DNA from: Parvularcula sp. BBD 1991-13
GTDB taxonomy: Bacteria > Pseudomonadota > Alphaproteobacteria > Caulobacterales > Parvularculaceae
Assembly: GCA_001657385.1 (NCBI GenBank)
Contig: LYSZ01000001.1
Span: 682,001 to 746,000, forward strand
Reading direction: 5' to 3'
DNA: 64,000 nt
A program made the position numbers and the translations under genes. The notes beneath the pieces were generated by a model, which worked only from the letters and a program-made list of their open reading frames with translations, searched no databases and was not told the origin of the DNA. Of this stretch, positions 1 to 64,000 are shown piece by piece; positions within the stretch are counted from its first letter, which is position 1, and every line of letters begins with the position of its first letter.

Positions 1-939
1 TATCGCTTCGCGCGCCGGCAGGGGCCGATCCTTCTCCTCACCATCGTCCTGACCTCGACGATCTTCATGTCGATCCTGATGGGCGTGATGAAGGCGCAGA
101 CGTTCGGCATCCTGTTCGGCAACGCCTGGATGGACTTTCGCGGCGCGGTGATCGGCTCGTCGAACTTCATGTTCCTGATCATGCCCGACATGCCGGCGAA
201 CCTGTTGCTCCTCGGCTCCTGGGCGGGCTTTTATTTCGGCGTCAACTATTACCTCAACCTGCGCAACGAGACGCAGCGCGCGCTGGTCTCCGCGCGCCTC
301 GCCGACCAGGCGCAACTGAAAATGCTGCGTTACCAGCTCAACCCGCATTTCCTGTTCAACACGCTGAACGCGATTTCGACCCTGGTCCTGGAAAAGGACG
401 GCAAGGGCGCGAACGCCATGCTGACGCAGTTGTCGGCGTTCCTGCGCTATTCCCTCGACAGCGATCCGTTACAGAAAACAACGCTTGCGGAGGAAATCAG
501 GGCGCTCCAGCTTTATCTCAAAATCGAAAAGACGCGCTTCGACGATCGCCTGACGGTCAATTTCGAGATTGACGACGCCGCGCTCGATGCGCTGGCGCCG
601 TCCCTCATCCTTCAGCCGGCGATCGAGAACGCCATCAAATACGCCATCGCCAGGATGGAAAGCGGCGGCGTGATCACGGTCAGGGCGCGCGTGGATAATG
701 ACCGGCTGGTGATGGAGGTCTGCGACAACGGCCCCGATGCGCCGGACGATCCGGCGCGCCTTCTGAAAAACGAGACTGCGGGCGTCGGCCTTGTGAACAT
801 GCGCGAACGCCTCGCCTATCTTTACCAGGAGCGCAGCGCGTTCCGGCTGCTGCGCGTCGAGCCGCAGGGGCTGTGCGTGCGCCTCAGCATCCCGTTTGAA
901 ACCGCCGCGCCGAAAGATCGGCGGGCGCCGAGACCTTGA
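1..939 (+). CDS. LytS-family sensor histidine kinase (5' end outside window)
   Basis: The reading frame is open from base 1, so the true start lies upstream; 312 residues are visible. The N-terminal part holds hydrophobic stretches (roughly residues 9-30 and 60-80 of the visible part) typical of a membrane sensor. It is followed by the His_kinase family signature NPHFLFNTLNAI, whose His is the predicted phosphorylation site, then an HATPase domain with an N-box (QPAIENAIKYA) and a G-box (GVGLVNMRERL). Kinases of this family pair with LytTR response regulators, and one starts 36 bases downstream. The signal sensed cannot be read from the sequence. The ATG at 67 is internal and would cut the first membrane segment. 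Confidence 0.9.
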   Translation, partial: YRFARRQGPILLLTIVLTSTIFMSILMGVMKAQTFGILFGNAWMDFRGAVIGSSNFMFLIMPDMPANLLLLGSWAGFYFGVNYYLNLRNETQRALVSARLADQAQLKMLRYQLNPHFLFNTLNAISTLVLEKDGKGANAMLTQLSAFLRYSLDSDPLQKTTLAEEIRALQLYLKIEKTRFDDRLTVNFEIDDAALDALAPSLILQPAIENAIKYAIARMESGGVITVRARVDNDRLVMEVCDNGPDAPDDPARLLKNETAGVGLVNMRERLAYLYQERSAFRLLRVEPQGLCVRLSIPFETAAPKDRRAPRP

Positions 940-975
940 TCCGATCATCCGCAATGCAACGCCAGGGGACAGCCA

Positions 976-1791
976 ATGAGTGAAGACAAAATCCGCGTCA
1001 TGCTGGTCGACGACGAACCGCTCGCCCTGCGCGGCCTGAAGCTGCGGCTGGAAGCGTTCCCGGAAATCGAGATCGTCGCCGAATGCGCCAATGGCCGCGA
1101 GGCGGTGAAGGAGATACGGGCGCAGGAGCCGGATCTGGTGTTCCTCGACATCCAGATGCCGGGCCTCGACGGTTTCGGCGTCGTCCGTGCACTGATCGGC
1201 TGTCCGGCGCCGCTGATCGTGTTCGTCACCGCCTATGACAAATACGCCATCGACGCGTTCGAGGCGAACGCCCTCGATTACATCGTCAAGCCGGTGGAGG
1301 AGGAACGCCTCAAGGACGCCGTGCACCGTGCTCGCGAAGCGCTGAAATCCAAGGCGGCGGCGAGCCGCGAGTCGCGCCTGATCGAAATGCTGGCCTCGCT
1401 CAGCGACGACGACCGCGACCGGATCAAGGAACTGATCAATGACGGCGAGTGGACGGAGAAACAGCGCTACACCGAGCGGCTGTCGTTCAAGGACGGCTCC
1501 AAGGTCGTTGTCCTGACCGCGGACGAAATCGAGTGGATCGACGCCGCCGGCGACTACATGTGCATTCACGCGGGCGGCAAGACCCACATCATCCGCGAGA
1601 CCATGAAGGCGCTGCAACAGCGCCTCGACCCGGCGCGGTTCCAGCGGGTGCACCGCTCGGCCATCGTCAATGTGGGCAAGGTCCGTGAACTTCACCCCCA
1701 CGCCAACGGCGAATACTTCCTGATCCTGGAAGGCGGGCAGGAATTGAAGCTTTCGCGCTCCTACAAGGAAGTGGTGGCGAGGTTCCTATAA
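976..1791 (+). CDS. LytTR-family response regulator
   Basis: A 271-residue DNA-binding response regulator and the likely partner of the preceding LytS-type kinase. The receiver domain (about 5-120) has the acidic pair DDE at 12-14, the phosphoacceptor Asp58 in VFLDIQMPG, the Thr of FVTAYD and Lys105 in IVKPVEEE. A linker is followed by a LytTR domain (about 165-271) containing FQRVHRSAIVNVGKV and ending LKLSRSYKEVVARFL, as in AlgR/LytR proteins, which bind direct-repeat promoter sites. The two genes are probably cotranscribed. The target genes are unknown; the next gene (kbl) is 144 bases away. Confidence 0.93.
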   Translation: MSEDKIRVMLVDDEPLALRGLKLRLEAFPEIEIVAECANGREAVKEIRAQEPDLVFLDIQMPGLDGFGVVRALIGCPAPLIVFVTAYDKYAIDAFEANALDYIVKPVEEERLKDAVHRAREALKSKAAASRESRLIEMLASLSDDDRDRIKELINDGEWTEKQRYTERLSFKDGSKVVVLTADEIEWIDAAGDYMCIHAGGKTHIIRETMKALQQRLDPARFQRVHRSAIVNVGKVRELHPHANGEYFLILEGGQELKLSRSYKEVVARFL

Positions 1792-1935
1792 CCGGGAACG
1801 GGCTGCGCTCCGATTGCGCCCTGATTGCGCCCCGATTTCGATAGAACCGCGAAAGACCCGCGACAGGGCCGCCGATTGACCCTTCGAGCACGACCTGCCA
1901 CATCTTGAGCAGCAACGGTCAAGGAGGCGGCGCCC

Positions 1936-3141
1936 ATGCGCGAGACGTTTTACCAGCGAATTGACGAGACCCTGAACGACATCCGCGAACAGGGTCTGGA
2001 AAAGGTCGAGCGCCTGATCACCTCCGCCCAGGGGCCGGTCATCGATGTCGACCATAAAGGCGAGACCCGGCGCGTGCTCAATTTCTGCGCCAACAACTAT
2101 CTCGGCCTCGCCGATCATCCGGAGATCGTCGCCGCCGCCAAGGCGACCATGGACGACTACGGCTTCGGCATGGCCTCGGTGCGCTTCATCTGCGGGACGA
2201 CGGACCTGCACCGCAAGGTGGAAAAGGAGATCGCGGACTTTCTCGGCTATGAGGACGCGATCCTGTTCGCGGCCTGTTTCGACGCCAATGGCGGCGTGTT
2301 CGAGCCGCTGCTCGGCCCTGAAGACGCGATCATTTCCGACGCCCTCAACCACGCCTCGATCATCGACGGCGTCAGGCTGTGCAAGGCGAAGCGCTTGCGC
2401 TACGCGACGTCGGACATGGCTGACCTGAAGGCGAAACTTCAGGAGGCGGACGAGGTTGGCGCGCGGACCAAGCTGATCGTCACCGACGGCGTTTTCTCCA
2501 TGGACGGCTATATCGCCAAGCTGGACGAGATCTGCGCGCTCGCCGACGAATTCGACGCCCTTGTCATGGTGGACGACTGCCACGCGACCGGCTTCATGGG
2601 ACCGAAGGGCGAAGGCGCGCCCGCCCATTGCGGCGTCGCGCGCCGCGTCGACATCCTCACCGGCACGCTGGGCAAGGCGCTGGGCGGCGGCATGGGCGGC
2701 TATATCTGCGCCTCGGCCAACGTCGTGCATCTTTTGCGCAACCGGGCGCGGCCCTATCTCTTCTCCAACGCGCTGACGCCGGCGCTGCTCGGCGCGACCC
2801 TGAAAACGCTGGAGCTGGTGCGCGCCGGCGACGGTCTGCGCGCGCAGCTTTTCCGCAACGCCGAGCGTTTCCGGGCGCAGATGACCGCAGCGGGATTCAC
2901 GCTCCTGCCGGGCGAGCATCCGATCATCCCGGTGATGATCCCCGACGCCCGGCTCGCCGGCGAGATGGCCGACGCCCTCATGGACGAGGGGGTTTATGTG
3001 ACGGCGTTTTCCTATCCGGTCGTCCCCAAGGGCCAGTCGCGCATCCGCACGCAGATGTGCGCGGCCCATTCCGACGCGCAGGTCGACGAGGCGGTGACGG
3101 CGTTCGTGAAAGCGGGTAAAAAGCTCGGCGTCATCGGCTGA
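1936..3141 (+). CDS. kbl: glycine C-acetyltransferase (2-amino-3-ketobutyrate CoA ligase)
   Basis: A 401-residue fold-type I PLP enzyme of the alpha-oxoamine synthase family. It cleaves 2-amino-3-oxobutyrate with CoA to glycine and acetyl-CoA, the second step of threonine degradation. Family signatures include NNYLGLADHP, the PLP-contact segment MVDDCHATGF and the Schiff-base lysine Lys247 in LTGTLGKALGGGMGG. The length matches E. coli Kbl (398). The ATG is preceded by AGGAGG at a slightly long spacing. The tdh gene for the preceding step lies 740 bases downstream on the same strand with a yceI-family gene between, so the three may form one unit. The related enzymes 5-aminolevulinate synthase and 8-amino-7-oxononanoate synthase are less likely given tdh nearby. 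Confidence 0.94.
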   Translation: MRETFYQRIDETLNDIREQGLEKVERLITSAQGPVIDVDHKGETRRVLNFCANNYLGLADHPEIVAAAKATMDDYGFGMASVRFICGTTDLHRKVEKEIADFLGYEDAILFAACFDANGGVFEPLLGPEDAIISDALNHASIIDGVRLCKAKRLRYATSDMADLKAKLQEADEVGARTKLIVTDGVFSMDGYIAKLDEICALADEFDALVMVDDCHATGFMGPKGEGAPAHCGVARRVDILTGTLGKALGGGMGGYICASANVVHLLRNRARPYLFSNALTPALLGATLKTLELVRAGDGLRAQLFRNAERFRAQMTAAGFTLLPGEHPIIPVMIPDARLAGEMADALMDEGVYVTAFSYPVVPKGQSRIRTQMCAAHSDAQVDEAVTAFVKAGKKLGVIG

Positions 3142-3214
3142 ACCGCCGCACGCCGCGATCGCGGCCGCATGCCGGCCCGGCGCGGCGAACGCCCGCACCC
3201 CAAGGGAGGTCCTT

Positions 3215-3814
3215 ATGAACGTCCGTCTTTTCTCCGTCGCCCTGTCCATGGCGGGCGCCGCGCTGTTTCTTTTCGCCGCGCCCGCCGCCGCGCAATGGAC
3301 GCTGATGGGCGGGGAATCCCGGATCGGCTTTGTGTCCGTCAAGGCGGGCGACGTCGCCGAAAGCCATTATTTCCGCGAGATGAACGGCGCCGTCGACGCC
3401 GACGGCGCGGCCGAGATCCGCATCGCCCTCGACAGCGTCGAGACCAATATCGACATCCGCAACGAACGCATGCGGGCGTTTCTGTTCGAAACCGACACGC
3501 ACCCGGAAGCGTTGATCGCCGCGACGGTCGATCTGGGCGCCTTTAGCGACCTGCCCGTGGGCGGACGCGAAAACGCCGCTTTCGCCGGCGAACTGACCCT
3601 GCACGGCGTCACCGCGCCGGTTGAAACCACGGTGACGGTCACGCGCATCGGCGAGAACCGCGTTCTTGTCGAGACCGCCGATCCGTTCATTCTTTATACA
3701 GATTTTTTCGACCTGGGCGCGGGCGTCGAAAAACTGCGCGAGATCGCCGGTCTTCCCTCGATCGTCCCGTCGTCTCCGGTGGCTGCGTCGCTGGTGTTCG
3801 AGCGGGAGGAATAA
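3215..3814 (+). CDS. YceI-family periplasmic protein
   Basis: A 199-residue protein with a clear Sec signal peptide (about 1-27, ending APAAAQW). The mature part reads as a YceI lipocalin-like barrel: the [10 protein letters not shown] strand at the start, then [13 protein letters not shown], and the [18 protein letters not shown] element typical of the family. YceI proteins bind polyisoprenoid or other amphiphilic molecules in the periplasm. The start follows AAGGGAGG. It sits between kbl and tdh, whose products are cytosolic enzymes of one pathway, so its placement has no obvious biochemical reason; it may simply be carried in the transcription unit. Confidence 0.88.
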
Positions 3815-3879
3815 CTTGCGGCGCACGCCCGCGGACAGACGCGCGAAAAACTGGAAACGTCCATGAAAGTCCTGACGCC

Positions 3880-4914
3880 ATGAAAGCCCTGATGAAAGCA
3901 AAGCCCGAAGAAGGCATCTGGATGCTCGACACGGCGCGGCCCGAAATCGGCCCCAATGACGTCCTGATCAGGGTCAGGCGCACGGCGATCTGCGGCACGG
4001 ACGTCCACATCTACAACTGGGACGACTGGGCGCGGAAAACCATCCCCGTACCGATGACCGTGGGGCACGAGTTTTCCGGCGAAATCGTCGAGATCGGCTC
4101 GGAGGTGCATCCGGAGCATTTCAAGATGAAAATCGGCGACCGGGTGTCGGCGGAAGGCCACGTCACCTGCGGCTATTGCCGCAACTGCCGCGCGGGCGAG
4201 CGCCATCTTTGCCGCAACACCCTCGGCGTCGGCGTCAACCGGCCGGGCTCCTTCGCGGAATATGTCGCGGTGCCGGCCTTCAATGTCTACAAGCTGCCGG
4301 CGGACGTCTCCGACGACATGGGCGCGATTTTCGACCCCTACGGCAACGCGGCGCACACCGCCCTCGCCTTCGATCTTGTCGGCGAGGACGTTCTTATCAC
4401 CGGCGCCGGGCCGATCGGCATCATGGCCGCGGCGGTCGCCCGCTTCGCCGGCGCGCGGTACGTGGTGATTACCGACGTCAATCCCTACCGCCTTGATCTC
4501 GCCGCGAAAATGGGCGCGACCCGCGCCGTGGACGTCTCCAGGGAAGACCTCAAGGACGTCATGGCCGATCTCGGCATGACCGAGGGGTTCGATGTCGGCC
4601 TTGAGATGTCGGGCGTTCCGGCGGCGTTCCAGTCGATGCTCGACGCCATGAACCACGGCGGCAAGATCGCCATGCTCGGCATCATGCCCAACGGCGCCGG
4701 CGCCGACTGGGACAAGGTGATTTTCAAGGGCCTGGAGATCAAGGGCATTTACGGCCGGCGGATGTTCGAGACATGGTACAAGATGGGCGCGATGCTCCAG
4801 GCGGGGCTCGACCTCAAGCCGATCCTGACGCACCGCTTCCCGGCGGCGGAGTATCAGAAAGGCTTCGATGTCATGCGCTCCGGCCAGGCCGGCAAGGTCA
4901 TTCTCGAATGGTAA
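3880..4914 (+). CDS. tdh: L-threonine 3-dehydrogenase
   Basis: A 344-residue zinc-dependent medium-chain dehydrogenase that oxidises L-threonine to 2-amino-3-oxobutyrate with NAD+, feeding Kbl. Seen directly are catalytic zinc ligand Cys38 in [12 protein letters not shown], the GHE motif at 62-64, four structural-zinc cysteines (Cys97, 100, 103, 111) and a Rossmann nucleotide-binding loop in [15 protein letters not shown]. The YNWDDW segment after Cys38 is characteristic of Tdh rather than general sorbitol or alcohol dehydrogenases. The length equals the usual 341-345. The start used is the first ATG; a second in-frame Met (residue 5) is also possible. Confidence 0.95.
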
Positions 4915-5056
4915 TTTTTAAGAAAACCGGTCTAGGGTAGTCGCAGGCGGCGGGCGCAATCGTTTTTCGCCGCCGGATCAACGCTTTCGCAATATTCGTT
5001 CAGAACAGCGCTTTCGCAACGACGCCCCTGGACCAACCTTCTCAGACCCGCGCCCC

Positions 5057-5944
5057 ATGGCAGAGTTTCTCAAGTTTTTCGTCGGTTGTTTCGCGGTCCT
5101 GTTCATCGGCCTCGCAGCGTCCATGGCGCCGGCGCTTCCGGGCTCGGCGCCGTCCGCCGAGCAACGGTTGCGCGCCCTGGCCGCGCGGGCGCTCGACGAG
5201 GCCGGCGTCTCCTGGGCGGAGGCGACGATGCAGGGCCAGAAAGCCGTGATCGCCGGCGTCGCCCCGTCCCGGGACGCCCGCGACGCGGCGCTCGACATCC
5301 TCGCGACCAGCGCCGGGCCGGGCGGCGCCCTGTTCGGCGGCGTTACCCGGATCGACGCCCGCGCGGTAACAATCGCGCCGCAGGCGCCCGGCCCCGCGCC
5401 GCTCTCCGAAGACATCCCGCTGGATATCGCCGCGTCCGGTTCGGTCGAGCGGCGCGCCGACGTCGCGCCCGACCCTTTGGCCAGCCCGTTTGCCGCTCCC
5501 ATTGCCGAACCGTCTCCGCAGGCGCGTTCACACGCCGCTTGCGACGCGCAGCTCTCCCGCGTCATCGCCGGGCAGTCGATTCGCTTCGCCTTCGCCCGGC
5601 GCGCGCCGGAAGCGTCGAGCCTGGCGGGCCTCGCCGCCCTCGCCGAGATTCTCACGGCGTGCCCCGACGTCCATCTGCGCATCACCGGCCACACCGACGC
5701 AACCGGCAGTCCGGCGCGGAATCTCCGCCTCAGCGAAAACCGCGCCGCCGCCGTCGCCGACGCGCTGACCGGTCTCGGCGTCGCGCCGGACCGTCTCGAG
5801 ATTGTCGGACGCGGCGACGCCGAGCCGCTGTTCGACAACGCGACGGCCGAGGGGCGCGCCGGCAACCGCCGCATCGAAATCGCACCGTTCCGCCCCGGGG
5901 CCCCGGCCGAAGATACGACCGCGCGCGCGGCGCAACAGGAATGA
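5057..5944 (+). CDS. OmpA-family envelope protein with N-terminal BON-like region
   Basis: A 295-residue protein with an N-terminal hydrophobic segment (about 7-28: signal peptide or anchor). It is followed by a region with the cadence of one BON repeat (around 35-100, QKAVIAGVAPSRDARDAAL), an Ala/Pro-rich linker, and an OmpA/MotB peptidoglycan-binding domain (about 175-285). The domain contains ITGHTDATGSPARNLRLSE and GNRRIEI, including the Asp and Arg that bind diaminopimelate. BON plus OmpA resembles the OmpATb type of cell-wall-bound protein. No good ribosome binding site precedes the ATG. The small membrane gene that follows is 10 bases away and probably cotranscribed. Confidence 0.82.
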   Translation: MAEFLKFFVGCFAVLFIGLAASMAPALPGSAPSAEQRLRALAARALDEAGVSWAEATMQGQKAVIAGVAPSRDARDAALDILATSAGPGGALFGGVTRIDARAVTIAPQAPGPAPLSEDIPLDIAASGSVERRADVAPDPLASPFAAPIAEPSPQARSHAACDAQLSRVIAGQSIRFAFARRAPEASSLAGLAALAEILTACPDVHLRITGHTDATGSPARNLRLSENRAAAVADALTGLGVAPDRLEIVGRGDAEPLFDNATAEGRAGNRRIEIAPFRPGAPAEDTTARAAQQE

Positions 5945-5954
5945 TGGAGTAAGC

Positions 5955-6182
5955 ATGCTCTGGCTCGTCGCCCATATGCAGTTGCTGCTCTTCGCCGCGT
6001 TCTTCATCGGCCTCGGCGTCGGCTGGTGGATATGGGGCGCGCGCACGCCGCGGTCCGACGCCTTGCCTCCGCGCAAGGAGGCGCTTATGGGAACCCTGAA
6101 CAGCGATTTCCGCCCGCCAGCCAACGCCGCGCCGGCGGCGGAGGCCGCGCCGCAAAAAGACAACGCAGCAGCCAGGGAGTAA
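5955..6182 (+). CDS. small single-pass membrane protein, unknown function
   Basis: A 75-residue protein starting at an ATG preceded by GGAG, 10 bases after the OmpA-family gene. One hydrophobic helix (about 2-25, ending in GVGWWIWGAR) is followed by a polar, Pro/Ala-rich tail. The spacing and ribosome binding site support a real gene translationally linked to the OmpA-family gene. I do not recognise a family; a helper of the OmpA-family protein is only a guess from position. Confidence 0.68.
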   Translation: MLWLVAHMQLLLFAAFFIGLGVGWWIWGARTPRSDALPPRKEALMGTLNSDFRPPANAAPAAEAAPQKDNAAARE

Positions 6183-6230
6183 GCGCGGGACCCCGTGTGT
6201 CCGGGCCCTGGCCGCCTGGAGACCCGTTTC

Positions 6231-7538
6231 ATGATCCCACGTTACGCCCGCCCCGAGATGACCGCGATCTGGTCGCCGGAAACCAAATACCGCATCTGGT
6301 TCGAGATCGAGGCGCACGCGGCCGACCGCATGGCCGAGCTTGGGGTGATCCCGAAAGAGGCGGCTCGGGTGATCTGGGACAAGGGCCGCGAGGCGGCGTT
6401 CGACCCCGAGCGCATCGACGAGATCGAGCGCGAGGTCAAACACGACGTTATCGCTTTCCTCACCCACCTGGCGGAACATGTCGGCGAGGAAGCGCGCTTC
6501 GTGCATCAGGGCATGACGTCATCGGACGTGCTCGACACCTGTCTCTCGGTGCAACTGACGCGGGCGAGCGATCTGTTGCTGGCCGGCGTCGACCGGGTGC
6601 TGGCGGCGCTGAAAAAACGCGCCCTTGAGCATAAAAACGACGTCTGCGTCGGGCGCAGCCACGGCATTCACGCCGAACCGACCACCTTCGGGTTAAAACT
6701 CGCGACGTTCTATACGGAGTTTCAGCGGGGCCGCAAACGGCTGGAGGCCGCACGCGAGGAAATCGCCGTATGCGCCATTTCCGGCGCGGTCGGCACCTTC
6801 GCCAATGTCGATCCGTCCGTCGAAGCGCATGTGGCGAAGAAACTCGGCCTCGCGGTCGAACCCGTCTCGACGCAGGTTATCCCGCGCGACCGGCATGCGG
6901 CGTTTTTCGCCGCCCTCGGCGTTGTCGCCTCCTCGATCGAGCGCCTCGCGGTGGAGATCCGTCATTTGCAGCGCAGCGAAGTTCTGGAGGCGGAGGAATA
7001 TTTCGCCAAGGGGCAGAAGGGCTCCTCCGCCATGCCCCACAAGCGCAACCCGATCCTGACCGAAAACCTCACCGGCCTCGCCCGCCTCGTGCGCATGTGC
7101 GTGACGCCGGCGATGGAAAACGTCGCCCTGTGGCACGAGCGGGACATCTCCCATTCCTCGGTGGAGCGCGGGATCGGCCCGGACGCCACCGTGCATCTCG
7201 ACTTCGCGCTGCATCGCCTGGCGGGCGTCGTTGAAAACCTCGCCGTCTATCCTGCGCGCATGAAGAAAAACCTCGACAGCCTTGGCGGGCTCGTCTTTTC
7301 CCAGCGCGTTCTCCTGGCGTTGACGCAGGCCGGGGTCAGTCGGGAGGATTCCTACGCCTGGGTTCAGCGCAACGCCATGCCCGCCTGGCGCGGCGAAGGC
7401 CATTTCCTCGACAACCTGAAAGCCGACAAGGACGTGACCGGGAAGCTTTCGTCCGACGCGCTTGAGGCCCTGTTCGACCTTGGCTGGCACACCAAGCATG
7501 TCGATACGATCTTCGCACGGGTGTTCGACGGCGACTGA
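6231..7538 (+). CDS. purB: adenylosuccinate lyase
   Basis: A 435-residue member of the fumarase/aspartase superfamily. It acts twice in purine synthesis, cleaving SAICAR to AICAR and adenylosuccinate to AMP, with release of fumarate. The superfamily signature loop GSSAMPHKRNP (about residues 260-270) holds the catalytic serine; the TSSDVLDTC segment and the GRSHGIHAEP histidine motif also match PurB. The start MIPRYARPEM is the family's usual N-terminus; an in-frame GTG 36 bases upstream would add an atypical extension. It appears monocistronic; a dispersed repeat follows it. Confidence 0.95.
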   Translation: MIPRYARPEMTAIWSPETKYRIWFEIEAHAADRMAELGVIPKEAARVIWDKGREAAFDPERIDEIEREVKHDVIAFLTHLAEHVGEEARFVHQGMTSSDVLDTCLSVQLTRASDLLLAGVDRVLAALKKRALEHKNDVCVGRSHGIHAEPTTFGLKLATFYTEFQRGRKRLEAAREEIAVCAISGAVGTFANVDPSVEAHVAKKLGLAVEPVSTQVIPRDRHAAFFAALGVVASSIERLAVEIRHLQRSEVLEAEEYFAKGQKGSSAMPHKRNPILTENLTGLARLVRMCVTPAMENVALWHERDISHSSVERGIGPDATVHLDFALHRLAGVVENLAVYPARMKKNLDSLGGLVFSQRVLLALTQAGVSREDSYAWVQRNAMPAWRGEGHFLDNLKADKDVTGKLSSDALEALFDLGWHTKHVDTIFARVFDGD

Positions 7539-7581
7539 AGGCGCCCAGGCGCGGTGTGCTCGGCCGTTAGAGCCAATCGCG

Positions 7582-7658
7582 TTCAACGCGACTCACAATC
7601 GGCCCCGAAGCCCTAAGTGAAGCGCGCCCGCGAACCGCAGGACCGGCGGTCCGCTTTT
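7582..7658 (+). repeat. dispersed intergenic element, copy A
   Basis: This lies between the convergent purB and DoxX-like genes. It shares the blocks TTCAACGCGA-TCACAA and GCGCGCCCGCGAACCGCA, then ACCGG and TCCGCTTT, in the same order and orientation with the sequence at 63357-63448. The last block can fold as a short hairpin (GGACC-GGC-GGTCC) before CGCTTTT, so the element may act as a terminator on the + strand. Confidence 0.7.
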
Positions 7659-7672
7659 GCTAGCGATGCGCC

Positions 7673-8137
7673 CTAGCTGTTGCGCTGGACGATCAGGTTG
7701 ACAATGGCCGCGAAAAGACCCCCGACCGCGATCATGAACAGCGACGTCGTCATCGCGGTGGAAAAGTCCGACGCCGCAAACGGCCCGCCCGCCGCCAGGG
7801 CCGCGGCCGGCGCGGGATCGGCGTAGCCCGCCGGCGTCGCAACGCCGAGGAACGGCGACAGGTGAACGAGGACGGCCCCGAAAAACGGCAGCACGCCGAT
7901 CAGCGCGCCGAGCCGGCGCGTCATCGGCAGGATGACGAGAACGCCCGCCGCAAGCTCCAGCGCGCCGACGGCGTAGTTGAGCCATGGATAGGCGAGATCG
8001 GCGAAAGGCGCGCCGAGACCGGTCGCCTTGTACTCGATATACGGAAAAATATGCGCGCCGCCGGTGAACTTCGTCGCGCCGAAAACAATCAGAAACCCGC
8101 CCACGGCAAGGGCCAGCGCCCATCGCATGATTGTCAT
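7673..8137 (-). CDS. DoxX-like small membrane protein
   Basis: A 154-residue integral membrane protein with about four hydrophobic helices. The first is MRWALALAVGGFLIVFGATKF and includes the FGATKF-type motif seen in DoxX/DUF417-like proteins; further helices lie around 55-75, 80-100 and 125-150. The ATG chosen is preceded by GGAGAG at six bases, which excludes the longer open frame upstream. DoxX-family proteins are linked to redox or thiosulfate-related membrane complexes, but the role here cannot be determined. It converges on purB, and the opposite-strand DUF983 gene starts about 200 bases beyond its start. Confidence 0.8.
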   Translation of the reverse strand: MTIMRWALALAVGGFLIVFGATKFTGGAHIFPYIEYKATGLGAPFADLAYPWLNYAVGALELAAGVLVILPMTRRLGALIGVLPFFGAVLVHLSPFLGVATPAGYADPAPAAALAAGGPFAASDFSTAMTTSLFMIAVGGLFAAIVNLIVQRNS

Positions 8138-8338
8138 GATGATCTCTCCCGAAAACTGCTCCCTGGAACGGACATATATCCCGTTTCGCGCCGACGCGGA
8201 AATCAGGAGGCGTTCACGCGCGCGCACGCTTTCGACAGTGACGGCGCGTCCGGCGCGCGCGCGTTTTTTATCCACGGAGCCGCGCCCGCGCGCTGGCGCC
8301 GCATTGCATCGGCGCCGCCGGCGCGTCATAGGAGCGCG

Positions 8339-8764
8339 ATGGACGATCCCGTCGAACAATTCGGCGCCGCGCCGGCGGCGCAACGCTCATGGCTGCGCGC
8401 CATGGGCCGGGGCTTGCGCAAGCGCTGCCCGCAATGCGGCCGCGGCGGGCTGTTCGCCGGATATATTCGCACCGCCGACGCCTGTCCGGCCTGCGGCCTC
8501 GACCTCACCGGGCACCGCACCGACGACGCGCCGCCCTATGTGACGGTGATGATCGTCGGCCACCTTGCTATTCCCATCGCCCTCGCGGTTCGCCAGTTGG
8601 CCGAGCCGCCCCTGTGGCTGCAATTCGCCATCTGGCTGCCGGCGATCGCGATCGCGACATTCTGGACTCTGCCGGCGGTCAAGGGCGCCTTTGTCGGGCT
8701 GCAATGGGCGAACCGCATGCACGGCTTCGCCGGCGCGGACGCGGACCCGACCGCGGACGCCTGA
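8339..8764 (+). CDS. DUF983 family zinc-ribbon membrane protein
   Basis: A 141-residue protein. Two CPxCG knuckles (KRCPQCGRGGLF near 30-40 and ACPACGLDL near 50-60) form a zinc ribbon, followed by a TDDAPPYV motif and two hydrophobic helices (about 70-90 and 95-115). This layout is the DUF983 family, which is widespread in alphaproteobacteria. Its function is not established; in some genomes it neighbours cytochrome oxidase genes, but none is present here. The start is preceded by AGGAGCG. Confidence 0.85.
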   Translation: MDDPVEQFGAAPAAQRSWLRAMGRGLRKRCPQCGRGGLFAGYIRTADACPACGLDLTGHRTDDAPPYVTVMIVGHLAIPIALAVRQLAEPPLWLQFAIWLPAIAIATFWTLPAVKGAFVGLQWANRMHGFAGADADPTADA

Positions 8765-8806
8765 AAGCCGACCCGCTGAAAGTCGCCCGCATGGGCCTTA
8801 TCGGTC

Positions 8807-8834
8807 TTGACAAAGACCCGGCGATGAGTAGGTT
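8807..8834 (+). promoter_or_regulatory. sigma70-type promoter for rpmG
   Basis: TTGACA and TAGGTT are separated by 16 bases, ending about 40 bases upstream of the rpmG ATG. The perfect -35 box and position directly before a ribosomal protein gene make it convincing. Confidence 0.72.
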
Positions 8835-8875
8835 CCGCGTTCGCCGCGCGGGATATGCGGCAAGGAGAAGGAATC

Positions 8876-9043
8876 ATGGCCAAGCCGACAACCGTAAAAA
8901 TCAGGCTGAACTCGACCGCCGGCACGGGATACTTTTACGTTACGAAAAAGAACACCCGCACCATGACCGAAAAGCTCGTGCTCCGGAAATACGATCCCGT
9001 CGCGCGCAAGCATGTCGAGTTCAAGGAAGGCAAGATCAAGTAG
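8876..9043 (+). CDS. rpmG: 50S ribosomal protein L33
   Basis: A 55-residue protein with the L33 pattern: [20 protein letters not shown] at the N-terminus, then [20 protein letters not shown] and the [10 protein letters not shown] tail. It lacks the CxxC pairs of the zinc-binding form, so it is the zinc-independent (C-) type. The start ATG follows AAGGAGAAGG; an in-frame ATG 21 bases upstream is less well placed. The gene has its own promoter and an intrinsic terminator. Confidence 0.96.
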
Positions 9044-9188
9044 GCCGGCCGCCACGCCGCCCCGCGCCCTTGACGACGCCCCTCTTCCTTGCACGACTTC
9101 CCCGCATGACTTGCCTGCACCATGCCGGCGACCGGCCGCGGCGCGCGGGACCCCGTTAGGGGCAAAACGATAAGCATAAAAAGACGAA

Positions 9189-9214
9189 GCCGCCCTTCTC
9201 CGGGCGGCTTTTTT
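9189..9214 (+). terminator. intrinsic terminator of rpmG
   Basis: A perfect 7-bp stem (GCCGCCC / GGGCGGC) with loop TTCTCC is followed directly by six T residues, 146 bases after the rpmG stop. Beyond it comes the end of the opposite-strand pleD gene. Confidence 0.9.
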
Positions 9215-9264
9215 GATGGTTCGCCTTGAAGACCTGGGCGCGGCGGCGCTCCCGGCCTGGCCGG

Positions 9265-10641
9265 TCAGGCGGCGCTTTTGATCACCCGGTTGCGCCCGCC
9301 GGTTTTCGCCACGTAAAGCGCGTCGTCGGCGCGTTTGATGAGCTTTTGCGGGCTGTCTTCGTCCGGCCCGTTTTCCGTCGAGGCGAGGCCGATGCTGACC
9401 GTGATTTCCAGTTCCCTGCCGGCGTCGTCCCCGGCGAACTTGTCCGCGGCGATCTCCTGGCGCAGGCGCTCGGCGACCACCGTCGCGAAACTCATTTCCG
9501 TGTCCGGCATGGCGATGAGGAACTCCTCGCCGCCATAGCGGCAGGCGAGATCGATGCCCCGCACCGCGTTGGAAATGCGTCCGGCGAATTGCTGGATCAC
9601 CTTGTCGCCCACGTCGTGACCGTGATTGTCGTTGATCTGTTTGAAGTGATCGATGTCGAGGATCATCACCGACAGCGGCCGCCCGGACCAGCGGGCGCGG
9701 TCGAACATGGCGCTCATATGGCTGGCGAGGTAACGCCGGTTGTAGAGCCCGGTCAATTGATCCGTCACCGCCATTTCAAGGCTCGCCTGGAAGGACGAGC
9801 GCAACTGGTCCACATAGGACTTGCGCCGGAGCTGGGTCGCCACCCGCGCGGTCAGTTCGTTGCGGTCGACCGGCCGGGTCAGGTAGTCGTTGACGCCGAT
9901 CTCCAGCGCGCGCACCAGCTTGCGGGTGTCGCCCTGGCGCACCACGGCGAGGATCGGCGTCAGGCGCGTTTCCTCCATGGAGCGGATGGACGAGCACAGA
10001 CGAAGCGGGTCGGCGTCTTCCATGGACAAGTTGACGATGAAAAGATCGACTTCCTCGCCGCGGGCGCGGTCGATCGCGTCGTCCGCGTCGCGCTCATGGG
10101 CCACGAGATGACCGGCCGGTTCGACGGCGGCCTTGATCCGTTCGACCTGGTCTTCATTGTCGTCGATGACGAAAAGCCGGCAGGCGTTGATCTGCGCGTT
10201 CAGCTCGATATTGTCGACGACGCCCAGCCCCTTGCCCGTCGCGTAGCGCGCGCGCAACTCGTCGGTCATCATCTTCAGGCGGCTGAGACTGCGCACCCGC
10301 GCGAACAGCGCGATGTCCTCGACCGGCTTGGTCAGGAAATCGTCCGCGCCCGCCTCAAGGCCGGCGATGCGGTCAGCCTGCTGATCAAGTGCGGTGACCA
10401 TGACGATGGGGATGTGCATGGTCTCCGGCGAGGCCTTCAGCCGGCGGCAGGCTTCGAATCCGTCCATCAAGGGCATCATCACGTCGAGCAGGATGATGTC
10501 CGGCTGTTCGCGCCTCGCGATGTCGATCGCCTCGGCGCCGGAATAGGCGGCGAGGACGTCGAAATACTCCGCGCGCAGCTTTGCTTCGAGGAGTTTGACA
10601 TTAGGTTCAAGGTCGTCGACGACTAGTACGCGCGCCGTCAT
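9265..10641 (-). CDS. pleD: diguanylate cyclase response regulator PleD
   Basis: A 458-residue protein with two receiver domains (about 3-120 and 153-270) and a C-terminal GGDEF domain (about 290-455). It makes cyclic di-GMP, which drives the motile-to-sessile transition in Caulobacter-type cell cycles. Phosphoacceptor Asp53 in LLDVMMPLMD matches the Caulobacter position. The second receiver has Asn in place of Asp (FIVNLSM), consistent with an adaptor role. The active site GGEEF is at 370-374, and the inhibitory I-site RGID at 361-364 is intact, so product inhibition is expected. divK lies 37 bases upstream on the same strand, the classical divK-pleD operon. Confidence 0.96.
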   Translation of the reverse strand: MTARVLVVDDLEPNVKLLEAKLRAEYFDVLAAYSGAEAIDIARREQPDIILLDVMMPLMDGFEACRRLKASPETMHIPIVMVTALDQQADRIAGLEAGADDFLTKPVEDIALFARVRSLSRLKMMTDELRARYATGKGLGVVDNIELNAQINACRLFVIDDNEDQVERIKAAVEPAGHLVAHERDADDAIDRARGEEVDLFIVNLSMEDADPLRLCSSIRSMEETRLTPILAVVRQGDTRKLVRALEIGVNDYLTRPVDRNELTARVATQLRRKSYVDQLRSSFQASLEMAVTDQLTGLYNRRYLASHMSAMFDRARWSGRPLSVMILDIDHFKQINDNHGHDVGDKVIQQFAGRISNAVRGIDLACRYGGEEFLIAMPDTEMSFATVVAERLRQEIAADKFAGDDAGRELEITVSIGLASTENGPDEDSPQKLIKRADDALYVAKTGGRNRVIKSAA

Positions 10642-10678
10642 ACATGCCCCCTAGGCGGTTTCTCCATTCCGCCGAATC

Positions 10679-11077
10679 CTAATCCAAATACCTTTTCACT
10701 TTCTCAAGAAACGAGACCACCGAGATGGGTTTGGCGATATAATCCTCGCATCCGCCCTGCCTGATGCGCTCTTCATCGCCTTTCATGGCGAAGGCGGTGA
10801 CGGCGATCACGGGGATGTCGGTCAACGCTTCATTGCTCTTGATTTTTTTCGTGACCTCAAGGCCGGAAAACTCCGGCAACTGGATGTCCATCAGGATCAG
10901 ATCCGGCACGTGGTCGGCGGCGAGCTTCAACGCCTCCGGACCGGTGCGCGCTTCGAGCGTATTGTAGCCGTGCGCTTCGAGCAGATCACGAAACAGCTTC
11001 ATGTTCAGCTCGTTGTCCTCAACGATCAGCACCGTCTTGGGCAGCGCGGAGTATTCCAGCTTTTCCATGGCAGACAT
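10679..11077 (-). CDS. divK: single-domain response regulator DivK
   Basis: A stand-alone receiver of 132 residues with no output domain. It has [14 protein letters not shown], phosphoacceptor Asp64 in [37 protein letters not shown] and the signalling Lys in IAKPISVV; these blocks are nearly those of Caulobacter DivK. It acts in the phosphorelay that controls CtrA activity and cell polarity. The first 13 residues before the receiver are slightly longer than in Caulobacter, and a second Met at residue 4 is an alternative start. A CtrA-like site and a GANTC site lie upstream. Confidence 0.95.
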
Positions 11078-11145
11078 AATACGCCTTTACGCTTTGAGCG
11101 GCGTCGAATCAGCGCCGCCGGATATAAATTTTTGCGCGAAAGGTC

Positions 11146-11160
11146 TTAATTGATTGTTTA
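11146..11160. promoter_or_regulatory. CtrA-like site in the divK/dinB divergent region
   Basis: TTAA-N7-TTTA differs by one base from the CtrA consensus TTAA-N7-TTAA. It lies 69 bases upstream of the divK start on its promoter side, and a GANTC methylation site (GAATC, 11106-11110) sits between it and divK. divK expression is CtrA-dependent in Caulobacter, so the placement fits. Evidence is motif match only. Confidence 0.45.
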
Positions 11161-11216
11161 TCCTGAATGCCTGAAATCTTAACGATCGCCGCCATTGCCG
11201 CTTGAATATTTGAATT

Positions 11217-12503
11217 TTGGAACAAAAACAACATATTAACGCTATCTGCCGGGATTGTCATAAGGTGCTGGAGGCGCCGCCCGACCGGGGATGTCCGGCC
11301 TGTGGCGGACGGCGCGTCCTCGCCCATGCGGAACTGTTCGCCCTTTCCATCGCCCATCTCGACTGCGACGCCTTCTACGCGGCGATTGAAAAACGCGACA
11401 ATCCGGCTCTGGCGGACCGGCCGGTGATCGTCGGCGGCGGCGCGCGGGGGGTGGTCTCGACCTGCTGCTATGTCGCGCGCACCTATGGCGTGCGCTCGGC
11501 GATGCCGATGTTCAAGGCGCGGCGCGCCTGTCCGGAGGCGGTGATCATCAAGCCGGACATGGCGAAATACGCCGAGGTGGGCCGGGCGGTGCGCCGGATG
11601 ATGCTCGATCTGACGCCGCTGGTGGAGCCGCTTTCCATCGACGAGGCGTTCATGGACCTTACCGGCACCGAGCGGCTGCATGGCGGCCCGCCGGCGCTGA
11701 CCCTCGCCCGGCTCCAGGCCCGGGTCGAGCGCGACCTCGGCGTGACCGCCTCGATCGGCCTGTCGCACAACAAGTTCCTCGCCAAGATGGCCTCCGATCT
11801 CGACAAGCCGAACGGGTTCGCGGTCATCGGCAAGGCGGAGACCCTCGATTTTCTCGCCCGCCAGCCGGTGTCGATGATCTGGGGCGTGGGCAAGTCGTTC
11901 ACCGCCGCCCTGGAGCGGGACGGCGTGACCCATGTGGGCCAGCTTCAGGGGATGGACGAGAAGACCCTCGCCAAGCGCCATGGGGAGATGGGCCTGCGCC
12001 TGGCGCGCCTTGCGCGCGGCGAGGACGCGCGCGCCGTCAAGCCGGAGCGGGAGACCAAGTCCCTGTCTTCGGAGACGACCTTCGACGCCGATGTCAGCGA
12101 CGTGCAGCGGCTTGAGGACGTGCTGTGGGAGCTATGCGAGAAAGTCTCGGCACGGATGAAAACGAGCGGCTTCGAGGGCCGCGTCGTGACCCTGAAGCTG
12201 AAAACCGCCGATTTCAAAACCGTCACCCGCCGCCGCACCCTGCACGAGCCGGCCAACCTCGCCCGCACCGCCTTCGCCGCCGCCAGACCGTTGCTGCACG
12301 AAACCGCCGCCGGCAAGGCCTACCGCCTGATCGGCGTCGGCTTTTCCGACCTCACCATGGCGGGCGCGAACCCGAGCGCTGATCTTTTCGGTGATGCGGT
12401 CCGTAAAATGGAAGCGCAGGAAAAAGCCATCGACGCTCTCCGCGACAAGTTCGGCCGCGACGCGGTGCGGGCCGGGCGCGCCCTGCGTCTTCGCCGCGAC
12501 TGA
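11217..12503 (+). CDS. dinB: DNA polymerase IV (Y-family), TTG start
   Basis: A 428-residue translesion polymerase. The metal-binding residues are visible in AHLDCDAFYAAIEKRDNP and SIDEAFMDLTGTE, with a helix-hairpin-helix part (ASIGLSHNKFLAKMASDLDK) and a C-terminal little-finger domain. An N-terminal CxxC...CxxC segment (CRDCHK, CPACGG; residues 11-33) precedes the polymerase core, as in many alphaproteobacterial DinB proteins. The frame has a stop at 11211-11213, so the only common start that keeps this zinc-knuckle segment is TTG at 11217. No alphaproteobacterial LexA box (GTTC-N7-GTTC) was found upstream. Confidence 0.92.
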   Translation: MEQKQHINAICRDCHKVLEAPPDRGCPACGGRRVLAHAELFALSIAHLDCDAFYAAIEKRDNPALADRPVIVGGGARGVVSTCCYVARTYGVRSAMPMFKARRACPEAVIIKPDMAKYAEVGRAVRRMMLDLTPLVEPLSIDEAFMDLTGTERLHGGPPALTLARLQARVERDLGVTASIGLSHNKFLAKMASDLDKPNGFAVIGKAETLDFLARQPVSMIWGVGKSFTAALERDGVTHVGQLQGMDEKTLAKRHGEMGLRLARLARGEDARAVKPERETKSLSSETTFDADVSDVQRLEDVLWELCEKVSARMKTSGFEGRVVTLKLKTADFKTVTRRRTLHEPANLARTAFAAARPLLHETAAGKAYRLIGVGFSDLTMAGANPSADLFGDAVRKMEAQEKAIDALRDKFGRDAVRAGRALRLRRD

Positions 12504-12598
12504 AACAGCGGCGCCGCCGGGACGTCGCTGCGATTGACCTCGCGGCGCGAAACGCCAACAGTGATTTTCGTTCGTTCGATTCAGAAAAAGGCTGCTCA

Positions 12599-13060
12599 AT
12601 GTCTTCCGTAGATGCCCGCCTCGCCGAGCTTAACATCGTCCTGCCGGAGCCTGTGGCGCCGGTCGCCAACTATGCGCCCTTTGTCGTCACCGGGAACCTG
12701 GTCTTCATTTCCGGGCAAGTGTCCATCGGGCCGAACGGCCTTGTGACCGGAAAAGTCGGCGCGGCCCTCACCATCGAGCAGGGTATCGAGGCGGCGCAAG
12801 CCTGCGGCGTCAACCTGATCGCGCAACTGAAAGCTGCCTGCGCGGGCGATCTGGGCCGCGTCCGGCGTGTGGTGAAACTGGGCGGGTTCGTCAATTGCAA
12901 TCCCGATTTCGTCGACCAGCCGAAAGTGGTCAACGGCGCCTCGGATCTCATGGTTGCGGTGTTCGGCGACGCGGGCCGCCACGCCCGCGCCGCGGTCGGC
13001 GCACCCGCCCTTCCCCTTGACGCGGCCGTCGAAGTCGACGGCGTTTTCGAGATCGCCTGA
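12599..13060 (+). CDS. RidA/YjgF-family deaminase-like protein
   Basis: A 153-residue protein of the RidA superfamily, the longer type with an N-terminal LAELNIVLPEP segment. The YVVTGNLVFISGQ-like core, the GGFVNCNPDF strand and the conserved Arg in RHARAAVGAPALPLDAAVEVD are present. RidA proteins hydrolyse reactive enamine/imine intermediates formed by PLP enzymes such as threonine dehydratase. The stop codon overlaps the start of the next gene (ATGA), so the two are translationally coupled. Confidence 0.88.
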   Translation: MSSVDARLAELNIVLPEPVAPVANYAPFVVTGNLVFISGQVSIGPNGLVTGKVGAALTIEQGIEAAQACGVNLIAQLKAACAGDLGRVRRVVKLGGFVNCNPDFVDQPKVVNGASDLMVAVFGDAGRHARAAVGAPALPLDAAVEVDGVFEIA

Positions 13061-14235
13061 TGGCTGACGGCGGCGCGGCGCTGACGGCCCGCACGGTCTC
13101 GTCCATCGACGAGATCGACGCGCGGACATGGGACGCGCTCGCGAACCCCAAGGCCGAGAGCGACGCCGGCCCCCCCTGGCTCTACAATCCGTTCGTGTCC
13201 CACGCCTTTCTCAGCGCCCTGGAAGCCTCCAAGTCGGTCGCGCCGGAAGCCGGGTGGGCGCCGTCCCACCTGGTGCTGGAGGAAGACGGGGCCGTCGTCG
13301 GCGCCGCGCCGATTTACGCCAAGGGGCACAGCCAGGGCGAATACATCTTCGATCATCACTGGGCGGACGCTTACGCCCGCGCCGGCGGGCGGTATTATCC
13401 CAAGCTTCTCTGCGCGGCGCCGTTTACGCCCGTCCCCGGCCCGCGCCTGCTCGCCCCGTCGCCCTCGGCGCGGCTGAATCTCGCTCTCGCCCTGCGCCAG
13501 ATCGCGGGCCGCATGGGCGTATCCTCCGCCCATGTGAACTTCGTCACCGAAGACGACCACGACCTGCTCGGCCAGGCCGGGTACCTGTCGCGGATCGGCG
13601 AGCAATATCACTGGTTCAATCGCGGATACGAAACCTTCGACGATTTCCTTGCCGCCCTGTCCTCGCGCAAGCGCAAGGCTGTCCGGCGCGAGCGGCGCGA
13701 GGCGGTCGCCGACGGCCTTGTCGTCCGCAGGCTGATCGGCGCGGAGATCGAGGAGCGCCACTGGGACGCCTTCTGGCTGTTCTATCAGGACACCGGCGCG
13801 CGGAAATGGGGAACGCCTTATCTTATCCGGACGTTTTTTCGCCTGATCGCCGAGCGCATGGCGGACGATCTTCTGCTCATCGTCGCCGAACGGGACGGCG
13901 CGCCGATCGCCGGCGCGCTCAATTTCATCGGCGGCGACGCGCTCTACGGCCGCTACTGGGGGTGTACGGAGGATGTCCCGTTCCTGCATTTCGAAATCTG
14001 CTACCATCAGGCGGTAGAGTTCGCGATCGAACGCCGGCTCGCCCGCGTCGAGGCCGGCGCCCAGGGCCAGCACAAGATCGCCCGCGGCTATGAGCCGGTC
14101 CCCATCCGCTCCGCCCACTGGATCGAGAACGACGGTTTCCGCGAAGCCGTCGCCCGCTATCTGGAGGACGAGCGCGACCACGCCGGCGCGGAGATCGAGG
14201 CGCTGAAGGATTTTACCCCGTTCAGGAAATCATGA
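13060..14235 (+). CDS. FemAB-like GNAT-superfamily acyltransferase (DUF482/COG3146)
   Basis: A 391-residue protein of the peptidogalycan biosynthesis/recognition-type family. Characteristic stretches are WLYNPFVSHAFLSALE near the N-terminus, EYIFDHHWADAY, SSRKRKAVRRERREAV (a basic patch near 205-220), then GRYWGCTEDVPFLHFEICYH and AGAQGQHKIARGYEPVP. Members are predicted N-acyltransferases related to FemAB, but the substrate has not been established to my knowledge. The start overlaps the RidA-family stop by one base, and the DUF2007 gene overlaps its end by four bases. Confidence 0.85.
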   Translation: MADGGAALTARTVSSIDEIDARTWDALANPKAESDAGPPWLYNPFVSHAFLSALEASKSVAPEAGWAPSHLVLEEDGAVVGAAPIYAKGHSQGEYIFDHHWADAYARAGGRYYPKLLCAAPFTPVPGPRLLAPSPSARLNLALALRQIAGRMGVSSAHVNFVTEDDHDLLGQAGYLSRIGEQYHWFNRGYETFDDFLAALSSRKRKAVRRERREAVADGLVVRRLIGAEIEERHWDAFWLFYQDTGARKWGTPYLIRTFFRLIAERMADDLLLIVAERDGAPIAGALNFIGGDALYGRYWGCTEDVPFLHFEICYHQAVEFAIERRLARVEAGAQGQHKIARGYEPVPIRSAHWIENDGFREAVARYLEDERDHAGAEIEALKDFTPFRKS

Positions 14236-14669
14236 GCCTGCTTCGCGACATTGGGACGATTTACGACCCGGAGGAGGCTTACGTGGCGCACGGCTTTTTA
14301 CGGGCGAACGGGTTTCATGCGCTGCTTGACAATGTCGCCATGCTGGGCGTCGATCCGACGATGCGCGTCGCACTTGGAGGACATCGCCTTCTCGTCCCCG
14401 CCGCCGAAGCGGAAGAGGCGTCGGCATTGCTTCGCGCCGCGCGCGCCGCGTCCAACAAGGCCGCCCGGCCCTGTCCAGCCTGCGGCGGGGAAGATTACCG
14501 CCGCCCCAAGGGATGGCTGTTTCCGGCGGCCTTTCTCTTTTTGTTTGGCGCTATCGCGCCTTTTGCGCGCAACTCCGGCTATCTTGAATGCCGCCATTGC
14601 AAAACCCGCATTGACCGCAATGATGGTTGGGAACAGGAGCCCCATGAAAGTCATCAAACGCACCCATAA
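14232..14669 (+). CDS. DUF2007 protein with split zinc ribbon around a membrane helix
   Basis: A 145-residue protein. Residues 1-75 match the DUF2007 (putative signal-transducing) pattern: DPEEAYVAHGFLRANGF and a hydrophobic GGHRLLVPAAEAEEA tail. The C-terminal part is unusual. A CPAC knuckle (about 80-83) and a CRHC knuckle (about 122-125) flank a hydrophobic segment (GWLFPAAFLFLFGAIAPF). A simple zinc ribbon would put both knuckles close together, so either the helix is an insertion or the cysteines bind metal separately. It overlaps both neighbours, suggesting coupled translation. Confidence 0.75.
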   Translation: MSLLRDIGTIYDPEEAYVAHGFLRANGFHALLDNVAMLGVDPTMRVALGGHRLLVPAAEAEEASALLRAARAASNKAARPCPACGGEDYRRPKGWLFPAAFLFLFGAIAPFARNSGYLECRHCKTRIDRNDGWEQEPHESHQTHP

Positions 14670-14877
14670 CCAGCATGAAGCCAGGATCATCGTCAGCTAT
14701 CTGAACGCCCACGGGATCGACGCTGAGCTGCTCGACGGGGCGATCAATTCGGTTCTGCCGATCATGCCGGGCGGGGTGCGCATCGCCGTGCCGGAAGGCC
14801 AGGAAGCCCGCGCGCGCGCCCTGCTCCAGAACGCGCAGGCGGGCGGCGCGGCCATCACCGAGGAGGACGCCCCATGA
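14644..14877 (+). CDS. DUF2007 domain protein
   Basis: A 77-residue protein starting at an ATG inside the previous gene (26-base overlap, different frame). KVIKRTHNQHEARIIVSYLN and GGVRIAVPEGQEARARALL are typical of DUF2007, a small alpha-beta domain related to ACT/PII-like folds. It forms a tandem pair with the preceding DUF2007 protein, and its stop overlaps the start of the HIT gene by four bases. Its specific role is unknown. Confidence 0.82.
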   Translation: MKVIKRTHNQHEARIIVSYLNAHGIDAELLDGAINSVLPIMPGGVRIAVPEGQEARARALLQNAQAGGAAITEEDAP

Positions 14878-15308
14878 GCCTTGACGCCCCTTACGACCCG
14901 CACAACATCTTCGCCAAAATCATCGCCGGCGACATGCCCAGCGTTCAGCTTTACGAGGACGACGACACGCTCGCCTTCATGGACGTTTTTCCGCAAAGCG
15001 AGGGGCACTGCCTCGTCGTGCACAAGACCGCGCCGGCGACGAACCTTCTCGCCATTGAGCCGCAAGCCCTCAGCGCCGTGATGAACGGCGTACAGAAGAT
15101 TACAAAAGCCGTCGTCAAGGGGCTCTCCCCCGACGGCGTGCGCGTTGCGCAGTTCAACGGCGCCCCGGCGGGCCAGACAGTGTTTCACCTGCATTTTCAC
15201 GTGATCCCGGTCTATGAGGGCGCCGCGCTCGGCGCGCATGCGAGCGGCGGCCCGGCGGCGCCGGACGTGCTGGAGCCGGTCGCCGCGAAAATCCGCGCCG
15301 CGCTCTGA
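14874..15308 (+). CDS. HIT family nucleotide hydrolase (HinT-like)
   Basis: A 144-residue histidine-triad protein. The catalytic HLHFHVIPVYEG motif (H-x-H-x-H) lies near residues 102-113, and NIFAKIIAGDMPSVQLYEDD is the standard N-terminus of bacterial HIT proteins. HinT-type enzymes hydrolyse AMP-linked substrates such as aminoacyl or lysyl adenylates. It is the last gene of a tightly overlapping run (RidA, FemAB-like, DUF2007 twice, HIT). A tandem array begins at its stop codon. Confidence 0.93.
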   Translation: MSLDAPYDPHNIFAKIIAGDMPSVQLYEDDDTLAFMDVFPQSEGHCLVVHKTAPATNLLAIEPQALSAVMNGVQKITKAVVKGLSPDGVRVAQFNGAPAGQTVFHLHFHVIPVYEGAALGAHASGGPAAPDVLEPVAAKIRAAL

Positions 15309-15381
15309 CGCGCCGCTCTGACGCGCCGCTTTGGCGCGCCGCTTTGGCGCGCCGTTCTGGCGTGGCGTTTTGGCGCGCAAG
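15304..15381. repeat. 13-bp tandem repeat, about six units
   Basis: Units TCTGACGCGCCGC (twice), TTTGGCGCGCCGC, TTTGGCGCGCCGT, TCTGGCGTGGCGT and a partial TTTGGCGCGC run head to tail from the HIT stop codon into the spacer before the DM13 gene. The unit length of 13 is not a multiple of three. Confidence 0.9.
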
Positions 15382-15526
15382 CCGGGTCGTCCATCACGCA
15401 GTCGTCATCGCGCGCACGCTCCTGTGTTTTGCGCGTGAGGCGCGCTCGCGCCTATCTCATCGCGTATCGGCGCAAGGGATGTCGCTCACCGGCCCTTCGC
15501 TCACCATACGCAGAAGGAGACCGTAT

Positions 15527-15979
15527 ATGAGACAACGCAGTTTCGCGTTCAGCGCCTTTGCCGCTGTCGCGCTGACCGCCGCCGCCTTCGCCGCCCCCGC
15601 CGGCGCGTCCCTCGACGCCGCGGCCGCCCAGGAAACGGCGCAAGCCCCCCTGCACCAGGGCGCGTGGAGCAAGAAAACCTACAGGGCCGCGGGCGCCTGG
15701 TCTATTTATGCGGAAAACGGCAAAACCTACGTCAAGCTCTCCAGCGATTTCCGCACACGGAACGGGCCGGATCTGAAAATCTTCCTCTCGCCCCTGGCCG
15801 CGGCGGACGTCAACGGCGGCAATGCGACGGACGGGTCCGTATTGATTGCTCCGCTCGCCAGCAACGCCGGCGAACAGGTCTATGAAATTCCGGCCTCGGT
15901 CGACCTTGCCGATTATCGCTCGATCCTGATCCACTGCGAGCGATTTTCGAAACTGTGGAGCGCGGCGGACCTTGCATAA
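15527..15979 (+). CDS. secreted DM13-domain protein
   Basis: A 150-residue protein with a signal peptide (about 1-27, FAAPAGASLDA). The rest matches DM13: the GPDLKIFLSPLAAADVNGGN segment, then VLIAPLASNAGEQVYEIPA and ILIHCERFSKLWSAADL, with the single conserved Cys. DM13 is a predicted redox or electron-transfer beta-sandwich domain; the partner is unknown. The start is preceded by AAGGAGA. An intrinsic terminator lies about 90 bases downstream. Confidence 0.86.
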   Translation: MRQRSFAFSAFAAVALTAAAFAAPAGASLDAAAAQETAQAPLHQGAWSKKTYRAAGAWSIYAENGKTYVKLSSDFRTRNGPDLKIFLSPLAAADVNGGNATDGSVLIAPLASNAGEQVYEIPASVDLADYRSILIHCERFSKLWSAADLA

Positions 15980-16069
15980 GCCTCGTCCCGACACCACATA
16001 AGATATCAGAAAGCGGGGCGCGCACGGCAAATCCCCTCCCCCCACGACGGCGCGCCCACGCGAAAAGGA

Positions 16070-16102
16070 GCCGCTGCATCCTGAACGATGCGGCGGCTTT
16101 TT
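16070..16102 (+). terminator. intrinsic terminator after the DM13 gene
   Basis: An 11-bp stem (GCCGCTGCATC / GATGCGGCGGC, one T-G wobble) with loop CTGAAC is followed by five T residues. It ends transcription from the DM13 gene; the convergent clpA gene ends about 150 bases beyond, so it could also limit read-through in the other direction. Confidence 0.85.
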
Positions 16103-16248
16103 CGTATGCGGTTGCTGTGGCGTTTATGTGCGGTTAACGGGCGGAGTTTCCGCCGCCGGGCAATTTGCGCGTGGATACGCCCGAGCGGCAATGCGTCTTT
16201 TCCCCGGCACCCGTGCGAGGGAAGCCCGGCTCCCGGATGCTGCCGGCG

Positions 16249-18591
16249 CTATTCCACCAGCGCCGGCACATTGCCGTTGTCGTCGCCGCTGTCTTTCGGC
16301 TTTTCGGAGCCTTCAGTGTCCGGAATATACTCGAAGGCGAGCTTGTCGGCGTCGGTCTCATCGACGAGCACCTTAACCACGCCGCCGTTTTTCAGGCTGC
16401 CGAAAAGGATCTCGTCGGCGATCGGCTTCTTGATGTGCTCCTGGATGGTCCGCGACAGCGGGCGGGCGCCCATCTCGTCGTCGAAGCCTTTCTTCGCCAG
16501 CCAGTCGGTCGCGTCCTTGCTGAGTTCGAAGGTGACGCTGCGGTCGGCGAGTTGGGCTTCGAGCTGAAGCACGAATTTCTCGACGATGCGGTTGATGATC
16601 GCCGGGGACAGGCCGGCGAAATTGATGATGGAGTCGAGCCGGTTGCGGAACTCCGGCGTGAACATGCGCCGGATCGCGGCGTCGGTTTCGTCGGATTTCT
16701 TGCCGCCGGCGAAGCCGATGGCGAATTTCGCCGCGTCCGCCGCGCCCGCATTGGTGGTCATGATGATGATCACGTTGCGGAAGTCGATCTTGCGGCCGTT
16801 CGTATCGGTCAACTGGCCGTTGTCCATCACCTGCAGGAGAATGTTGAAAATCTCCGGGTGCGCCTTTTCGATTTCGTCGAGCAGGAGCACCGAATGCGGG
16901 TGCTGGTCCACCGCGTCGGTCAGCAGGCCGCCCTGGTCGAAACCCACATAGCCCGGCGGCGCGCCGATGAGACGCGAGACCGTGTGCCGCTCCATGTATT
17001 CCGACATGTCGAACCGGATCAGTTCGACGCCGAGGGCGAAGCCGAGCTGTTTGGCGACCTCGGTCTTGCCGACGCCCGTCGGCCCGGCGAAGAGATAAGA
17101 GCCGATCGGCTTGTTCGGCTCGCGCAGGCCGGCGCGGCTGAGCTTGATCGCGGCGGCGAGCTGGTCGATCGCCTCGTCCTGGCCGAAGACGACCCGGCGC
17201 AGGTCCTCGCCCAGTTTCTGCAACCGCTCAGTGTCGGATTTCGACACGGATTTCGGCGGGATGCGCGCCATTTTCGCGACAACTTCCTCGATCTCGCCGG
17301 TGTCGATCGTCTTCGCGCGCTTGTCTTCGGGAAACAGCATCTGCCGCGCGCCCGCCTCGTCGATCACGTCGATCGCCTTGTCCGGCAGCTTGCGGTCGGT
17401 CATGTATTTCGACGACAGCTCGGCCGCGGCGCGGATTGCTTCGTTCGTATACGTGATGTTGTGATGATCCTCGAAATAGGGCTTCAGGCCTTCGAGGATT
17501 TTCACCGTGTCCTCCTGGGACGGCTCCAGCACGTCGATTTTTTGGAACCGCCGCGCCAGCGCGCGGTCCTTTTCGAAATGCTGGCGGTATTCCTTGTACG
17601 TCGTCGACCCCATGCAGCGCAGCGCGCCCGATTGCAGCGCCGGTTTCAGCAGATTGGAGGCGTCCATCGCGCCGCCGGACGTGGCGCCGGCGCCGATCAC
17701 GGTATGGATCTCGTCGATGAAGAGGATTGCGTCCTCATGCTCTTCGAGTTCCTTCAGGACCTGTTTGATGCGCTCCTCGAAGTCGCCGCGATAGCGTGTG
17801 CCGGCCAGGAGCGCGCCCATGTCGAGGGCGTAGATGGTGGCGTCGGCCAGGACCTCGGGCACTTCCTCGTCGACGATCTGGCGCGCGAGCCCCTCGGCGA
17901 TGGCGGTCTTGCCGACGCCGGGATCGCCCACCAGGAGCGGGTTGTTCTTGCGCCGGCGGCACAGAACCTGAATCGAGCGCTCGACTTCCGCGCCGCGGCC
18001 GATCAGCGGGTCGATCTTGCCCGCGCGCGCCTTGGCGTTGAGATCAACGCAATAGGCGTCGAGCGCGCTTTCCGTCTTCGGTCCGCCGGGCCCGGCCTCG
18101 GCGGCCTGGTCCTCCGACGCGCCGCGGGGCGGGCGGTTCTGGGTCTCGCCCGGCCGTTTGGCCAGACCGTGGGAGATGTAGTTAACGGCGTCGAAGCGCG
18201 ACATGTCCTGGGCCTGGAGAAAGTGCGCCGCGTGGGATTCGCGCTCGGCGAAAAGCGCGACGAGCACGTTGGCGCCTGTGACTTCCTCGCGTCCGGAGGA
18301 CTGCACGTGAATGACCGCGCGCTGAATGACGCGCTGGAAGCTCGCCGTCGGCTTGGCCTGTTCCTCGTTTTCGAGGGTCAGGTTGGTCAGCTCGTTGTCG
18401 ATGAAGTCGTGAAGGTTCCGGCGCAGAACGTCAAGGTCGACATTGCATGCGCGCATCACCGCGGCGGCGTCGCGGTCGTCGGTCAAGGCCAGCAGGAGGT
18501 GCTCCAGCGTGGCGAGTTCGTGCTCGCGCTCGGTCGCGATGGCGATGGCCCGATGCAGGGCCTCGTCGAGACTTTTGGAAAATGACGCCAA
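16249..18591 (-). CDS. clpA: ATP-dependent Clp protease ATP-binding subunit ClpA, TTG start
   Basis: A 780-residue AAA+ unfoldase that feeds ClpS-delivered N-degron substrates to ClpP. It has an N-terminal Clp repeat domain ([36 protein letters not shown]), AAA-1 with Walker [14 protein letters not shown] and Walker [10 protein letters not shown], and AAA-2 with Walker [15 protein letters not shown] ClpA-type C-terminal domain follows. The start is TTG at 18591 (ASFSKS), supported by GGGAG seven bases upstream and by alignment with other ClpA N-termini. An upstream ATG in frame would add residues encoded inside clpS. clpS ends four bases before the TTG, so they form one operon. Confidence 0.95.
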
Positions 18592-18595
18592 CTGA

Positions 18596-18925
18596 CTACT
18601 CCCGTTCCATGGTGCATTGCAGGGGATGCTGATTGCGCCGCGACAGCTCCATGACCTGCGCAACTTTCGTCTCGGCGATTTCGTAAGTGTAAACGCCGCA
18701 TACGCCGACGCCGTTCTGATGAACGTGCAGCATGACGCGGACCGCTTCTTCCGGATCTTTCTTGAAAATGGCCTGAAGCAGCCACACGACGAATTCCTGC
18801 GGCGTGTAGTCGTCGTTCAGCAGGAGCACCTTGTAAAGCGATGGCCGCTTGGTCTTCGGCGCGGTCTTCGTGACGACGCCGACGCCCTGTCCCGGCTCCT
18901 GATCGTTTTCCTGGTCCTCAGCCAT
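18596..18925 (-). CDS. clpS: ClpS N-end rule adaptor
   Basis: A 109-residue adaptor that binds N-terminal bulky hydrophobic residues and delivers substrates to ClpA. The core has [19 protein letters not shown], with the Asn-Asp-Asp of the N-degron pocket, then [20 protein letters not shown] with the pocket His residues. An unstructured acidic N-terminus of about 30 residues comes first. It is followed directly by clpA. The promoter is not obvious in the upstream 470-base spacer. Confidence 0.96.
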
Positions 18926-19200
18926 AACCTCTTATATTTCCAAAAAACGCTTTCAACACCGTTACGCTGCGCGCCCGGCGGCGTCGCTCAGCGCTTCATA
19001 GATATGTAACCACGTAAGGTTGAAAAGACGCAAATGGTGTTTTTGCCGATTCCCGTGAGGATTTGGCGCGCGTCGCTAGGACGCGGCGGGCGCGCCCTTC
19101 CCGCCTGCACGACCCGATCGCCGCGCGGCGCGGCGTTAGAGCAGCGTCGCCGGAACCAGACGGAACAAAGCGTTTTCACGGTTTTATGAACGGCGCTGGC

Positions 19201-19299
19201 TGCAGATCCGATTGCAGATCGGGTCGAGGGTCTGATTGCGGATCTGACCGGGGATCCGTCTGTGCCGGGGATCCGTCTGTAAAGAGGATCTCGCTGCAA
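19201..19299. repeat. 12-bp and 17-bp tandem repeats with regularly spaced GATC
   Basis: Four 12-base units (TGCAGATCCGAT, TGCAGATCGGGT, CGAGGGTCTGAT, TGCGGATCTGAC) fill 19201-19248. Two 17-base units built on CGGGGATCCGTCTGT follow from 19249, with a decayed third. Six GATC sites fall in about 85 bases. It sits just downstream of the phasin terminator. Confidence 0.8.
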
Positions 19300-19332
19300 A
19301 AATAGCGAAGCCCGGCGCTGTGGCCGGGCTTC
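19298..19332 (-). terminator. intrinsic terminator of the phasin gene
   Basis: Read on the minus strand, a perfect 10-bp stem (GAAGCCCGGC / GCCGGGCTTC) with loop CACAGC is followed by GCTATTTTT. It lies about 65 bases past the phasin stop codon. Confidence 0.85.
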
Positions 19333-19398
19333 GGGTACGCTACTGACGCTACTGATCTACTGACGCAACAAGGTACAAACTCTTGACGCGGCGTAGGC

Positions 19399-19845
19399 TT
19401 ACGGACGGTACGCCTGAACTTTTTCGACGAACTCGCCATAATGCGCCGTCAGGGGCTCGACGGTTTCTTTCGCGGTCTCGATGACGATGTCGGTGACTTT
19501 GCTGACCTGTCCGAGATTGGCTTCGATCGTCTTACGCACGAGTTCGCGGTTGAGTTCAACCGCTTCCTGAACGTTGCTCGCCGCGCTCGCCGCTTTCGCG
19601 TTTTCAAGGCCTTCTTCCAGCGCCGTCTTGGTGAACGTCGATTGTTCGGACGTCAGCTTTTCGAAACCCTTGGCGAAAGCGCCGGCGGAAGCCATCACCG
19701 CCTCGACGGAGCCTTTCTGGAAATCCGCCATGGCGGTCATGCTCTCGGCGATCTTCTCGTAACCTTCCTTGAAGGTCTCCGGGTTGATGTTCATCATCTT
19801 TTCGAACGCATCCGCGCCGTTCGCGGTTTTCTTGCTCGCAGCCAT
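19399..19845 (-). CDS. phasin family protein
   Basis: A 148-residue, almost wholly helical protein with the phasin pattern: MMNINPETFKEGYEKIAESM followed by amphipathic repeats ending TVEPLTAHYGEFVEKVQAY. There are no cysteines and no signal peptide. Phasins coat polyhydroxyalkanoate granules; no PHA synthase or depolymerase is in the window, so granule function is inferred from the family only. The ATG follows AAAGGAG. A strong promoter and an intrinsic terminator frame the gene, so it is monocistronic. Confidence 0.88.
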   Translation of the reverse strand: MAASKKTANGADAFEKMMNINPETFKEGYEKIAESMTAMADFQKGSVEAVMASAGAFAKGFEKLTSEQSTFTKTALEEGLENAKAASAASNVQEAVELNRELVRKTIEANLGQVSKVTDIVIETAKETVEPLTAHYGEFVEKVQAYRP

Positions 19846-19948
19846 TGCCGGCTCCTTTCCGATAAACCTGCGCCGTTAGCGCAACAGGCTGTTAATGCTG
19901 TACTTTACCTAACTGTGCGCATCCCGTGAAATGCGCTTTGTGCAGTGC

Positions 19949-19976
19949 AACATAAGCCTGCCCGCAACCATGTCAA
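19949..19976 (-). promoter_or_regulatory. sigma70-type promoter for the phasin gene
   Basis: On the minus strand TTGACA and TATGTT are 16 bases apart, about 100 bases before the phasin ATG. The segment between promoter and gene carries TGCACTGCA and other TGC-rich stretches; PhaR repressors bind TGC-rich sites in phasin promoters of related bacteria, so an operator there is possible but unproven. Confidence 0.75.
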
Positions 19977-20027
19977 GGGGCTTTTGCTGCGCCGCACAAA
20001 AATAAATCCGGAATGGTAAAGGCTTTG

Positions 20028-20042
20028 TTAAGAATGCGTTTA
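20028..20042. promoter_or_regulatory. CtrA-like site upstream of the D,D-carboxypeptidase
   Basis: TTAA-N7-TTTA has the same one-mismatch form as the site upstream of divK, and a further TTAAC half-site lies at about 20059-20063. It is about 250 bases before the carboxypeptidase start, in a 442-base spacer that otherwise holds only the phasin promoter. Motif match only. Confidence 0.35.
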
Positions 20043-20287
20043 CTGCGTTGGGCGATCCTTAACCCTGACGACGGAAAACGGCACGGGGCTTGCTCAACAT
20101 TCATCATGGATGGGGCGCATCGCTGATAAGGCGGCTCGCGCGCCGCGATGCGTCGGCGTGGCGTGTTCGGCGGCCGGCGACTGCGGCGATCAAAACGCCG
20201 CGAGCCGCATGGCCGATGTCGCGCAAAAGTCAGGGCGGGGGCGCTCGTCTTATTGAAAACCGTACCGGAATGGGCGAGGGTCGCGAA

Positions 20288-21805
20288 ATGACAGTTTTCT
20301 TGCGGTTTGCGGCGGCACTGGTCTGTGTTGCATTGGCGTCGGCGCTGGGCGCCGCACCCGCATACGCCAATTCGAAATACGCCGCTTTCGTCGTGCACGC
20401 CGACTCCGGCGATGTCCTGTTCGACCGGTATTCGACGGGCCGCCGCTACCCCGCCTCGCTCACCAAGGTCATGACCCTTTACCTCCTGTTCGAGCAACTG
20501 GAAGCCGGCGACGTCACTCTTAACACGAAGCTTAAAATTTCCGCCCGAGCGGCGGGCCAGCCGCCGTCGAAACTCGGGCTGAACGCCGGCTCGACCATCA
20601 CCGTGGAAGACGCGATCAAGGCGCTTGTGGTGCGCTCGGCCAATGACGTCGCGGTCGTGGTCGCCGAGCACATATCCGGCTCGGAGTGGAAATTCGCCCA
20701 GAAGATGACTGAGCGCGCCCGTGATCTTGGCATGCGGCGCACGGTGTTTCGCAACGCATCCGGCCTGCCCAATTCGAAACAGGTGACGACAGCGCGCGAC
20801 ATGGCGACCCTGGCCGCGCGCATGTCGCAGGATTTTCCGCAATATTTCCATTACTTCAGGACCACGCGCTTCGCCTGGAACGGGCGCACCTACCGCACGC
20901 ACAACAAGCTTATCGAGTCGTTCGAAGGGGCGACCGGGCTGAAAACCGGCTACACAAGGCGGTCGGGCTTCAATCTGGCGACCACCGCCGAACGCGACGG
21001 CCAGCGCCTGATCGGCGTGGTTCTCGGCGGGCGCTCCGGCGTGACCCGCGACCGCCACATGCGCGACATCATGAACCGCGCCTTCGCGGAGATCGAGAAA
21101 CGGCCGACGCTGATCGCCGCCCTGCACCGCCGCAAGCCCGAGCCGCGGCTGAAACCGACCCTCATGGCGAAGATCGAGGCGGAACGCGCCGCGCCGACCG
21201 TCGGCGGCAACGAAGCGCTGCGCAACGAGATCCGCCTCGCCGCCGCCGCCCTTGGCGGCGAGACGCCTGCGCCGCCTCCCGCTGAACATGCTCCCGCTGA
21301 ACAGGCGGTCGCTGAACAGGCCGACGCCGCCGGTCCGGACATCCTCGGCGTGCTGATCGCCTCGACTGCCGAATCCCGGGGCTTCGCCTCGCAGAGCGCG
21401 CAGCTTCGGACCGCCCCGACGGACGATTTCAACGAGTATGAACGCAACCGGCTCGCGGCGCTGATATCGCAAGTCGATCCGCGCGGCGAAGGCGATCTCG
21501 AATCGCTGCTTGAAGCGCAATGGAGCGTGCAGATCGGCGCCTATTCCACCAAGGCGCTGGCGCAGCGCGAGCTTGAGGAAGCGGTTCTGAAGGCCGGGCT
21601 GTCGGACCGCGCCCGCATGGTCACCCCGATGCGCAAGGAAGACGGCGCCGCCCTTTACCGCGCGCGCATCACCGCGATGACGGAAGGCGAAGCCAACCTC
21701 GCCTGCGAGACGCTGAAAAAGAAAAACATCGCCTGCTTCGTCGTCTCCGACGCATCGCAAGCATCCGGCGTCAAAGCATTCGGCTTGGCCGGCGACGCGC
21801 AATAA
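20288..21805 (+). CDS. D-alanyl-D-alanine carboxypeptidase with C-terminal SPOR domain
   Basis: A 505-residue periplasmic penicillin-binding protein of the DacA/DacF (S11) family. A signal peptide (1-24, APAYANS) is followed by the S11 domain with nucleophile motif ASLTKVM (SxxK), SAN in VVRSANDVAVVV (SxN) and KTG in LKTGYTRRSGFN. It trims the terminal D-Ala of peptidoglycan stems. A long Ala/Glu-rich linker with AEHAPAEQAVAEQA repeats leads to a SPOR domain (WSVQIGAYSTKALAQREL onward), which binds denuded glycan at the septum, so action at the division site is likely. The ATG chosen is preceded by GAGGG at eight bases. Confidence 0.93.
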   Translation: MTVFLRFAAALVCVALASALGAAPAYANSKYAAFVVHADSGDVLFDRYSTGRRYPASLTKVMTLYLLFEQLEAGDVTLNTKLKISARAAGQPPSKLGLNAGSTITVEDAIKALVVRSANDVAVVVAEHISGSEWKFAQKMTERARDLGMRRTVFRNASGLPNSKQVTTARDMATLAARMSQDFPQYFHYFRTTRFAWNGRTYRTHNKLIESFEGATGLKTGYTRRSGFNLATTAERDGQRLIGVVLGGRSGVTRDRHMRDIMNRAFAEIEKRPTLIAALHRRKPEPRLKPTLMAKIEAERAAPTVGGNEALRNEIRLAAAALGGETPAPPPAEHAPAEQAVAEQADAAGPDILGVLIASTAESRGFASQSAQLRTAPTDDFNEYERNRLAALISQVDPRGEGDLESLLEAQWSVQIGAYSTKALAQRELEEAVLKAGLSDRARMVTPMRKEDGAALYRARITAMTEGEANLACETLKKKNIACFVVSDASQASGVKAFGLAGDAQ

Positions 21806-22043
21806 GCGCCCGTCAGGCAAGCTTTCCGGGGCGCGCTATCACGAGACAAGGCGCTCAAGGCGCGCGCCGCGTCACCCGTCTCGATGATCCTTTGCCGATG
21901 ATCCTTGGTCCGTGATCCTTGCCGCATGGCGACAGTCCCCGTCGGCGACCGCGCCGTGTCCGGACAAGCCGCCGCCGCAACATCTTTTTTGCACTCGCAG
22001 GACGCATCGCCTATGGTGCGTATCCCATTTTCGGGAGGAAACA

Positions 22044-24002
<1,959 letters not shown>

Positions 24003-24009
24003 ATTCTGC

Positions 24010-24040
24010 CCCGAAAGCGCTGTCGGATGGCGCTTTCGGG
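24010..24040 (+). terminator. hairpin after acs (probable terminator)
   Basis: A perfect 11-bp stem (CCCGAAAGCGC / GCGCTTTCGGG) with a 9-base loop begins eight bases after the acs stop. There is no T run, so it may act as a Rho-assisted or mRNA 3'-end structure rather than a classical intrinsic terminator. Confidence 0.6.
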
Positions 24041-24110
24041 CCGTCCGGGTAGGAAACTGGCGCCGCCCTGGAGGAAAATGGCGAAGAACAGATATGATAA
24101 TAATTATTAC

Positions 24111-24139
24111 TTGCACTTTTGCACCAGGCGCGCTACAAA
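24111..24139 (+). promoter_or_regulatory. sigma70-type promoter for the Cys/Met PLP enzyme
   Basis: TTGCAC and TACAAA are separated by exactly 17 bases, just after an A/T-rich stretch (24096-24110) that could serve as an UP-like element. It would give a leader of nearly 200 bases before the coding region at 24344. Confidence 0.65.
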
Positions 24140-24151
24140 TTCTCTTGCGTA

Positions 24152-24281
24152 TCCTCGATAGGGCGAGCCCGTTTCCCTCCTCGATATCCGACGGGCTCGC
24201 CCGCCCCTCTTCCTCTGCATAAAGAACGATCGCGGGAGACGGCCCGCCGGGCGACCCTTCCGTCCCACGCCTGCCGTCTCC
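24152..24281 (+). promoter_or_regulatory. structured leader with two stable hairpins
   Basis: Immediately after the predicted transcription start come two inverted repeats. The first is a perfect 12-bp stem, 24161-24172 with 24191-24202, loop 18 bases. The second is a 9-bp stem, 24235-24243 with 24273-24281. The 9-mer TCCTCGATA occurs just before the first stem and again inside its loop. The leader lies ahead of a sulfur amino-acid enzyme. I could not match it to SAM-II or other riboswitches I know; it could be an attenuator, a riboswitch or a protein site. Confidence 0.5.
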
Positions 24282-24343
24282 TGAAGGCTGGTCATTTGCC
24301 GCGCCGCGCGTTAGGGCGTACCGGCAAAAAGTCGAGGCCCGCC

Positions 24344-25540
24344 ATGACCGACCGAAACCCGCCCGATCCGAAGTCGTCCGATCTGAACAACCGTCCCGCG
24401 TTCGCCACCCGCGTCATCCATGCGGGTCAGTCGCCGGATCCGACCACCGGCGCAGTGATGCAGCCGATCTACCAGACGTCGACCTATGCGCAGGAGAGCC
24501 CCGGCGTTCACAAGGGTTTCGTTTACGCCCGCGGCGCGAACCCGACCCGTTTCGCCTACGAACGGTGCATCGCCGATCTGGAAAACGGAACGCGCGGCTT
24601 TGCCTTCGCCTCCGGCATGGGGGCGATTTCAACCATGCTGGAGCTGTTCCCCGCGGGCGCGGGCGTCATCGCCATGGACGACGTGTATGGCGGCACCTAC
24701 CGGTTGTTCGAAAAGGTGCGCCGCCAGTCGGCGGGCCTTTCCTTCACTTATGTCGACCTCACCGATCCGGCGAAGTTCGAAGCGGCGCTGACGCCGGAGA
24801 CGAAGCTTGTCTGGCTCGAGACGCCGACCAACCCGCTGCTCAAGATCGTCGATATCGAGGCGATCGCAGCGATCGCGCGCAAACGCGGCGTCGTCGTCGG
24901 CTGCGACAACACCTTTGCTTCGCCTTACTGCCAGCGTCCCCTTGATTACGGCGCGGACATCGTCATGCACTCGGCGACAAAGTATCTCGGCGGCCACTCC
25001 GACGTCATCGGCGGCGTCCTTGTGGTCAGGGACGACGACCTCGCCGACCGTCTCGCCTTTCTGCAGAACTCCGTCGGCGCGATCCAGGCGCCGTTCGATT
25101 CCTTTCTGGCGCTCCGTGGGCTGAAGACCCTCGCCCTGCGCCTGGAACGGTCGAGTTCCAACGCCATGGCGCTGGCCGAATGGCTGGAGGCTCATCCGGC
25201 GATCGCCAGCGTCAGCTATCCCGGGCTGGCATCTCATCCGGGCCATGAGATCGCCGCGCGGCAGATGAACGCGTTCGGCGGCATGGTGACGATCTTCCTC
25301 AAGGGCGGTCTCGACGCGGCCCGGACAATGCTGGAGCGGGTCTCGCTCTTCACCCTGGCGGAAAGCCTCGGCGGGGTCGAAAGCCTGATCGAGCATCCGG
25401 GCATCATGACCCACGCCTCCATCCCGCCGGAACGCCGCGCCGAGCTTGGCGTCGACGACGCGCTGGTGCGCCTGTCGGTGGGGATCGAGGATCTTGAGGA
25501 CCTGCGCGGCGACCTCGATCAGGCGCTGGCGGGGCTCTGA
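24344..25540 (+). CDS. Cys/Met-metabolism PLP-dependent enzyme (cystathionine gamma-lyase/synthase type)
   Basis: A 398-residue trans-sulfuration family enzyme. Family blocks are RVIHAGQSPDPTTGAVMQPI, TSTYAQESPG, YARGANPTR, the ASGMGAIST loop, WLETPTNPLLKIVDI, the PLP lysine in MHSATKYLGGHSDVIGG and SLGGVESLIEHPGIMTHAS near the C-terminus. Cystathionine gamma-lyase, gamma-synthase, beta-lyase and methionine gamma-lyase cannot be separated confidently by eye; the overall pattern is closest to gamma-lyase/gamma-synthase. The ATG is preceded by GAGG. It has its own promoter and a structured leader. Confidence 0.87.
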   Translation: MTDRNPPDPKSSDLNNRPAFATRVIHAGQSPDPTTGAVMQPIYQTSTYAQESPGVHKGFVYARGANPTRFAYERCIADLENGTRGFAFASGMGAISTMLELFPAGAGVIAMDDVYGGTYRLFEKVRRQSAGLSFTYVDLTDPAKFEAALTPETKLVWLETPTNPLLKIVDIEAIAAIARKRGVVVGCDNTFASPYCQRPLDYGADIVMHSATKYLGGHSDVIGGVLVVRDDDLADRLAFLQNSVGAIQAPFDSFLALRGLKTLALRLERSSSNAMALAEWLEAHPAIASVSYPGLASHPGHEIAARQMNAFGGMVTIFLKGGLDAARTMLERVSLFTLAESLGGVESLIEHPGIMTHASIPPERRAELGVDDALVRLSVGIEDLEDLRGDLDQALAGL

Positions 25541-25636
25541 TCCCTGCGGCGCCGCGTGCGCCGGGGCCACCGGCCCGACGCTCAAAACAAAGCCCCCTTG
25601 CGCGGCGCCGGATGATCGCGCGGGCCGCAAGCGGCT

Positions 25637-26560
25637 CTAACGCCCCTCGGCTCGCATCTCCGCCGCCACGGCGCGGATGTTGAGAGCGCTCAGGGGCGGG
25701 ATTTCGGCGACGATCGGGTAATCCGGGTACAATGCATCCATTTCCGCCGCGATGGTCTCGACCTGCGCATCGCTCAGCGCATCGGCTCCCTGACGCGCGG
25801 CGATGAGCCGGCGCAGGTCCTCCAGCCATCGCCGCTGGCCGCGCAGAAGCGTTTCGAATTCGCCGGACGCCCCGTGACCGGGATAGACGACCGGCGCGCG
25901 GGCGGCGTAATCCGCGACGACGCGCTCGATCTGTTCGATCCAGGCCGCCGAGCGGCCTTCGAGCAGGAAGCCCGTCATTTCATGCGCCACCAGATCCCCG
26001 ACGAACAGGGCGTTTTCCGACGGCGCATAGACCATGGTCATGGTCTCGGCTTCGCCGGCGCCGATTTCGTCGATGACGAGGTCGACCGAACCGAGCCGCA
26101 GCGTTTCCCCATCCTCGACCGGCACGGTCGGCGCGGCGAATACGTCCGGCGTGTCGTGGGGCATCGCCGCGCGCGTCGCCGCCTGATAGCCGTTTGAGTC
26201 CGTGCGGATGACCGCCGTCGTCCGCGCGGAGGCGTAAACGGGCGCGTCGGGATAGGCTTCGACAATCGCGGCGAGCCCGCCGAAATGGTCCGGATGCGGA
26301 TGGGTGATGACGACGCCGAGCAGCGGCTTGCCGGTCGCCGCGATCGCCGCCGCCGCCCCCGCGCCGGCGGACATCGAGCGTTGCGCGTCGATCAGCACGA
26401 CGCCGTCCCTCGCCTCGACTAGCCAGGAGTTGACGGACGCCTGGCCCGGCGCGGCGTAACGCTGCACGGCGAACGGGTCTTCAGCGTCCGGATCAGTCCC
26501 GCACGCGGCCGCGCCGCAGCCAATGGCGAAAAACACGATAGCGTGATTGAAAGCCTGCAT
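25637..26560 (-). CDS. metallo-beta-lactamase-fold hydrolase, probable lipoprotein
   Basis: A 307-residue protein with an N-terminal signal ending in a lipobox-like AAACG (Cys near residue 17). The MBL metal site is seen in VVITHPHPDHFGG (HxHxDH), the GDLVAHEM segment (Asp ligand) and VVYPGHG (His ligand). The fold covers hydrolases, lactonases and glyoxalase II-like enzymes; the substrate here is unknown. The ATG giving the signal peptide is chosen over an upstream ATG 33 bases earlier. It is divergent from the AGCS symporter gene. Confidence 0.85.
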   Translation of the reverse strand: MQAFNHAIVFFAIGCGAAACGTDPDAEDPFAVQRYAAPGQASVNSWLVEARDGVVLIDAQRSMSAGAGAAAAIAATGKPLLGVVITHPHPDHFGGLAAIVEAYPDAPVYASARTTAVIRTDSNGYQAATRAAMPHDTPDVFAAPTVPVEDGETLRLGSVDLVIDEIGAGEAETMTMVYAPSENALFVGDLVAHEMTGFLLEGRSAAWIEQIERVVADYAARAPVVYPGHGASGEFETLLRGQRRWLEDLRRLIAARQGADALSDAQVETIAAEMDALYPDYPIVAEIPPLSALNIRAVAAEMRAEGR

Positions 26561-26774
26561 GGTTCTTTCCCGGATCGTATGCGCGCCCGGCAACCATATG
26601 ATCGCCGGCGGCGGCGCGCTTGCGCGAACCGATCAATCTTTTGCAGGAACCGTGCAGGAACAGGCGCTACAGGCGCGGACCGGAAAAAGCGGTAAAACAG
26701 TGACATGCGCGGCGAACTTGCTACATTGCCGCCTTTCTCGACGGCGTTGCGGCGCCATGGAAAGGACGGTTTTC

Positions 26775-28211
26775 ATGGCCGACGCAACCAAAAGCTTTGC
26801 CGATGCGATTAATGACGCGCTGACGCCGCTCAGCGATTTTGTCTCCTCCATCATCTTCTATTCCGTGGAGATCGCCGGGGTTTCCATGCCGCTGGTGGTG
26901 GCGTGGCTGGGCGCGGCGGCGATCATCGTCACCGTCGGTCTCGGCTTCGTGAATCTGCGCGGCTTTCGCCACGGCTGGTCGCTTCTCTTCCGGGCGCGTC
27001 ATTCGGATGGCGCATCGGGCCAGATCAGCCATTTCGAGGCCCTGTCCTCCGCCCTTTCCGGCACCGTCGGCCTCGGCAACATCGCCTCGGTGCCGGTGGC
27101 GATCACCCTTGGCGGCCCCGGCGCGGTGTTCTGGATGATCCTGATCGGGTTTTTCGGCATGTCGGCGAAGTTCGCCGAATGCGCGCTGGCGGTGAAATAC
27201 CGCAGGGTCCTGCCGGGCGGGCGTATTCTCGGCGGGCCGATGTTTTACATCGAATCGGCGCTGGCGCGCCTCGGCATGAAAACCCTCGGCAAGGCGGCGG
27301 CGGTGTTTTTCGCGGTCATGGCGCTGGGCGCCTCGGTCAGCGTGTTCCAGGTGAACCAGGCGCATGCGCAGTTCGCCAATGTCGTCGGCGTTTCCGCGCC
27401 CATCGCTTACGGGATCGTCATGTCGTCGATGGTCGGGCTGGTCATTATCGGCGGCATCCGCCGCATCGGGCGCGTCGCGCGCGTCATCGTTCCGGTCATG
27501 GGCGCGGTCTATGTGGGCGCCGGCCTGATCATCATCCTTCTGAACATTCCCGCCCTGCCGGCGGCGGTCGAGACGATTTTCGCGGGCGCGTTCGGCCTCG
27601 ACGCGGCGGGCGGCGGGCTTGTCGGCGCGCTGATCAATGGCATGCGGCGCGCCACCTATTCAAGCGAGGCCGGGGTCGGCTCGGCGGCCATCGCTCATGC
27701 GCAGGTGCGCACGAAAGAACCGTTGAGCGAGGGCTACGTGGCCCTGCTGGAGCCTTTCATCGACACGGTGGTCGTGTGCACCATCACGGCGCTGGTGGTG
27801 ATCCTCACCGGCGCTTATGCGCCGTTCCTGTTCAACCCGGACGTTACCGGCATCGAAATCACCTCCGCCGCGTTCGAAAGCGCCTTTGCGTGGTTTCCCT
27901 ATATCCTGATGGTCGCGTCGACCCTGTTCGCCTTCACAACGCTTGTCAGCTGGGCGTTTTACGGCTCACAGGCCGCGGCCTATCTGTTCGGGCCGACCCG
28001 CGCGGTCGACGTGACGTACAAGCTCCTGTTGTGCCTCGCGCTGTCGACCGGGGCGGCGATTTCGCTCTCGGCGATCATCAACTTTATCGATTCCATGCTG
28101 TTCGCCATGGCGATCCCGAACATTCTCGCCGTCTATATCCTGCTGCCGGAACTGCGCCGCGATTTGCGGGCGTATGAAATTGCATACAGATTAAAAAAGC
28201 CGCGGGCCTGA
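26775..28211 (+). CDS. alanine/sodium:amino-acid symporter (AGCS family)
   Basis: A 478-residue inner-membrane transporter with about ten to eleven hydrophobic helices. AGCS signatures include LSGTVGLGNIASVPVAITLGGPGAVFWM (family pattern near 100-130), ECALAVKYR, GGPMFYIESAL and RRATYSSEAGVGSAAIAHA. It imports small neutral amino acids (Ala, Gly) with Na+. The start MADATKS is preceded by AAGGAC at eight bases; an ATG 18 bases upstream is possible. Confidence 0.93.
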   Translation: MADATKSFADAINDALTPLSDFVSSIIFYSVEIAGVSMPLVVAWLGAAAIIVTVGLGFVNLRGFRHGWSLLFRARHSDGASGQISHFEALSSALSGTVGLGNIASVPVAITLGGPGAVFWMILIGFFGMSAKFAECALAVKYRRVLPGGRILGGPMFYIESALARLGMKTLGKAAAVFFAVMALGASVSVFQVNQAHAQFANVVGVSAPIAYGIVMSSMVGLVIIGGIRRIGRVARVIVPVMGAVYVGAGLIIILLNIPALPAAVETIFAGAFGLDAAGGGLVGALINGMRRATYSSEAGVGSAAIAHAQVRTKEPLSEGYVALLEPFIDTVVVCTITALVVILTGAYAPFLFNPDVTGIEITSAAFESAFAWFPYILMVASTLFAFTTLVSWAFYGSQAAAYLFGPTRAVDVTYKLLLCLALSTGAAISLSAIINFIDSMLFAMAIPNILAVYILLPELRRDLRAYEIAYRLKKPRA

Positions 28212-28462
28212 ACGGCGCGGCCTTGCGAGAAGCATAGCCAAGACAAGGGCTTAACGAGCGGTGCGGGGCGACGCCGGCGCCGGGTTCGGATGGGGGCCGG
28301 CGCGGCGGGTCCGCATTGTTCACCCGCCGCCCCGATCGCCGCGGCGCGCAGCCGTCACAGGCCCGTCACAATAAAGGCGTTGGGTTTTTCCCCAAGGAAT
28401 GCATAAAATATGCGGCGGAAACCACGCAGCGCCGTTGCCGGCGTGATGATGGAGCTTTGAGA

Positions 28463-29539
28463 ATGAGCGCGTTCATGCTGCGTATCGTCGCCGTTGCGGG
28501 CGCCAGTCTCCTCGCCGCTTGCGCCGAAGGGGGCGAGGGCGTCGCCCCCGGACGGGACGCGGTGAGTTTTATCGTCGTCGGCGATACGCCCTACGGCCCT
28601 GAGGACGAGGCGATGCTGGACGACGCCATGCCGCTGATCAAGGCGAGCCGGACGCCGTTCGTCATCCACCTCGGCGATTACAAGGGCGGCGCGGCGCCAT
28701 GCACCGACGACCATGACGCGGCGTTCGCCGGCCTGATCGACGCGCTCGATCCGACGCCGGTGTTTTACACGCCGGGGGACAATGAATGGACAGACTGCGA
28801 CCGCAACGAAGACGCCGGGACCGGGCGGCCCTATTCCGACCTCGACCGACTCGATAAAATCCGCACGCAGTTCTTTTCCAGTCCGCCGGCCGGACTCGAC
28901 GATCCCGACGCCGCCGCCGCGCTCGGCTACCGCCGGCAGGATGCGCTGGTGGAAAACGCGACCTGGGTCCATGACCGCGTGCGGTTCCTGACCGTGCATG
29001 TGGTCGGCACCAACAACGGGCGCAATTGGGTCGTCGGGGATTCCCTCCTGCGCGCCTCGGAAGCGGTTGACCAGCGCGACGCCGCCAATCTCGACTGGAT
29101 CGCCGCCGGATTCGACGCGGCGCGCCGCGAGCGCGCGCGGGCGGTCATCGTCGCCATGCAGGGCGACCCGGTCCAGGTCGCCCGACAAGCCCAGGGCAAG
29201 CCGTGCGGCGTCGACGGCGCGGAGCGCGTGCGCGCCGACGGCAAGCAGGTCTGCGACGGATTCATCGCCCTGCGCCGGCGGTTGCGCGACGCAGCAATCA
29301 CCTTTGACGGACCGGTGCTGGTGATGCATGGCGACACGGCGCCGTTCACCCTGAACCAGGATTTTCTCGGCGACGGCGCGCCTAATCTGTGGCGTTTCAA
29401 TGCGGCGGGGGACGCCGGCGTCGGGCGCACGGGCTTGCCTTACGGCCTGCGGGACGTCGCCATGGTGACGTTCGACCCGTCGAAGAAACGCCCCTTTTCC
29501 GCCTTCGGCCTCCTGACCAGCGAAACGCCGAAGCCATAG
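28463..29539 (+). CDS. metallophosphoesterase-like lipoprotein, degenerate motifs
   Basis: A 358-residue protein with a lipoprotein signal (SLLAAC, Cys near residue 20). The layout of a calcineurin-like phosphoesterase is visible: FIVVGDTPYG (GD without the usual DxH His), FVIHLGDYKGG (GD), YTPGDNEWTDCDR (GDNE) and VLVMHGDTAPF near the C-terminus. Because the first metal-binding DxH is absent, catalysis is uncertain. Similar proteins are annotated as hypothetical or metallophosphoesterase in alphaproteobacteria. The ribosome binding site is weak (GGAG, distant). A tandem array follows downstream. Confidence 0.72.
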   Translation: MSAFMLRIVAVAGASLLAACAEGGEGVAPGRDAVSFIVVGDTPYGPEDEAMLDDAMPLIKASRTPFVIHLGDYKGGAAPCTDDHDAAFAGLIDALDPTPVFYTPGDNEWTDCDRNEDAGTGRPYSDLDRLDKIRTQFFSSPPAGLDDPDAAAALGYRRQDALVENATWVHDRVRFLTVHVVGTNNGRNWVVGDSLLRASEAVDQRDAANLDWIAAGFDAARRERARAVIVAMQGDPVQVARQAQGKPCGVDGAERVRADGKQVCDGFIALRRRLRDAAITFDGPVLVMHGDTAPFTLNQDFLGDGAPNLWRFNAAGDAGVGRTGLPYGLRDVAMVTFDPSKKRPFSAFGLLTSETPKP

Positions 29540-29589
29540 CCGTCTTCTCCGGGGGGGCTCCTCCGGGGGCTTTACCGCCGCCCGCCACC

Positions 29590-29638
29590 GGCGCGGTTTT
29601 GTTGGCGCGGTTTCGCTGGCGCGGTTTCGCTGGCGCGC
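29590..29638. repeat. 14-bp tandem repeat, about 3.5 units
   Basis: GGCGCGGTTTTGTT, GGCGCGGTTTCGCT (twice) and a partial unit lie in the 120-base spacer between the convergent phosphoesterase-like and NTase-HEPN genes. Confidence 0.85.
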
Positions 29639-29659
29639 GCGCCGCGCCCTTGTCAGGCT

Positions 29660-30583
29660 TTACTCCTGGTCTTCGCGCAGCGCTTCGGAAAGGCTCGCCA
29701 GGCGCTCCCGGCAGACGGTTTCCACGACGCCGCGAAGCGTTTCGGCGCGCTCGGCGATCCAGGCAAGCTCCTCCTCGGTAATCGAATAATGCTTCGAATA
29801 CCGCGCCTCCACATAAGCGCGCTTGGCGAGTTCGAAACAGCGGTTCTGAAACCGCGTTTCCTGCGGCCAGACCGCCTTCAGGCGCTTGTCCAGATCCTCC
29901 GCCAGGGAGCGCAGGAACTTGATATTGTGCGTGCTCGGACTGTAATAGGTCAGTACAAGGAGCAGGCAGGCATAGGCCCGCTCGATGGTCTGGTGCAGAA
30001 GGAACGCGCGCTCGTTGCGCATGCCGAAGCTGAGCGCGGCCTCCGACAGCACGTTGTAATTCTGCACCGTCGGCATCCATTGGTCATAATAGGCGCGCGC
30101 GACCTCCAGCGCCTGTTGCGGGTTGAAGGGCTTCGCCGTGGCGAAGGGCTTTTCGCCTTTCAACTCGTAGAGCAGGATGCCGTCCTTGACGATGTCGGTG
30201 AAAAAGTAATGGCCGAGCTTCAGCTTGTCGTTCACTTCCGACTTGGTGTGGACGATGAAGTTGACCGGCGTTTTGATGTCCGGCTCGCGGATCAGGCGAT
30301 CCTCCGTGCGGTGCCAGCATTCGTCGAACTCCACCACCCGCTGATAATTCACGACGATCAGGAGGTCATAGTCGCTCTGATAGCCTTTCGCGACGTAACG
30401 TTCGTCGACCCAGTCGCCGCGGGCGTAGGAGCCGAACAGCACGATCTTCAGGATGCGCCCTTCCCGCTTCCACTTGGAGGTTGCGATCTGCTGCGTTTCC
30501 AGGAATTCGGCGTGGATGATCTCCACGACCTGCTCCAGTTCGCGCCGCTTTCGTCCCGGAAGATGATCGAGATCGGTTTTCAT
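29660..30583 (-). CDS. nucleotidyltransferase (MNT)-HEPN fusion protein
   Basis: A 307-residue single chain. Residues about 30-130 carry the minimal nucleotidyltransferase core: IVLFGSYARGDW (GSxARG) followed by SDYDLLIVV (DxD). Residues about 165-300 resemble a HEPN domain with RAFLLHQTIERAY, which contains the R-x4-H motif of active HEPN RNases. MNT and HEPN are commonly separate antitoxin/toxin proteins (MntA/HepT, where MNT adenylylates the HEPN toxin); here they are fused in one polypeptide. A self-regulated RNase or a substrate-modifying enzyme are both possible. It is flanked by a tandem array and lpdA. Confidence 0.78.
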   Translation of the reverse strand: MKTDLDHLPGRKRRELEQVVEIIHAEFLETQQIATSKWKREGRILKIVLFGSYARGDWVDERYVAKGYQSDYDLLIVVNYQRVVEFDECWHRTEDRLIREPDIKTPVNFIVHTKSEVNDKLKLGHYFFTDIVKDGILLYELKGEKPFATAKPFNPQQALEVARAYYDQWMPTVQNYNVLSEAALSFGMRNERAFLLHQTIERAYACLLLVLTYYSPSTHNIKFLRSLAEDLDKRLKAVWPQETRFQNRCFELAKRAYVEARYSKHYSITEEELAWIAERAETLRGVVETVCRERLASLSEALREDQE

Positions 30584-30790
30584 GAACCAGAACCTTAACC
30601 GCGGTCGCCCGGGGGATCAAATACTTGGATAATGTCCCGCCTTTATTGTCTCGAGTCTTTTCTCATATCCGGGTCGTCTTGCGAAAACGCGAAAATGTCC
30701 GCGATTATTTTTCCCTTGCCACGGGTCCGTCCCGACCGAAACGAAAACGCCGGACCGCGCCGCGGCCGACGCGCGCCAGCGGTGCAGGGG

Positions 30791-32218
30791 TCAGATATTC
30801 ATCACCCGGTCATAAGCGTCGAGGACGCTTTCATGCATCATTTCCGACAGGGTCGGGTGCGGGAAGATCGAGTGCATCAGGTCTTCCTCGACCGCTTCCA
30901 TGGTCTTTGCGATGCCGAAACCCTGGATCAGTTCGGTGACTTCCGCGCCGATCATGTGCGCGCCCAGCAGTTCGCCGGTTTCCGCGTCGAAAACGGTTTT
31001 GACGAGTCCCTCCGGCTCGCCGAGGGCGATCGCCTTGCCGTTGGCGTTGAACGGGAACCGGCCGACCCTGACCTTGCGGCCCTCCTCCTTCGCCCCGGCC
31101 TCGGTGAGACCGACGGAGGCCACCTGCGGCTGGCAATAGGTGCAGCCCGGAATGAGCGAGGTGTCGAGCGGGTGGACAGCGTTCTTCCCGGCGATCTTCT
31201 CCACGCAGATCACCCCTTCGTGGGAGGCCTTGTGGGCGAGCCACGGGGCCCCGCAAACGTCGCCGATCGCGTAGAGGCCCGGAACCCCCGTCTCCAGCCA
31301 TTCATTGACGACCACATGGCCGCGCTCGATCTTGACGCCGAGCGCCTCCAGCCCGAGATTTTCCGTATTGCCCACAATGCCGACGGCGAGAACGACCCGC
31401 TCGGCTTCGACCGTGTCGGTTTTGCCGTCCTTCAGCTTGATCGTCGCGCGGGCGAGGTCGCCGGATTTGTCGAGCTTGTCGACCTGCGCGGCGGTCAGGA
31501 TCTTCATGCCCTGTTTCTTGAACTGCTTCTCGGCGAATTTCGAGATTTCCGCGTCCTCCGCCGGCAGAATGCGGTCGACCATTTCGACCACCGTCACCTC
31601 AGCGCCCATGGCCCGGTAGAAGCTTGCAAACTCAATGCCGATGGCCCCCGACCCGATCACCAGGAGAGATTTCGGCATGATGTCGGGAACCATCGCTTCC
31701 CTGGCGGTCCAGACCAGCTTGCCGTCCGGCTCCAGCCCGGCCTGCGGGATCGTGCGCGCCCGCGCGCCGGTGGCGAGGATGACGTGCCTCGCCTTGACGG
31801 TGTCGTTGCCGCCCTTTTTGGTTTTGACCTTGACGAGCGGCGCGCCGGAACCATTGGCCGCCTTGGCAAGGCTCGCCGCGCCCTCGATCACCTCAATCTT
31901 GTGCTTCTTCATGAGATAGCCGACGCCGCCGGAAAGCTTGCCCGCCACGTCGCGCGACCGCTTGACGACCGCCTCGATGTCAAACCCGATATTGTCCGCC
32001 TTGAGGCCGAAACGCTCCGCATGCTTCATGTTCGTGTAGACCTCGGACGTGCGCAGGAGCGCCTTGGTCGGGATGCAGCCCCAGTTGAGGCAGACGCCGC
32101 CGAGGGCGTCGCGCTCGACGATGGCGGTTTTCATCCCCAACTGGCTCGCCCGGATCGCCGCCATGTAGCCGCCCGGCCCGGAGCCGATCACCGCCAGATC
32201 AACCGTATGTTCCGCCAT
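30791..32218 (-). CDS. lpdA: dihydrolipoyl dehydrogenase (E3)
   Basis: A 475-residue FAD-dependent pyridine nucleotide-disulfide oxidoreductase that reoxidises dihydrolipoyl groups of 2-oxo acid dehydrogenase or glycine cleavage complexes. FAD-binding DLAVIGSGPGGYMAAIRA, redox pair GGVCLNWGCIPTKALL, NAD-binding LLVIGSGAIGIEFASFY, the GDVCGAPWLAHKASHEG segment and the C-terminal HPHPT-type catalytic dyad (IFPHPTLSEMMHE) are all present. The start is preceded by AAGGAG. No E1 or E2 genes are nearby, so the partner complex is not given by context. Confidence 0.95.
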   Translation of the reverse strand: MAEHTVDLAVIGSGPGGYMAAIRASQLGMKTAIVERDALGGVCLNWGCIPTKALLRTSEVYTNMKHAERFGLKADNIGFDIEAVVKRSRDVAGKLSGGVGYLMKKHKIEVIEGAASLAKAANGSGAPLVKVKTKKGGNDTVKARHVILATGARARTIPQAGLEPDGKLVWTAREAMVPDIMPKSLLVIGSGAIGIEFASFYRAMGAEVTVVEMVDRILPAEDAEISKFAEKQFKKQGMKILTAAQVDKLDKSGDLARATIKLKDGKTDTVEAERVVLAVGIVGNTENLGLEALGVKIERGHVVVNEWLETGVPGLYAIGDVCGAPWLAHKASHEGVICVEKIAGKNAVHPLDTSLIPGCTYCQPQVASVGLTEAGAKEEGRKVRVGRFPFNANGKAIALGEPEGLVKTVFDAETGELLGAHMIGAEVTELIQGFGIAKTMEAVEEDLMHSIFPHPTLSEMMHESVLDAYDRVMNI

Positions 32219-32328
32219 TGTTTTCTCCTTCTTCGCCGTCCGCGGCGCCGACCACTGCAATCGCCGCTTGGAAAACCGCTCAACTGTGCGCGACTATAGC
32301 CCCGCCGCATCGGAAAGGAACCCGCCTC

Positions 32329-33267
32329 ATGACCAGCGCCCTCAGAACCCCCGACGATCGTTTCGAGAATCTGTCCGACTGGCCCTATGCGCCGAAATAT
32401 GTGGAGGATTTGCCCGGTTACGAGGGGCTCAGGATGCATTATGTGGACGAAGGCCCCGCCTCGGCGGGAGACGCGGGCGCCGATGTGACCTTCCTGTGCA
32501 TCCATGGCGAGCCGTCATGGGCTTATCTCTTCCGCAAGATGATCCCGGTCTTCACCGGCGCCGGCCATCGCGCCGTCGCCGTCGACATGTTCGGTTTCGG
32601 ACGCTCCGACAAGCCGGCCGACGATGAGACGTATACCTATCATTTTCACCGGGGCGCCCTTCTCTCTTTTGTCGAGAAACTTGATCTGAAGAATGTTTGC
32701 CTGGTGGTGCAGGACTGGGGCGGGCTTCTGGGCCTCACTCTGCCCATGGAGGCGCCCGGCCGCTACACCCGCCTCATCGTCATGAACACGGGCCTTCCCG
32801 CCGGCGAGGAAGCCCCGGAGGGCTTCGCCGCCTGGCGCGCCTTCAACCGGTCGCAGCCGGACTTGAATGTCGGCAAACTGATGAAACAGGCGACGCCGAT
32901 TCTTTCGGATGCGGAGATGGCGGCGTATGACGCGCCGTTCCCGGATCAGTCCTACAAGGGCGGCGTGCGGCGCTTTCCAGAGCTTGTCATGCTGAAGGAA
33001 AAAGGCGCCGCAGACCTGACGCCGTTGTCGAAAGAGGGCGTTGGAACCTCTCTCAAGGCGCGAAAATTCTGGTCCGAGGACTGGACCGGGGAGAGTTTCA
33101 TGGCGATCGGCATGCAGGACCCGGTGCTCGGGCCTCCGGCCATGCATTTCCTCCGCTCCATGATCACAGGCTGCCCCGAACCGATGGAAGTCGCCGACGC
33201 CGGCCATTTCGTTCAGGAATGGGGCGCGCCGATCGCACAAGCCGCGCTGGAAAAGTTCGGCGTCTGA
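32329..33267 (+). CDS. haloalkane dehalogenase (HLD-I type)
   Basis: A 312-residue alpha/beta hydrolase. Nucleophile Asp129 and halide-binding Trp130 are in VVQDWGGLLG, oxyanion-side residues in IHGEPSWAYLFRKM, the acid Asp264 in AIGMQDPVLG, and the base His293 in DAGHFVQEWG. The acid after strand 7 and the HGEP-W pattern place it with the DhlA-like HLD-I subfamily, which cleaves carbon-halogen bonds to alcohols. The length fits (about 300-310). Epoxide hydrolase is unlikely given the Trp after the nucleophile. It is divergent from lpdA with about 110 bases between; substrate unknown. Confidence 0.87.
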   Translation: MTSALRTPDDRFENLSDWPYAPKYVEDLPGYEGLRMHYVDEGPASAGDAGADVTFLCIHGEPSWAYLFRKMIPVFTGAGHRAVAVDMFGFGRSDKPADDETYTYHFHRGALLSFVEKLDLKNVCLVVQDWGGLLGLTLPMEAPGRYTRLIVMNTGLPAGEEAPEGFAAWRAFNRSQPDLNVGKLMKQATPILSDAEMAAYDAPFPDQSYKGGVRRFPELVMLKEKGAADLTPLSKEGVGTSLKARKFWSEDWTGESFMAIGMQDPVLGPPAMHFLRSMITGCPEPMEVADAGHFVQEWGAPIAQAALEKFGV

Positions 33268-33369
33268 AAAGGTTGTCCCGCGGCGTCGGAGAGAGCGACG
33301 TTGCCCGCGCCGGCCCTGGAAACCACATGCGCCAAGGGCGTCGCCGGCCCGTTGCGGGCCGCGCGGCCG

Positions 33370-33735
33370 TCAGGCGTCCAGCTTCTGCGGCACGATGGTC
33401 ACGCTTTCGCCGCAGCCGCAGGCGTCGGTCTGGTTCGGGTTGTTGAAAACGAAGCGCTGCGACAGTTTTTCGGTCACGAAGTCGATCTGCGTGCCGATCA
33501 GGAACAGGATGGCTTTCGGGTCGATCAGGATCTTGATCCCGTTTTCCTCCACCACTTCATCGAGGGGCGCCGCCTCGGTCGCATAATCCATGGTGTATTC
33601 CATGCCGGCGCAGCCGCCATTCTTGACGCCGATCTTGACGCCGATGAAATTTTCATCCGCATTCGCCATGATTTCGCTCATGCGGGACGCGGCCTTGTCC
33701 GTCAGCGTCACAACTTTGGGTCTCGGTCTAGGCAT
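33370..33735 (-). CDS. sufA: Fe-S assembly scaffold/carrier, HesB/IscA family
   Basis: A 121-residue A-type carrier, last gene of the SUF operon. LTDKAASRMSEIM and GVKNGGCAGMEYTMDY (first Cys) are followed by ACGCGES near the C-terminus (CxC). These three cysteines bind or transfer Fe-S clusters. The ATG at 33735 overlaps the end region of sufT closely (sufT stop at 33737), so translation is coupled. Confidence 0.92.
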   Translation of the reverse strand: MPRPRPKVVTLTDKAASRMSEIMANADENFIGVKIGVKNGGCAGMEYTMDYATEAAPLDEVVEENGIKILIDPKAILFLIGTQIDFVTEKLSQRFVFNNPNQTDACGCGESVTIVPQKLDA

Positions 33736-33736
33736 G

Positions 33737-34165
33737 TCACAACCACCCCAGTTCAAGCTTTGCTTCTTCCGACATCTTCTCCGGCGTCCATGGCGGGTCG
33801 AAGGTCATGTTCACCTTGACGTCGTCGACGCCGTCGATGCCGCGCACAGCCCCCTCGACCCAGCCGGGCATTTCGCCCGCCACCGGGCAGCCCGGCGCCG
33901 TGAGGGTCATGTCGATGGTCAGGAGCCGGTCGTCGTCGAGATCAACCCTGTAAATGAGGCCGAGCTCGTAAATATCAACCGGTATTTCCGGATCGTAGAC
34001 CGTTTTCAGCGACTTCACCACGTCGGCGGTGATGCGCTGGAGCTCCTCTTCCGGGATGGCCGAGACCCCGCCGCCGGCGTCGGCGTCAGGGGCGGCGGCG
34101 GCCGCTTTCGGCGCCCCGTCCGGGGAAGCCTCGTTCACATTGATCACGTCGCGTTGGGTGTCCAT
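33737..34165 (-). CDS. sufT: SUF-associated DUF59/MIP18 family protein SufT
   Basis: A 142-residue protein: a disordered N-terminus (about 1-40, Asp/Ala-rich) and a MIP18/DUF59 domain (SLKTVYDPEIPVDIYELGLIY, MTLTAPGCPVAGEMPGWV). The DPEIP and TxPGCP segments are family hallmarks. SufT proteins assist Fe-S cluster maturation. The gene lies four bases from sufS and next to sufA. Confidence 0.92.
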   Translation of the reverse strand: MDTQRDVINVNEASPDGAPKAAAAAPDADAGGGVSAIPEEELQRITADVVKSLKTVYDPEIPVDIYELGLIYRVDLDDDRLLTIDMTLTAPGCPVAGEMPGWVEGAVRGIDGVDDVKVNMTFDPPWTPEKMSEEAKLELGWL

Positions 34166-34169
34166 GGGA

Positions 34170-35420
34170 TTAGCTCAACATCTGTCGGGTTTTGTGGAGG
34201 CCGGCGATGAGCGCTTCAACGTCGGCATGCGTGTTGTAGGCGGCGAAGGAGGCGCGGCTGGTCGCGGAGACGCCGAGATGGGCCATGAGCGGCTGAGCGC
34301 AGTGGTGGCCGGCGCGCACGGCGACGCCGGTGCGGTCGAGAATGGCGGAAACGTCGTGCGGATGCGCCCCTTCCATGGTGAAGGCGACGATCGGGGCCTT
34401 GTCCGCCGCGCGGCCGTAGACGCGCACGAAATTGAGCCTGGCGAGTTCTTCGAGCGCATGGTCGCGAAGGGCCGCTTCGTGCGCCGCGATGGCGTCGAGC
34501 CCCGTGTCCTGCATCCACCGGAGCGCCGCGCCGAGACCGATCGCTTCCAGAATGGGCGGCGTGCCGGCTTCGAACCGGTGCGGCGGATCATTGTAGGTGA
34601 CGCCGTCCGTCGTCACCGTATCAATCATCTCTCCGCCGCCCTTGAACGGCGGCAACGGATCGAGGGCGGCCTTTTTGCCGTAGAGAACGCCGATCCCGGT
34701 CGGCCCGTAGAGCTTGTGGCCGGTGAGCACGTAAAAGTCGCAGTCGATGTCCTGAACGTCGACCGTTCCGTGTACGCCCGCCTGGCAGCCGTCGAACAGG
34801 ATTTTCGCGCCGCGCTCGCGGGCGATGCGCGCCAGCTCCTTCGCCGGCGTCGGCGCGCCGAGCACGTTGGACATGTGCGATAGCGCGACCAGTTTGGTGC
34901 GTTCGGTGAACATGCCGCGATAGGCGTCGAGATCGATTTCTCCGTCCTCGGATACATCGAGCCATTTCAGGACCGCGCCTTTCCGCTCGCGCAGGAGATG
35001 CCACGGCACGATATTGGAATGGTGCTCCATCAGCGACAGGATGATCTCGTCCGCCTCGCCGATCTCGCCCGCGCCGAGGGCATAGGCGACAAGGTTGAAC
35101 GCATCAGTGCCGCCGGCGGTGAAGACGATCTCGTCTTCCGAAGCGGCGTTGAGGAATTGAGCGACGGTCTTGCGCGCGTCCTCGAAGGCGGCGGTCGCCT
35201 CGTTCGACAACAGGTGCAGGCCGCGGTGAACATTCGCGTAGGAATATTCCATCGCGCGGCTCATGACGTCGATGACCGCGCGCGGCTTCTGCGCCGACGC
35301 GGCGTTGTCGAGATAGACGAGCGGCTTGCCGTAGGCCTCCCGCGACAGGATGGGAAATTCAGCGCGCACCGCCTCGACATCGAGGGCGGGCGCGGGGGAA
35401 AGAGCGTTTTGTGCGTTCAT
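34170..35420 (-). CDS. sufS: SUF cysteine desulfurase (group II)
   Basis: A 416-residue PLP enzyme that releases persulfide sulfur from cysteine. YLDNAASAQKPRAVID at the start, the PLP lysine in LTGHKLYGPTGIGVLYGK, and the catalytic cysteine in VRAGHHCAQPLM, with the short lobe typical of SufS (group II), are seen. It overlaps sufD by four bases. No SufE gene is in the window. Confidence 0.95.
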   Translation of the reverse strand: MNAQNALSPAPALDVEAVRAEFPILSREAYGKPLVYLDNAASAQKPRAVIDVMSRAMEYSYANVHRGLHLLSNEATAAFEDARKTVAQFLNAASEDEIVFTAGGTDAFNLVAYALGAGEIGEADEIILSLMEHHSNIVPWHLLRERKGAVLKWLDVSEDGEIDLDAYRGMFTERTKLVALSHMSNVLGAPTPAKELARIARERGAKILFDGCQAGVHGTVDVQDIDCDFYVLTGHKLYGPTGIGVLYGKKAALDPLPPFKGGGEMIDTVTTDGVTYNDPPHRFEAGTPPILEAIGLGAALRWMQDTGLDAIAAHEAALRDHALEELARLNFVRVYGRAADKAPIVAFTMEGAHPHDVSAILDRTGVAVRAGHHCAQPLMAHLGVSATSRASFAAYNTHADVEALIAGLHKTRQMLS

Positions 35421-36682
35421 GCTTCCGCCTCCTCAAGCCAGCCACTGACCAGCGCCTGCAATGCAAGCCGCACCTCGTCCCGGCCGATCGCGTCGATGGC
35501 TTCGCCGACAAAGGCTTCGATCAGGAGCGCGCGCGCCGTGCGTTCGTCGAGGCCGCGCTGGCGCAGATAGAAAAGCGCGTCCTCGTCGAGGGCGCCGGCG
35601 GTCGACCCATGGGCGCATTCGACGTCGTCGGCGTAGATCTCCAGTTCCGGCTTGTGGTTCGCCTCGGCCGTGTCCGACAGGAGCAGCGCGTTCGCCTGCA
35701 TGTCGGCGTCGGTTTTCTGGGCGCCCGGCAGCACGTGAAACTTGCCCTGAAAAACCGTCCGCGCCCGGTCTTTCGCAACGCCCTTGTGAACCTGGCGGGT
35801 CTCGCAGCCGGCGCCGTCATGGCGGACATGGGTGGTGATGTCGCAATGGCGCGACCCGCCCACAAGCGCGGCGCTGTCCATGCGCGCCGAGGCGCCGTCC
35901 CCCGCGTAATGGAGATGCGTTTCATGCCGCGCGAGGCGGGCGCCGGCGCTCAGCGTCGTCTGGTCGTATCGCGCCGCTTCGTCCAGGGTCGCCGCGCACA
36001 GGGCGTGGAAGACGCCTTCGCCGCCCGCGTCCTGAACCGCCGTTCGCTCGACGCGCGCCGAGGCGCCGACGGTCATGCCGCAGAAATGGGAATACAGGAC
36101 CGGCCCCGCGCCCTCATAGGTCTCGAGGATTTCAACCGACGCGCCGGCGCCGACCCGCACCGCGGTCCGCACGAACACCGGCGCCGCGCCGGCGAGGATA
36201 TGCCGGATCAGGATGGGTCGGCCGGGCGCGGCGCCCGCCTCGATCTCGAGCGTGAGCGCATCGTCCGCCATCGCCGCATTCAGCGACAGGATCGGGTGGG
36301 ATTCCAGTTCCGGCGCCAAAGCCGTCGTCCGGGCGACAGCGATGCGGACCCCGCGCGGAAGGTCCTCAGCCGCCGGATGATCGGGCCTGCCGCCGACAAT
36401 GCGCACTTCCACCGGATTGAGAGACGCGAACGCGGAGGGGGCGATGACGATCCCGCCCGCCGCGCGTTCGGCGCCGTTGGGCGCGTCTTGCGCGGGGGCG
36501 GCGTTCAGGGCCGCGTTGAAATCGGACCATTTCCACCCCTCGACGCGGCGATGCGGCATGCGCTGCCGCGCGAACCGCGCCATCGCCGCCGTCTGCGCGG
36601 GCGTCGGCGCCGGGCGCGCCTCGTAAGCCCGGATCAGGCTCGCCTCGAACGGCGTCGGGTTTTCGATCAGCGCATCGCCCAT
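35417..36682 (-). CDS. sufD: SUF scaffold component SufD
   Basis: A 421-residue protein of the SufB/SufD family that forms the SufBC2D scaffold. The right-handed beta-helix core runs from about 120 to 340 and contains VEILETYEGAGPVLYSHFCG and the DVECAHGSTAGALDEDALFYLRQRG region, the best conserved SufD part. It starts four bases after the sufC stop, in one operon. Confidence 0.93.
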   Translation of the reverse strand: MGDALIENPTPFEASLIRAYEARPAPTPAQTAAMARFARQRMPHRRVEGWKWSDFNAALNAAPAQDAPNGAERAAGGIVIAPSAFASLNPVEVRIVGGRPDHPAAEDLPRGVRIAVARTTALAPELESHPILSLNAAMADDALTLEIEAGAAPGRPILIRHILAGAAPVFVRTAVRVGAGASVEILETYEGAGPVLYSHFCGMTVGASARVERTAVQDAGGEGVFHALCAATLDEAARYDQTTLSAGARLARHETHLHYAGDGASARMDSAALVGGSRHCDITTHVRHDGAGCETRQVHKGVAKDRARTVFQGKFHVLPGAQKTDADMQANALLLSDTAEANHKPELEIYADDVECAHGSTAGALDEDALFYLRQRGLDERTARALLIEAFVGEAIDAIGRDEVRLALQALVSGWLEEAEA

Positions 36683-36685
36683 GGG

Positions 36686-37432
36686 TTACGCCGCCTCGAT
36701 GAATTGATCGTAGCCGGAGGTCTCAAGCTCCGCCGCAAGCTCCGGTCCGCCGGATTTGACGATCCGTCCGCCGGCGAGGACATGCACCGCGTCCGGCCTG
36801 ATGTAATCGAGCAGGCGCTGGTAGTGGGTGATGACCAGGAAACCCCTTTCCGGCCCGCGCAGGGCGTTGACGACCTCGCCGACCATTTTCAGCGCGTCGA
36901 TGTCGAGCCCGGAATCGGTTTCGTCCATGATCGCGAAACGCGGCTCGAACATGGCCATCTGCAGCATTTCCATGCGCTTTTTCTCGCCGCCGGAAAAGCC
37001 GACATTGAACGGACGCTTCAGCTTGGCGTCGTCGAGGCCGACAAGTTTCGCCTTGTCGCGAATGACGCGCAGGAATTCCGCCGCCGACATTTCCTCCTCC
37101 CCGCGCGCCTTGCGCTGCGCGTTGAGGGCGGTGCGGATGAACGTCATGGTCTGGACGCCGGGGATTTCCATCGGATGCTGAAAGGAGAGAAAGACGCCCC
37201 TGGCCGCGCGTTCGTCCGGGTCGAGATCAAGCAGGCTTTCACCGTCAAGGGAGACGCCGCCGGCGGTCACGTCGTAATCGTCGCGGCCGGCGATCACATG
37301 CGACAGGGTGGACTTGCCCGAGCCGTTCGGCCCCATGATGGCGTGCACCGCGCCGGCGGGAACCGACAGGCTGAGGCCCTTGAGGATTTCTGCGCCGTCG
37401 ACGGCGGCGTGCAGGTCGTTGATTGTGAGCAT
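36686..37432 (-). CDS. sufC: SUF ATPase SufC
   Basis: A 248-residue ABC-type ATPase. Walker A is GPNGSGKSTLSHVIAG, the signature is FSGGEKKRMEMLQMAMFEP, and Walker B with D-loop is AIMDETDSGLDID. It drives conformational change of the SufBCD complex. The start MLTINDLHA is chosen; an ATG 15 bases upstream has no better ribosome binding site. There is a 76-base gap to sufB, the largest inside the suf block after the one between sufB and the first gene pair. Confidence 0.95.
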   Translation of the reverse strand: MLTINDLHAAVDGAEILKGLSLSVPAGAVHAIMGPNGSGKSTLSHVIAGRDDYDVTAGGVSLDGESLLDLDPDERAARGVFLSFQHPMEIPGVQTMTFIRTALNAQRKARGEEEMSAAEFLRVIRDKAKLVGLDDAKLKRPFNVGFSGGEKKRMEMLQMAMFEPRFAIMDETDSGLDIDALKMVGEVVNALRGPERGFLVITHYQRLLDYIRPDAVHVLAGGRIVKSGGPELAAELETSGYDQFIEAA

Positions 37433-37508
37433 GGGTCGATCTTTCAAATTCGTTCCGGGCTTTCAAAATCGTTCCGGGTATCGGTCTGTGCGCCGGGCGC
37501 GCGCGGGC

Positions 37509-39050
37509 CTAGCCGACGCTTCCCTCAAGGCTGACGCTGACGAGCTTCTGCGCCTCGACGGCGAATTCCATGGGCAGTTCCTGCAACACGTCCTTGCAGA
37601 AACCGTTGACAAGCAGCGCCACCGCTTCCTCCTCGGAGAGCCCGCGCTGCTGGCAGTAAAAGAGCTGGTCCTCCGACAGGCGGGAGGTGGTCGCCTCGTG
37701 CTCCAGAACGGCGCGGGGGTTCTTGCTCTCGATGTAAGGGACCGTATGAGCGCCGCAATTCGACCCGATCAGGAGGGAATCGCACTGGGTGAAGTTGCGC
37801 GCGCCCTCCGCGCCGCGATGGATGCTGACCAGCCCGCGATAGGTGGAGTTCGACTGCCCGGCGGAAATGCCCTTGGCGATGACCCGCGATCTGGTGTTCC
37901 TGCCGAGATGGATCATCTTGGTGCCGGTGTCCGCCTGCTGATGATTGTTGGTGATGGCGATGGAGTAGAACTCGCCCTGGCTGCCCTCGCCCTTGAGCAC
38001 GCAGGACGGATATTTCCACGTCACCGCCGAACCGGTTTCAACCTGGGTCCACGACACCTTGGCGTTTTTGCCGCGGCAGTCGGCGCGCTTGGTGACGAAA
38101 TTGTAGATGCCGCCTTTGCCGTCCTTGTCCCCCGGATACCAGTTCTGGACCGTGGAATACTTGATCTCCGCCTCATCCTCGGCGACGAGTTCGACGACCG
38201 CCGCATGGAGCTGGTTTTCGTCCCGCATCGGCGCGGTGCAGCCTTCGAGATAGGACACGTAAGAGCCCGGCGCGGCGACGATCAGCGTCCGCTCGAACTG
38301 GCCGGTATTCGCCTCGTTGATGCGAAAATAGGTCGAAAGCTCCATCGGGCAGCGCACGCCTTCGGGAACGTATACGAACGTCCCGTCGGAGAAGACCGCG
38401 GAATTCAGGGTCGCGAAGAAATTGTCCGACGTCGGTACGACCGTGCCGAGATATTTGCGGACCAGTTCGGGATGTTCGCGCACCGCTTCGGAAATCGACA
38501 TGAAGATCACGCCCGCCTTTTCCAGCTCCTTCTGGAATGTGGTCGCGACGGAAACGGAATCGAACACCGCGTCGACGGCGACCTTCGGCGAGGAGGCTTG
38601 CTCGCCTTGCGGATGCGTGCGCGCCTCTCCCGGGCTTTCGCCGGCGCCCTTCACGCCCAGCAGCACCTCCGCCTCGCGCAGGGGGATGCCGAGTTTTTCG
38701 AAATCCTTCAGGATTTCTTCCGGCACGTCGTCGATGGATTCGTATTTCGCGCCGCTTTTCGGCTCGGCGTAATAGTAAGCGTCCTGATAATCGATCTCGG
38801 GATAATCGACCATGGCCCATCTGGGCTCTTCCATGGTCAGCCAGCGCCGAAAGGCGGCGAGGCGCCATTCGAGCAGCCATTCCGGCTCTTCCTTCTTGGC
38901 GGAAATGAACCGGACCGTGTCCTCGTTCAGCCCCTTGGGCGCCCTGACGGATTCAATATCCGTCGTGAAGCCGTATTTGTAGGTTTCAAGGGACTTGGCC
39001 GTCTCGACGGTTTCTTTACTGATCGATTCTTTCACTGCGGCTTCGGACAT
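37509..39050 (-). CDS. sufB: SUF scaffold protein SufB
   Basis: A 513-residue core scaffold of SUF assembly. The N-terminal helical part ([20 protein letters not shown]) leads into a beta-helix with family blocks such as [35 protein letters not shown] and [20 protein letters not shown]. The C-terminus has [22 protein letters not shown]. The conserved Cys in EGCTAP is thought to receive sulfur from the desulfurase. Confidence 0.95.
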
Positions 39051-39106
39051 TCAGGCCTCGATCTCCCTGGCCGCGCCTGCGCGCGCCTTTATGACAAAAC
39101 ACATAG

Positions 39107-40243
39107 TCACGCCGCCTTCGATTTCACCCGGCTGTAGGCGGAAAGCCAGACGCGGCAAAAAGCATCGGCGTCCGCCGACGTCGAATTCCAGCCGAGCGAC
39201 ACGCGAATGGAGGACGACGCTTCTTCCGCGCTTGCGCCCATGGCCGCGAGTACGTGGCTCGGCGTCGACTTGCCCGAGGAGCAGGCCGAGCCGGAGGAAA
39301 CCGCGACGCCGGCGAGGTCGAGCGCCATCAATTGCGTTTCGGCGGAAAATCCGGGGGCTGAAAAACACAAGGTTCCAGGCAGGCGCGGCGAGCCCGCGCC
39401 CCAGATCCGCGCGCCGGCCTCGGCGACGGTCTGCTCGATCCGGTCGCGCAGGGCGGCGATGTCGCCCGCCCGCGCGAGGCTTTCGCGCGCCAGCTCGCAA
39501 GCCTTGCCGAAGCCGGCGACGGCGGCGACGTTATGGGTGCCGGCGCGACGGTTCATTTCCTGTCCGCCGCCGCGCATGACGGGTGCGAGGGGCTGATTCG
39601 GCGCGACGAACAGCGCGCCCGCGCCGAGCGGTCCGCCGAATTTGTGCGCGGTTGCGCTCATCATGTCCGCGCCGGACATGATGAAATTGACCGGGATCTT
39701 GCCGAGCGCCTGCGCCGCGTCGCAAAACAGAAGCCCGCCGGCGCCATGGGCGATGTCGGCCGCTTCGCGCACGGGCTGGATCACGCCGGTTTCATTGTTC
39801 GCGGCCATGACGCAGACCAGAAATGCGCCGTCCGCGGCGGCGTCATAGCCCTGAAGACGCGCCCGCAGCCAGTCGAGATCGACCGTCCCGTCGCGGGTCG
39901 CCGGAATGGTTTCGATGTCGGCGCCGGTCGTCTCGGCGTTGGCGGCGACGGCGGCGTGTTCGATTGCGGATACGAAAATCCGGGCGACGCCGGCGGCGGC
40001 GCTTCCATGCAGGGCGAGGTGGATCGCCTCCGTTCCGCCGCCGGTCAGGATCACGCCGTTGACCGGCGCGTTGGCGAGGGCGCGCACCTGTTCGCGCGCG
40101 TCTTCGAGAGTCTTGCGCGCGGCGCGCCCCTCGGCGTGTACGGACAATGCGTTGCCGTCGCGGCTCATGGCGGCGGCCGCAGCCTCGATCGCCTCCGGAC
40201 GCATCGGCGCGGTCGCGTTATGATCGAGATAATGGCGCGTCAT
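39107..40243 (-). CDS. cysteine desulfurase, IscS/NifS type (group I)
   Basis: A 378-residue PLP desulfurase. HYLDHNATAPMRPEAIEA opens the protein, the PLP lysine is in MMSATAHKFGGPLGAGALF and the catalytic Cys lies in VSSGSACSSGKSTPSHVL, with the long flexible loop of group I. A second desulfurase (sufS) is in the same operon, an arrangement common in alphaproteobacteria. It starts four bases inside the iscR 3' end (overlap with iscR stop). Confidence 0.92.
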   Translation of the reverse strand: MTRHYLDHNATAPMRPEAIEAAAAAMSRDGNALSVHAEGRAARKTLEDAREQVRALANAPVNGVILTGGGTEAIHLALHGSAAAGVARIFVSAIEHAAVAANAETTGADIETIPATRDGTVDLDWLRARLQGYDAAADGAFLVCVMAANNETGVIQPVREAADIAHGAGGLLFCDAAQALGKIPVNFIMSGADMMSATAHKFGGPLGAGALFVAPNQPLAPVMRGGGQEMNRRAGTHNVAAVAGFGKACELARESLARAGDIAALRDRIEQTVAEAGARIWGAGSPRLPGTLCFSAPGFSAETQLMALDLAGVAVSSGSACSSGKSTPSHVLAAMGASAEEASSSIRVSLGWNSTSADADAFCRVWLSAYSRVKSKAA

Positions 40244-40755
40244 TCCGCAGCCTCGACCGGATCAAGGAGAGCGGGTTCCAAGGCGTCATGCATAAAATCA
40301 GTACGCGCCCGGCCGCCGGGCGGATTGACCGCCGCCATGCCGAGGACGCGCTTTTCAATGATGTCTTCAAGGGTGACCGCGTTCAGGAAAATATCGATAT
40401 GCCGGCCAAGCTCGTCCCACAGATCATGGGTGAGGCAGCGTCCCGTCGCGCCGCGGCACCCCACGGAGGACGCCTGGTCGCAGGCGGTCGTTTTGATCTC
40501 TTCGTCGACGGCGGCGATGATGTGGGCGATACGGATATCCGCCGGGGCGCCCGCCAGCTCGTATCCGCCGGAAACGCCGCGGGTGCTGGCGACGAGGCCC
40601 GCCTTGCGCAGTTTGGCGAAAAGCTGTTCGAGATAGGACAGCGAAATGCCCTGGCGAACGGCGATGTCCGAAAGCGCGACCAGGCCCTCGCCCTGTTTCG
40701 AGGCGATGTCGGCGAGCGCCATGACCGCGTATCTGCCTTTTGTCGTCAGCCGCAC
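40240..40755 (-). CDS. iscR: Rrf2-family Fe-S regulator IscR, GTG start
   Basis: A 171-residue winged-helix repressor. RLTTKGRYAVMALADIA and ISLSYLEQLFAKLRKAGLVASTRG form the DNA-binding domain; the cluster-ligand region has Cys-x7-Cys-x6-Cys followed by LTH, as in IscR. The start is GTG at 40755, with AGGAG seven bases upstream, giving the universal N-terminus; the longer ATG frame adds an atypical leader. It heads the SUF operon and probably represses it in the holo form, through the box overlapping the promoter at 40961-40985. Confidence 0.92.
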   Translation of the reverse strand: MRLTTKGRYAVMALADIASKQGEGLVALSDIAVRQGISLSYLEQLFAKLRKAGLVASTRGVSGGYELAGAPADIRIAHIIAAVDEEIKTTACDQASSVGCRGATGRCLTHDLWDELGRHIDIFLNAVTLEDIIEKRVLGMAAVNPPGGRARTDFMHDALEPALLDPVEAAE

Positions 40756-40952
40756 GTCGGCTCCTGTCTTTTGCCGCTGTCTATCGTCAGCGTCTTCTAC
40801 AAACCGCACCGGCCGCGATCGCTCCGGCCGCGCCCGTTTTTCCGCCGACGGGCGGCGGCGAGCCGCATGGAATCACACATCAATCCGGTGCGGCTGCTGG
40901 CGCCCTGTTCAAAACATGGTATACGCGCCCGCCAAATGCCGTGTCTGAGAAT

Positions 40953-40981
40953 GAAATAAGAAAACCTACCTTTTTAGTCAA
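40953..40981 (-). promoter_or_regulatory. suf operon promoter
   Basis: On the minus strand TTGACT and TATTTC are separated by 17 bases, about 200 bases upstream of the iscR GTG. This is the only strong -35/-10 pair in the 350-base spacer. Confidence 0.7.
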
Positions 40982-40985
40982 GATT
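40961..40985 (-). promoter_or_regulatory. IscR-type operator overlapping the suf -35 box
   Basis: Read on the minus strand, this 25-base stretch, which contains CTTGACTAAAAAGGTAGGT, matches 18 of 25 positions of the E. coli type 1 IscR consensus (ATASYYGACTRWWWYAGTCRRSTAT as I recall it). It covers the -35 box, as expected for autorepression. This is my hand alignment, not a scored search. Confidence 0.6.
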
Positions 40986-41107
40986 AGGCTGACAAAGGAA
41001 ACGGTGGATTCAAGCGTTTTTCCCGGTTTTTTTCTTTCATCCCTCAGGGGGATACCAAATTGCTGGGTTTTCAAGGGACGCCCGGCGCCGCGAAACAAGG
41101 GAAGCCG

Positions 41108-41776
41108 ATGCCTGAAGTCATATTCGCCGGTCCGGAAGGACGTCTCGAGGGCCGATATCAGAAGGGAAAAGGCGACGCGCCGCCGATCGCGCTGGTGCTG
41201 CATCCCCATCCCCTGTTCGGGGGCACCATGAACAACCGCGCTACATATGAACTCTATCAGATGTTCGTGCGCCGCGGATTTACGGTGATGCGGTTCAACT
41301 TTCGCGGCGTCGGGCGCAGCCAGGGCGAATACGACCAGGGCCAGGGGGAACTCGCCGACGCGGCGACCGCCCTCGACTACATGCAGCAGATGAATCCCAA
41401 TTCGCCTTTTACCTGGGTGGCTGGTTTTTCCTTCGGTTCGTGGATCGCCATGCAATTGCTGATGCGCCGACCGGAAATCGTCGGCTTCATCGCCGGATCC
41501 ACCCCGGCCAATCTTTACGACTTTTCTTTCCTGGCGCCCTGCCCTTCATCCGGCGTCGTGATCCACGGCGAGCAGGACAAGATCTGCGCGCCCGACGAAA
41601 CCCGCGCCATGGTCGAGCGCACGCGCACCCAGAAGGGGCGCAGGATCGAGTTCGACGTGGTGCCGGAGGCCGACCACTTTTTCGAAACCCGCATGGAAGC
41701 CTTCATCGACAAGGCCGAAGCCTATCTCGACCGGCGGCTCGCGCTCGACCTTCCCGAGGGGGATTACCACGAATAG
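41108..41776 (+). CDS. alpha/beta hydrolase (COG2945 type)
   Basis: A 222-residue small alpha/beta hydrolase. LVLHPHPLFGGTMNNRATY and MRFNFRGVGRSQGEYDQGQGE are the diagnostic N-terminal blocks; nucleophile Ser in AGFSFGSWIAMQL (GFSFG), Asp in HGEQDKICAP and His in PEADHFFETR make the triad. Its substrate is unknown. The start MPEVIFAG is preceded by AAGGGAAG; an in-frame ATG/TTG further upstream would run through the suf promoter region. It is divergent from the suf operon. Confidence 0.85.
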   Translation: MPEVIFAGPEGRLEGRYQKGKGDAPPIALVLHPHPLFGGTMNNRATYELYQMFVRRGFTVMRFNFRGVGRSQGEYDQGQGELADAATALDYMQQMNPNSPFTWVAGFSFGSWIAMQLLMRRPEIVGFIAGSTPANLYDFSFLAPCPSSGVVIHGEQDKICAPDETRAMVERTRTQKGRRIEFDVVPEADHFFETRMEAFIDKAEAYLDRRLALDLPEGDYHE

Positions 41777-41945
41777 CGCCAACCGGCCGGCTCCCGCCCG
41801 TCGCCCGTGTCGCCTTCCTCCCCCGCTCCTTTCCTGCGTCCCGTCCGGTCCGGCCCTTGCATGATGTCATGGCCACAAGACCGGCTTTTGACATTAACTT
41901 TCGTCAAGATGGCGACTAGGATGACGGACCAGCGGGGAACGCATC

Positions 41946-42287
41946 ATGATTGAGACGCTGTTGAACATCCTCCCGCCCTTGCGCGCGGATCTGGCGGTGA
42001 AGCTGACCGGCGTCAACGGCTTTACCGGCGCCGGGGAGATCGGCTTCATCGCCCGTCGCAACGGCGCGCGCAGCATCGAGATCGAACTGCGCGGCGTCGC
42101 CGGTCGCGAAGCCGTTGTCTACGCCGAAGACCAGCCGGTGGCGACGCTGCGCTTCGACCACGGCCACGCCAGTCAGGTGCTGGCGACGGAAAAGGGCGAC
42201 GATGTGCCGGCTCTGTTTTACGGCGCCGCGATCGAAATCCGGCAGAACGGCGAGGCCATTCTCAAGGGATCGCTCACCCGCGCTTGA
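41946..42287 (+). CDS. hypothetical protein, 113 aa
   Basis: A 113-residue soluble protein, beta-rich by pattern (ADLAVKLTGV, GEIGFIARR, SIEIELRGVAG, AVVYAEDQPVATLRF, AIEIRQNGEAILKGSL). No signal peptide, cysteines or membrane helix. AGCGGGGAAC precedes the ATG. I do not recognise the family. Its strand-turn pattern resembles small CHRD- or barrel-like domains only loosely. Confidence 0.6.
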   Translation: MIETLLNILPPLRADLAVKLTGVNGFTGAGEIGFIARRNGARSIEIELRGVAGREAVVYAEDQPVATLRFDHGHASQVLATEKGDDVPALFYGAAIEIRQNGEAILKGSLTRA

Positions 42288-42438
42288 AATTCGCCGCAAA
42301 CCCGCTCGCCTCCAGGCGAAGCGCGAGCCGCGCGCAGGACCATAAAGCGCGAAGATCCTCGGCGCGAAGATCCGGTCGCGAATGGGGACGGCGCGAAGAC
42401 CTATTGCAAAGCGATCCATTGCGGGGTCAAAAAGCAGC

Positions 42439-42591
42439 ATGAGCGAGCCCGATTCGGACGACCTTGCCGACCTCGACAGCGCCGAGCCCTTGACGGCGCC
42501 CGGCGCACGGCGGCCCGTATCCGCGGCGCTTCTGGGCGCGTTCGGCGCCGGCGTCGTCCTGATTGTCGTTCTTCTGTATCTCGCTTACTGA
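42439..42591 (+). CDS. small tail-anchored-like membrane protein, unknown
   Basis: A 50-residue protein with an acidic N-terminus (SEPDSDDLADLDSAEP) and a single C-terminal hydrophobic helix (AALLGAFGAGVVLIVVLLYLAY) ending at the stop, so it looks tail-anchored. The ribosome binding site is weak, and a start at the ATG 57 bases upstream is equally possible. No family recognised. Confidence 0.5.
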   Translation: MSEPDSDDLADLDSAEPLTAPGARRPVSAALLGAFGAGVVLIVVLLYLAY

Positions 42592-42665
42592 GCGGCGCCG
42601 GCCCCCAGCGCGGGGTCTTCAAAGGCGCGCTTCCTGTCCCCTTTCCGGCCCCTTTCCGGCCCCTG

Positions 42666-43640
42666 TCAGGCGAGCCCTTCGCGGCCGATGGCGAGAAATT
42701 TCTCGCGCCGCTGCGCGCGCAACTCGTCCGGGGACAAGGGCTCCAACGCCTGAATGGCCGTTTCCACCGCGTCGCCGAGGCGTTCGATGGTCAGGGCGGA
42801 GTCCCGGTGGGCGCCGCCCACGGGCTCCTGGATGACGCCGTCGATCACGCCGAGATCGAGAAGGTCCTGCGCCGAGACGCGCATCGCCTCGGCGGCGTCC
42901 GGCGCCTTGTTGTCGCCCTTGCTCGCCGCATCCTTCCACAGGATCGACGCGCAGCCTTCCGGCGAGATCACCGAATAAATGGAATGCTCCAGCATCAGCA
43001 CCTTGTTGGCGGCGGCCAGCGCGACCGCCCCGCCCGAACCGCCCTCGCCGACAATGACCGACACGATGGGCGCGCCGAGTCCCAAGCATTTCTGGGTGCA
43101 CGCGGCGATCGCCTCGGCCTGGCCGCGCTCCTCCGCCCCGCGCCCCGGATAAGCGCCCGGCGTATCCACCAGCGTCACCACCGGCAGGTTGAACCGTTCC
43201 GCCATTTCCATCAGCCGGATCGCCTTGCGGTAGCCTTCAGGCCGGGCCATGCCGAAATTGTGCTTCACGCGGCTTTCCGTGTCGGCGCCCTTTTCGTGGC
43301 CGATCAGCATGACCGACCGTCCGCGCAGGCGCGCCGGCCCGCCGAGGATCGCCGCGTCCTCGCCAAAGGCGCGGTCGCCGGCGAGGGGCGTGAACTCCTC
43401 CACCAGGCCGTTGATATAGTCCGAAAAATGCGGCCGCGAGGCGTGGCGCGCGACCTGCGTCTTCTGCCAGCGCGACAGCTTGCCGTATGCTTCCGCCAGG
43501 AGGCCGTCGGCCTTGGCCTGGAGCTTGTCGATCTCCTCGGCGACGCTGACGCCGTTTTCCTCCCCTTCCATGCGGCGCAGATCGTCGATCCTGCCTTCCA
43601 GCTCGGCGATGGGTTTTTCGAAATCGAGGTAGGTGCGCAT
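42666..43640 (-). CDS. accA: acetyl-CoA carboxylase carboxyltransferase subunit alpha
   Basis: A 324-residue subunit of the carboxyltransferase that makes malonyl-CoA for fatty acid synthesis. [19 protein letters not shown] begins the protein, with [56 protein letters not shown] and the [11 protein letters not shown] oxyanion block all present. accD is not in the window. xerD lies upstream on the same strand, an order often seen in alphaproteobacteria. Confidence 0.95.
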
Positions 43641-43741
43641 TGGCGAATCCCGTTCAGGTCAATCGGCGGAAACGCTAGATATCGGCGCCGCTGCGAAATT
43701 TCAAATGGCGAAACCGACAGAAATCCCGGCCGGATAACAGC

Positions 43742-44767
43742 TTAGCCCTGTTTTGCCTTCTTTTTCGCTAACGCCCCCGGTCTCGACAGGGGATGGCGCT
43801 CCATCACCAGCGCGCGCAGCCTGTCCTGCGCCACATGGGTGTAAATCTGGGTCGTGGTGATGTCCGCATGGCCGAGCATCTGCTGCACGCTGCGCAGATC
43901 CGCCCCGCCCTCCAGCAAATGCGTGGCGAAGGCGTGGCGCAGCACATGCGGGGACACCCTGGACGGGGGCACGCCCGCGGCGACGGCGAGGTCTTTCAGC
44001 ATCTGGGCGAGGCGCGAAGCGGTGACGCAGCCGGTTTTGCCGCGCGATGGAAACAGGAACGGCGAGCCGTCCGCGCCCCTGGGGAGAAACGCCGGCCGCA
44101 AGGCGAGATAGTCGCTGACCGCCGCGACGGCGGTGCGGGTCAGCGGGACGAGTCGGTCGCGCCCGCCCTTGCCGCGAACGACGAGGGTCCGCTCGCCGCG
44201 ACGGACCGCAGCCAGCGGCAGGGCCGCCAGTTCCGACACCCGCAGGCCGCTGGCGTAAAGGATCTCCAGAACCGCGCGCAGGCGCGCGCCCGCAGGGCCG
44301 TCCGCCCGCGCGGCCGCGGCGAACAGCGCTTCCACCTCCGCATGCGTCAGCACTTTCGGCAGGGGCCGGCGCGTTCGCGGGCGGTCGACCGAGGCGGACG
44401 GATTGTCGTCGCGATATCCTTCCGCGTAGAGAAACTGATAGAATTGCCGCAGGGCGGAGACCTTCAGCGCCGCTGTCGACGCGGCAAGCCCCGCCGCCTC
44501 CAGCGTCCCCAGCCACGCGGCAATGTCGTCGGCGCCGGCGGTGCGCAGGGTTTCCGAGCGGGTGCGGACGAACGCGGCGAAGCGCGAGAGGTCGCGGCCG
44601 TAGTTTTTCAGGGTGTTCGCGGCGGCGGCGCGCTCCACCGCCATCATCTCCAGAAAGATCTCGACCAGGGCGGCGTCGGTCTGCGACGCCCCTTCCCGTG
44701 ACGCTTCAGGCGGGGACGCGTCGCCGTCGGCCCCCGCCGACGGCTGACGGCGGGGCGCCGCCCCCAT
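43742..44767 (-). CDS. xerD: tyrosine recombinase XerD
   Basis: A 341-residue site-specific recombinase that with XerC resolves chromosome dimers at dif. An N-terminal SAM-like core-binding domain (NTLKNYGRDLSRFAAFV) precedes the catalytic domain with Arg in ILYASGLRVSELAAL, Lys in VRGKGGRDRLVPL, HVLRHAFATHLLEGG (HxxR), LGHADITTTQIYTHV (His and nucleophile Tyr). An extra Ala/Pro/Gly-rich N-terminal tail of about 35 residues is present. The ATG overlaps the stop of the upstream gene by one base. XerD rather than XerC is chosen by the accA/aroK context. Confidence 0.9.
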   Translation of the reverse strand: MGAAPRRQPSAGADGDASPPEASREGASQTDAALVEIFLEMMAVERAAAANTLKNYGRDLSRFAAFVRTRSETLRTAGADDIAAWLGTLEAAGLAASTAALKVSALRQFYQFLYAEGYRDDNPSASVDRPRTRRPLPKVLTHAEVEALFAAAARADGPAGARLRAVLEILYASGLRVSELAALPLAAVRRGERTLVVRGKGGRDRLVPLTRTAVAAVSDYLALRPAFLPRGADGSPFLFPSRGKTGCVTASRLAQMLKDLAVAAGVPPSRVSPHVLRHAFATHLLEGGADLRSVQQMLGHADITTTQIYTHVAQDRLRALVMERHPLSRPGALAKKKAKQG

Positions 44768-46449
44768 CAGCCGGCGTCCGGCTTCAGGCGCGGGCCGAAG
44801 CCGCGTTCTTCCGGTTGCGGCAGCGCCGCCGGCCGGGACGAGAACGTCGCCGCCCACGCCCGTTCGAACGCATAACGGCGCTTCAGCCCGCCCATGGCGG
44901 CGATGTCCAGCGACCGGCTGATCACGACCTTGCGCACGTCGTCGTCGCCGGCGGCGGCGGACGCTGCGAGAGCGGCCAGCGCCGCCTGTCCGGCGATGCC
45001 GTCGACGGCGGCGCCGAAGGCCGTATCGAGGACGCGGGCGAGCGGCTCTGCGTCGCCGCCTGCGTCTTTGTCCACGGGCCGGTCGTCGCCGATGCTGGCG
45101 GGTTGCAGGATCGACACGCCCGCGGCGCGCGCCACCTGGGACGCAGTCTGCGGATCGAGCAGCGCCAGGAGATTGACCTGGTCGATAAAGGCCAGCGCTT
45201 CCGGCTCCGGCAAGGCGGCGACCCCGGCGCCGTCAAGCGCGGCGGTGAGCCACTGCGCGGCCCCGACCGCATCGCCGGCGGCCATGCGCGCGGCGGCGAA
45301 GCGGCGCGCCTCGGACGGGGCGACGACAACGCCTTCCAGCGCGGCGATGTCGTCCCCATAAAGCAGCGACAAGGCATAGGCGCGATGAAAGCTGTCCGCG
45401 ACGCCGAGCGCGATCGCTATGCGTTGCGCCTTGTCGCGGACGAATTCCGGCGCGTTCATTTCCTGTATGGACTGATAAAGCAGCGCATCGGTGAGCGGAT
45501 CGCCCGACCGCTCGCGCGCGGCGGCGCCGGCGGCGGCGACATCGGCGAGGTCGAACGCGACGCTCTCGAACAGCGCGGAAAGATCGTCCGCATCCGCGAC
45601 GCCCATGGCGACCGCGCGCTGCAACGCTTCGATCCGCGTCGCCTCGTCGGCCCCCGCGTCGGCGGCGATCGCCGCGAGAACGCCGCCGTCGGCGCGGTTG
45701 ACAAGGCCCGGCGCGAGGGGCGCGCGGATGGTTTTGGCGACGGCGTATTCCAGCGCCGTGCGCGGCGCGAGCGGCGTTTTCGGCGCCAGGGCGCGGGCGG
45801 CGGCGGCGAGAAAGGCGTCCTCGTCCTGGTTCAGAAGCCCTTGTTCGCGCAGGATGTTGAGGGTCAGGTCGGCGGCGTCGAACTCGCCCGCCTCCGCGTA
45901 GCACATCACCCGCAGTTTGACCCAGAACGGCTCGCCCCGCCCGGAGGCGATGCTGGCGCCGCGGCTGCACGCATTGGCGACGTCGCCGTCGAGCAGATCG
46001 GCGACCGCAAGCGCCTGGCCGGTCCATGGATCGTTGCGCCCGGCGGTGGAAAGGCTCGCCACGGTGCGCGCCTCCTCGACGAAACCGGCGCGGGCGAGCG
46101 CGAGCAGTTTCTTGCCTCCGAGCGAGGGACCCGCCCCTTGCGGCGCGCTGCCCGGAGAGAGAAGCGCGCGCCGCAACGCCTCGCCCAGGCTCGGCGCGTG
46201 CGGACGCGCGGGCAGGCGTTCGAGCAGGTAGTCGATGGTCTGCGGCTCGGCGCCGTCCCAAAGGGTGCGCTCAAGCGCCCCCTCCGCAGCGGTAAGGAGG
46301 CCGGTGGAAAAGGGATCGACCGCGATCGGCTGGGTTTCCACCGTCTCCGGCAGGGCGATCTGCGCGAGCGCGGCCCCGGCGATGACGGCCAGCCCCGCGC
46401 CGATCCCCGCAACGGACCGCTTCAACGGAGAATTAACGCTCAACATCAA
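44767..46449 (-). CDS. large exported or anchored alanine-rich protein, unknown
   Basis: A 560-residue, Ala-rich protein with an N-terminal hydrophobic segment (about 9-30, ending AALAQ) that is a signal peptide or anchor. The rest is a long helical repeat-like solenoid with no catalytic motif I recognise; ALARAGFVEEARTVASL and similar helices suggest TPR/SEL1-like packing. It lies between xerD and the 41-residue membrane gene, and overlaps both. Similar genes occur at this place between xerD and aroK in alphaproteobacteria, by my recollection, without assigned function. Confidence 0.75.
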   Translation of the reverse strand: MMLSVNSPLKRSVAGIGAGLAVIAGAALAQIALPETVETQPIAVDPFSTGLLTAAEGALERTLWDGAEPQTIDYLLERLPARPHAPSLGEALRRALLSPGSAPQGAGPSLGGKKLLALARAGFVEEARTVASLSTAGRNDPWTGQALAVADLLDGDVANACSRGASIASGRGEPFWVKLRVMCYAEAGEFDAADLTLNILREQGLLNQDEDAFLAAAARALAPKTPLAPRTALEYAVAKTIRAPLAPGLVNRADGGVLAAIAADAGADEATRIEALQRAVAMGVADADDLSALFESVAFDLADVAAAGAAARERSGDPLTDALLYQSIQEMNAPEFVRDKAQRIAIALGVADSFHRAYALSLLYGDDIAALEGVVVAPSEARRFAAARMAAGDAVGAAQWLTAALDGAGVAALPEPEALAFIDQVNLLALLDPQTASQVARAAGVSILQPASIGDDRPVDKDAGGDAEPLARVLDTAFGAAVDGIAGQAALAALAASAAAGDDDVRKVVISRSLDIAAMGGLKRRYAFERAWAATFSSRPAALPQPEERGFGPRLKPDAG

Positions 46450-46558
46450 AGGCTTCCACTTCTATGAGACGGGTTTCCGGTTCCAGCATCTGACCATAAG
46501 CGTAAAGCCCCGCCATGACGGCGGCGGCCAGCACAAACAGGATGGCGAACAATTTCAC
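46433..46558 (-). CDS. 41-residue membrane protein, GTG start
   Basis: A single hydrophobic helix (KLFAILFVLAAAVMAGLYAYG) with a short acidic tail. The start is GTG, preceded by AGAGGGA at about nine bases, and the 3' end overlaps the start of the 560-residue gene by 17 bases in another frame. Short length and GTG start make it easy to miss. The helix, ribosome binding site and overlap support a real gene; function unknown. Confidence 0.62.
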   Translation of the reverse strand: MKLFAILFVLAAAVMAGLYAYGQMLEPETRLIEVEAFDVER

Positions 46559-46860
46559 GTCAATTTCCCTCTTCCACAGTTCTCGTCCACTGTTCTCGCG
46601 GCGCCGGCGCGCAAGCCCGCCCTGCGCAAGCTCGCCCCGCGCAGGCCCGCGCCAGGTCCGCCCTGACCCCAGGCCGCGCCCCGAGGGCGCGCCTCGCCTT
46701 CCGCGCCGGAACGCCGCGCCCATTGATTTTTGCGGCAATCTACCGGATTTCCGCCGTTAGTCGAACCGTTCTTGTGCAGACTTCGGTGCAATACTGCCCC
46801 AACTCTGCGACGTTTATGCGGCCTAGCGCTGCGCGCCGCTCAGGGTTACATGTGCACGCC
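46559..46860. other. 302-base divergent spacer before aroK
   Basis: No gene seen. It contains the 15-bp tandem array (46609-46653) and must hold promoters for the xerD-side genes (-) and aroK (+). A possible aroK promoter is TTCTTG-N17-TACTGC near 46768-46796, but the match is weak. Confidence 0.5.
46609..46653. repeat. 15-bp tandem repeat, three units
   Basis: GCGCAAGCCCGCCCT, GCGCAAGCTCGCCCC and GCGCAGGCCCGCGCC lie head to tail in the spacer between the 41-residue gene and aroK; a decayed fourth unit may follow. Confidence 0.75.
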
Positions 46861-47451
46861 ATGGCCGCATCCAGCAAATCTCCGCACGCCGCCCCGCCGC
46901 AGGCGATCGCGCTCGTCGGCATGATGGGCGCCGGCAAGACCACCATCGGCCGCCGGCTGGCGCCGCGGCTCGGCCTGCCTTTTTATGACGCCGACGCGGA
47001 AATCGAGAAGGCGGCGGGGATGTCTGTTTCCGAACTCTTTCGCCTGCATGGCGAGGAAAGCTTCCGCGAAGGGGAAGCGCGGGTGATCGCGCGCCTCCTT
47101 GACGGGCCGCCCCTCGTGCTCGCCACCGGCGGCGGCGCGCTGACGCGGCCGGAGACCCGCGAGCGCATCAGGCGCGAGACCCTTTCGATCTGGATCAAGG
47201 CCGACACCGACACCATTATCCGCCGGGCGACGCGCCGCGGCGCGCGCCCGCTGTTGCAGACCGGCGATCCGCGCGAGACCATCGAACGCTTGATGAAGGA
47301 GCGCGCGCCGCACTACGAAGGCGCCGACATTCACATCGAAACCCAGCCCGGTCCGCACGCCAACACGGTCAACGTGATCCTCGAAGCCCTGGAGCGACGC
47401 CGCCGGGAGCAGGCGGCCGGGCGCCGCGAAGACGGAAACGACGGGTCATGA
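46861..47451 (+). CDS. aroK: shikimate kinase
   Basis: A 196-residue P-loop kinase phosphorylating shikimate at O3. Walker A GMMGAGKTTIGRRLA, the DADAEIEKAAG shikimate-binding Asp, the FREGEARVIARLL Arg and LATGGGALTRPETR are all present, with the lid Arg in TRRGARPLLQ. The ATG at 46861 has no clear ribosome binding site; an in-frame GTG nine bases upstream sits better behind AGGG and may be the real start. It overlaps aroB by four bases. Confidence 0.93.
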   Translation: MAASSKSPHAAPPQAIALVGMMGAGKTTIGRRLAPRLGLPFYDADAEIEKAAGMSVSELFRLHGEESFREGEARVIARLLDGPPLVLATGGGALTRPETRERIRRETLSIWIKADTDTIIRRATRRGARPLLQTGDPRETIERLMKERAPHYEGADIHIETQPGPHANTVNVILEALERRRREQAAGRREDGNDGS

Positions 47452-48614
47452 ACTTGGAAACCGTTTCGCTGCCCCTGGGCGAGCGCGCTTACGACATTCT
47501 CATCGGCGACGGCCTGCTTGACGAGGCGGGCGCGCGGATCGCCCCGCTCCTGCCGCGTCCGCGAACCGTCGTCGTCACCGACGCCAATGTCGCCGCGGCC
47601 CATGGCGAGCGCTTCGCCGCGAGCCTGCGCGCCGCGGGCCTCGACACCGACATCGTCGTCCTGGAGCCGGGAGAAGCAACGAAGAGCTTCGCCGAACTGG
47701 AGCGCCTTACCGGCCGCCTCCTCGATCTCGGAGTCGAGCGCAAGGACGCGGTGATCGCCCTCGGCGGCGGAGTGATCGGGGATCTTGTCGGCTTCGCCTC
47801 GGCGATCCTGCGCCGCGGCTGCCGCTTCGTCCAGGTCCCGACGACCCTGCTCGCCCAGGTGGACAGCGCCGTCGGCGGCAAGACCGCCATCAACGCCGCC
47901 CAGGGCAAGAACCTGATCGGCGCGTTCCACCAGCCCGCGCTGGTGCTCGCCGATGTCGGCGCCCTGTCGAGCCTGCCGGCGCGCGAGCTGCGCGCGGGCT
48001 ACGCCGAAGTGGTCAAATACGGGCTGATCGGCGATGCCGATTTCTTCGCTTGGCTGGAAGCGAACGGCGCGCGGGTGCTGGCGGGCGATCCCGCGGCGCG
48101 CATCGCGGCGGTGAAAACCTCCTGCGCGGCGAAAGCGGCGATTGTCGCGGCCGACGAACGCGAACAGGGCGCGCGCGCGCTGCTCAATCTCGGCCACACC
48201 TTCGGCCACGCGCTGGAAGCGGTTTACGGCTATGGCGGCGCCCTGCTCCATGGCGAGGGAGTGGCGGTCGGCACGGCCCTCGCCTTCGACTATTCGGCGC
48301 ATCTCGGCCTGTGCCGACCGGCGGCGGCGGACCGGGTCAGGGCGCACCTTTCCGCCTGCGGCCTGCCCGCATCGATCGCGGCGCTGCCCGGCGGGCCGGC
48401 TTATGACGCGGACACGCTTCTGACCCTGATGATGCAGGACAAGAAAGTCGAACAGAACAGGCTGACCCTCATCCTCGCCAGGGACGTGGGCGAGGCCTTC
48501 GTGGAGAAGGCCGTCGACGCCGGCGACGTCAGGACCTTTCTCGCAACGCAGATCCAGCAACGATCCGGGGCGCGTCCGGCGGCGCCGCCCGCTTCAAGGC
48601 GCAATCACCCATGA
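47448..48614 (+). CDS. aroB: 3-dehydroquinate synthase
   Basis: A 388-residue NAD-dependent, metal-dependent cyclase converting DAHP to 3-dehydroquinate. It has EPGEATKSFAELERL, ALGGGVIGDLVGFASAIL, KTAINAAQGKNLIGAFHQP, LRAGYAEVVKYGLI and the metal ligand block NLGHTFGHALEA. It overlaps aroK upstream and the CorC-family gene downstream by four bases each, so the three are coupled. Confidence 0.95.
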   Translation: MNLETVSLPLGERAYDILIGDGLLDEAGARIAPLLPRPRTVVVTDANVAAAHGERFAASLRAAGLDTDIVVLEPGEATKSFAELERLTGRLLDLGVERKDAVIALGGGVIGDLVGFASAILRRGCRFVQVPTTLLAQVDSAVGGKTAINAAQGKNLIGAFHQPALVLADVGALSSLPARELRAGYAEVVKYGLIGDADFFAWLEANGARVLAGDPAARIAAVKTSCAAKAAIVAADEREQGARALLNLGHTFGHALEAVYGYGGALLHGEGVAVGTALAFDYSAHLGLCRPAAADRVRAHLSACGLPASIAALPGGPAYDADTLLTLMMQDKKVEQNRLTLILARDVGEAFVEKAVDAGDVRTFLATQIQQRSGARPAAPPASRRNHP

Positions 48615-49906
48615 CCGATTTCGATCCGGCATTTGTCCTTCCCATTGTCAGCATCGTTTTCCTCCTGTTGCTCTCGGCGTTCTTTTCCGGTTCGGAAACC
48701 GCGCTGACCGCGACGTCGAAAGCGCGCATTCACCGGCTGGAAAGCGACGGGAACGGCCGCGCGCGCCAGGTCAACGAGCTGATCCGCGACCGCGAGCGGC
48801 TGATCGGCGCGATCCTGCTCGGCAACAACCTCGTCAACATCCTGGCGACGTCGATTGCGACCAGCCTCCTGATCTCGATCTTCGGCGCGACCGGTCTCGC
48901 CAATGTGGTGGCGACCGCGGTGATGACCGTCCTCGTCCTCGTCTTCGCCGAGGTCACCCCCAAGACCGCCGCCATCGCCAGGCCGGAAGGCTTCGCCATG
49001 CTGGTCGCGCCGCTAATGCGCATCGTCGTCATCCTGTTCGCCCCGGTGACGCGCGTGGTGCAGATGGTGGTGCGCGGTTTCCTGCATCTGTTCGGTCTCG
49101 ACGTCTCCCGCGACAGCGCGGTTCTGTCCGCCCACGAAGAGTTGCGCGGCGCGGTCGACCTGCACCATTCGGAGGGACGGGTGGACAAGGAGGCGCGCGA
49201 CCTGCTGCGCGGGGCGCTGGAGCTTGACGACCTGCGGGTGGAGGAGATCATGATCCACCGCAAGTCGATCGAAATCCTCGATATCGACATGCCGAAACGG
49301 GAGCTGGTCGAAACCGCGCTGCAAAGCCCGCACACCAGGCTGCCGCTCTATCGTGAAAACCCGGACGACATCGTCGGCGTGCTGCATGCAAAGGATCTGC
49401 TGCGCGCCCTGTGGCAGGCGGGCGCGAAGCCGGAGGAGATCGACTTCGAGGCGATCGCCCGCGCGCCCTATTTCGTGCCGGAGACGACCACGCTTCAGGA
49501 ACAGCTCGACGCCTTCAAGCTGAAGCAGGAACATTTCGCCCTTGTCGTCGACGAGTACGGGGCGCTGATGGGCCTGGTCACGCTGGAAGACATTCTGGAG
49601 GAAATCGTCGGCGAGATCGAGGACGAATACGACAGCCCGGTGCAGGGCGTGCGCCCGCAGGCCGACGGCTCCCTCAACGTGGACGGCGACGTGACCATCC
49701 GCGATCTCAACCGCGCGATGGACTGGACCCTGCCCGACGACGAGGCGGTGACGGTGGCCGGGCTGATCATTCACGAAGCGCAGTGCATTCCCGATGTCGG
49801 CCAGACCTTTTCCTTCCATGGGTTTTTGTTCAAGATCCTGCGCCGGCGCCGAAACCAGATTACGGGCGTGAAGATCACCGCGCTTGAACAGGCCCCTGCG
49901 GACTGA
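48611..49906 (+). CDS. HlyC/CorC family transporter (DUF21, CBS)
   Basis: A 431-residue membrane protein: N-terminal CNNM/DUF21 domain with four hydrophobic segments (LLLLSAFFSGSETALTATSKAR at the start), two CBS domains (about 200-330; MIHRKSIEILDIDMPKREL and LVVDEYGALMGLVTLEDILEE) and a C-terminal CorC/HlyC domain. The family is implicated in Mg2+/Co2+ efflux or Mg2+ homeostasis. It is coupled to aroB. Confidence 0.92.
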   Translation: MTDFDPAFVLPIVSIVFLLLLSAFFSGSETALTATSKARIHRLESDGNGRARQVNELIRDRERLIGAILLGNNLVNILATSIATSLLISIFGATGLANVVATAVMTVLVLVFAEVTPKTAAIARPEGFAMLVAPLMRIVVILFAPVTRVVQMVVRGFLHLFGLDVSRDSAVLSAHEELRGAVDLHHSEGRVDKEARDLLRGALELDDLRVEEIMIHRKSIEILDIDMPKRELVETALQSPHTRLPLYRENPDDIVGVLHAKDLLRALWQAGAKPEEIDFEAIARAPYFVPETTTLQEQLDAFKLKQEHFALVVDEYGALMGLVTLEDILEEIVGEIEDEYDSPVQGVRPQADGSLNVDGDVTIRDLNRAMDWTLPDDEAVTVAGLIIHEAQCIPDVGQTFSFHGFLFKILRRRRNQITGVKITALEQAPAD

Positions 49907-49984
49907 CGCGCAGCCTTATGGACCGACAGAGCCCTTCGATGGGGCCGCCGCGCCCTTCACCGGGCAATGAAAGGATTGGCCGTC

Positions 49985-51274
49985 ATGGCGAAAACGCCGG
50001 GTAAAAACGCGCTCCTGTTCATCTTCATCACGGTGATGCTGAACATGATCGGCTTCGGCGTGATCATGCCGGTGATGCCGCAACTGATCATGGAGGTGAC
50101 GGGCGAGGATCTTTCCCATGCGGCGCGCTGGGGCGGGTATCTTTCTTTCGTCTACGCGGTCATGCAGTTCATCATGATGCCGATCATCGGCGGGCTCTCC
50201 GACCGGTTCGGACGCCGGCCGGTGCTGCTGATCTCGCTGGCCGCCTATTCGGTCGACTTCCTCGCCATGGCCGTCGCGCCGGTGATCGGGGTCATCGTCG
50301 CCGCGCGGCTGCTCGCCGGCGCGTTCGCGGCGACCTTCTCCACCGCCAACGCCTATATCGCCGACATCTCGCCGCCGGAAAAACGCGCAGCAAATTTCGG
50401 CCTGATGGGCGCGGCCTTCGGCCTCGGCTTCATCATCGGACCGGCGATCGGCGGCTTTCTCGGCGAGCATTACGGGCCGCGCGCGCCGTTCTATTTCGTC
50501 GCCGCGCTCGGCGCGACCAATTTCGTCTACGGGCTTTTCGTCCTGCCGGAAACGCTGTCGCCGCAGAACCGGCGCCGCTTTGAGTGGAAGCGGGCGAACG
50601 CTTTCGGCAACTTCAAGCAATTCTCTCAGTACCCGGCCATCCTGCCGATCGCGGGCGTCATGCTGGTCGCCCAGCTCGCCCATTGGACCTACCCTTCCAT
50701 CTGGGCGTATTACGCGGGCGAGAAATTCGACTGGACGCTGGAGGAAATCGGCTACTCGCTGATGTTCGTGGGGCTGATGTCCGCCGTGGTGCAGGCCGGC
50801 GTCATTCGCATCGTCGTGCCCCGGATCGGCGAACAGGCCGCCGCCCTTTCCGGCATGAGCGTCACGGCGGTCTCCTATATCGGTTTCGCCCTCGCCCAGA
50901 CCGACGCCGTCGTCTACGGGCTGATCGCGTTCTCAGCGCTCGGCGGGCTGACCCAGCCGGCGATCCAGGGGATCATGTCGCGCACCATTCCCGCCAACGC
51001 GCAGGGGGAACTGCAAGGGGCGGTCGCGGCGTTGATGAGCGTGTCGATGGTGGTCGGCCCGTTGCTGATGACCCAGATTTTCGCGGCCTTCTCCGCGCCG
51101 GGAGAGCCGTTCACGGTCGGCGGCGCGGTTATTTTCCCGCAAGGGGCCCCGTTTTACTTCCCCGGCGCGCCCTTCGCCTTCGCCGCGATCCTGGAAATCT
51201 TCGCCCTCGCGCTTCTGCTCATGGCGTTCCGGCGGATCATGCGCCCGCGCACGGAGGCCGCCCCGGCGGAATGA
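49985..51274 (+). CDS. MFS transporter, TetA/TCR-like
   Basis: A 429-residue major facilitator with 12 hydrophobic helices. The motif [17 protein letters not shown] between TM2 and TM3 is MFS motif A, and [20 protein letters not shown] plus [35 protein letters not shown] match the TetA(class A/C)-type group. Such proteins export drugs by proton antiport; tetracycline specificity cannot be inferred. The start MAKTPGK follows AAGGA; an in-frame ATG 18 bases upstream is the alternative. Confidence 0.9.
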
Positions 51275-51331
51275 TCTTCGCCGCGAGCGTTCCGCGCCGA
51301 ACCCCGCCTGCTGCGGCGCCGACTGCGGCGT

Positions 51332-51784
51332 TCAGCCGGACCGGTGGTTGCCGGCGAGATTGAGCTGGCGCAGGACCTCGAACAGGAACGCGGTCGTCAG
51401 GCCGAACAGCATGAAGCCGTTCGCCGCGGTCGCGCCGGACAGGAGCCGCCATTGCGCCGGCAGCAAGAGATCGCCGAAGCCGAGGGTCGTATAGCAGGCG
51501 GCGGCGAAATAGATCGCCGCCTCCCAACCGTCGAACAGTTCGTTGTGCAGGAATATTCCCGCCCACATGACGATCTTGAACAGGTGCGCCGCCATCAGCC
51601 ACAGGGCCAGCACCGCCAGCACAGCGCTGTCGCGAAAGAACCGGAAGACGCCGCGGGCCGGCCTGACGATGAACCGCAGGGCGACGGCGGCGGAGGCGAT
51701 GAAGACCGCATGCACGACCGTCGTGCCGGCGATCATCCCGGCGGAGACAAGCCAGATATGATGATAGAGCTGCGGGTCTTCCAT
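51332..51784 (-). CDS. two-TM ion channel (K+ channel-like)
   Basis: A 150-residue membrane protein with a pore-loop: YFAAACYTTLGFGDLLLPAQWR. TTLGFGD resembles the K+ filter T-x-G-[YF]-GD. Around it lie hydrophobic helices (about 12-35, 50-75, 115-145); with three, this is slightly more than the 2-TM minimum. No regulatory domain. The ATG is preceded by AGAGGGA. Confidence 0.82.
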   Translation of the reverse strand: MEDPQLYHHIWLVSAGMIAGTTVVHAVFIASAAVALRFIVRPARGVFRFFRDSAVLAVLALWLMAAHLFKIVMWAGIFLHNELFDGWEAAIYFAAACYTTLGFGDLLLPAQWRLLSGATAANGFMLFGLTTAFLFEVLRQLNLAGNHRSG

Positions 51785-51917
51785 GGCGCGATCCCTCTGT
51801 TGCCGCCGGCGATTCACCTTTGCGCATCACACCGGATGGAAGGCCGCGGAGCAAGCGGTTTGACGCCCCGGTCACAACTTCAAGGCGACCTTCGGAGGAA
51901 GGCATTTATGCTCAAGA

Positions 51918-52163
51918 TTACAGTTGGTTACGAACTTTTTTGATAGTCTCTTCGAGGCGGTCGAGGGTTTCCGCCTGCGTCTTTGAATCGGCGTCATGCG
52001 CGGCGGTTTCCGTCTCGCGCAGCGACGTCAGGGCGGCGATCTCGCGTTCAAGGGCCGCAAGGCCGTCCCGTTCGCGAGCGGCGCGCCGAGCGCGCAGCGC
52101 CCACCCCGCGGCGCCGCCCAGGACGAGACCCGTTGTCATCGCCAGCCAGAATTCCGGTCCCAT
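51918..52163 (-). CDS. small membrane-anchored coiled-coil protein
   Basis: An 81-residue protein with one hydrophobic helix near the N-terminus (FWLAMTTGLVLGGAAGWAL) and a charged coiled-coil tail (RAARERDGLAALEREIAALTSLRETETAA). There is a weak GGAA near the ATG. It resembles a small membrane-anchored coiled-coil protein and has no recognised family; it could also be a longer frame starting at 52256, but the helix position favours this start. Confidence 0.6.
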   Translation of the reverse strand: MGPEFWLAMTTGLVLGGAAGWALRARRAARERDGLAALEREIAALTSLRETETAAHDADSKTQAETLDRLEETIKKVRNQL

Positions 52164-52320
52164 GCCAGTTCCATAAATGCGTGCGGCGGTTTGCGACAGG
52201 ACGCGCGGGCTGCCCGGCGGCCAAGCGCGTCCCGAACACATGGCGGTCCCGTACATATGACGCTTCCCGGGGCGAGGCCGTTTGAGGGCGGCGCCGCAGA
52301 AAAAGTCAGCAAAGTGAAGA

Positions 52321-52860
52321 TCAGCGCGGCGCCATCACCATCATGATCTGGCGGCCTTCCATTTTCGGGAACTGCTCCACCTTGGCGATTTCCTCGAAGT
52401 CGTCCTGGACGCGCTTGAGGAGATCGGCCCCGCGATCCTGGTGGGCCATTTCGCGTCCGCGGAACCGAAGCGTCACCTTGACCTTGTCGCCTTCCTCGAA
52501 GAAGCGCTTCATCGCCTTGACCTTCACCTGATAGTCATGGTCGTCGATGTTCGGCCGCATCTTGATCTCCTTGATCTCGACGACCTTCTGCTTCTTCTTC
52601 GCCTCGGCCTTTTTCTTCTGCTGCTGGTATTTGTACTTGCCGTAATCGAGGATCTTGCACACCGGCGGCTGGGTGTTGGGCGAGACCTCGACGAGGTCGA
52701 GACCGGCCTCGGCGGCGATGGCCAGCGCCCTGTCGGTTGCGACCACCCCGCGTTTCTCGCCGGTATGGTCTATCAGAAGAACCTGGGGAACCGAGATATT
52801 CTCGTTGATGCGCGGCCCGCCCGATTTTGACGGCGGGGCGGCGATAGGTCTGCGTGCTAT
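52321..52860 (-). CDS. infC: translation initiation factor IF-3, probable ATA start
   Basis: A 179-residue IF-3 when started at ATA: the N-terminal domain begins [24 protein letters not shown], followed by the linker [19 protein letters not shown] and the C-terminal domain with [23 protein letters not shown]. No ATG, GTG or TTG in this frame lies upstream of an internal GTG at 52746, which would delete half of the N-terminal domain. The ATA at 52860 is preceded by GGAGAG at six bases. IF-3 genes in other bacteria use rare start codons for autoregulation, so ATA (or ATC at 52845) is the best reading. Confidence 0.9.
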
Positions 52861-52866
52861 GTGCTT

Positions 52867-52872
52867 CTCTCC
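52867..52872 (-). promoter_or_regulatory. infC: ribosome binding site deciding the infC start
   Basis: GGAGAG on the minus strand, six bases before the ATA at 52860. No standard initiator codon lies at the right distance in the infC frame, so this site supports the non-canonical start. Confidence 0.7.
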
Positions 52873-53011
52873 ATGGGTTGCTGCGGCGCAAATACTGAAA
52901 ACAGGACGAAATCCCTTCCGGCCTCATTTTTCAGGATATCGGGTGAAAAATGGTTAAAGCGCATCCGCCCCCGGCCAGAACCGGCGGTATATAAGGATTT
53001 TCGCGCGCTAA

Positions 53012-54007
53012 TCAACGGGCGCCGGCCATCTTGATCGCCGCCTCGGCGGTGTCGACGAGACCCATGTTCGACAGCGTGCGCCACACGAAGTCCGGCTCCA
53101 CCGTGTCGAGGGCGTCATTGGCGGTGAGCATGACCACGTGGCGGCCGCGCGCTTCCGGCAGGGGGTCCTTGCTGCGCACGATCAGGACGCCCTCGCACCC
53201 GACGCTGAGGGCGAGCTGGGTCTCCTCGGCATGGTCGCTGACGAAAAAGGCCGCTTCCTGGGCCAGCGCCGCCAGTTGCAGGTGATCGGTCTTGCCGGTC
53301 AGGTCAACGAGCTGCGGCGTTTCGTGGGCGATCTCGTCGCCGAACTGGTGCAGATCCTTCGAGCCAGCCAGCACCGGCATCACACCGGCCTGCGCCATCA
53401 CCGCCGCAAGCCCGGCATAGCCCCGCGCGGTCCAGCGCCGCGCCGGATCGCCGCCGGGCAGCAACAGGCCGAAGGCGCCGGAAATGCCGTACCAGGACGG
53501 CTGCATGTTGGCCGAGTCCTTGCGCGCCGACATCGCCCAGCGCAGATCGGGAAGCCGGTCGGCCGCGCCGAGGCCGGCCGACGCCAGCATACGGTCGACC
53601 TGCGGCAGCGGGGCCGCGAATTTCTTTCCGCCGGTTTTCTTCTGGCCTGTTTTCTTCGAGCCGGGTTCGGCTGAAAACCATTTCGGTCCGAACGGGCCGA
53701 GCGCGGCGCGCAGCTTGCGGCCGCATTCATCCGCGGCAAGATCGTAGACCCTTTCGAAGCGCGCCGATTTCAGTTGCCTGATAAAAGCCTTGCGCGCGTC
53801 GGCGTCGCGAAAATCGGGCATCGCCGCAACCTGGTCGAAGTAAGGCGCGGCGCGGGCGATGCGTTGCAGGCCGGGGGCCGTCAGCAGGCTGATCCTCGCC
53901 GCCCCATGGGCGTCGCGGATCGCCTCGAAGGCTGGCTCGGCGGCGACGAAAGCCGCAAGCCCGTCGGTCTTCACCACCAGGATATTCGTGTTCTTACGCC
54001 CTAACAT
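53012..54007 (-). CDS. glycosyltransferase family 9 (heptosyltransferase-like)
   Basis: A 331-residue protein of the GT9 type. ILVVKTDGLAAFVAAEPAF is the N-terminal dinucleotide-like loop of ADP-heptose transferases; LLLPGGDPARRWTARGYAGL and FFVSDHAEETQLALSVGCEGVLI replace the usual GSxxxxKRW and S-D-G-PxH-A blocks in recognisable form. It probably acts on LPS core or a surface glycan. The conserved SD-x-HA Gly-x-Pro-x-His motif is degenerate (SDHAEETQLA), so donor specificity is unclear. A GT4 gene lies 67 bases upstream in the same orientation. Confidence 0.82.
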   Translation of the reverse strand: MLGRKNTNILVVKTDGLAAFVAAEPAFEAIRDAHGAARISLLTAPGLQRIARAAPYFDQVAAMPDFRDADARKAFIRQLKSARFERVYDLAADECGRKLRAALGPFGPKWFSAEPGSKKTGQKKTGGKKFAAPLPQVDRMLASAGLGAADRLPDLRWAMSARKDSANMQPSWYGISGAFGLLLPGGDPARRWTARGYAGLAAVMAQAGVMPVLAGSKDLHQFGDEIAHETPQLVDLTGKTDHLQLAALAQEAAFFVSDHAEETQLALSVGCEGVLIVRSKDPLPEARGRHVVMLTANDALDTVEPDFVWRTLSNMGLVDTAEAAIKMAGAR

Positions 54008-54073
54008 GCCGCCCAGCCCATGTCGTTAAGTCCATGCCGCCCGGTTTGCACCGCCCCATCGCGCCTCGCCCCA

Positions 54074-55291
54074 TTACGCTTCTTCCGGCGCCGCCGGCCC
54101 CTGTTCCAGCAGCTCGCCGTAAACGCGCAAGGTGGCGTCGCACATGGCGGCGGACGAATAAACGCTGGTTGCGCGCGCGCGCCCGTTCCGGCCCATCCGG
54201 CTCAACGTTTCCAGAGGCGCGTCCGCCAGCCGGCCGATCGCCGCGGCCAGCGCCGCCGCGTCCGCGGGCCGGACGAGATATCCGGTTTCGCCGTCGATCA
54301 CCGTCTCCCGCGCGCCCCCATGGTCCGCCGCGATCACCGCCCGGCCCATGGCCCCGGCCTCAACCGCCGTGCGGCCGAAGGCTTCCGGCCGCGTGGACGG
54401 CGCGAGAACCGCGTCGGCCCACGCATAAGCGGCGGGCATGTCGGCGCATTCGCCGACGAAATGGATCATGTCGCGCACCCCACGCTCATCAATCAATGCA
54501 CGCAATGTCCGTACGTAAGCGTCCCGACCCTGCGCGCCCCCGCAGAAAACTAGCGTTAATCCGGGCGCTTTGCCAGAGGCGCCGGCGCTTTTCGCAAAGT
54601 TGTCTTGAAGCAGCGCGCACGCCTCGACGGCGACCTCGTGGCCTTTCCACGCCGTCAGGCGCGCCGGCAGCAACAGCCGAAACGCCCGCCCGCCCGGCAT
54701 TTCATCGCGGGCGAGCCCCCATTGCGCCGTCAGCGCCGCGATGCGCGCATCGGTGACGCGCGCGGGGTTGAAGTAATCGAGGTCGGCCCCGCGCGGGATA
54801 ATCCGGAGGTTGTCCCTGTCCCGGTATCCGTCCGCGGCGATGCGCTCCGCCGTGAACCGGGAGTTGGCGATGACCCTGTCGGCGCGCAGCATCGAGGAGT
54901 TGTACCAGCGCTTGACCGGCCCGGCGGCGCGATAAGCGCCGTGATAGGTGGTGACGAAGGGAACGCCGGCCGCGCGCGCGGCCATCAGCGCGCTCCAGGC
55001 CGGCGCCCGCGAGCGGGCGTGGATCAGGCCGACGCCCCGCGCTTCGATCAGGCGGGCGAGAAACCGGCCGTTGCGCCAGATCGTCAGCGGGTTCTTCGAG
55101 GCTACGGGCGCGACGATCACCTCGCCGCCGGCCCGTTCGATGTCCGCCGCCAGCCGCCCGCCCTCGCTGACGACGAGGGCGCGCCCGCCCGCCCGCACGA
55201 CCGCGCCGGCGATCTCCAAGGTGGTGCGCTCCGCCCCGCCGGCGTCAAGGCGCGGCACGACCTGCGCGATGGTGTGTTCAAACCGACTCAT
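54074..55291 (-). CDS. glycosyltransferase family 4
   Basis: A 405-residue GT-B enzyme. PRLDAGGAERTTLEIAGAVV is the acceptor-side glycine loop of GT4, PARLTAWKGHEVAVEA the donor-binding Arg/Lys block, and RPEAFGRTAVEAGAMGRAVI the E-x7-E signature. It likely works with the neighbouring GT9 on cell-surface polysaccharide. The start MSRFEHT is chosen; an ATG 57 bases upstream is possible but gives a non-homologous extension. Confidence 0.88.
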   Translation of the reverse strand: MSRFEHTIAQVVPRLDAGGAERTTLEIAGAVVRAGGRALVVSEGGRLAADIERAGGEVIVAPVASKNPLTIWRNGRFLARLIEARGVGLIHARSRAPAWSALMAARAAGVPFVTTYHGAYRAAGPVKRWYNSSMLRADRVIANSRFTAERIAADGYRDRDNLRIIPRGADLDYFNPARVTDARIAALTAQWGLARDEMPGGRAFRLLLPARLTAWKGHEVAVEACALLQDNFAKSAGASGKAPGLTLVFCGGAQGRDAYVRTLRALIDERGVRDMIHFVGECADMPAAYAWADAVLAPSTRPEAFGRTAVEAGAMGRAVIAADHGGARETVIDGETGYLVRPADAAALAAAIGRLADAPLETLSRMGRNGRARATSVYSSAAMCDATLRVYGELLEQGPAAPEEA

Positions 55292-55360
55292 GCGTTTAAG
55301 AATACCTGTTTTCGCCAGCGGGAAAGGCCCCGCGGCGAAGCGCGCCACATTAACGCCAGC

Positions 55361-55422
55361 AACGCCGATCTCAACGCCGATCCCAGACGCCGAAACCGAC
55401 GCCGAAACCGACGCCGATCCCG
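55361..55422. repeat. 12-13-bp tandem repeat with ACGCCGA core, five units
   Basis: ACGCCGA cores at 55362, 55374, 55387, 55399 and 55411 (spacing 12, 13, 12, 12) fill most of the spacer between the divergent GT4 and alpha/beta hydrolase genes. Confidence 0.8.
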
Positions 55423-55452
55423 GCGTCCATCATCATCACGGAGAACCGATCC

Positions 55453-56223
55453 ATGGCCGACGCAACCGGAACCGAGACGGCGCCGCTATACATCGACGGG
55501 CCGCGCGGACGCATCGCCTATCGCCGCCGCGATGCGGCGAAGGACGAGCGCCGGCCCGGCGTCGTCTGGCTCGGCGGTTTTCGCTCCGACATGCTGGGGA
55601 GCAAGGCCGCGGCCCTCGACGCCTGGGCGGCGGAGACCGGCCGGGCCTTCCTGCGCTTCGACTATTCCGGCCACGGGGAGTCCGACGGCGCTTTCGAGGA
55701 CGGCTCGATCGGCGAATGGGCGGACGACGCGCTGGCCGCATTCGACGCGCTGACCGCCGGTCCGCAGATCCTGGTCGGCTCGTCCATGGGCGGATGGATC
55801 GCCGCCCTGCTGGCGAAACAACGCCCGGAGCGTCTCGCCGCCATCGTCTTCATCGCCCCCGCGCCCGACTTCACCGAGGCGCTGATGTGGCCGGCGCTCA
55901 CCGAGGCGCAGCGCGAGACCATCATGGCGGCGGGCAGGCTGGAAACGCCGTCGGCCTACGCCGAAGAGCCGCAGGTCATCACGCGCAAGCTGATCGAGGA
56001 CGGCCGCCGGCGCCTGGTGATGACCGGCCGCGTTCCGATCCGCGTTCCCGTGCGAATCCTCCAGGGCATGGAGGACGAGGACGTGCCGTGGCGCCACGCG
56101 GTCCGCTTCGCCGAACAGATCGAGAGCGACGACGTCGTCCTGACGCTGGTGAAGAACGGCGATCATCGTCTCTCCGGACCGGCGGACCTCGAACGCCTGC
56201 GCGCGACGCTTGAGGCGCTGTAG
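55453..56223 (+). CDS. alpha/beta hydrolase (ABHD10-like)
   Basis: A 256-residue alpha/beta hydrolase. VVWLGGFRSDMLGSKAAALDA and FLRFDYSGHGESDGAFEDG are diagnostic for the group related to mitochondrial ABHD10 (acyl-protein thioesterase / acyl-glucuronide esterase); nucleophile Ser in VGSSMGGWIA, Asp in ILQGMEDEDVPW and His in NGDHRLSGP form the triad. Substrate unknown; a thioesterase role is inference by homology. Confidence 0.83.
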   Translation: MADATGTETAPLYIDGPRGRIAYRRRDAAKDERRPGVVWLGGFRSDMLGSKAAALDAWAAETGRAFLRFDYSGHGESDGAFEDGSIGEWADDALAAFDALTAGPQILVGSSMGGWIAALLAKQRPERLAAIVFIAPAPDFTEALMWPALTEAQRETIMAAGRLETPSAYAEEPQVITRKLIEDGRRRLVMTGRVPIRVPVRILQGMEDEDVPWRHAVRFAEQIESDDVVLTLVKNGDHRLSGPADLERLRATLEAL

Positions 56224-56304
56224 CGCGCCCCCGCCCGTTGCAACGCTCCGTCGCGCCGGCGGCTCCTTTCGTCGCAACGGACTGATCCGCGCCGATGAAT
56301 TCTC

Positions 56305-56333
56305 TTGCGACACCTGTAGCACTGAGCTAGTCT
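56305..56333 (+). promoter_or_regulatory. promoter of the blaI-like gene
   Basis: TTGCGA and TAGTCT are separated by 17 bases. The predicted start lies in the palindrome at 56335-56348, so a bound repressor would block initiation. Confidence 0.6.
56309..56318. promoter_or_regulatory. imperfect BlaI/CopY-type operator in the promoter spacer
   Basis: GACACCTGTA matches TACA-N2-TGTA at seven of eight fixed positions. It lies between the -35 and -10 boxes. Confidence 0.45.
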
Positions 56334-56334
56334 C

Positions 56335-56348
56335 GTTACAGATGTAAC
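56335..56348. promoter_or_regulatory. BlaI/CopY-type operator palindrome
   Basis: GTTACAGATGTAAC is a perfect 14-base dyad containing TACA-N2-TGTA, the core bound by BlaI/MecI/CopY repressors. It sits directly downstream of the -10 box of the gene for a repressor of that family. Confidence 0.7.
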
Positions 56349-56406
56349 AGCAGCCGCCATCCGGGCGGCGAAGCGGAACGACGGCGGATGGAAAGGCGGC
56401 GCGCTG

Positions 56407-56793
56407 ATGACCGATGTGAAGAACGCGGATCCGACCAAGCCGGAACTGGCGATCCTGAAACTTCTGTGGCGGGGGCGCGATCTCAACGCCCGGGAAATCC
56501 ACCAGGACATCAAGGACGAGTTCGGATGGTCCTACTCGACCGTGCGCACGGTGCTCGAGCGCATGAGCGACAAGGGGCTGATCTCGAAAACCGCGTCCGA
56601 GGGCGTCAACATCTACGCCGCCCGGGTCGGCAAGGTGACGGTGCTCGGCAAGATGATCGCCGATTTTTCAAAGCGTGTTCTTGAACTCGACGCCGCGCCG
56701 GGCGCAGCGTTCTTTTCCGATTCCAAACTGCTTTCCGAAGATGAGCTTCAGGAACTTGAAGACGTGCTCCGCGACGAGGAGGAACGCTCATGA
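56407..56793 (+). CDS. BlaI/MecI/CopY-family transcriptional repressor
   Basis: A 128-residue winged-helix repressor. ELAILKLLWRGRDLNAREIHQDI and GWSYSTVRTVLERMSDKGLI are the DNA-binding domain, and the C-terminal part is the dimerisation domain. In BlaR1/BlaI systems the M56 partner causes cleavage of the repressor within this family's C-terminal half. The stop overlaps the start of the M56/M23 gene by four bases, so the pair is co-translated. A matching operator lies upstream. Confidence 0.92.
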   Translation: MTDVKNADPTKPELAILKLLWRGRDLNAREIHQDIKDEFGWSYSTVRTVLERMSDKGLISKTASEGVNIYAARVGKVTVLGKMIADFSKRVLELDAAPGAAFFSDSKLLSEDELQELEDVLRDEEERS

Positions 56794-58976
56794 TCGCGCC
56801 GACATCCCCGCCGGTTCCGTTTTCGGCCCTTGCCGAACCTTTCTTCGTCTGTCTCCTCGCCTCGATGATCTGGGCGCCGATCGTCCTCGCCATGACGGCG
56901 CGGCGCCGTCCGGACGCCGCCGCGGCGGACAAGGTCTGGCCCCTCGCCCTTTCCATCGCCGCGCTGCCGGCGCTCGCTGCACCCCTGGCCGCGGCCCTCG
57001 GCGTCTCCCTGCGCGCCGCGCCGGCGCCCATGCCCATCCCGCCCTTGCCCATCCCGGCCATGCCCGTCGCGGCGTCCGGCCCCGCCGCGTTCGTCCCCCT
57101 CGCCGCGCCCCTCGCCGCGGCGCCGGCGCACCCCTCCGGCGTGACGCTGGCCGCGCTGTTCGAGGCGTCGGCGGCATTGTATCTCTACGGATTTTTGATG
57201 TTCATGGCGATCGGCGTCGCCCGGCGGATCTGGTTTTCCTATCGCGTCGGCTATGCGACGCCGATGGACCATCCCCGGCTGGAAGCGGCCTTCGAGGACT
57301 GGCGCCGGCGCATCGGCGTTCGGCGCAAGCCCCGCTACGCCTTCACCGACGCGGTGACGAGCGTGTGCGTGCATGGGATCGCGCGGCCGGTGGTCCTGAT
57401 GCCGGACGCCCTGCTGGAGCATGTCGGCGAACGCGACGTCGAGCTGATGGTCGCTCACGAAATGGCCCACGTCAAACGCGGCGATACGGCGCTGTTCGCC
57501 TTTTGCGGCGTCATCAGGGCGATCTTCTGGTTCAACCCGTTCATGCAGCGGATCGCCGCGCGCGCGGCCCTCGCCGCCGAGCAGGCGGCGGACGCCCTGG
57601 TGATCGCCGCCGGTGCGGAGCGCCGGCGCTATGCGCGCTGCTTCGTGGAGGGATTGCGCTTCGCCGCCGCGGACGGGCGTTTCGGCGAGCGCGCGCTCGT
57701 TCCCTCCTTCACGCCGTTCGACCGCCGGTCGCGGCGCGCCCGGCTCGACGCCATTTTGTCCGGACGCGGTGCGCCCGGCATGACCTGGCGGGGGCGCGTC
57801 GGCGTCGTCGTCAGCGTCGCCGCCGCCGCCGGCCTCGCCTTCGCCCAGGCCGCCCTCGCGGTTGCGCCGCGAACGGATGAAGTCCTGTCCCATGCGCCCG
57901 TGAACGGCAAGGTCGTCGCCGGCTTCGCCAAGCGCGAAATCAGTCTTGACGGCGACCCGCAGGATCACACCGGCGTCGATATCGTCGCGCCGCGCGGGAC
58001 CAAGGTGCGCGCCGCGGGCGACGGCGTCGTGTCAGCGGCGACCGACCGCTATCGCGGCCTGACCGCCTGGGGCAACGTCGTCGTCATCGACCATGGCGGC
58101 GGGCTGATGACGCGTTACGCCCATCTTGACCGGTACTCGGTCGCGGCAGGCGATCCGGTGAAGGCCGGCGAGACCATCGGCGCGGTCGGCGACACGGGCG
58201 AAACGCGCGGGCGCGCTCATCTGCACTTCGAAGTCATCGACAACGGCGTTCCCGTCGATCCGGCGCCGATCGTCCTGCCGGACCCCATGTCCATGCCCGC
58301 GCCGGCTCCGCTTGAAGCGTCCCCGCTTTCTCCGACGCCGCCCGCCCCGGTCGAGGCGGCGCCCGGCGCGCCTCTCCCCGGCAAGATCGCCAACGGCGTC
58401 GCCATGCTGAAAACGGCGCCGGCGTTCTCGCCCATGGCCGCGCCCCGCCCGGCCGAAGCGCCCGACCCGGTCGACGTCCCGGACAGCGTGACTGAAGCCA
58501 TCGCGAACGGCGCCATGAACGGAGAATTTGCCGGCGCGATCATTATCGCCGAGGCGCATGATTACGCATTCGATGTCGACGTCGACCACGACAACCTTCC
58601 CGACGCGGAGGAAGCGCGTATGGAGGCGGCTCTTGCGCGGCGAGAAGCCGCCCAGGCGCGCGCCGAAGCAGCGCGTATCAAGGCTCAACACGAACGCGAA
58701 CGCGCCAGGGCCGAACGCGAGCGCGCCCGGCAGGAACACATGGCGGCGAAGCTGGAACACGCCCTCGACAAGGCGATGCGCGAACGCGACGAGGCGGTCG
58801 CGCGCATCGAGCGCGCCTTCACCGACCGCGGCGGCGTCCCCCTCGTCTCCGAAAAAGAGATCCTGGCGATACAGGAGCAGGCCCTGCGCGACGCTCAGGA
58901 CGACCTCGCCCGCCGGCTCGTCGAGTTGGAGCGCCGCCGCGCCGAACTGGAGCGCGCCGAGAAGGACGCAGAATAG
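56790..58976 (+). CDS. M56 (BlaR1-like) and M23 fused metallopeptidase
   Basis: A 728-residue membrane protein. N-terminal hydrophobic helices (about 17-36, 50-70, 125-145) and an M56 catalytic part with HEMAH (223-227) and downstream Glu in LAAEQAADALV follow the BlaR1 pattern. A further helix (about 335-358) leads to an extracytoplasmic M23/LytM endopeptidase domain with HTGVD (His393, Asp397), YAHL (His445) and HLHF (His477, His479). A Pro-rich linker and a charged coiled coil (about 600-728) end the protein. Where BlaR1 has a penicillin-sensing domain, this has a peptidoglycan peptidase domain. It is coupled to the BlaI-type gene. NCBI uses the name M23/M56 for similar architectures, as I recall. 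Confidence 0.88.
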   Translation: MIAPTSPPVPFSALAEPFFVCLLASMIWAPIVLAMTARRRPDAAAADKVWPLALSIAALPALAAPLAAALGVSLRAAPAPMPIPPLPIPAMPVAASGPAAFVPLAAPLAAAPAHPSGVTLAALFEASAALYLYGFLMFMAIGVARRIWFSYRVGYATPMDHPRLEAAFEDWRRRIGVRRKPRYAFTDAVTSVCVHGIARPVVLMPDALLEHVGERDVELMVAHEMAHVKRGDTALFAFCGVIRAIFWFNPFMQRIAARAALAAEQAADALVIAAGAERRRYARCFVEGLRFAAADGRFGERALVPSFTPFDRRSRRARLDAILSGRGAPGMTWRGRVGVVVSVAAAAGLAFAQAALAVAPRTDEVLSHAPVNGKVVAGFAKREISLDGDPQDHTGVDIVAPRGTKVRAAGDGVVSAATDRYRGLTAWGNVVVIDHGGGLMTRYAHLDRYSVAAGDPVKAGETIGAVGDTGETRGRAHLHFEVIDNGVPVDPAPIVLPDPMSMPAPAPLEASPLSPTPPAPVEAAPGAPLPGKIANGVAMLKTAPAFSPMAAPRPAEAPDPVDVPDSVTEAIANGAMNGEFAGAIIIAEAHDYAFDVDVDHDNLPDAEEARMEAALARREAAQARAEAARIKAQHERERARAERERARQEHMAAKLEHALDKAMRERDEAVARIERAFTDRGGVPLVSEKEILAIQEQALRDAQDDLARRLVELERRRAELERAEKDAE

Positions 58977-59098
58977 TCCCCTCCGGCCGCGGCCCGCGGC
59001 CGTTTCATCGCAAATACGGCGCCGTTCATCGATTCCGCCGCGCGCGCCGCCGAAAGCGCCCTATAACGTCCCCGTCGCCCGGATCAGGAGGGATGCTG

Positions 59099-62000
59099 AT
59101 GGGCCTTACCCGACTCTGTCTTCAAAACCCGGCGGCGGCGGCGGTGGCGCTCGCGTTGGTCATGCTGCTCGGCGCGATTTCCGTCACCCGCCTGCCGGTC
59201 CAGCTGTTCCCCGCCATCGAGCGGCCTGAAATCAGCATCCACACCATCTGGCGCGCCGCCTCGCCGCGGGAGATCGAAAGCGAGATCACCGATCCCATCG
59301 AGCGCGAGTTGAGGGGCGTGCCGGGCGTGACGCAGATGCGTTCATGGTCGAACCAGGGGGATGTCTGGATCAATCTCCAGTTCGCTCTGGGTACGGACAT
59401 GAATTCAGCTTTTACGGAGGTGAACGCGCGCCTGCAACGGGTGCGGGGCCTGCCGGCGGAAGCGGAGCGCCCGCGGGTGCAGATCGGCGGCGGCAACAAC
59501 AGCGGGGAGACCCTGATTTTCCTCTTCCTGCAGCGCCTGCCCGGCGACGGGCGTGCGGCCATGCGCCTCAGCGATTTCGCCGAGGACCGCATTGCGCCGG
59601 CGCTGGAGGCGGCGCCGGGCGTCGCCGGCGTCGAGGTCAACGCCGATGAGGGGGAAATGATCATCGAGATCGAATACGATCCCTTTCTCGCCGCGCAACT
59701 CGGGCTGACCGTCGACGACATCGCCGAGAATATCAACCGCTCGACCGATGTCAGCGGCGGCTCGGTCGAGGTCGGGCGGCGCAATTACACGCTCCGCTAT
59801 GAGGGGCGTTTCGACGCCGACCAGTTGAGCGACACCATTCTCGCCTGGCGGGACGGCGCCCCGGTCCGGCTTGGCGACATCGCCGCCGCGCGAGTGACCG
59901 CGGACAACCGGGGCGGCGTCGTCTATCAGAACGGCAATCCGGCGATCGGCATGCGCGTCCTGCGCGAGCCGGGCGCGAACACGCTTGAGGCGATCGACGC
60001 GCTGACCGAGGTGGTGGACGAACTGAACGCCGGCCCGCTGGCGGAAATGGGCTATGTCCTGGAGAAGAGTTTCGATCCGTCGGTGTTCATCAAGCGCGCC
60101 ATTTCGCTCCTCAGCAACAATCTGATGCTCGGGATCGTTCTCTCCGTGGGCGCGCTATGGCTGTTTCTGCGGCGAACGACGGCGACCCTCATGATCGCCG
60201 CGGCGATCCCGATCTGCCTCATGGCGACGATGGTCGCGCTCAATCTTTTCGGCCGCACACTGAACGTGATTTCCCTCGCCGGGCTCGCCTTCGCGGTCGG
60301 CATGGTGCTCGACGCCGCGATCGTCGTTTTGGAAAACTTTGTGCGCATGCGCGAGGAAGGGCGCTCGCGTTTCGAGGCGGCGAACGCCGCCGTGGCGCAG
60401 GTGTTCGGCGCGCTCTTCGCCTCCACCGTGACGACGGTGGCGATTTTCATTCCCATCATGTTCTTCGAGGACGTTGAGGGCCAGCTTTTCGCCGATCTCG
60501 CCCTGACCATCGCCATCGCGGTCTCCTTCAGCCTGCTCGCCGCGGCGACCCTGCTGCCGGCCGGCGCGGCGCTGTTCGTGCGCGATGACGGCGCAGCCCG
60601 TCGCGCGGGCGGCGCCGCTTCCCGTCCCCGGCTCGCCGGGCGCATCGCCGACGCCGTCATGGCGCTGACCGCCAGCGGCCCGCGCCGCCTGTCGATCATT
60701 ACCGGGCTGACGGTCGTTCCCGTCGTTCTCGCCGCTCTCCTGTGGCCGCCGCTGAACTATCTGCCGCCGGTCAAGCGCGATGCGGTCGACGCCCATATCA
60801 GCTTTCCTTCCGGCGCGAGTCCGGATCTGATCCGCGAGGAATTCGCAGAGGTCGTGGTCGAGCGTCTCGCGCCCTATATGAGCGGCGAGAAAGAGCCTTC
60901 CTTACGCAACTATTACCTGTTTACCGGCCCGTGGGGGGCCAATACCGGCATTCGCGTCAACGATCAGTCCCGCATCGACGATATGGTCCGTATCGTGAAC
61001 GAAGAGATTCTCGCCGGCTTTCCCGACACCCGCGTTTTCGCCCGCCAGGGGGATCTGTTCGGAAACTGGGGCGGCGGCGCGTCGATCGGGCTGCAGCTCC
61101 AGGCGGCTGATTTCGAGGCCCTGGGCGCGGCCGCGCCCCTCGCCATCGACACGGTGCGCGCGGCCCTGCCCGGCGCGCAGGTCTGGCCCGATCCGGACCC
61201 GCAGATCGTCTCGCCGGAATTGCGCCTGATCCCCAACGACCGGCGCATCGCCGAGACCGGCCTTACCCGCGACGCGGTCGCGCGCACGGTGCGCGCCCTG
61301 GGCGACGGGCAGTGGCTCGGCGAGTTCTTCCACGAGGACGGGCGGCTCGATATCTATCTGCGCGCGCGGGAATGGACGGCTCCGGAATATCTCGAAACGG
61401 CGCCGATTGCGACGCCGACCGGGGCTGTCGCGCCCCTCGGGGAATTCGTGACCATCGAGCGCGGCGTCGGCCCGCAGCAGATCTTCCGCGTCGACGGGCG
61501 CCGGACCATCACCCTCGCCGTCGATCCCCCCGCCGACATGGCGCTTGGTTCCGCAGTGGATGCGCTCAAACGCGACGCGGAAGGAGCGCTCTACGACATC
61601 CTGCCGCCCGGCGCGTCGATCACATGGAGCGGGGAGGCCGACAGCCTGGCGCGTGCGGTGACCAATCTCGGCGGCAATTTCCTGCTGGCGGTCGTGATCC
61701 TGTTCCTGATCCTGGCGGCGCTGTTCAAGTCCCTGAAGGACGCCGGGCTCGTCATCGTCACGCTGCCCATGGCGACCGTCGGCGGGGTGGCCGCGATCCA
61801 GATCGCCAATCTGTTTACGGATCTTCCGCTCGATCTTCTGGGCATGATCGGGTTCATCATTCTCCTCGGGCTGGTCGTCAACAACGCCATCCTGCTGGTT
61901 TCCCAGACCCGCGCTTCCGAGGCGAAGGGCCTCGACCGGCCGGCGGCGGTGCGCGAAGCGCTGACGCTCCGCATCCGGCCGATCTTCATGTCGACCACGA

Positions 62001-62200
62001 CGTCCCTCATGGGCATGCTCCCGCTGGTGCTGTCGCCCGGCGCGGGCAGCCTCATTTATCGCGGGCTCGCCACGGTCATCGTCGGCGGCATGGCGGTGTC
62101 GATGGCGTTCACGCTGCTGCTGCTGCCGGCGCTCCTGCAACTGGGCGGGGCGAGGACGTCCGTGCGCGACGAAGCGCTTGCGCTGGAGCCGGCGCGATGA
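59099..62200 (+). CDS. efflux RND transporter permease (HAE1/AcrB-like)
   Basis: A 1033-residue RND pump with twelve membrane helices and two large periplasmic loops. It begins MGLTRLCLQNPAAAAVALAL; TM4 holds GLAFAVGMVLDAAIVVLENF with one relay Asp; the second half ends in a TM10 block FIILLGLVVNNAILLVSQ, where AcrB has Lys. The NN form is seen in many non-AcrB RND exporters, so drug or lipid substrates cannot be assigned. AGGAGG precedes the ATG at 59099; an ATG six bases upstream is too close to it. It overlaps the adaptor region by its stop and lies 122 bases from the M56/M23 gene. Confidence 0.9.
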   Translation: MGLTRLCLQNPAAAAVALALVMLLGAISVTRLPVQLFPAIERPEISIHTIWRAASPREIESEITDPIERELRGVPGVTQMRSWSNQGDVWINLQFALGTDMNSAFTEVNARLQRVRGLPAEAERPRVQIGGGNNSGETLIFLFLQRLPGDGRAAMRLSDFAEDRIAPALEAAPGVAGVEVNADEGEMIIEIEYDPFLAAQLGLTVDDIAENINRSTDVSGGSVEVGRRNYTLRYEGRFDADQLSDTILAWRDGAPVRLGDIAAARVTADNRGGVVYQNGNPAIGMRVLREPGANTLEAIDALTEVVDELNAGPLAEMGYVLEKSFDPSVFIKRAISLLSNNLMLGIVLSVGALWLFLRRTTATLMIAAAIPICLMATMVALNLFGRTLNVISLAGLAFAVGMVLDAAIVVLENFVRMREEGRSRFEAANAAVAQVFGALFASTVTTVAIFIPIMFFEDVEGQLFADLALTIAIAVSFSLLAAATLLPAGAALFVRDDGAARRAGGAASRPRLAGRIADAVMALTASGPRRLSIITGLTVVPVVLAALLWPPLNYLPPVKRDAVDAHISFPSGASPDLIREEFAEVVVERLAPYMSGEKEPSLRNYYLFTGPWGANTGIRVNDQSRIDDMVRIVNEEILAGFPDTRVFARQGDLFGNWGGGASIGLQLQAADFEALGAAAPLAIDTVRAALPGAQVWPDPDPQIVSPELRLIPNDRRIAETGLTRDAVARTVRALGDGQWLGEFFHEDGRLDIYLRAREWTAPEYLETAPIATPTGAVAPLGEFVTIERGVGPQQIFRVDGRRTITLAVDPPADMALGSAVDALKRDAEGALYDILPPGASITWSGEADSLARAVTNLGGNFLLAVVILFLILAALFKSLKDAGLVIVTLPMATVGGVAAIQIANLFTDLPLDLLGMIGFIILLGLVVNNAILLVSQTRASEAKGLDRPAAVREALTLRIRPIFMSTTTSLMGMLPLVLSPGAGSLIYRGLATVIVGGMAVSMAFTLLLLPALLQLGGARTSVRDEALALEPAR

Positions 62201-62229
62201 ACTGGAAGACAATCGGAAGGGAGGGCCCC

Positions 62230-63345
62230 ATGTCAGGCAGACTAACCCTGTTCGGCGCCGGCGCCGCAGCGCTGATGATCGCCGGGAGCGCCGCGTTTTT
62301 CTACGGCGAGCGCATCGGCGCCGCGGCCGAGGCGCAGTCCCCCGAGATCCAGGGCCCGCCGCCCGCCGCGGTCGCCGTCGCGCGCATCGAGGCGCGCAGC
62401 CTCGCGCCCCGGGCCGAGGCGCCGGGCTCGGTCGTCTCGCTGCGCGACAGCGTCGTCGCGGCGGCGACGTCGGGCAAGCTGACCTGGGTCGCCGATGTCG
62501 GCGCCGAGGTCGCCGCGGGGGACGTCATTGCACGGATCGATGCGGCGGATGCAACCTTCGCCCGCGACAACAGCCTTGCTGAAATGCGCCGGCTCGCCGC
62601 CCGGGCAAGCTATCTCGACAGCGTGTACGAACGCTTTTCGGGTCTCGGCGAGGAAGGCGGCGAGTCCGAGGCGTCGCTGGAGGAGATGCGGGCGAACCGC
62701 GACGAGGCCGCCGAAGCGCTGGCCCAGGCGGAGGTGGCCCTGCGCCGCGCGGAGACCGAACTGGAGCGGACCGAGGTGCGCGCGCCCTTCGCGGGCCGCA
62801 TCGTCAGCCAGGAAAGCCAGATCGGCGAGTTCGCCTCGCCCGGCGCGGGGCTCGTGCGCCTTGTCGATACCGAGCGCCTGGAGGTCACGGCCAGGGCGCC
62901 GGTCTCGCTGGCGCGCAATCTCAACCCGGGCGACGTTGTCGCGGTCAGCGACGGGCGCGAGCGCCTCGACGCGGCGCTGCGCGCGGTCGTGCCGGTCGGC
63001 GACGAACGCTCGCGCATGCTGGAGCTGCGCTTCGCGCTGCCGGAAAGCGGATGGTATATCGGCTCGGCCGTGCGGGTGAGCCTGCCGGCCGCGGCGGCGC
63101 GCGTCGTCACCGCCGCCCCGCGCGACGCGCTTGTCCTGCGCGCGGACCGCATCAGCGTCTTCATCGTCGACGAAAACGACACGGCGCGGCGGGTGACGGT
63201 GGAGCTTGGGGACGCGGAAGGCGATTACATCGAGGTGATCGGCGACGTGGCGCCGGGCCAGACCGTCGTCATCCGCGGCGGCGAACGCCTGCGGGACGGC
63301 CAGGCGGTGACCGTCTCGGCGATGGACGCCAGCGCGTCGGTCTAG
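62230..63345 (+). CDS. efflux RND periplasmic adaptor subunit
   Basis: A 371-residue membrane fusion protein. A signal/anchor segment (LFGAGAAALMIAGSAAFFYG) precedes the lipoyl-barrel halves (VSLRDSVVAAATSGKLTWV, TEVRAPFAGRIVSQESQIGEFA) around a helical hairpin, and a beta-barrel plus membrane-proximal end. AAGGGAGGG precedes the ATG used; the ATG at 62197 overlapping the permease stop would add 11 residues. Adaptor follows permease, the reverse of the common order. No outer membrane channel gene is nearby. Confidence 0.9.
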   Translation: MSGRLTLFGAGAAALMIAGSAAFFYGERIGAAAEAQSPEIQGPPPAAVAVARIEARSLAPRAEAPGSVVSLRDSVVAAATSGKLTWVADVGAEVAAGDVIARIDAADATFARDNSLAEMRRLAARASYLDSVYERFSGLGEEGGESEASLEEMRANRDEAAEALAQAEVALRRAETELERTEVRAPFAGRIVSQESQIGEFASPGAGLVRLVDTERLEVTARAPVSLARNLNPGDVVAVSDGRERLDAALRAVVPVGDERSRMLELRFALPESGWYIGSAVRVSLPAAAARVVTAAPRDALVLRADRISVFIVDENDTARRVTVELGDAEGDYIEVIGDVAPGQTVVIRGGERLRDGQAVTVSAMDASASV

Positions 63346-63356
63346 GGTCAATGGCT

Positions 63357-63448
63357 TTCAACGCGATTCACAACTGGCTCTGGTCACAACTGGCGCCGGA
63401 TTGTGAATGGGCGCGCGCCCGCGAACCGCAAAACCGGTGATCCGCTTT
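63357..63448 (+). repeat. dispersed intergenic element, copy B
   Basis: Shares TTCAACGCGATTCACAA and GCGCGCCCGCGAACCGCA, then ACCGG and TCCGCTTT, with copy A at 7582-7658, in the same order and orientation. This copy has about 15 extra bases in the middle and an inverted pair TTCACAA / TTGTGAA. It lies between the convergent adaptor and HPr genes. Confidence 0.7.
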
Positions 63449-63473
63449 AGCCGCACCAGGCTCCAGCCGGCGC

Positions 63474-63752
63474 CTACTCGCTTTCGCCGAACCGGCTCTC
63501 GATCAAGTCGACAATGGCCGCGAGCGCATCGTCCGCTTGCGGACCGGTGGCGGTCAGTTCGATCCGGGCGCCCTTGTTGGCGACGAGCATGAGCAGGTCG
63601 AGCTGCGAGTCCGCGGCCGCCTCGCGCTCGCCGTTGCGCACGGTCACGTCAGCGTCGTAGGAGCGCGCCAGCTCCGCAAGCTGCCGCGACGGGCGAATAT
63701 GCAATCCCAGCTTGTTGCTGATCGTCGTCTCGGCTGTGGCCGTCCGCGTCAT
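63474..63752 (-). CDS. HPr family phosphocarrier
   Basis: A 92-residue HPr. The active-site histidine is His18 in NKLGLHIRPSRQL (the usual GLHARPA has Ile and Ser here). A serine at the regulatory position lies in AADSQLDLLMLVANKG. It accepts phosphate from enzyme I and passes it on to EIIA; with the EIIA-Man gene immediately upstream (17 bases) it fits the regulatory PTS-Ntr-like system of alphaproteobacteria, not sugar uptake. Confidence 0.93.
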   Translation of the reverse strand: MTRTATAETTISNKLGLHIRPSRQLAELARSYDADVTVRNGEREAAADSQLDLLMLVANKGARIELTATGPQADDALAAIVDLIESRFGESE

Positions 63753-63769
63753 CTCGCCGTTCCGGTCAT

Positions 63770-64000
63770 TCAGTCCGCCGCTTCCCCGGACAGCACCCAG
63801 GACGCGACATTGATGTATTTGCGTCCGGCCTCATGGGCGCTCCGGACCGCTTCCTTGAGGTCCCCCTCGGCCCGGGTGGAGGCGAGCTTGATCAGCATCG
63901 GCAGGTTCACCCCCGCGATCACCTCGGCGTTGGCCTTGTCCATGACGGAAATCGCCAGGTTGGACGGCGTGCCGCCGAACATGTCGGTCAGGATGATCAC
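63770..64000 (-). CDS. PTS EIIA-Man family protein (5' end outside window)
   Basis: The 76 visible residues are the C-terminal half of a mannose-type EIIA: IILTDMFGGTPSNLAIS is the second conserved block, followed by EVIAGVNLPMLIKLAS. The phosphorylated His near residue 10 lies beyond the window edge. Alphaproteobacterial EIIA-Man is usually beside HPr and acts in regulation rather than transport. Confidence 0.9.
   Translation of the reverse strand: MIILTDMFGGTPSNLAISVMDKANAEVIAGVNLPMLIKLASTRAEGDLKEAVRSAHEAGRKYINVASWVLSGEAAD

Follow-up and report, generated by a model that had tools for sequence, protein, structure and literature searches.

What does a BlaR1-like membrane protease sense when it carries no beta-lactam sensor, and which genes does it control? 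To our knowledge, there are many such BlaR1-like M56 proteins, and we know of no signal described for them. The question is raised by a locus in the 64,000-nt stretch of DNA analyzed here (the window), where the gene for a BlaI-family repressor and the gene for a protein with M56 and M23 peptidase domains (M56/M23) lie on the + strand with a four-base overlap. From the evidence below we infer a BlaR1/BlaI-type proteolytic switch, its signal, the cleavage of BlaI, and the regulation included, in which a LytM domain takes the place of beta-lactam sensing (probability roughly 0.6). With an operator that is defined, a genome whose single BlaI has a small predicted regulon, and a sensor domain whose class of ligand is known, the system makes it directly testable what non-beta-lactam BlaR1 proteins sense.

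A repressor gene and a membrane-protease gene

The first-pass annotation had described a BlaI repressor coupled to a 728-residue M56/M23 protein by a four-base overlap, and the coordinates of the reading frames agree (Table 1). The adjoining frames encode Pfam domains above their curated cut-offs: BlaI matches Penicillinase_R (PF03965, E 1.1e-21, 77.8 bits against 22.6), and the M56/M23 protein matches Peptidase_M56 (PF05569, E 2e-25, 90 bits against 31) over residues 31–290 and Peptidase_M23 (PF01551, E 8.4e-31, 106.5 bits against 28.7) over residues 392–491. PF03965 and PF05569 each have a single match in the 4.24-Mb genome (97.95% complete), namely this BlaI and this M56/M23 protein. PDB sequence matches of BlaI are the MecI/BlaI entries 1sd6, 1okr, and 1sd4. 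Aligned with MecI, BlaI has F-F at the place of N-F, the scissile bond of MecI.

Table 1. Features of the locus, in window coordinates
Feature	Position	Strand	Details
Candidate blaI promoter	56305..56333	+	−35 TTGCGA 56305–56310, 17-bp spacer, −10 TAGTCT 56328–56333; conserved TTGC[TG]A-N17-TAnnnT
Operator 1 (predicted)	56307..56320	.	GCGACACCTGTAGC, imperfect dyad over −35 and spacer; matrix score 21.5
Operator 2 (predicted)	56335..56348	.	GTTACAGATGTAAC, perfect 6+2+6 dyad just past −10; matrix score 22.7
BlaI/MecI-family repressor	56407..56793	+	128 aa; Penicillinase_R match; PDB matches MecI/BlaI
M56/M23 membrane protein	56790..58976	+	728 aa; Pfam Peptidase_M56 + Peptidase_M23
TM3, M56 protease region, TM4	57150..57860	+	TM3 121–145; HEMAH 57456–57470, E264, D268; TM4 333–357
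M23/LytM domain, residues 368–495	57891..58274	+	H393, D397, H479; H477; H445 of YAHL motif
C-terminal predicted coil, residues 605–728	58602..58973	+	helices 606–679, 688–727 in model; 48% charged
RND efflux permease, AcrB-type	59099..62200	+	PF00873 E 4.4e-184; possible regulon member by conserved gene order
RND periplasmic adaptor	62242..63345	+	TIGR01730 E 3.3e-53; start approximate

The predicted topology has four membrane helices, with the M56 protease between TM3 and TM4 and the M23 domain past TM4. It draws on the helices of the structure model (mean pLDDT 69.4), on the charge pattern, and on a fold match to BlaR1 spanning model residues 16–316. An extracytoplasmic M23 domain had been proposed, and the model places it in just this BlaR1-like way, past the fourth membrane helix; the proposed coiled-coil tail appears as the two coil helices of Table 1. 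The motifs named by the annotation were likewise found, HEMAH at residues 223–227, HTGVD at 393–397 (H393 and D397), and HLHF with H477 and H479. By the known residue roles in M23 peptidases, H393, D397, and H479 are the zinc ligands.

With staphylococcal BlaR1/BlaI and MecR1/MecI, the pair has in common a BlaI-family repressor, an M56 membrane protease with the BlaR1 fold match (model residues 16–316), and operators resembling TACA-N2-TGTA, presumably the BlaI/MecI consensus. It differs in carrying an M23/LytM domain and a coil where BlaR1 and MecR1 have a class-D beta-lactamase-like sensor. Indeed, a Pfam search of the region past TM4 at E 0.1 finds M23 and no transpeptidase or beta-lactamase domain, and the protein scores 49.4 bits with the blaR1_generic profile against a cut-off of 400, which is below the BlaR1 beta-lactam-sensor class. 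By the tests run, the system is built like BlaI/BlaR1 yet has no beta-lactam sensor.

The combination of M23 and M56 is already known. A review names the pair among M23 proteins with other catalytic domains, which together make up <1% of matches, and states that a role of M56 in wall cleavage had not been demonstrated (PMC9662197). The domain pair in that review is the same as here; the operon, operator, and regulon come from the present analysis. The annotation had known of no described signal or targets, and in the open-licence literature we recognized no description of a signal or regulon for an M56/M23 protein. That part of the claim stands, and what can be added to it are the operators and a candidate regulon: the tonB-like gene and, less firmly, an efflux pump.

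Binding or cutting by the M23 domain

Does the M23 domain cut peptidoglycan or bind it? Relatives were aligned in 34 rows, 31 of them distinct once L080, L081, and L082 (the same DNA as L010, L023, and L031) are set aside. The M56 residues H223, E224, H227, E264, and D268 and the M23 residues H393, D397, H477, and H479 are invariant in every row (34/34; 31/31 distinct relatives), and the M23 metal residues, which the annotation had judged intact, are thus kept throughout. The His of the YAHL motif is catalytic in LytM-type enzymes. At this position (H445) Gln is found in 8 of the 31 distinct relatives (L023, L024, L028, L029, L030, L036, L037, and L038), five of the eight being from the same genus, while the protein of the window retains His. 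A zinc site that is kept together with a catalytic-type His that varies fits ligand binding better than obligatory cleavage, and the residue pattern therefore favors binding over cutting of peptidoglycan. The M23 domain of the window, which keeps H445, may still have peptidase activity.

This pattern bears on the alternative that M23 works chiefly as an active wall hydrolase with M56 as its anchor, the protein being a regulated enzyme rather than a sensor. Such a role would suit the zinc ligands found in 34 of 34 rows, the H445 retained in the window, and the PDB sequence matches of the domain, which include the endopeptidases ShyA, zoocin A, and lysostaphin. It is harder to reconcile with the eight relatives that have Gln at position 445, with the invariance of the M56 residues, and with the predicted location of M23 at the sensor position of BlaR1, and we regard it as rather unlikely. 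In structural comparisons, Foldseek ranks the peptidoglycan peptidase 6jmy first, and the top VIA-align match is the LytM domain of EnvC, an amidase activator. The EnvC LytM domain has lost its zinc ligands. The protein studied here differs from the LytM-fold proteins EnvC and DipM in its fusion to a membrane protease, in the coil past the LytM domain, and in retaining those ligands.

Operators and candidate target genes

Is the locus under the control of its own repressor? Two TACA-N2-TGTA-like dyads around the −10 had been noted, and both were located (operators 1 and 2, Table 1). The 24 same-genus blaI loci provide 23 promoters for comparison, that of the window included, since L016 begins inside the operon. 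The pattern TTGC[TG]A-N17-TAnnnT is present in 23/23, and the −35/−10 assignment rests on this conservation because a strict sigma-70 consensus scan of the blaI promoter gave no match. Two boxes exactly 28 bp apart occur in 22 of the 23 promoters; L018 is without the second box, and the pair of L014 is set ~320 bp farther back upstream of blaI than that of the window. Beyond the genus, L033 and L085 have a 19-bp spacing, and L034 and L084 have one box each. It is the conserved spacing that places the operator pair above chance, as the rarity of a motif is in itself no proof of function. One operator over the −35 and spacer with another just past the −10 makes a classical repressor layout. The operator pair at the blaI promoter predicts autoregulation by BlaI.

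Which other genes might BlaI control? A genome search for TACA-N2-TGTA dyads points to a candidate target, a gene unlinked to blaI (L008:4097–4663) for a 188-residue TonB_C protein (PF03544, E 9.8e-14). The 4.24-Mb genome has four exact copies of TACANNTGTA, versus 40 of the reversed-pattern control: one at blaI, two in tandem before the TonB_C gene, and one at C21:114082. The extended GYTACNNNTGTARC is found in this genome only at the blaI and tonB-like promoters. The fourth exact place was not counted as an operator (matrix score −1.1); it lies between a divergent aminotransferase-like frame (assigned by eye) and a PF00171 aldehyde dehydrogenase, and is possibly a promoter site. At low stringency there is no enrichment, with 251 places for TTACANNTGTAA at ≤2 mismatches versus 679 for the reversed control. 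GYNACANNTGTNRC has 8 places versus 15 for its reversed control; of the four not yet described, those at L193, L195, and L196 were rejected as operators, as they are inside open frames (scores 7.5, 16.0, and 5.3). Also rejected was L199:1501 (C23:138626; matrix score 23.2), which makes up the stem of a hairpin resembling a terminator, in the interval between two convergent frames; such a hairpin is a trap for operator scans by matrix.

The operator at the tonB-like gene is conserved. Its own promoter (C12:202950–203010) has two tandem exact boxes and then a third, imperfect box (score 16.7). A matrix was built from 22 boxes in the blaI promoters of 11 congeners, that of the window excluded. For 17 of 18 TonB_C orthologues, the one described here included, it scores at least 14.5 somewhere in the 250 bp that precede the gene (the miss is L056); this threshold, chosen afterwards, equals the lowest of those 17 scores. 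Of 273 oriented background windows taken from the same loci, none attains it (maximum 12.9; Fisher p = 1.3e-26 for 17/18 versus 0/273, shared ancestry ignored). An earlier background of 205 unoriented windows (95th percentile 9.9, maximum 26.0) was redone with oriented loci because unoriented windows can contain real promoters. The paralogue loci L057–L059 score −0.5, 1.9, and 2.9, none at operator level; L060–L062 were wrongly anchored and left out. Box position before tonB-like genes varies from −85 to −183, which, with the three boxes at this gene, suggests that sites turn over while the operator persists. These conserved operators make the tonB-like gene a predicted BlaI target, where BlaR1/BlaI and MecR1/MecI differ: a blaZ or mecA target was not seen here. 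A TonB orthologue at that level is absent from 6 of 24 same-genus genomes searched (G008, G012, and G013 are 98%–100% complete). In G005, G006, and G009 (84%–85% complete), operators precede tonB-like genes although an orthologous M56/M23 is missing; in G005 there is no BlaI match at all either.

Classical TonB carries an SxxxH motif in its N-terminal hydrophobic helix. The predicted target shares the TonB_C domain with the TonB energy transducer but differs from it in this helix: none of the 18 orthologue N-termini has a His within the helix (in L041 a His stands at residue 2, in L047 at the outer end of the helix). Coupling to ExbBD is thus doubtful, and the protein may bind the wall or a partner rather than act as a motor. 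A TonB_C target also raises the alternative that outer-membrane or transport stress is sensed instead of peptidoglycan, with M23 as a docking domain for a partner, for example an amidase or the TonB-like protein itself. The EnvC match of the M23 domain would agree with this, as would a TonB-dependent receptor gene beside the M56/M23 gene of Stenotrophomonas rhizophila (L102) and M56 proteins fused to a sub-cut-off TonB_C (Caulobacter, L111) or with a local TonB match (L146). We consider it unlikely, given that Foldseek places a peptidoglycan peptidase first and that the zinc ligands are retained here.

Searches in other genomes give further sites. Across the genus, GYTACNNNTGTARC has a match in 21 of 28 genomes, and 13 of the 24 loci listed precede a tonB-like gene, as judged by N-termini. 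A composite promoter pattern, which was built from the loci it finds so that its 11 matches are partly by construction, has a second match in no genome and does not match the blaI promoter of the window. In S. rhizophila, the only perfect site is the promoter of its own blaI-M56/M23 locus; a two-mismatch site close before a predicted frame (L192) was taken as chance. Operator ownership is clear only in single-BlaI genomes because many congeners have at least two BlaI. GCTACATATGTAGC lies directly before esterase-type genes near position 1501 of L160, L161, and L164, from three congeners with several BlaI. Genes behind an exact operator include esterase-type genes (PF00756 in G003 and G022, a look-alike in G008) and a CarboxypepD_reg protein gene in G010; they were not accepted as regulon members, as G003, G008, G010, and G022 each have 2–5 BlaI over cut-off. 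GCTACAAGTGTAGC at L181:1501 precedes a PF00144 beta-lactamase-family gene in G024 (single BlaI match, 88% complete), which was set aside as seen in one genome.

The RND pump genes downstream are a less firm case. The gap between the M56/M23 and permease genes is 116–122 bp in the window, and start 59099 is preferred over 59093 because relatives begin MGLTR. Of 24 loci from relatives, 23 in the genus and one from another genus, 20 have a permease gene after M56/M23, and adaptor matches are also found in L080–L083. L028 ends too early for the permease; L032 shows none, but L083, a record of the same DNA, has it. In L015 and L016 (G026 and G019), RND genes are missing after M56/M23 and an HPr gene is next. 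The window's own gap has no operator and no promoter- or terminator-like match. Among 22 gaps before acrB, a clear operator was seen in two that both lie outside the genus (L084, score 24.7; L033, score 17.4); the L021 match, at 12.6, falls short of the highest background score (12.9), and L020 has a weaker look-alike. By gene order, the pump is a plausible regulon member.

Relatives and a proposed switch

A full-length M56/M23 relative is present in 22 of 27 other same-genus genomes, with 53%–62% identity over most of the first 499 residues. None was found in G005, G006, G009, and G014 (84%–86% complete), although in G006 a BlaI has beside it a divergent match of M56/M23 type (32% identity, residues 189–493). 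In G027 the gene is split over two frames (L032, L083) by a frameshift or an assembly error. Outside the genus, G032 has a relative at 43% identity, and further genera and families have M56/M23 proteins that are shorter. At least five M56 frames in the 80 named-genome loci listed match an M23 profile built from the relatives (L080, L081, L082, L084, and L102); in L083 the M23 match is in another frame than M56. L080–L083, three Marinicaulis sp. MAGs and one Parvularculaceae MAG, share DNA with the congener loci L010, L023, L031, and L032 (100–110 shared 40-mers each), and the window accordingly comes, in all likelihood, from the Parvularculaceae or close to them. L102 is a distant case, with BlaI just upstream. 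None of the plasmid records searched covers 80% of the query; of 3516 records, the 15 listed match the M23 part only.

Next to M56/M23, BlaI is found in 23 of the 24 loci from relatives; the remaining one (L016) begins inside the operon. This arrangement, together with the M56 catalytic residues retained in all 34 rows, argues against a cytoplasmic peptidoglycan fragment signaling to BlaI directly, with a separate or modulating role for M56/M23. That route has a precedent, in that a dipeptide from wall turnover is reported to bind BlaI/MecI and to destabilize its complex with DNA (PMC3305447). We think it decidedly unlikely as the main route at this locus.

How would the proteolytic switch that we favor work? 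The model follows BlaR1, whose sensor domain, once changed, signals to M56; BlaI is then broken down and the genes under its repression are freed (PMC7593790). At rest, BlaI dimers would occupy both operators, over the −35/spacer and just past the −10, and silence blaI-M56/M23, the pump perhaps being silenced along with them as part of a read-through transcript. BlaI would additionally repress the unlinked TonB_C-domain gene. The periplasmic LytM/M23 domain, with its coil, would contact peptidoglycan or a wall-remodelling partner, and altered contact would be relayed via TM4 to the M56 protease in the cytoplasm, just as acylation by a beta-lactam is in BlaR1. M56 would then cut BlaI and release the sensor, the TonB-like protein, and probably the pump, presumably as an envelope response. 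More tentatively, and at clearly less than even odds, a zinc-bearing LytM domain, catalytically degenerate in some lineages, might read the state of peptidoglycan directly on a BlaR1-like receptor, with BlaI proteolysis jointly controlling an efflux pump and a TonB-like inner-to-outer-membrane protein in a wall-to-outer-membrane homeostasis circuit without beta-lactam input. If true, wall sensing would be linked to a TonB-like protein and perhaps to an RND pump.

Other loci vary the layout. Directly 3′ of the S. rhizophila BlaI-M56/M23 pair lies the TonB-dependent receptor gene (L102:6072–8246). The TonB_C match fused to M56 in a Caulobacter MAG (L111:4476–6260) has 23.2 bits, under the cut-off of 24.6, and the M56 protein with a local TonB-type C-terminal match is from an Acidobacteria MAG (L146:4956–5990). 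At L085:4968–7133, BlaI and M56 with a coil-rich tail are accompanied by two operators at a 19-bp spacing, but neither M23 nor an AcrB match was found in the locus. A Luteimonas M56 protein (L133:4518–6038) has ankyrin repeats in the sensor-domain position.
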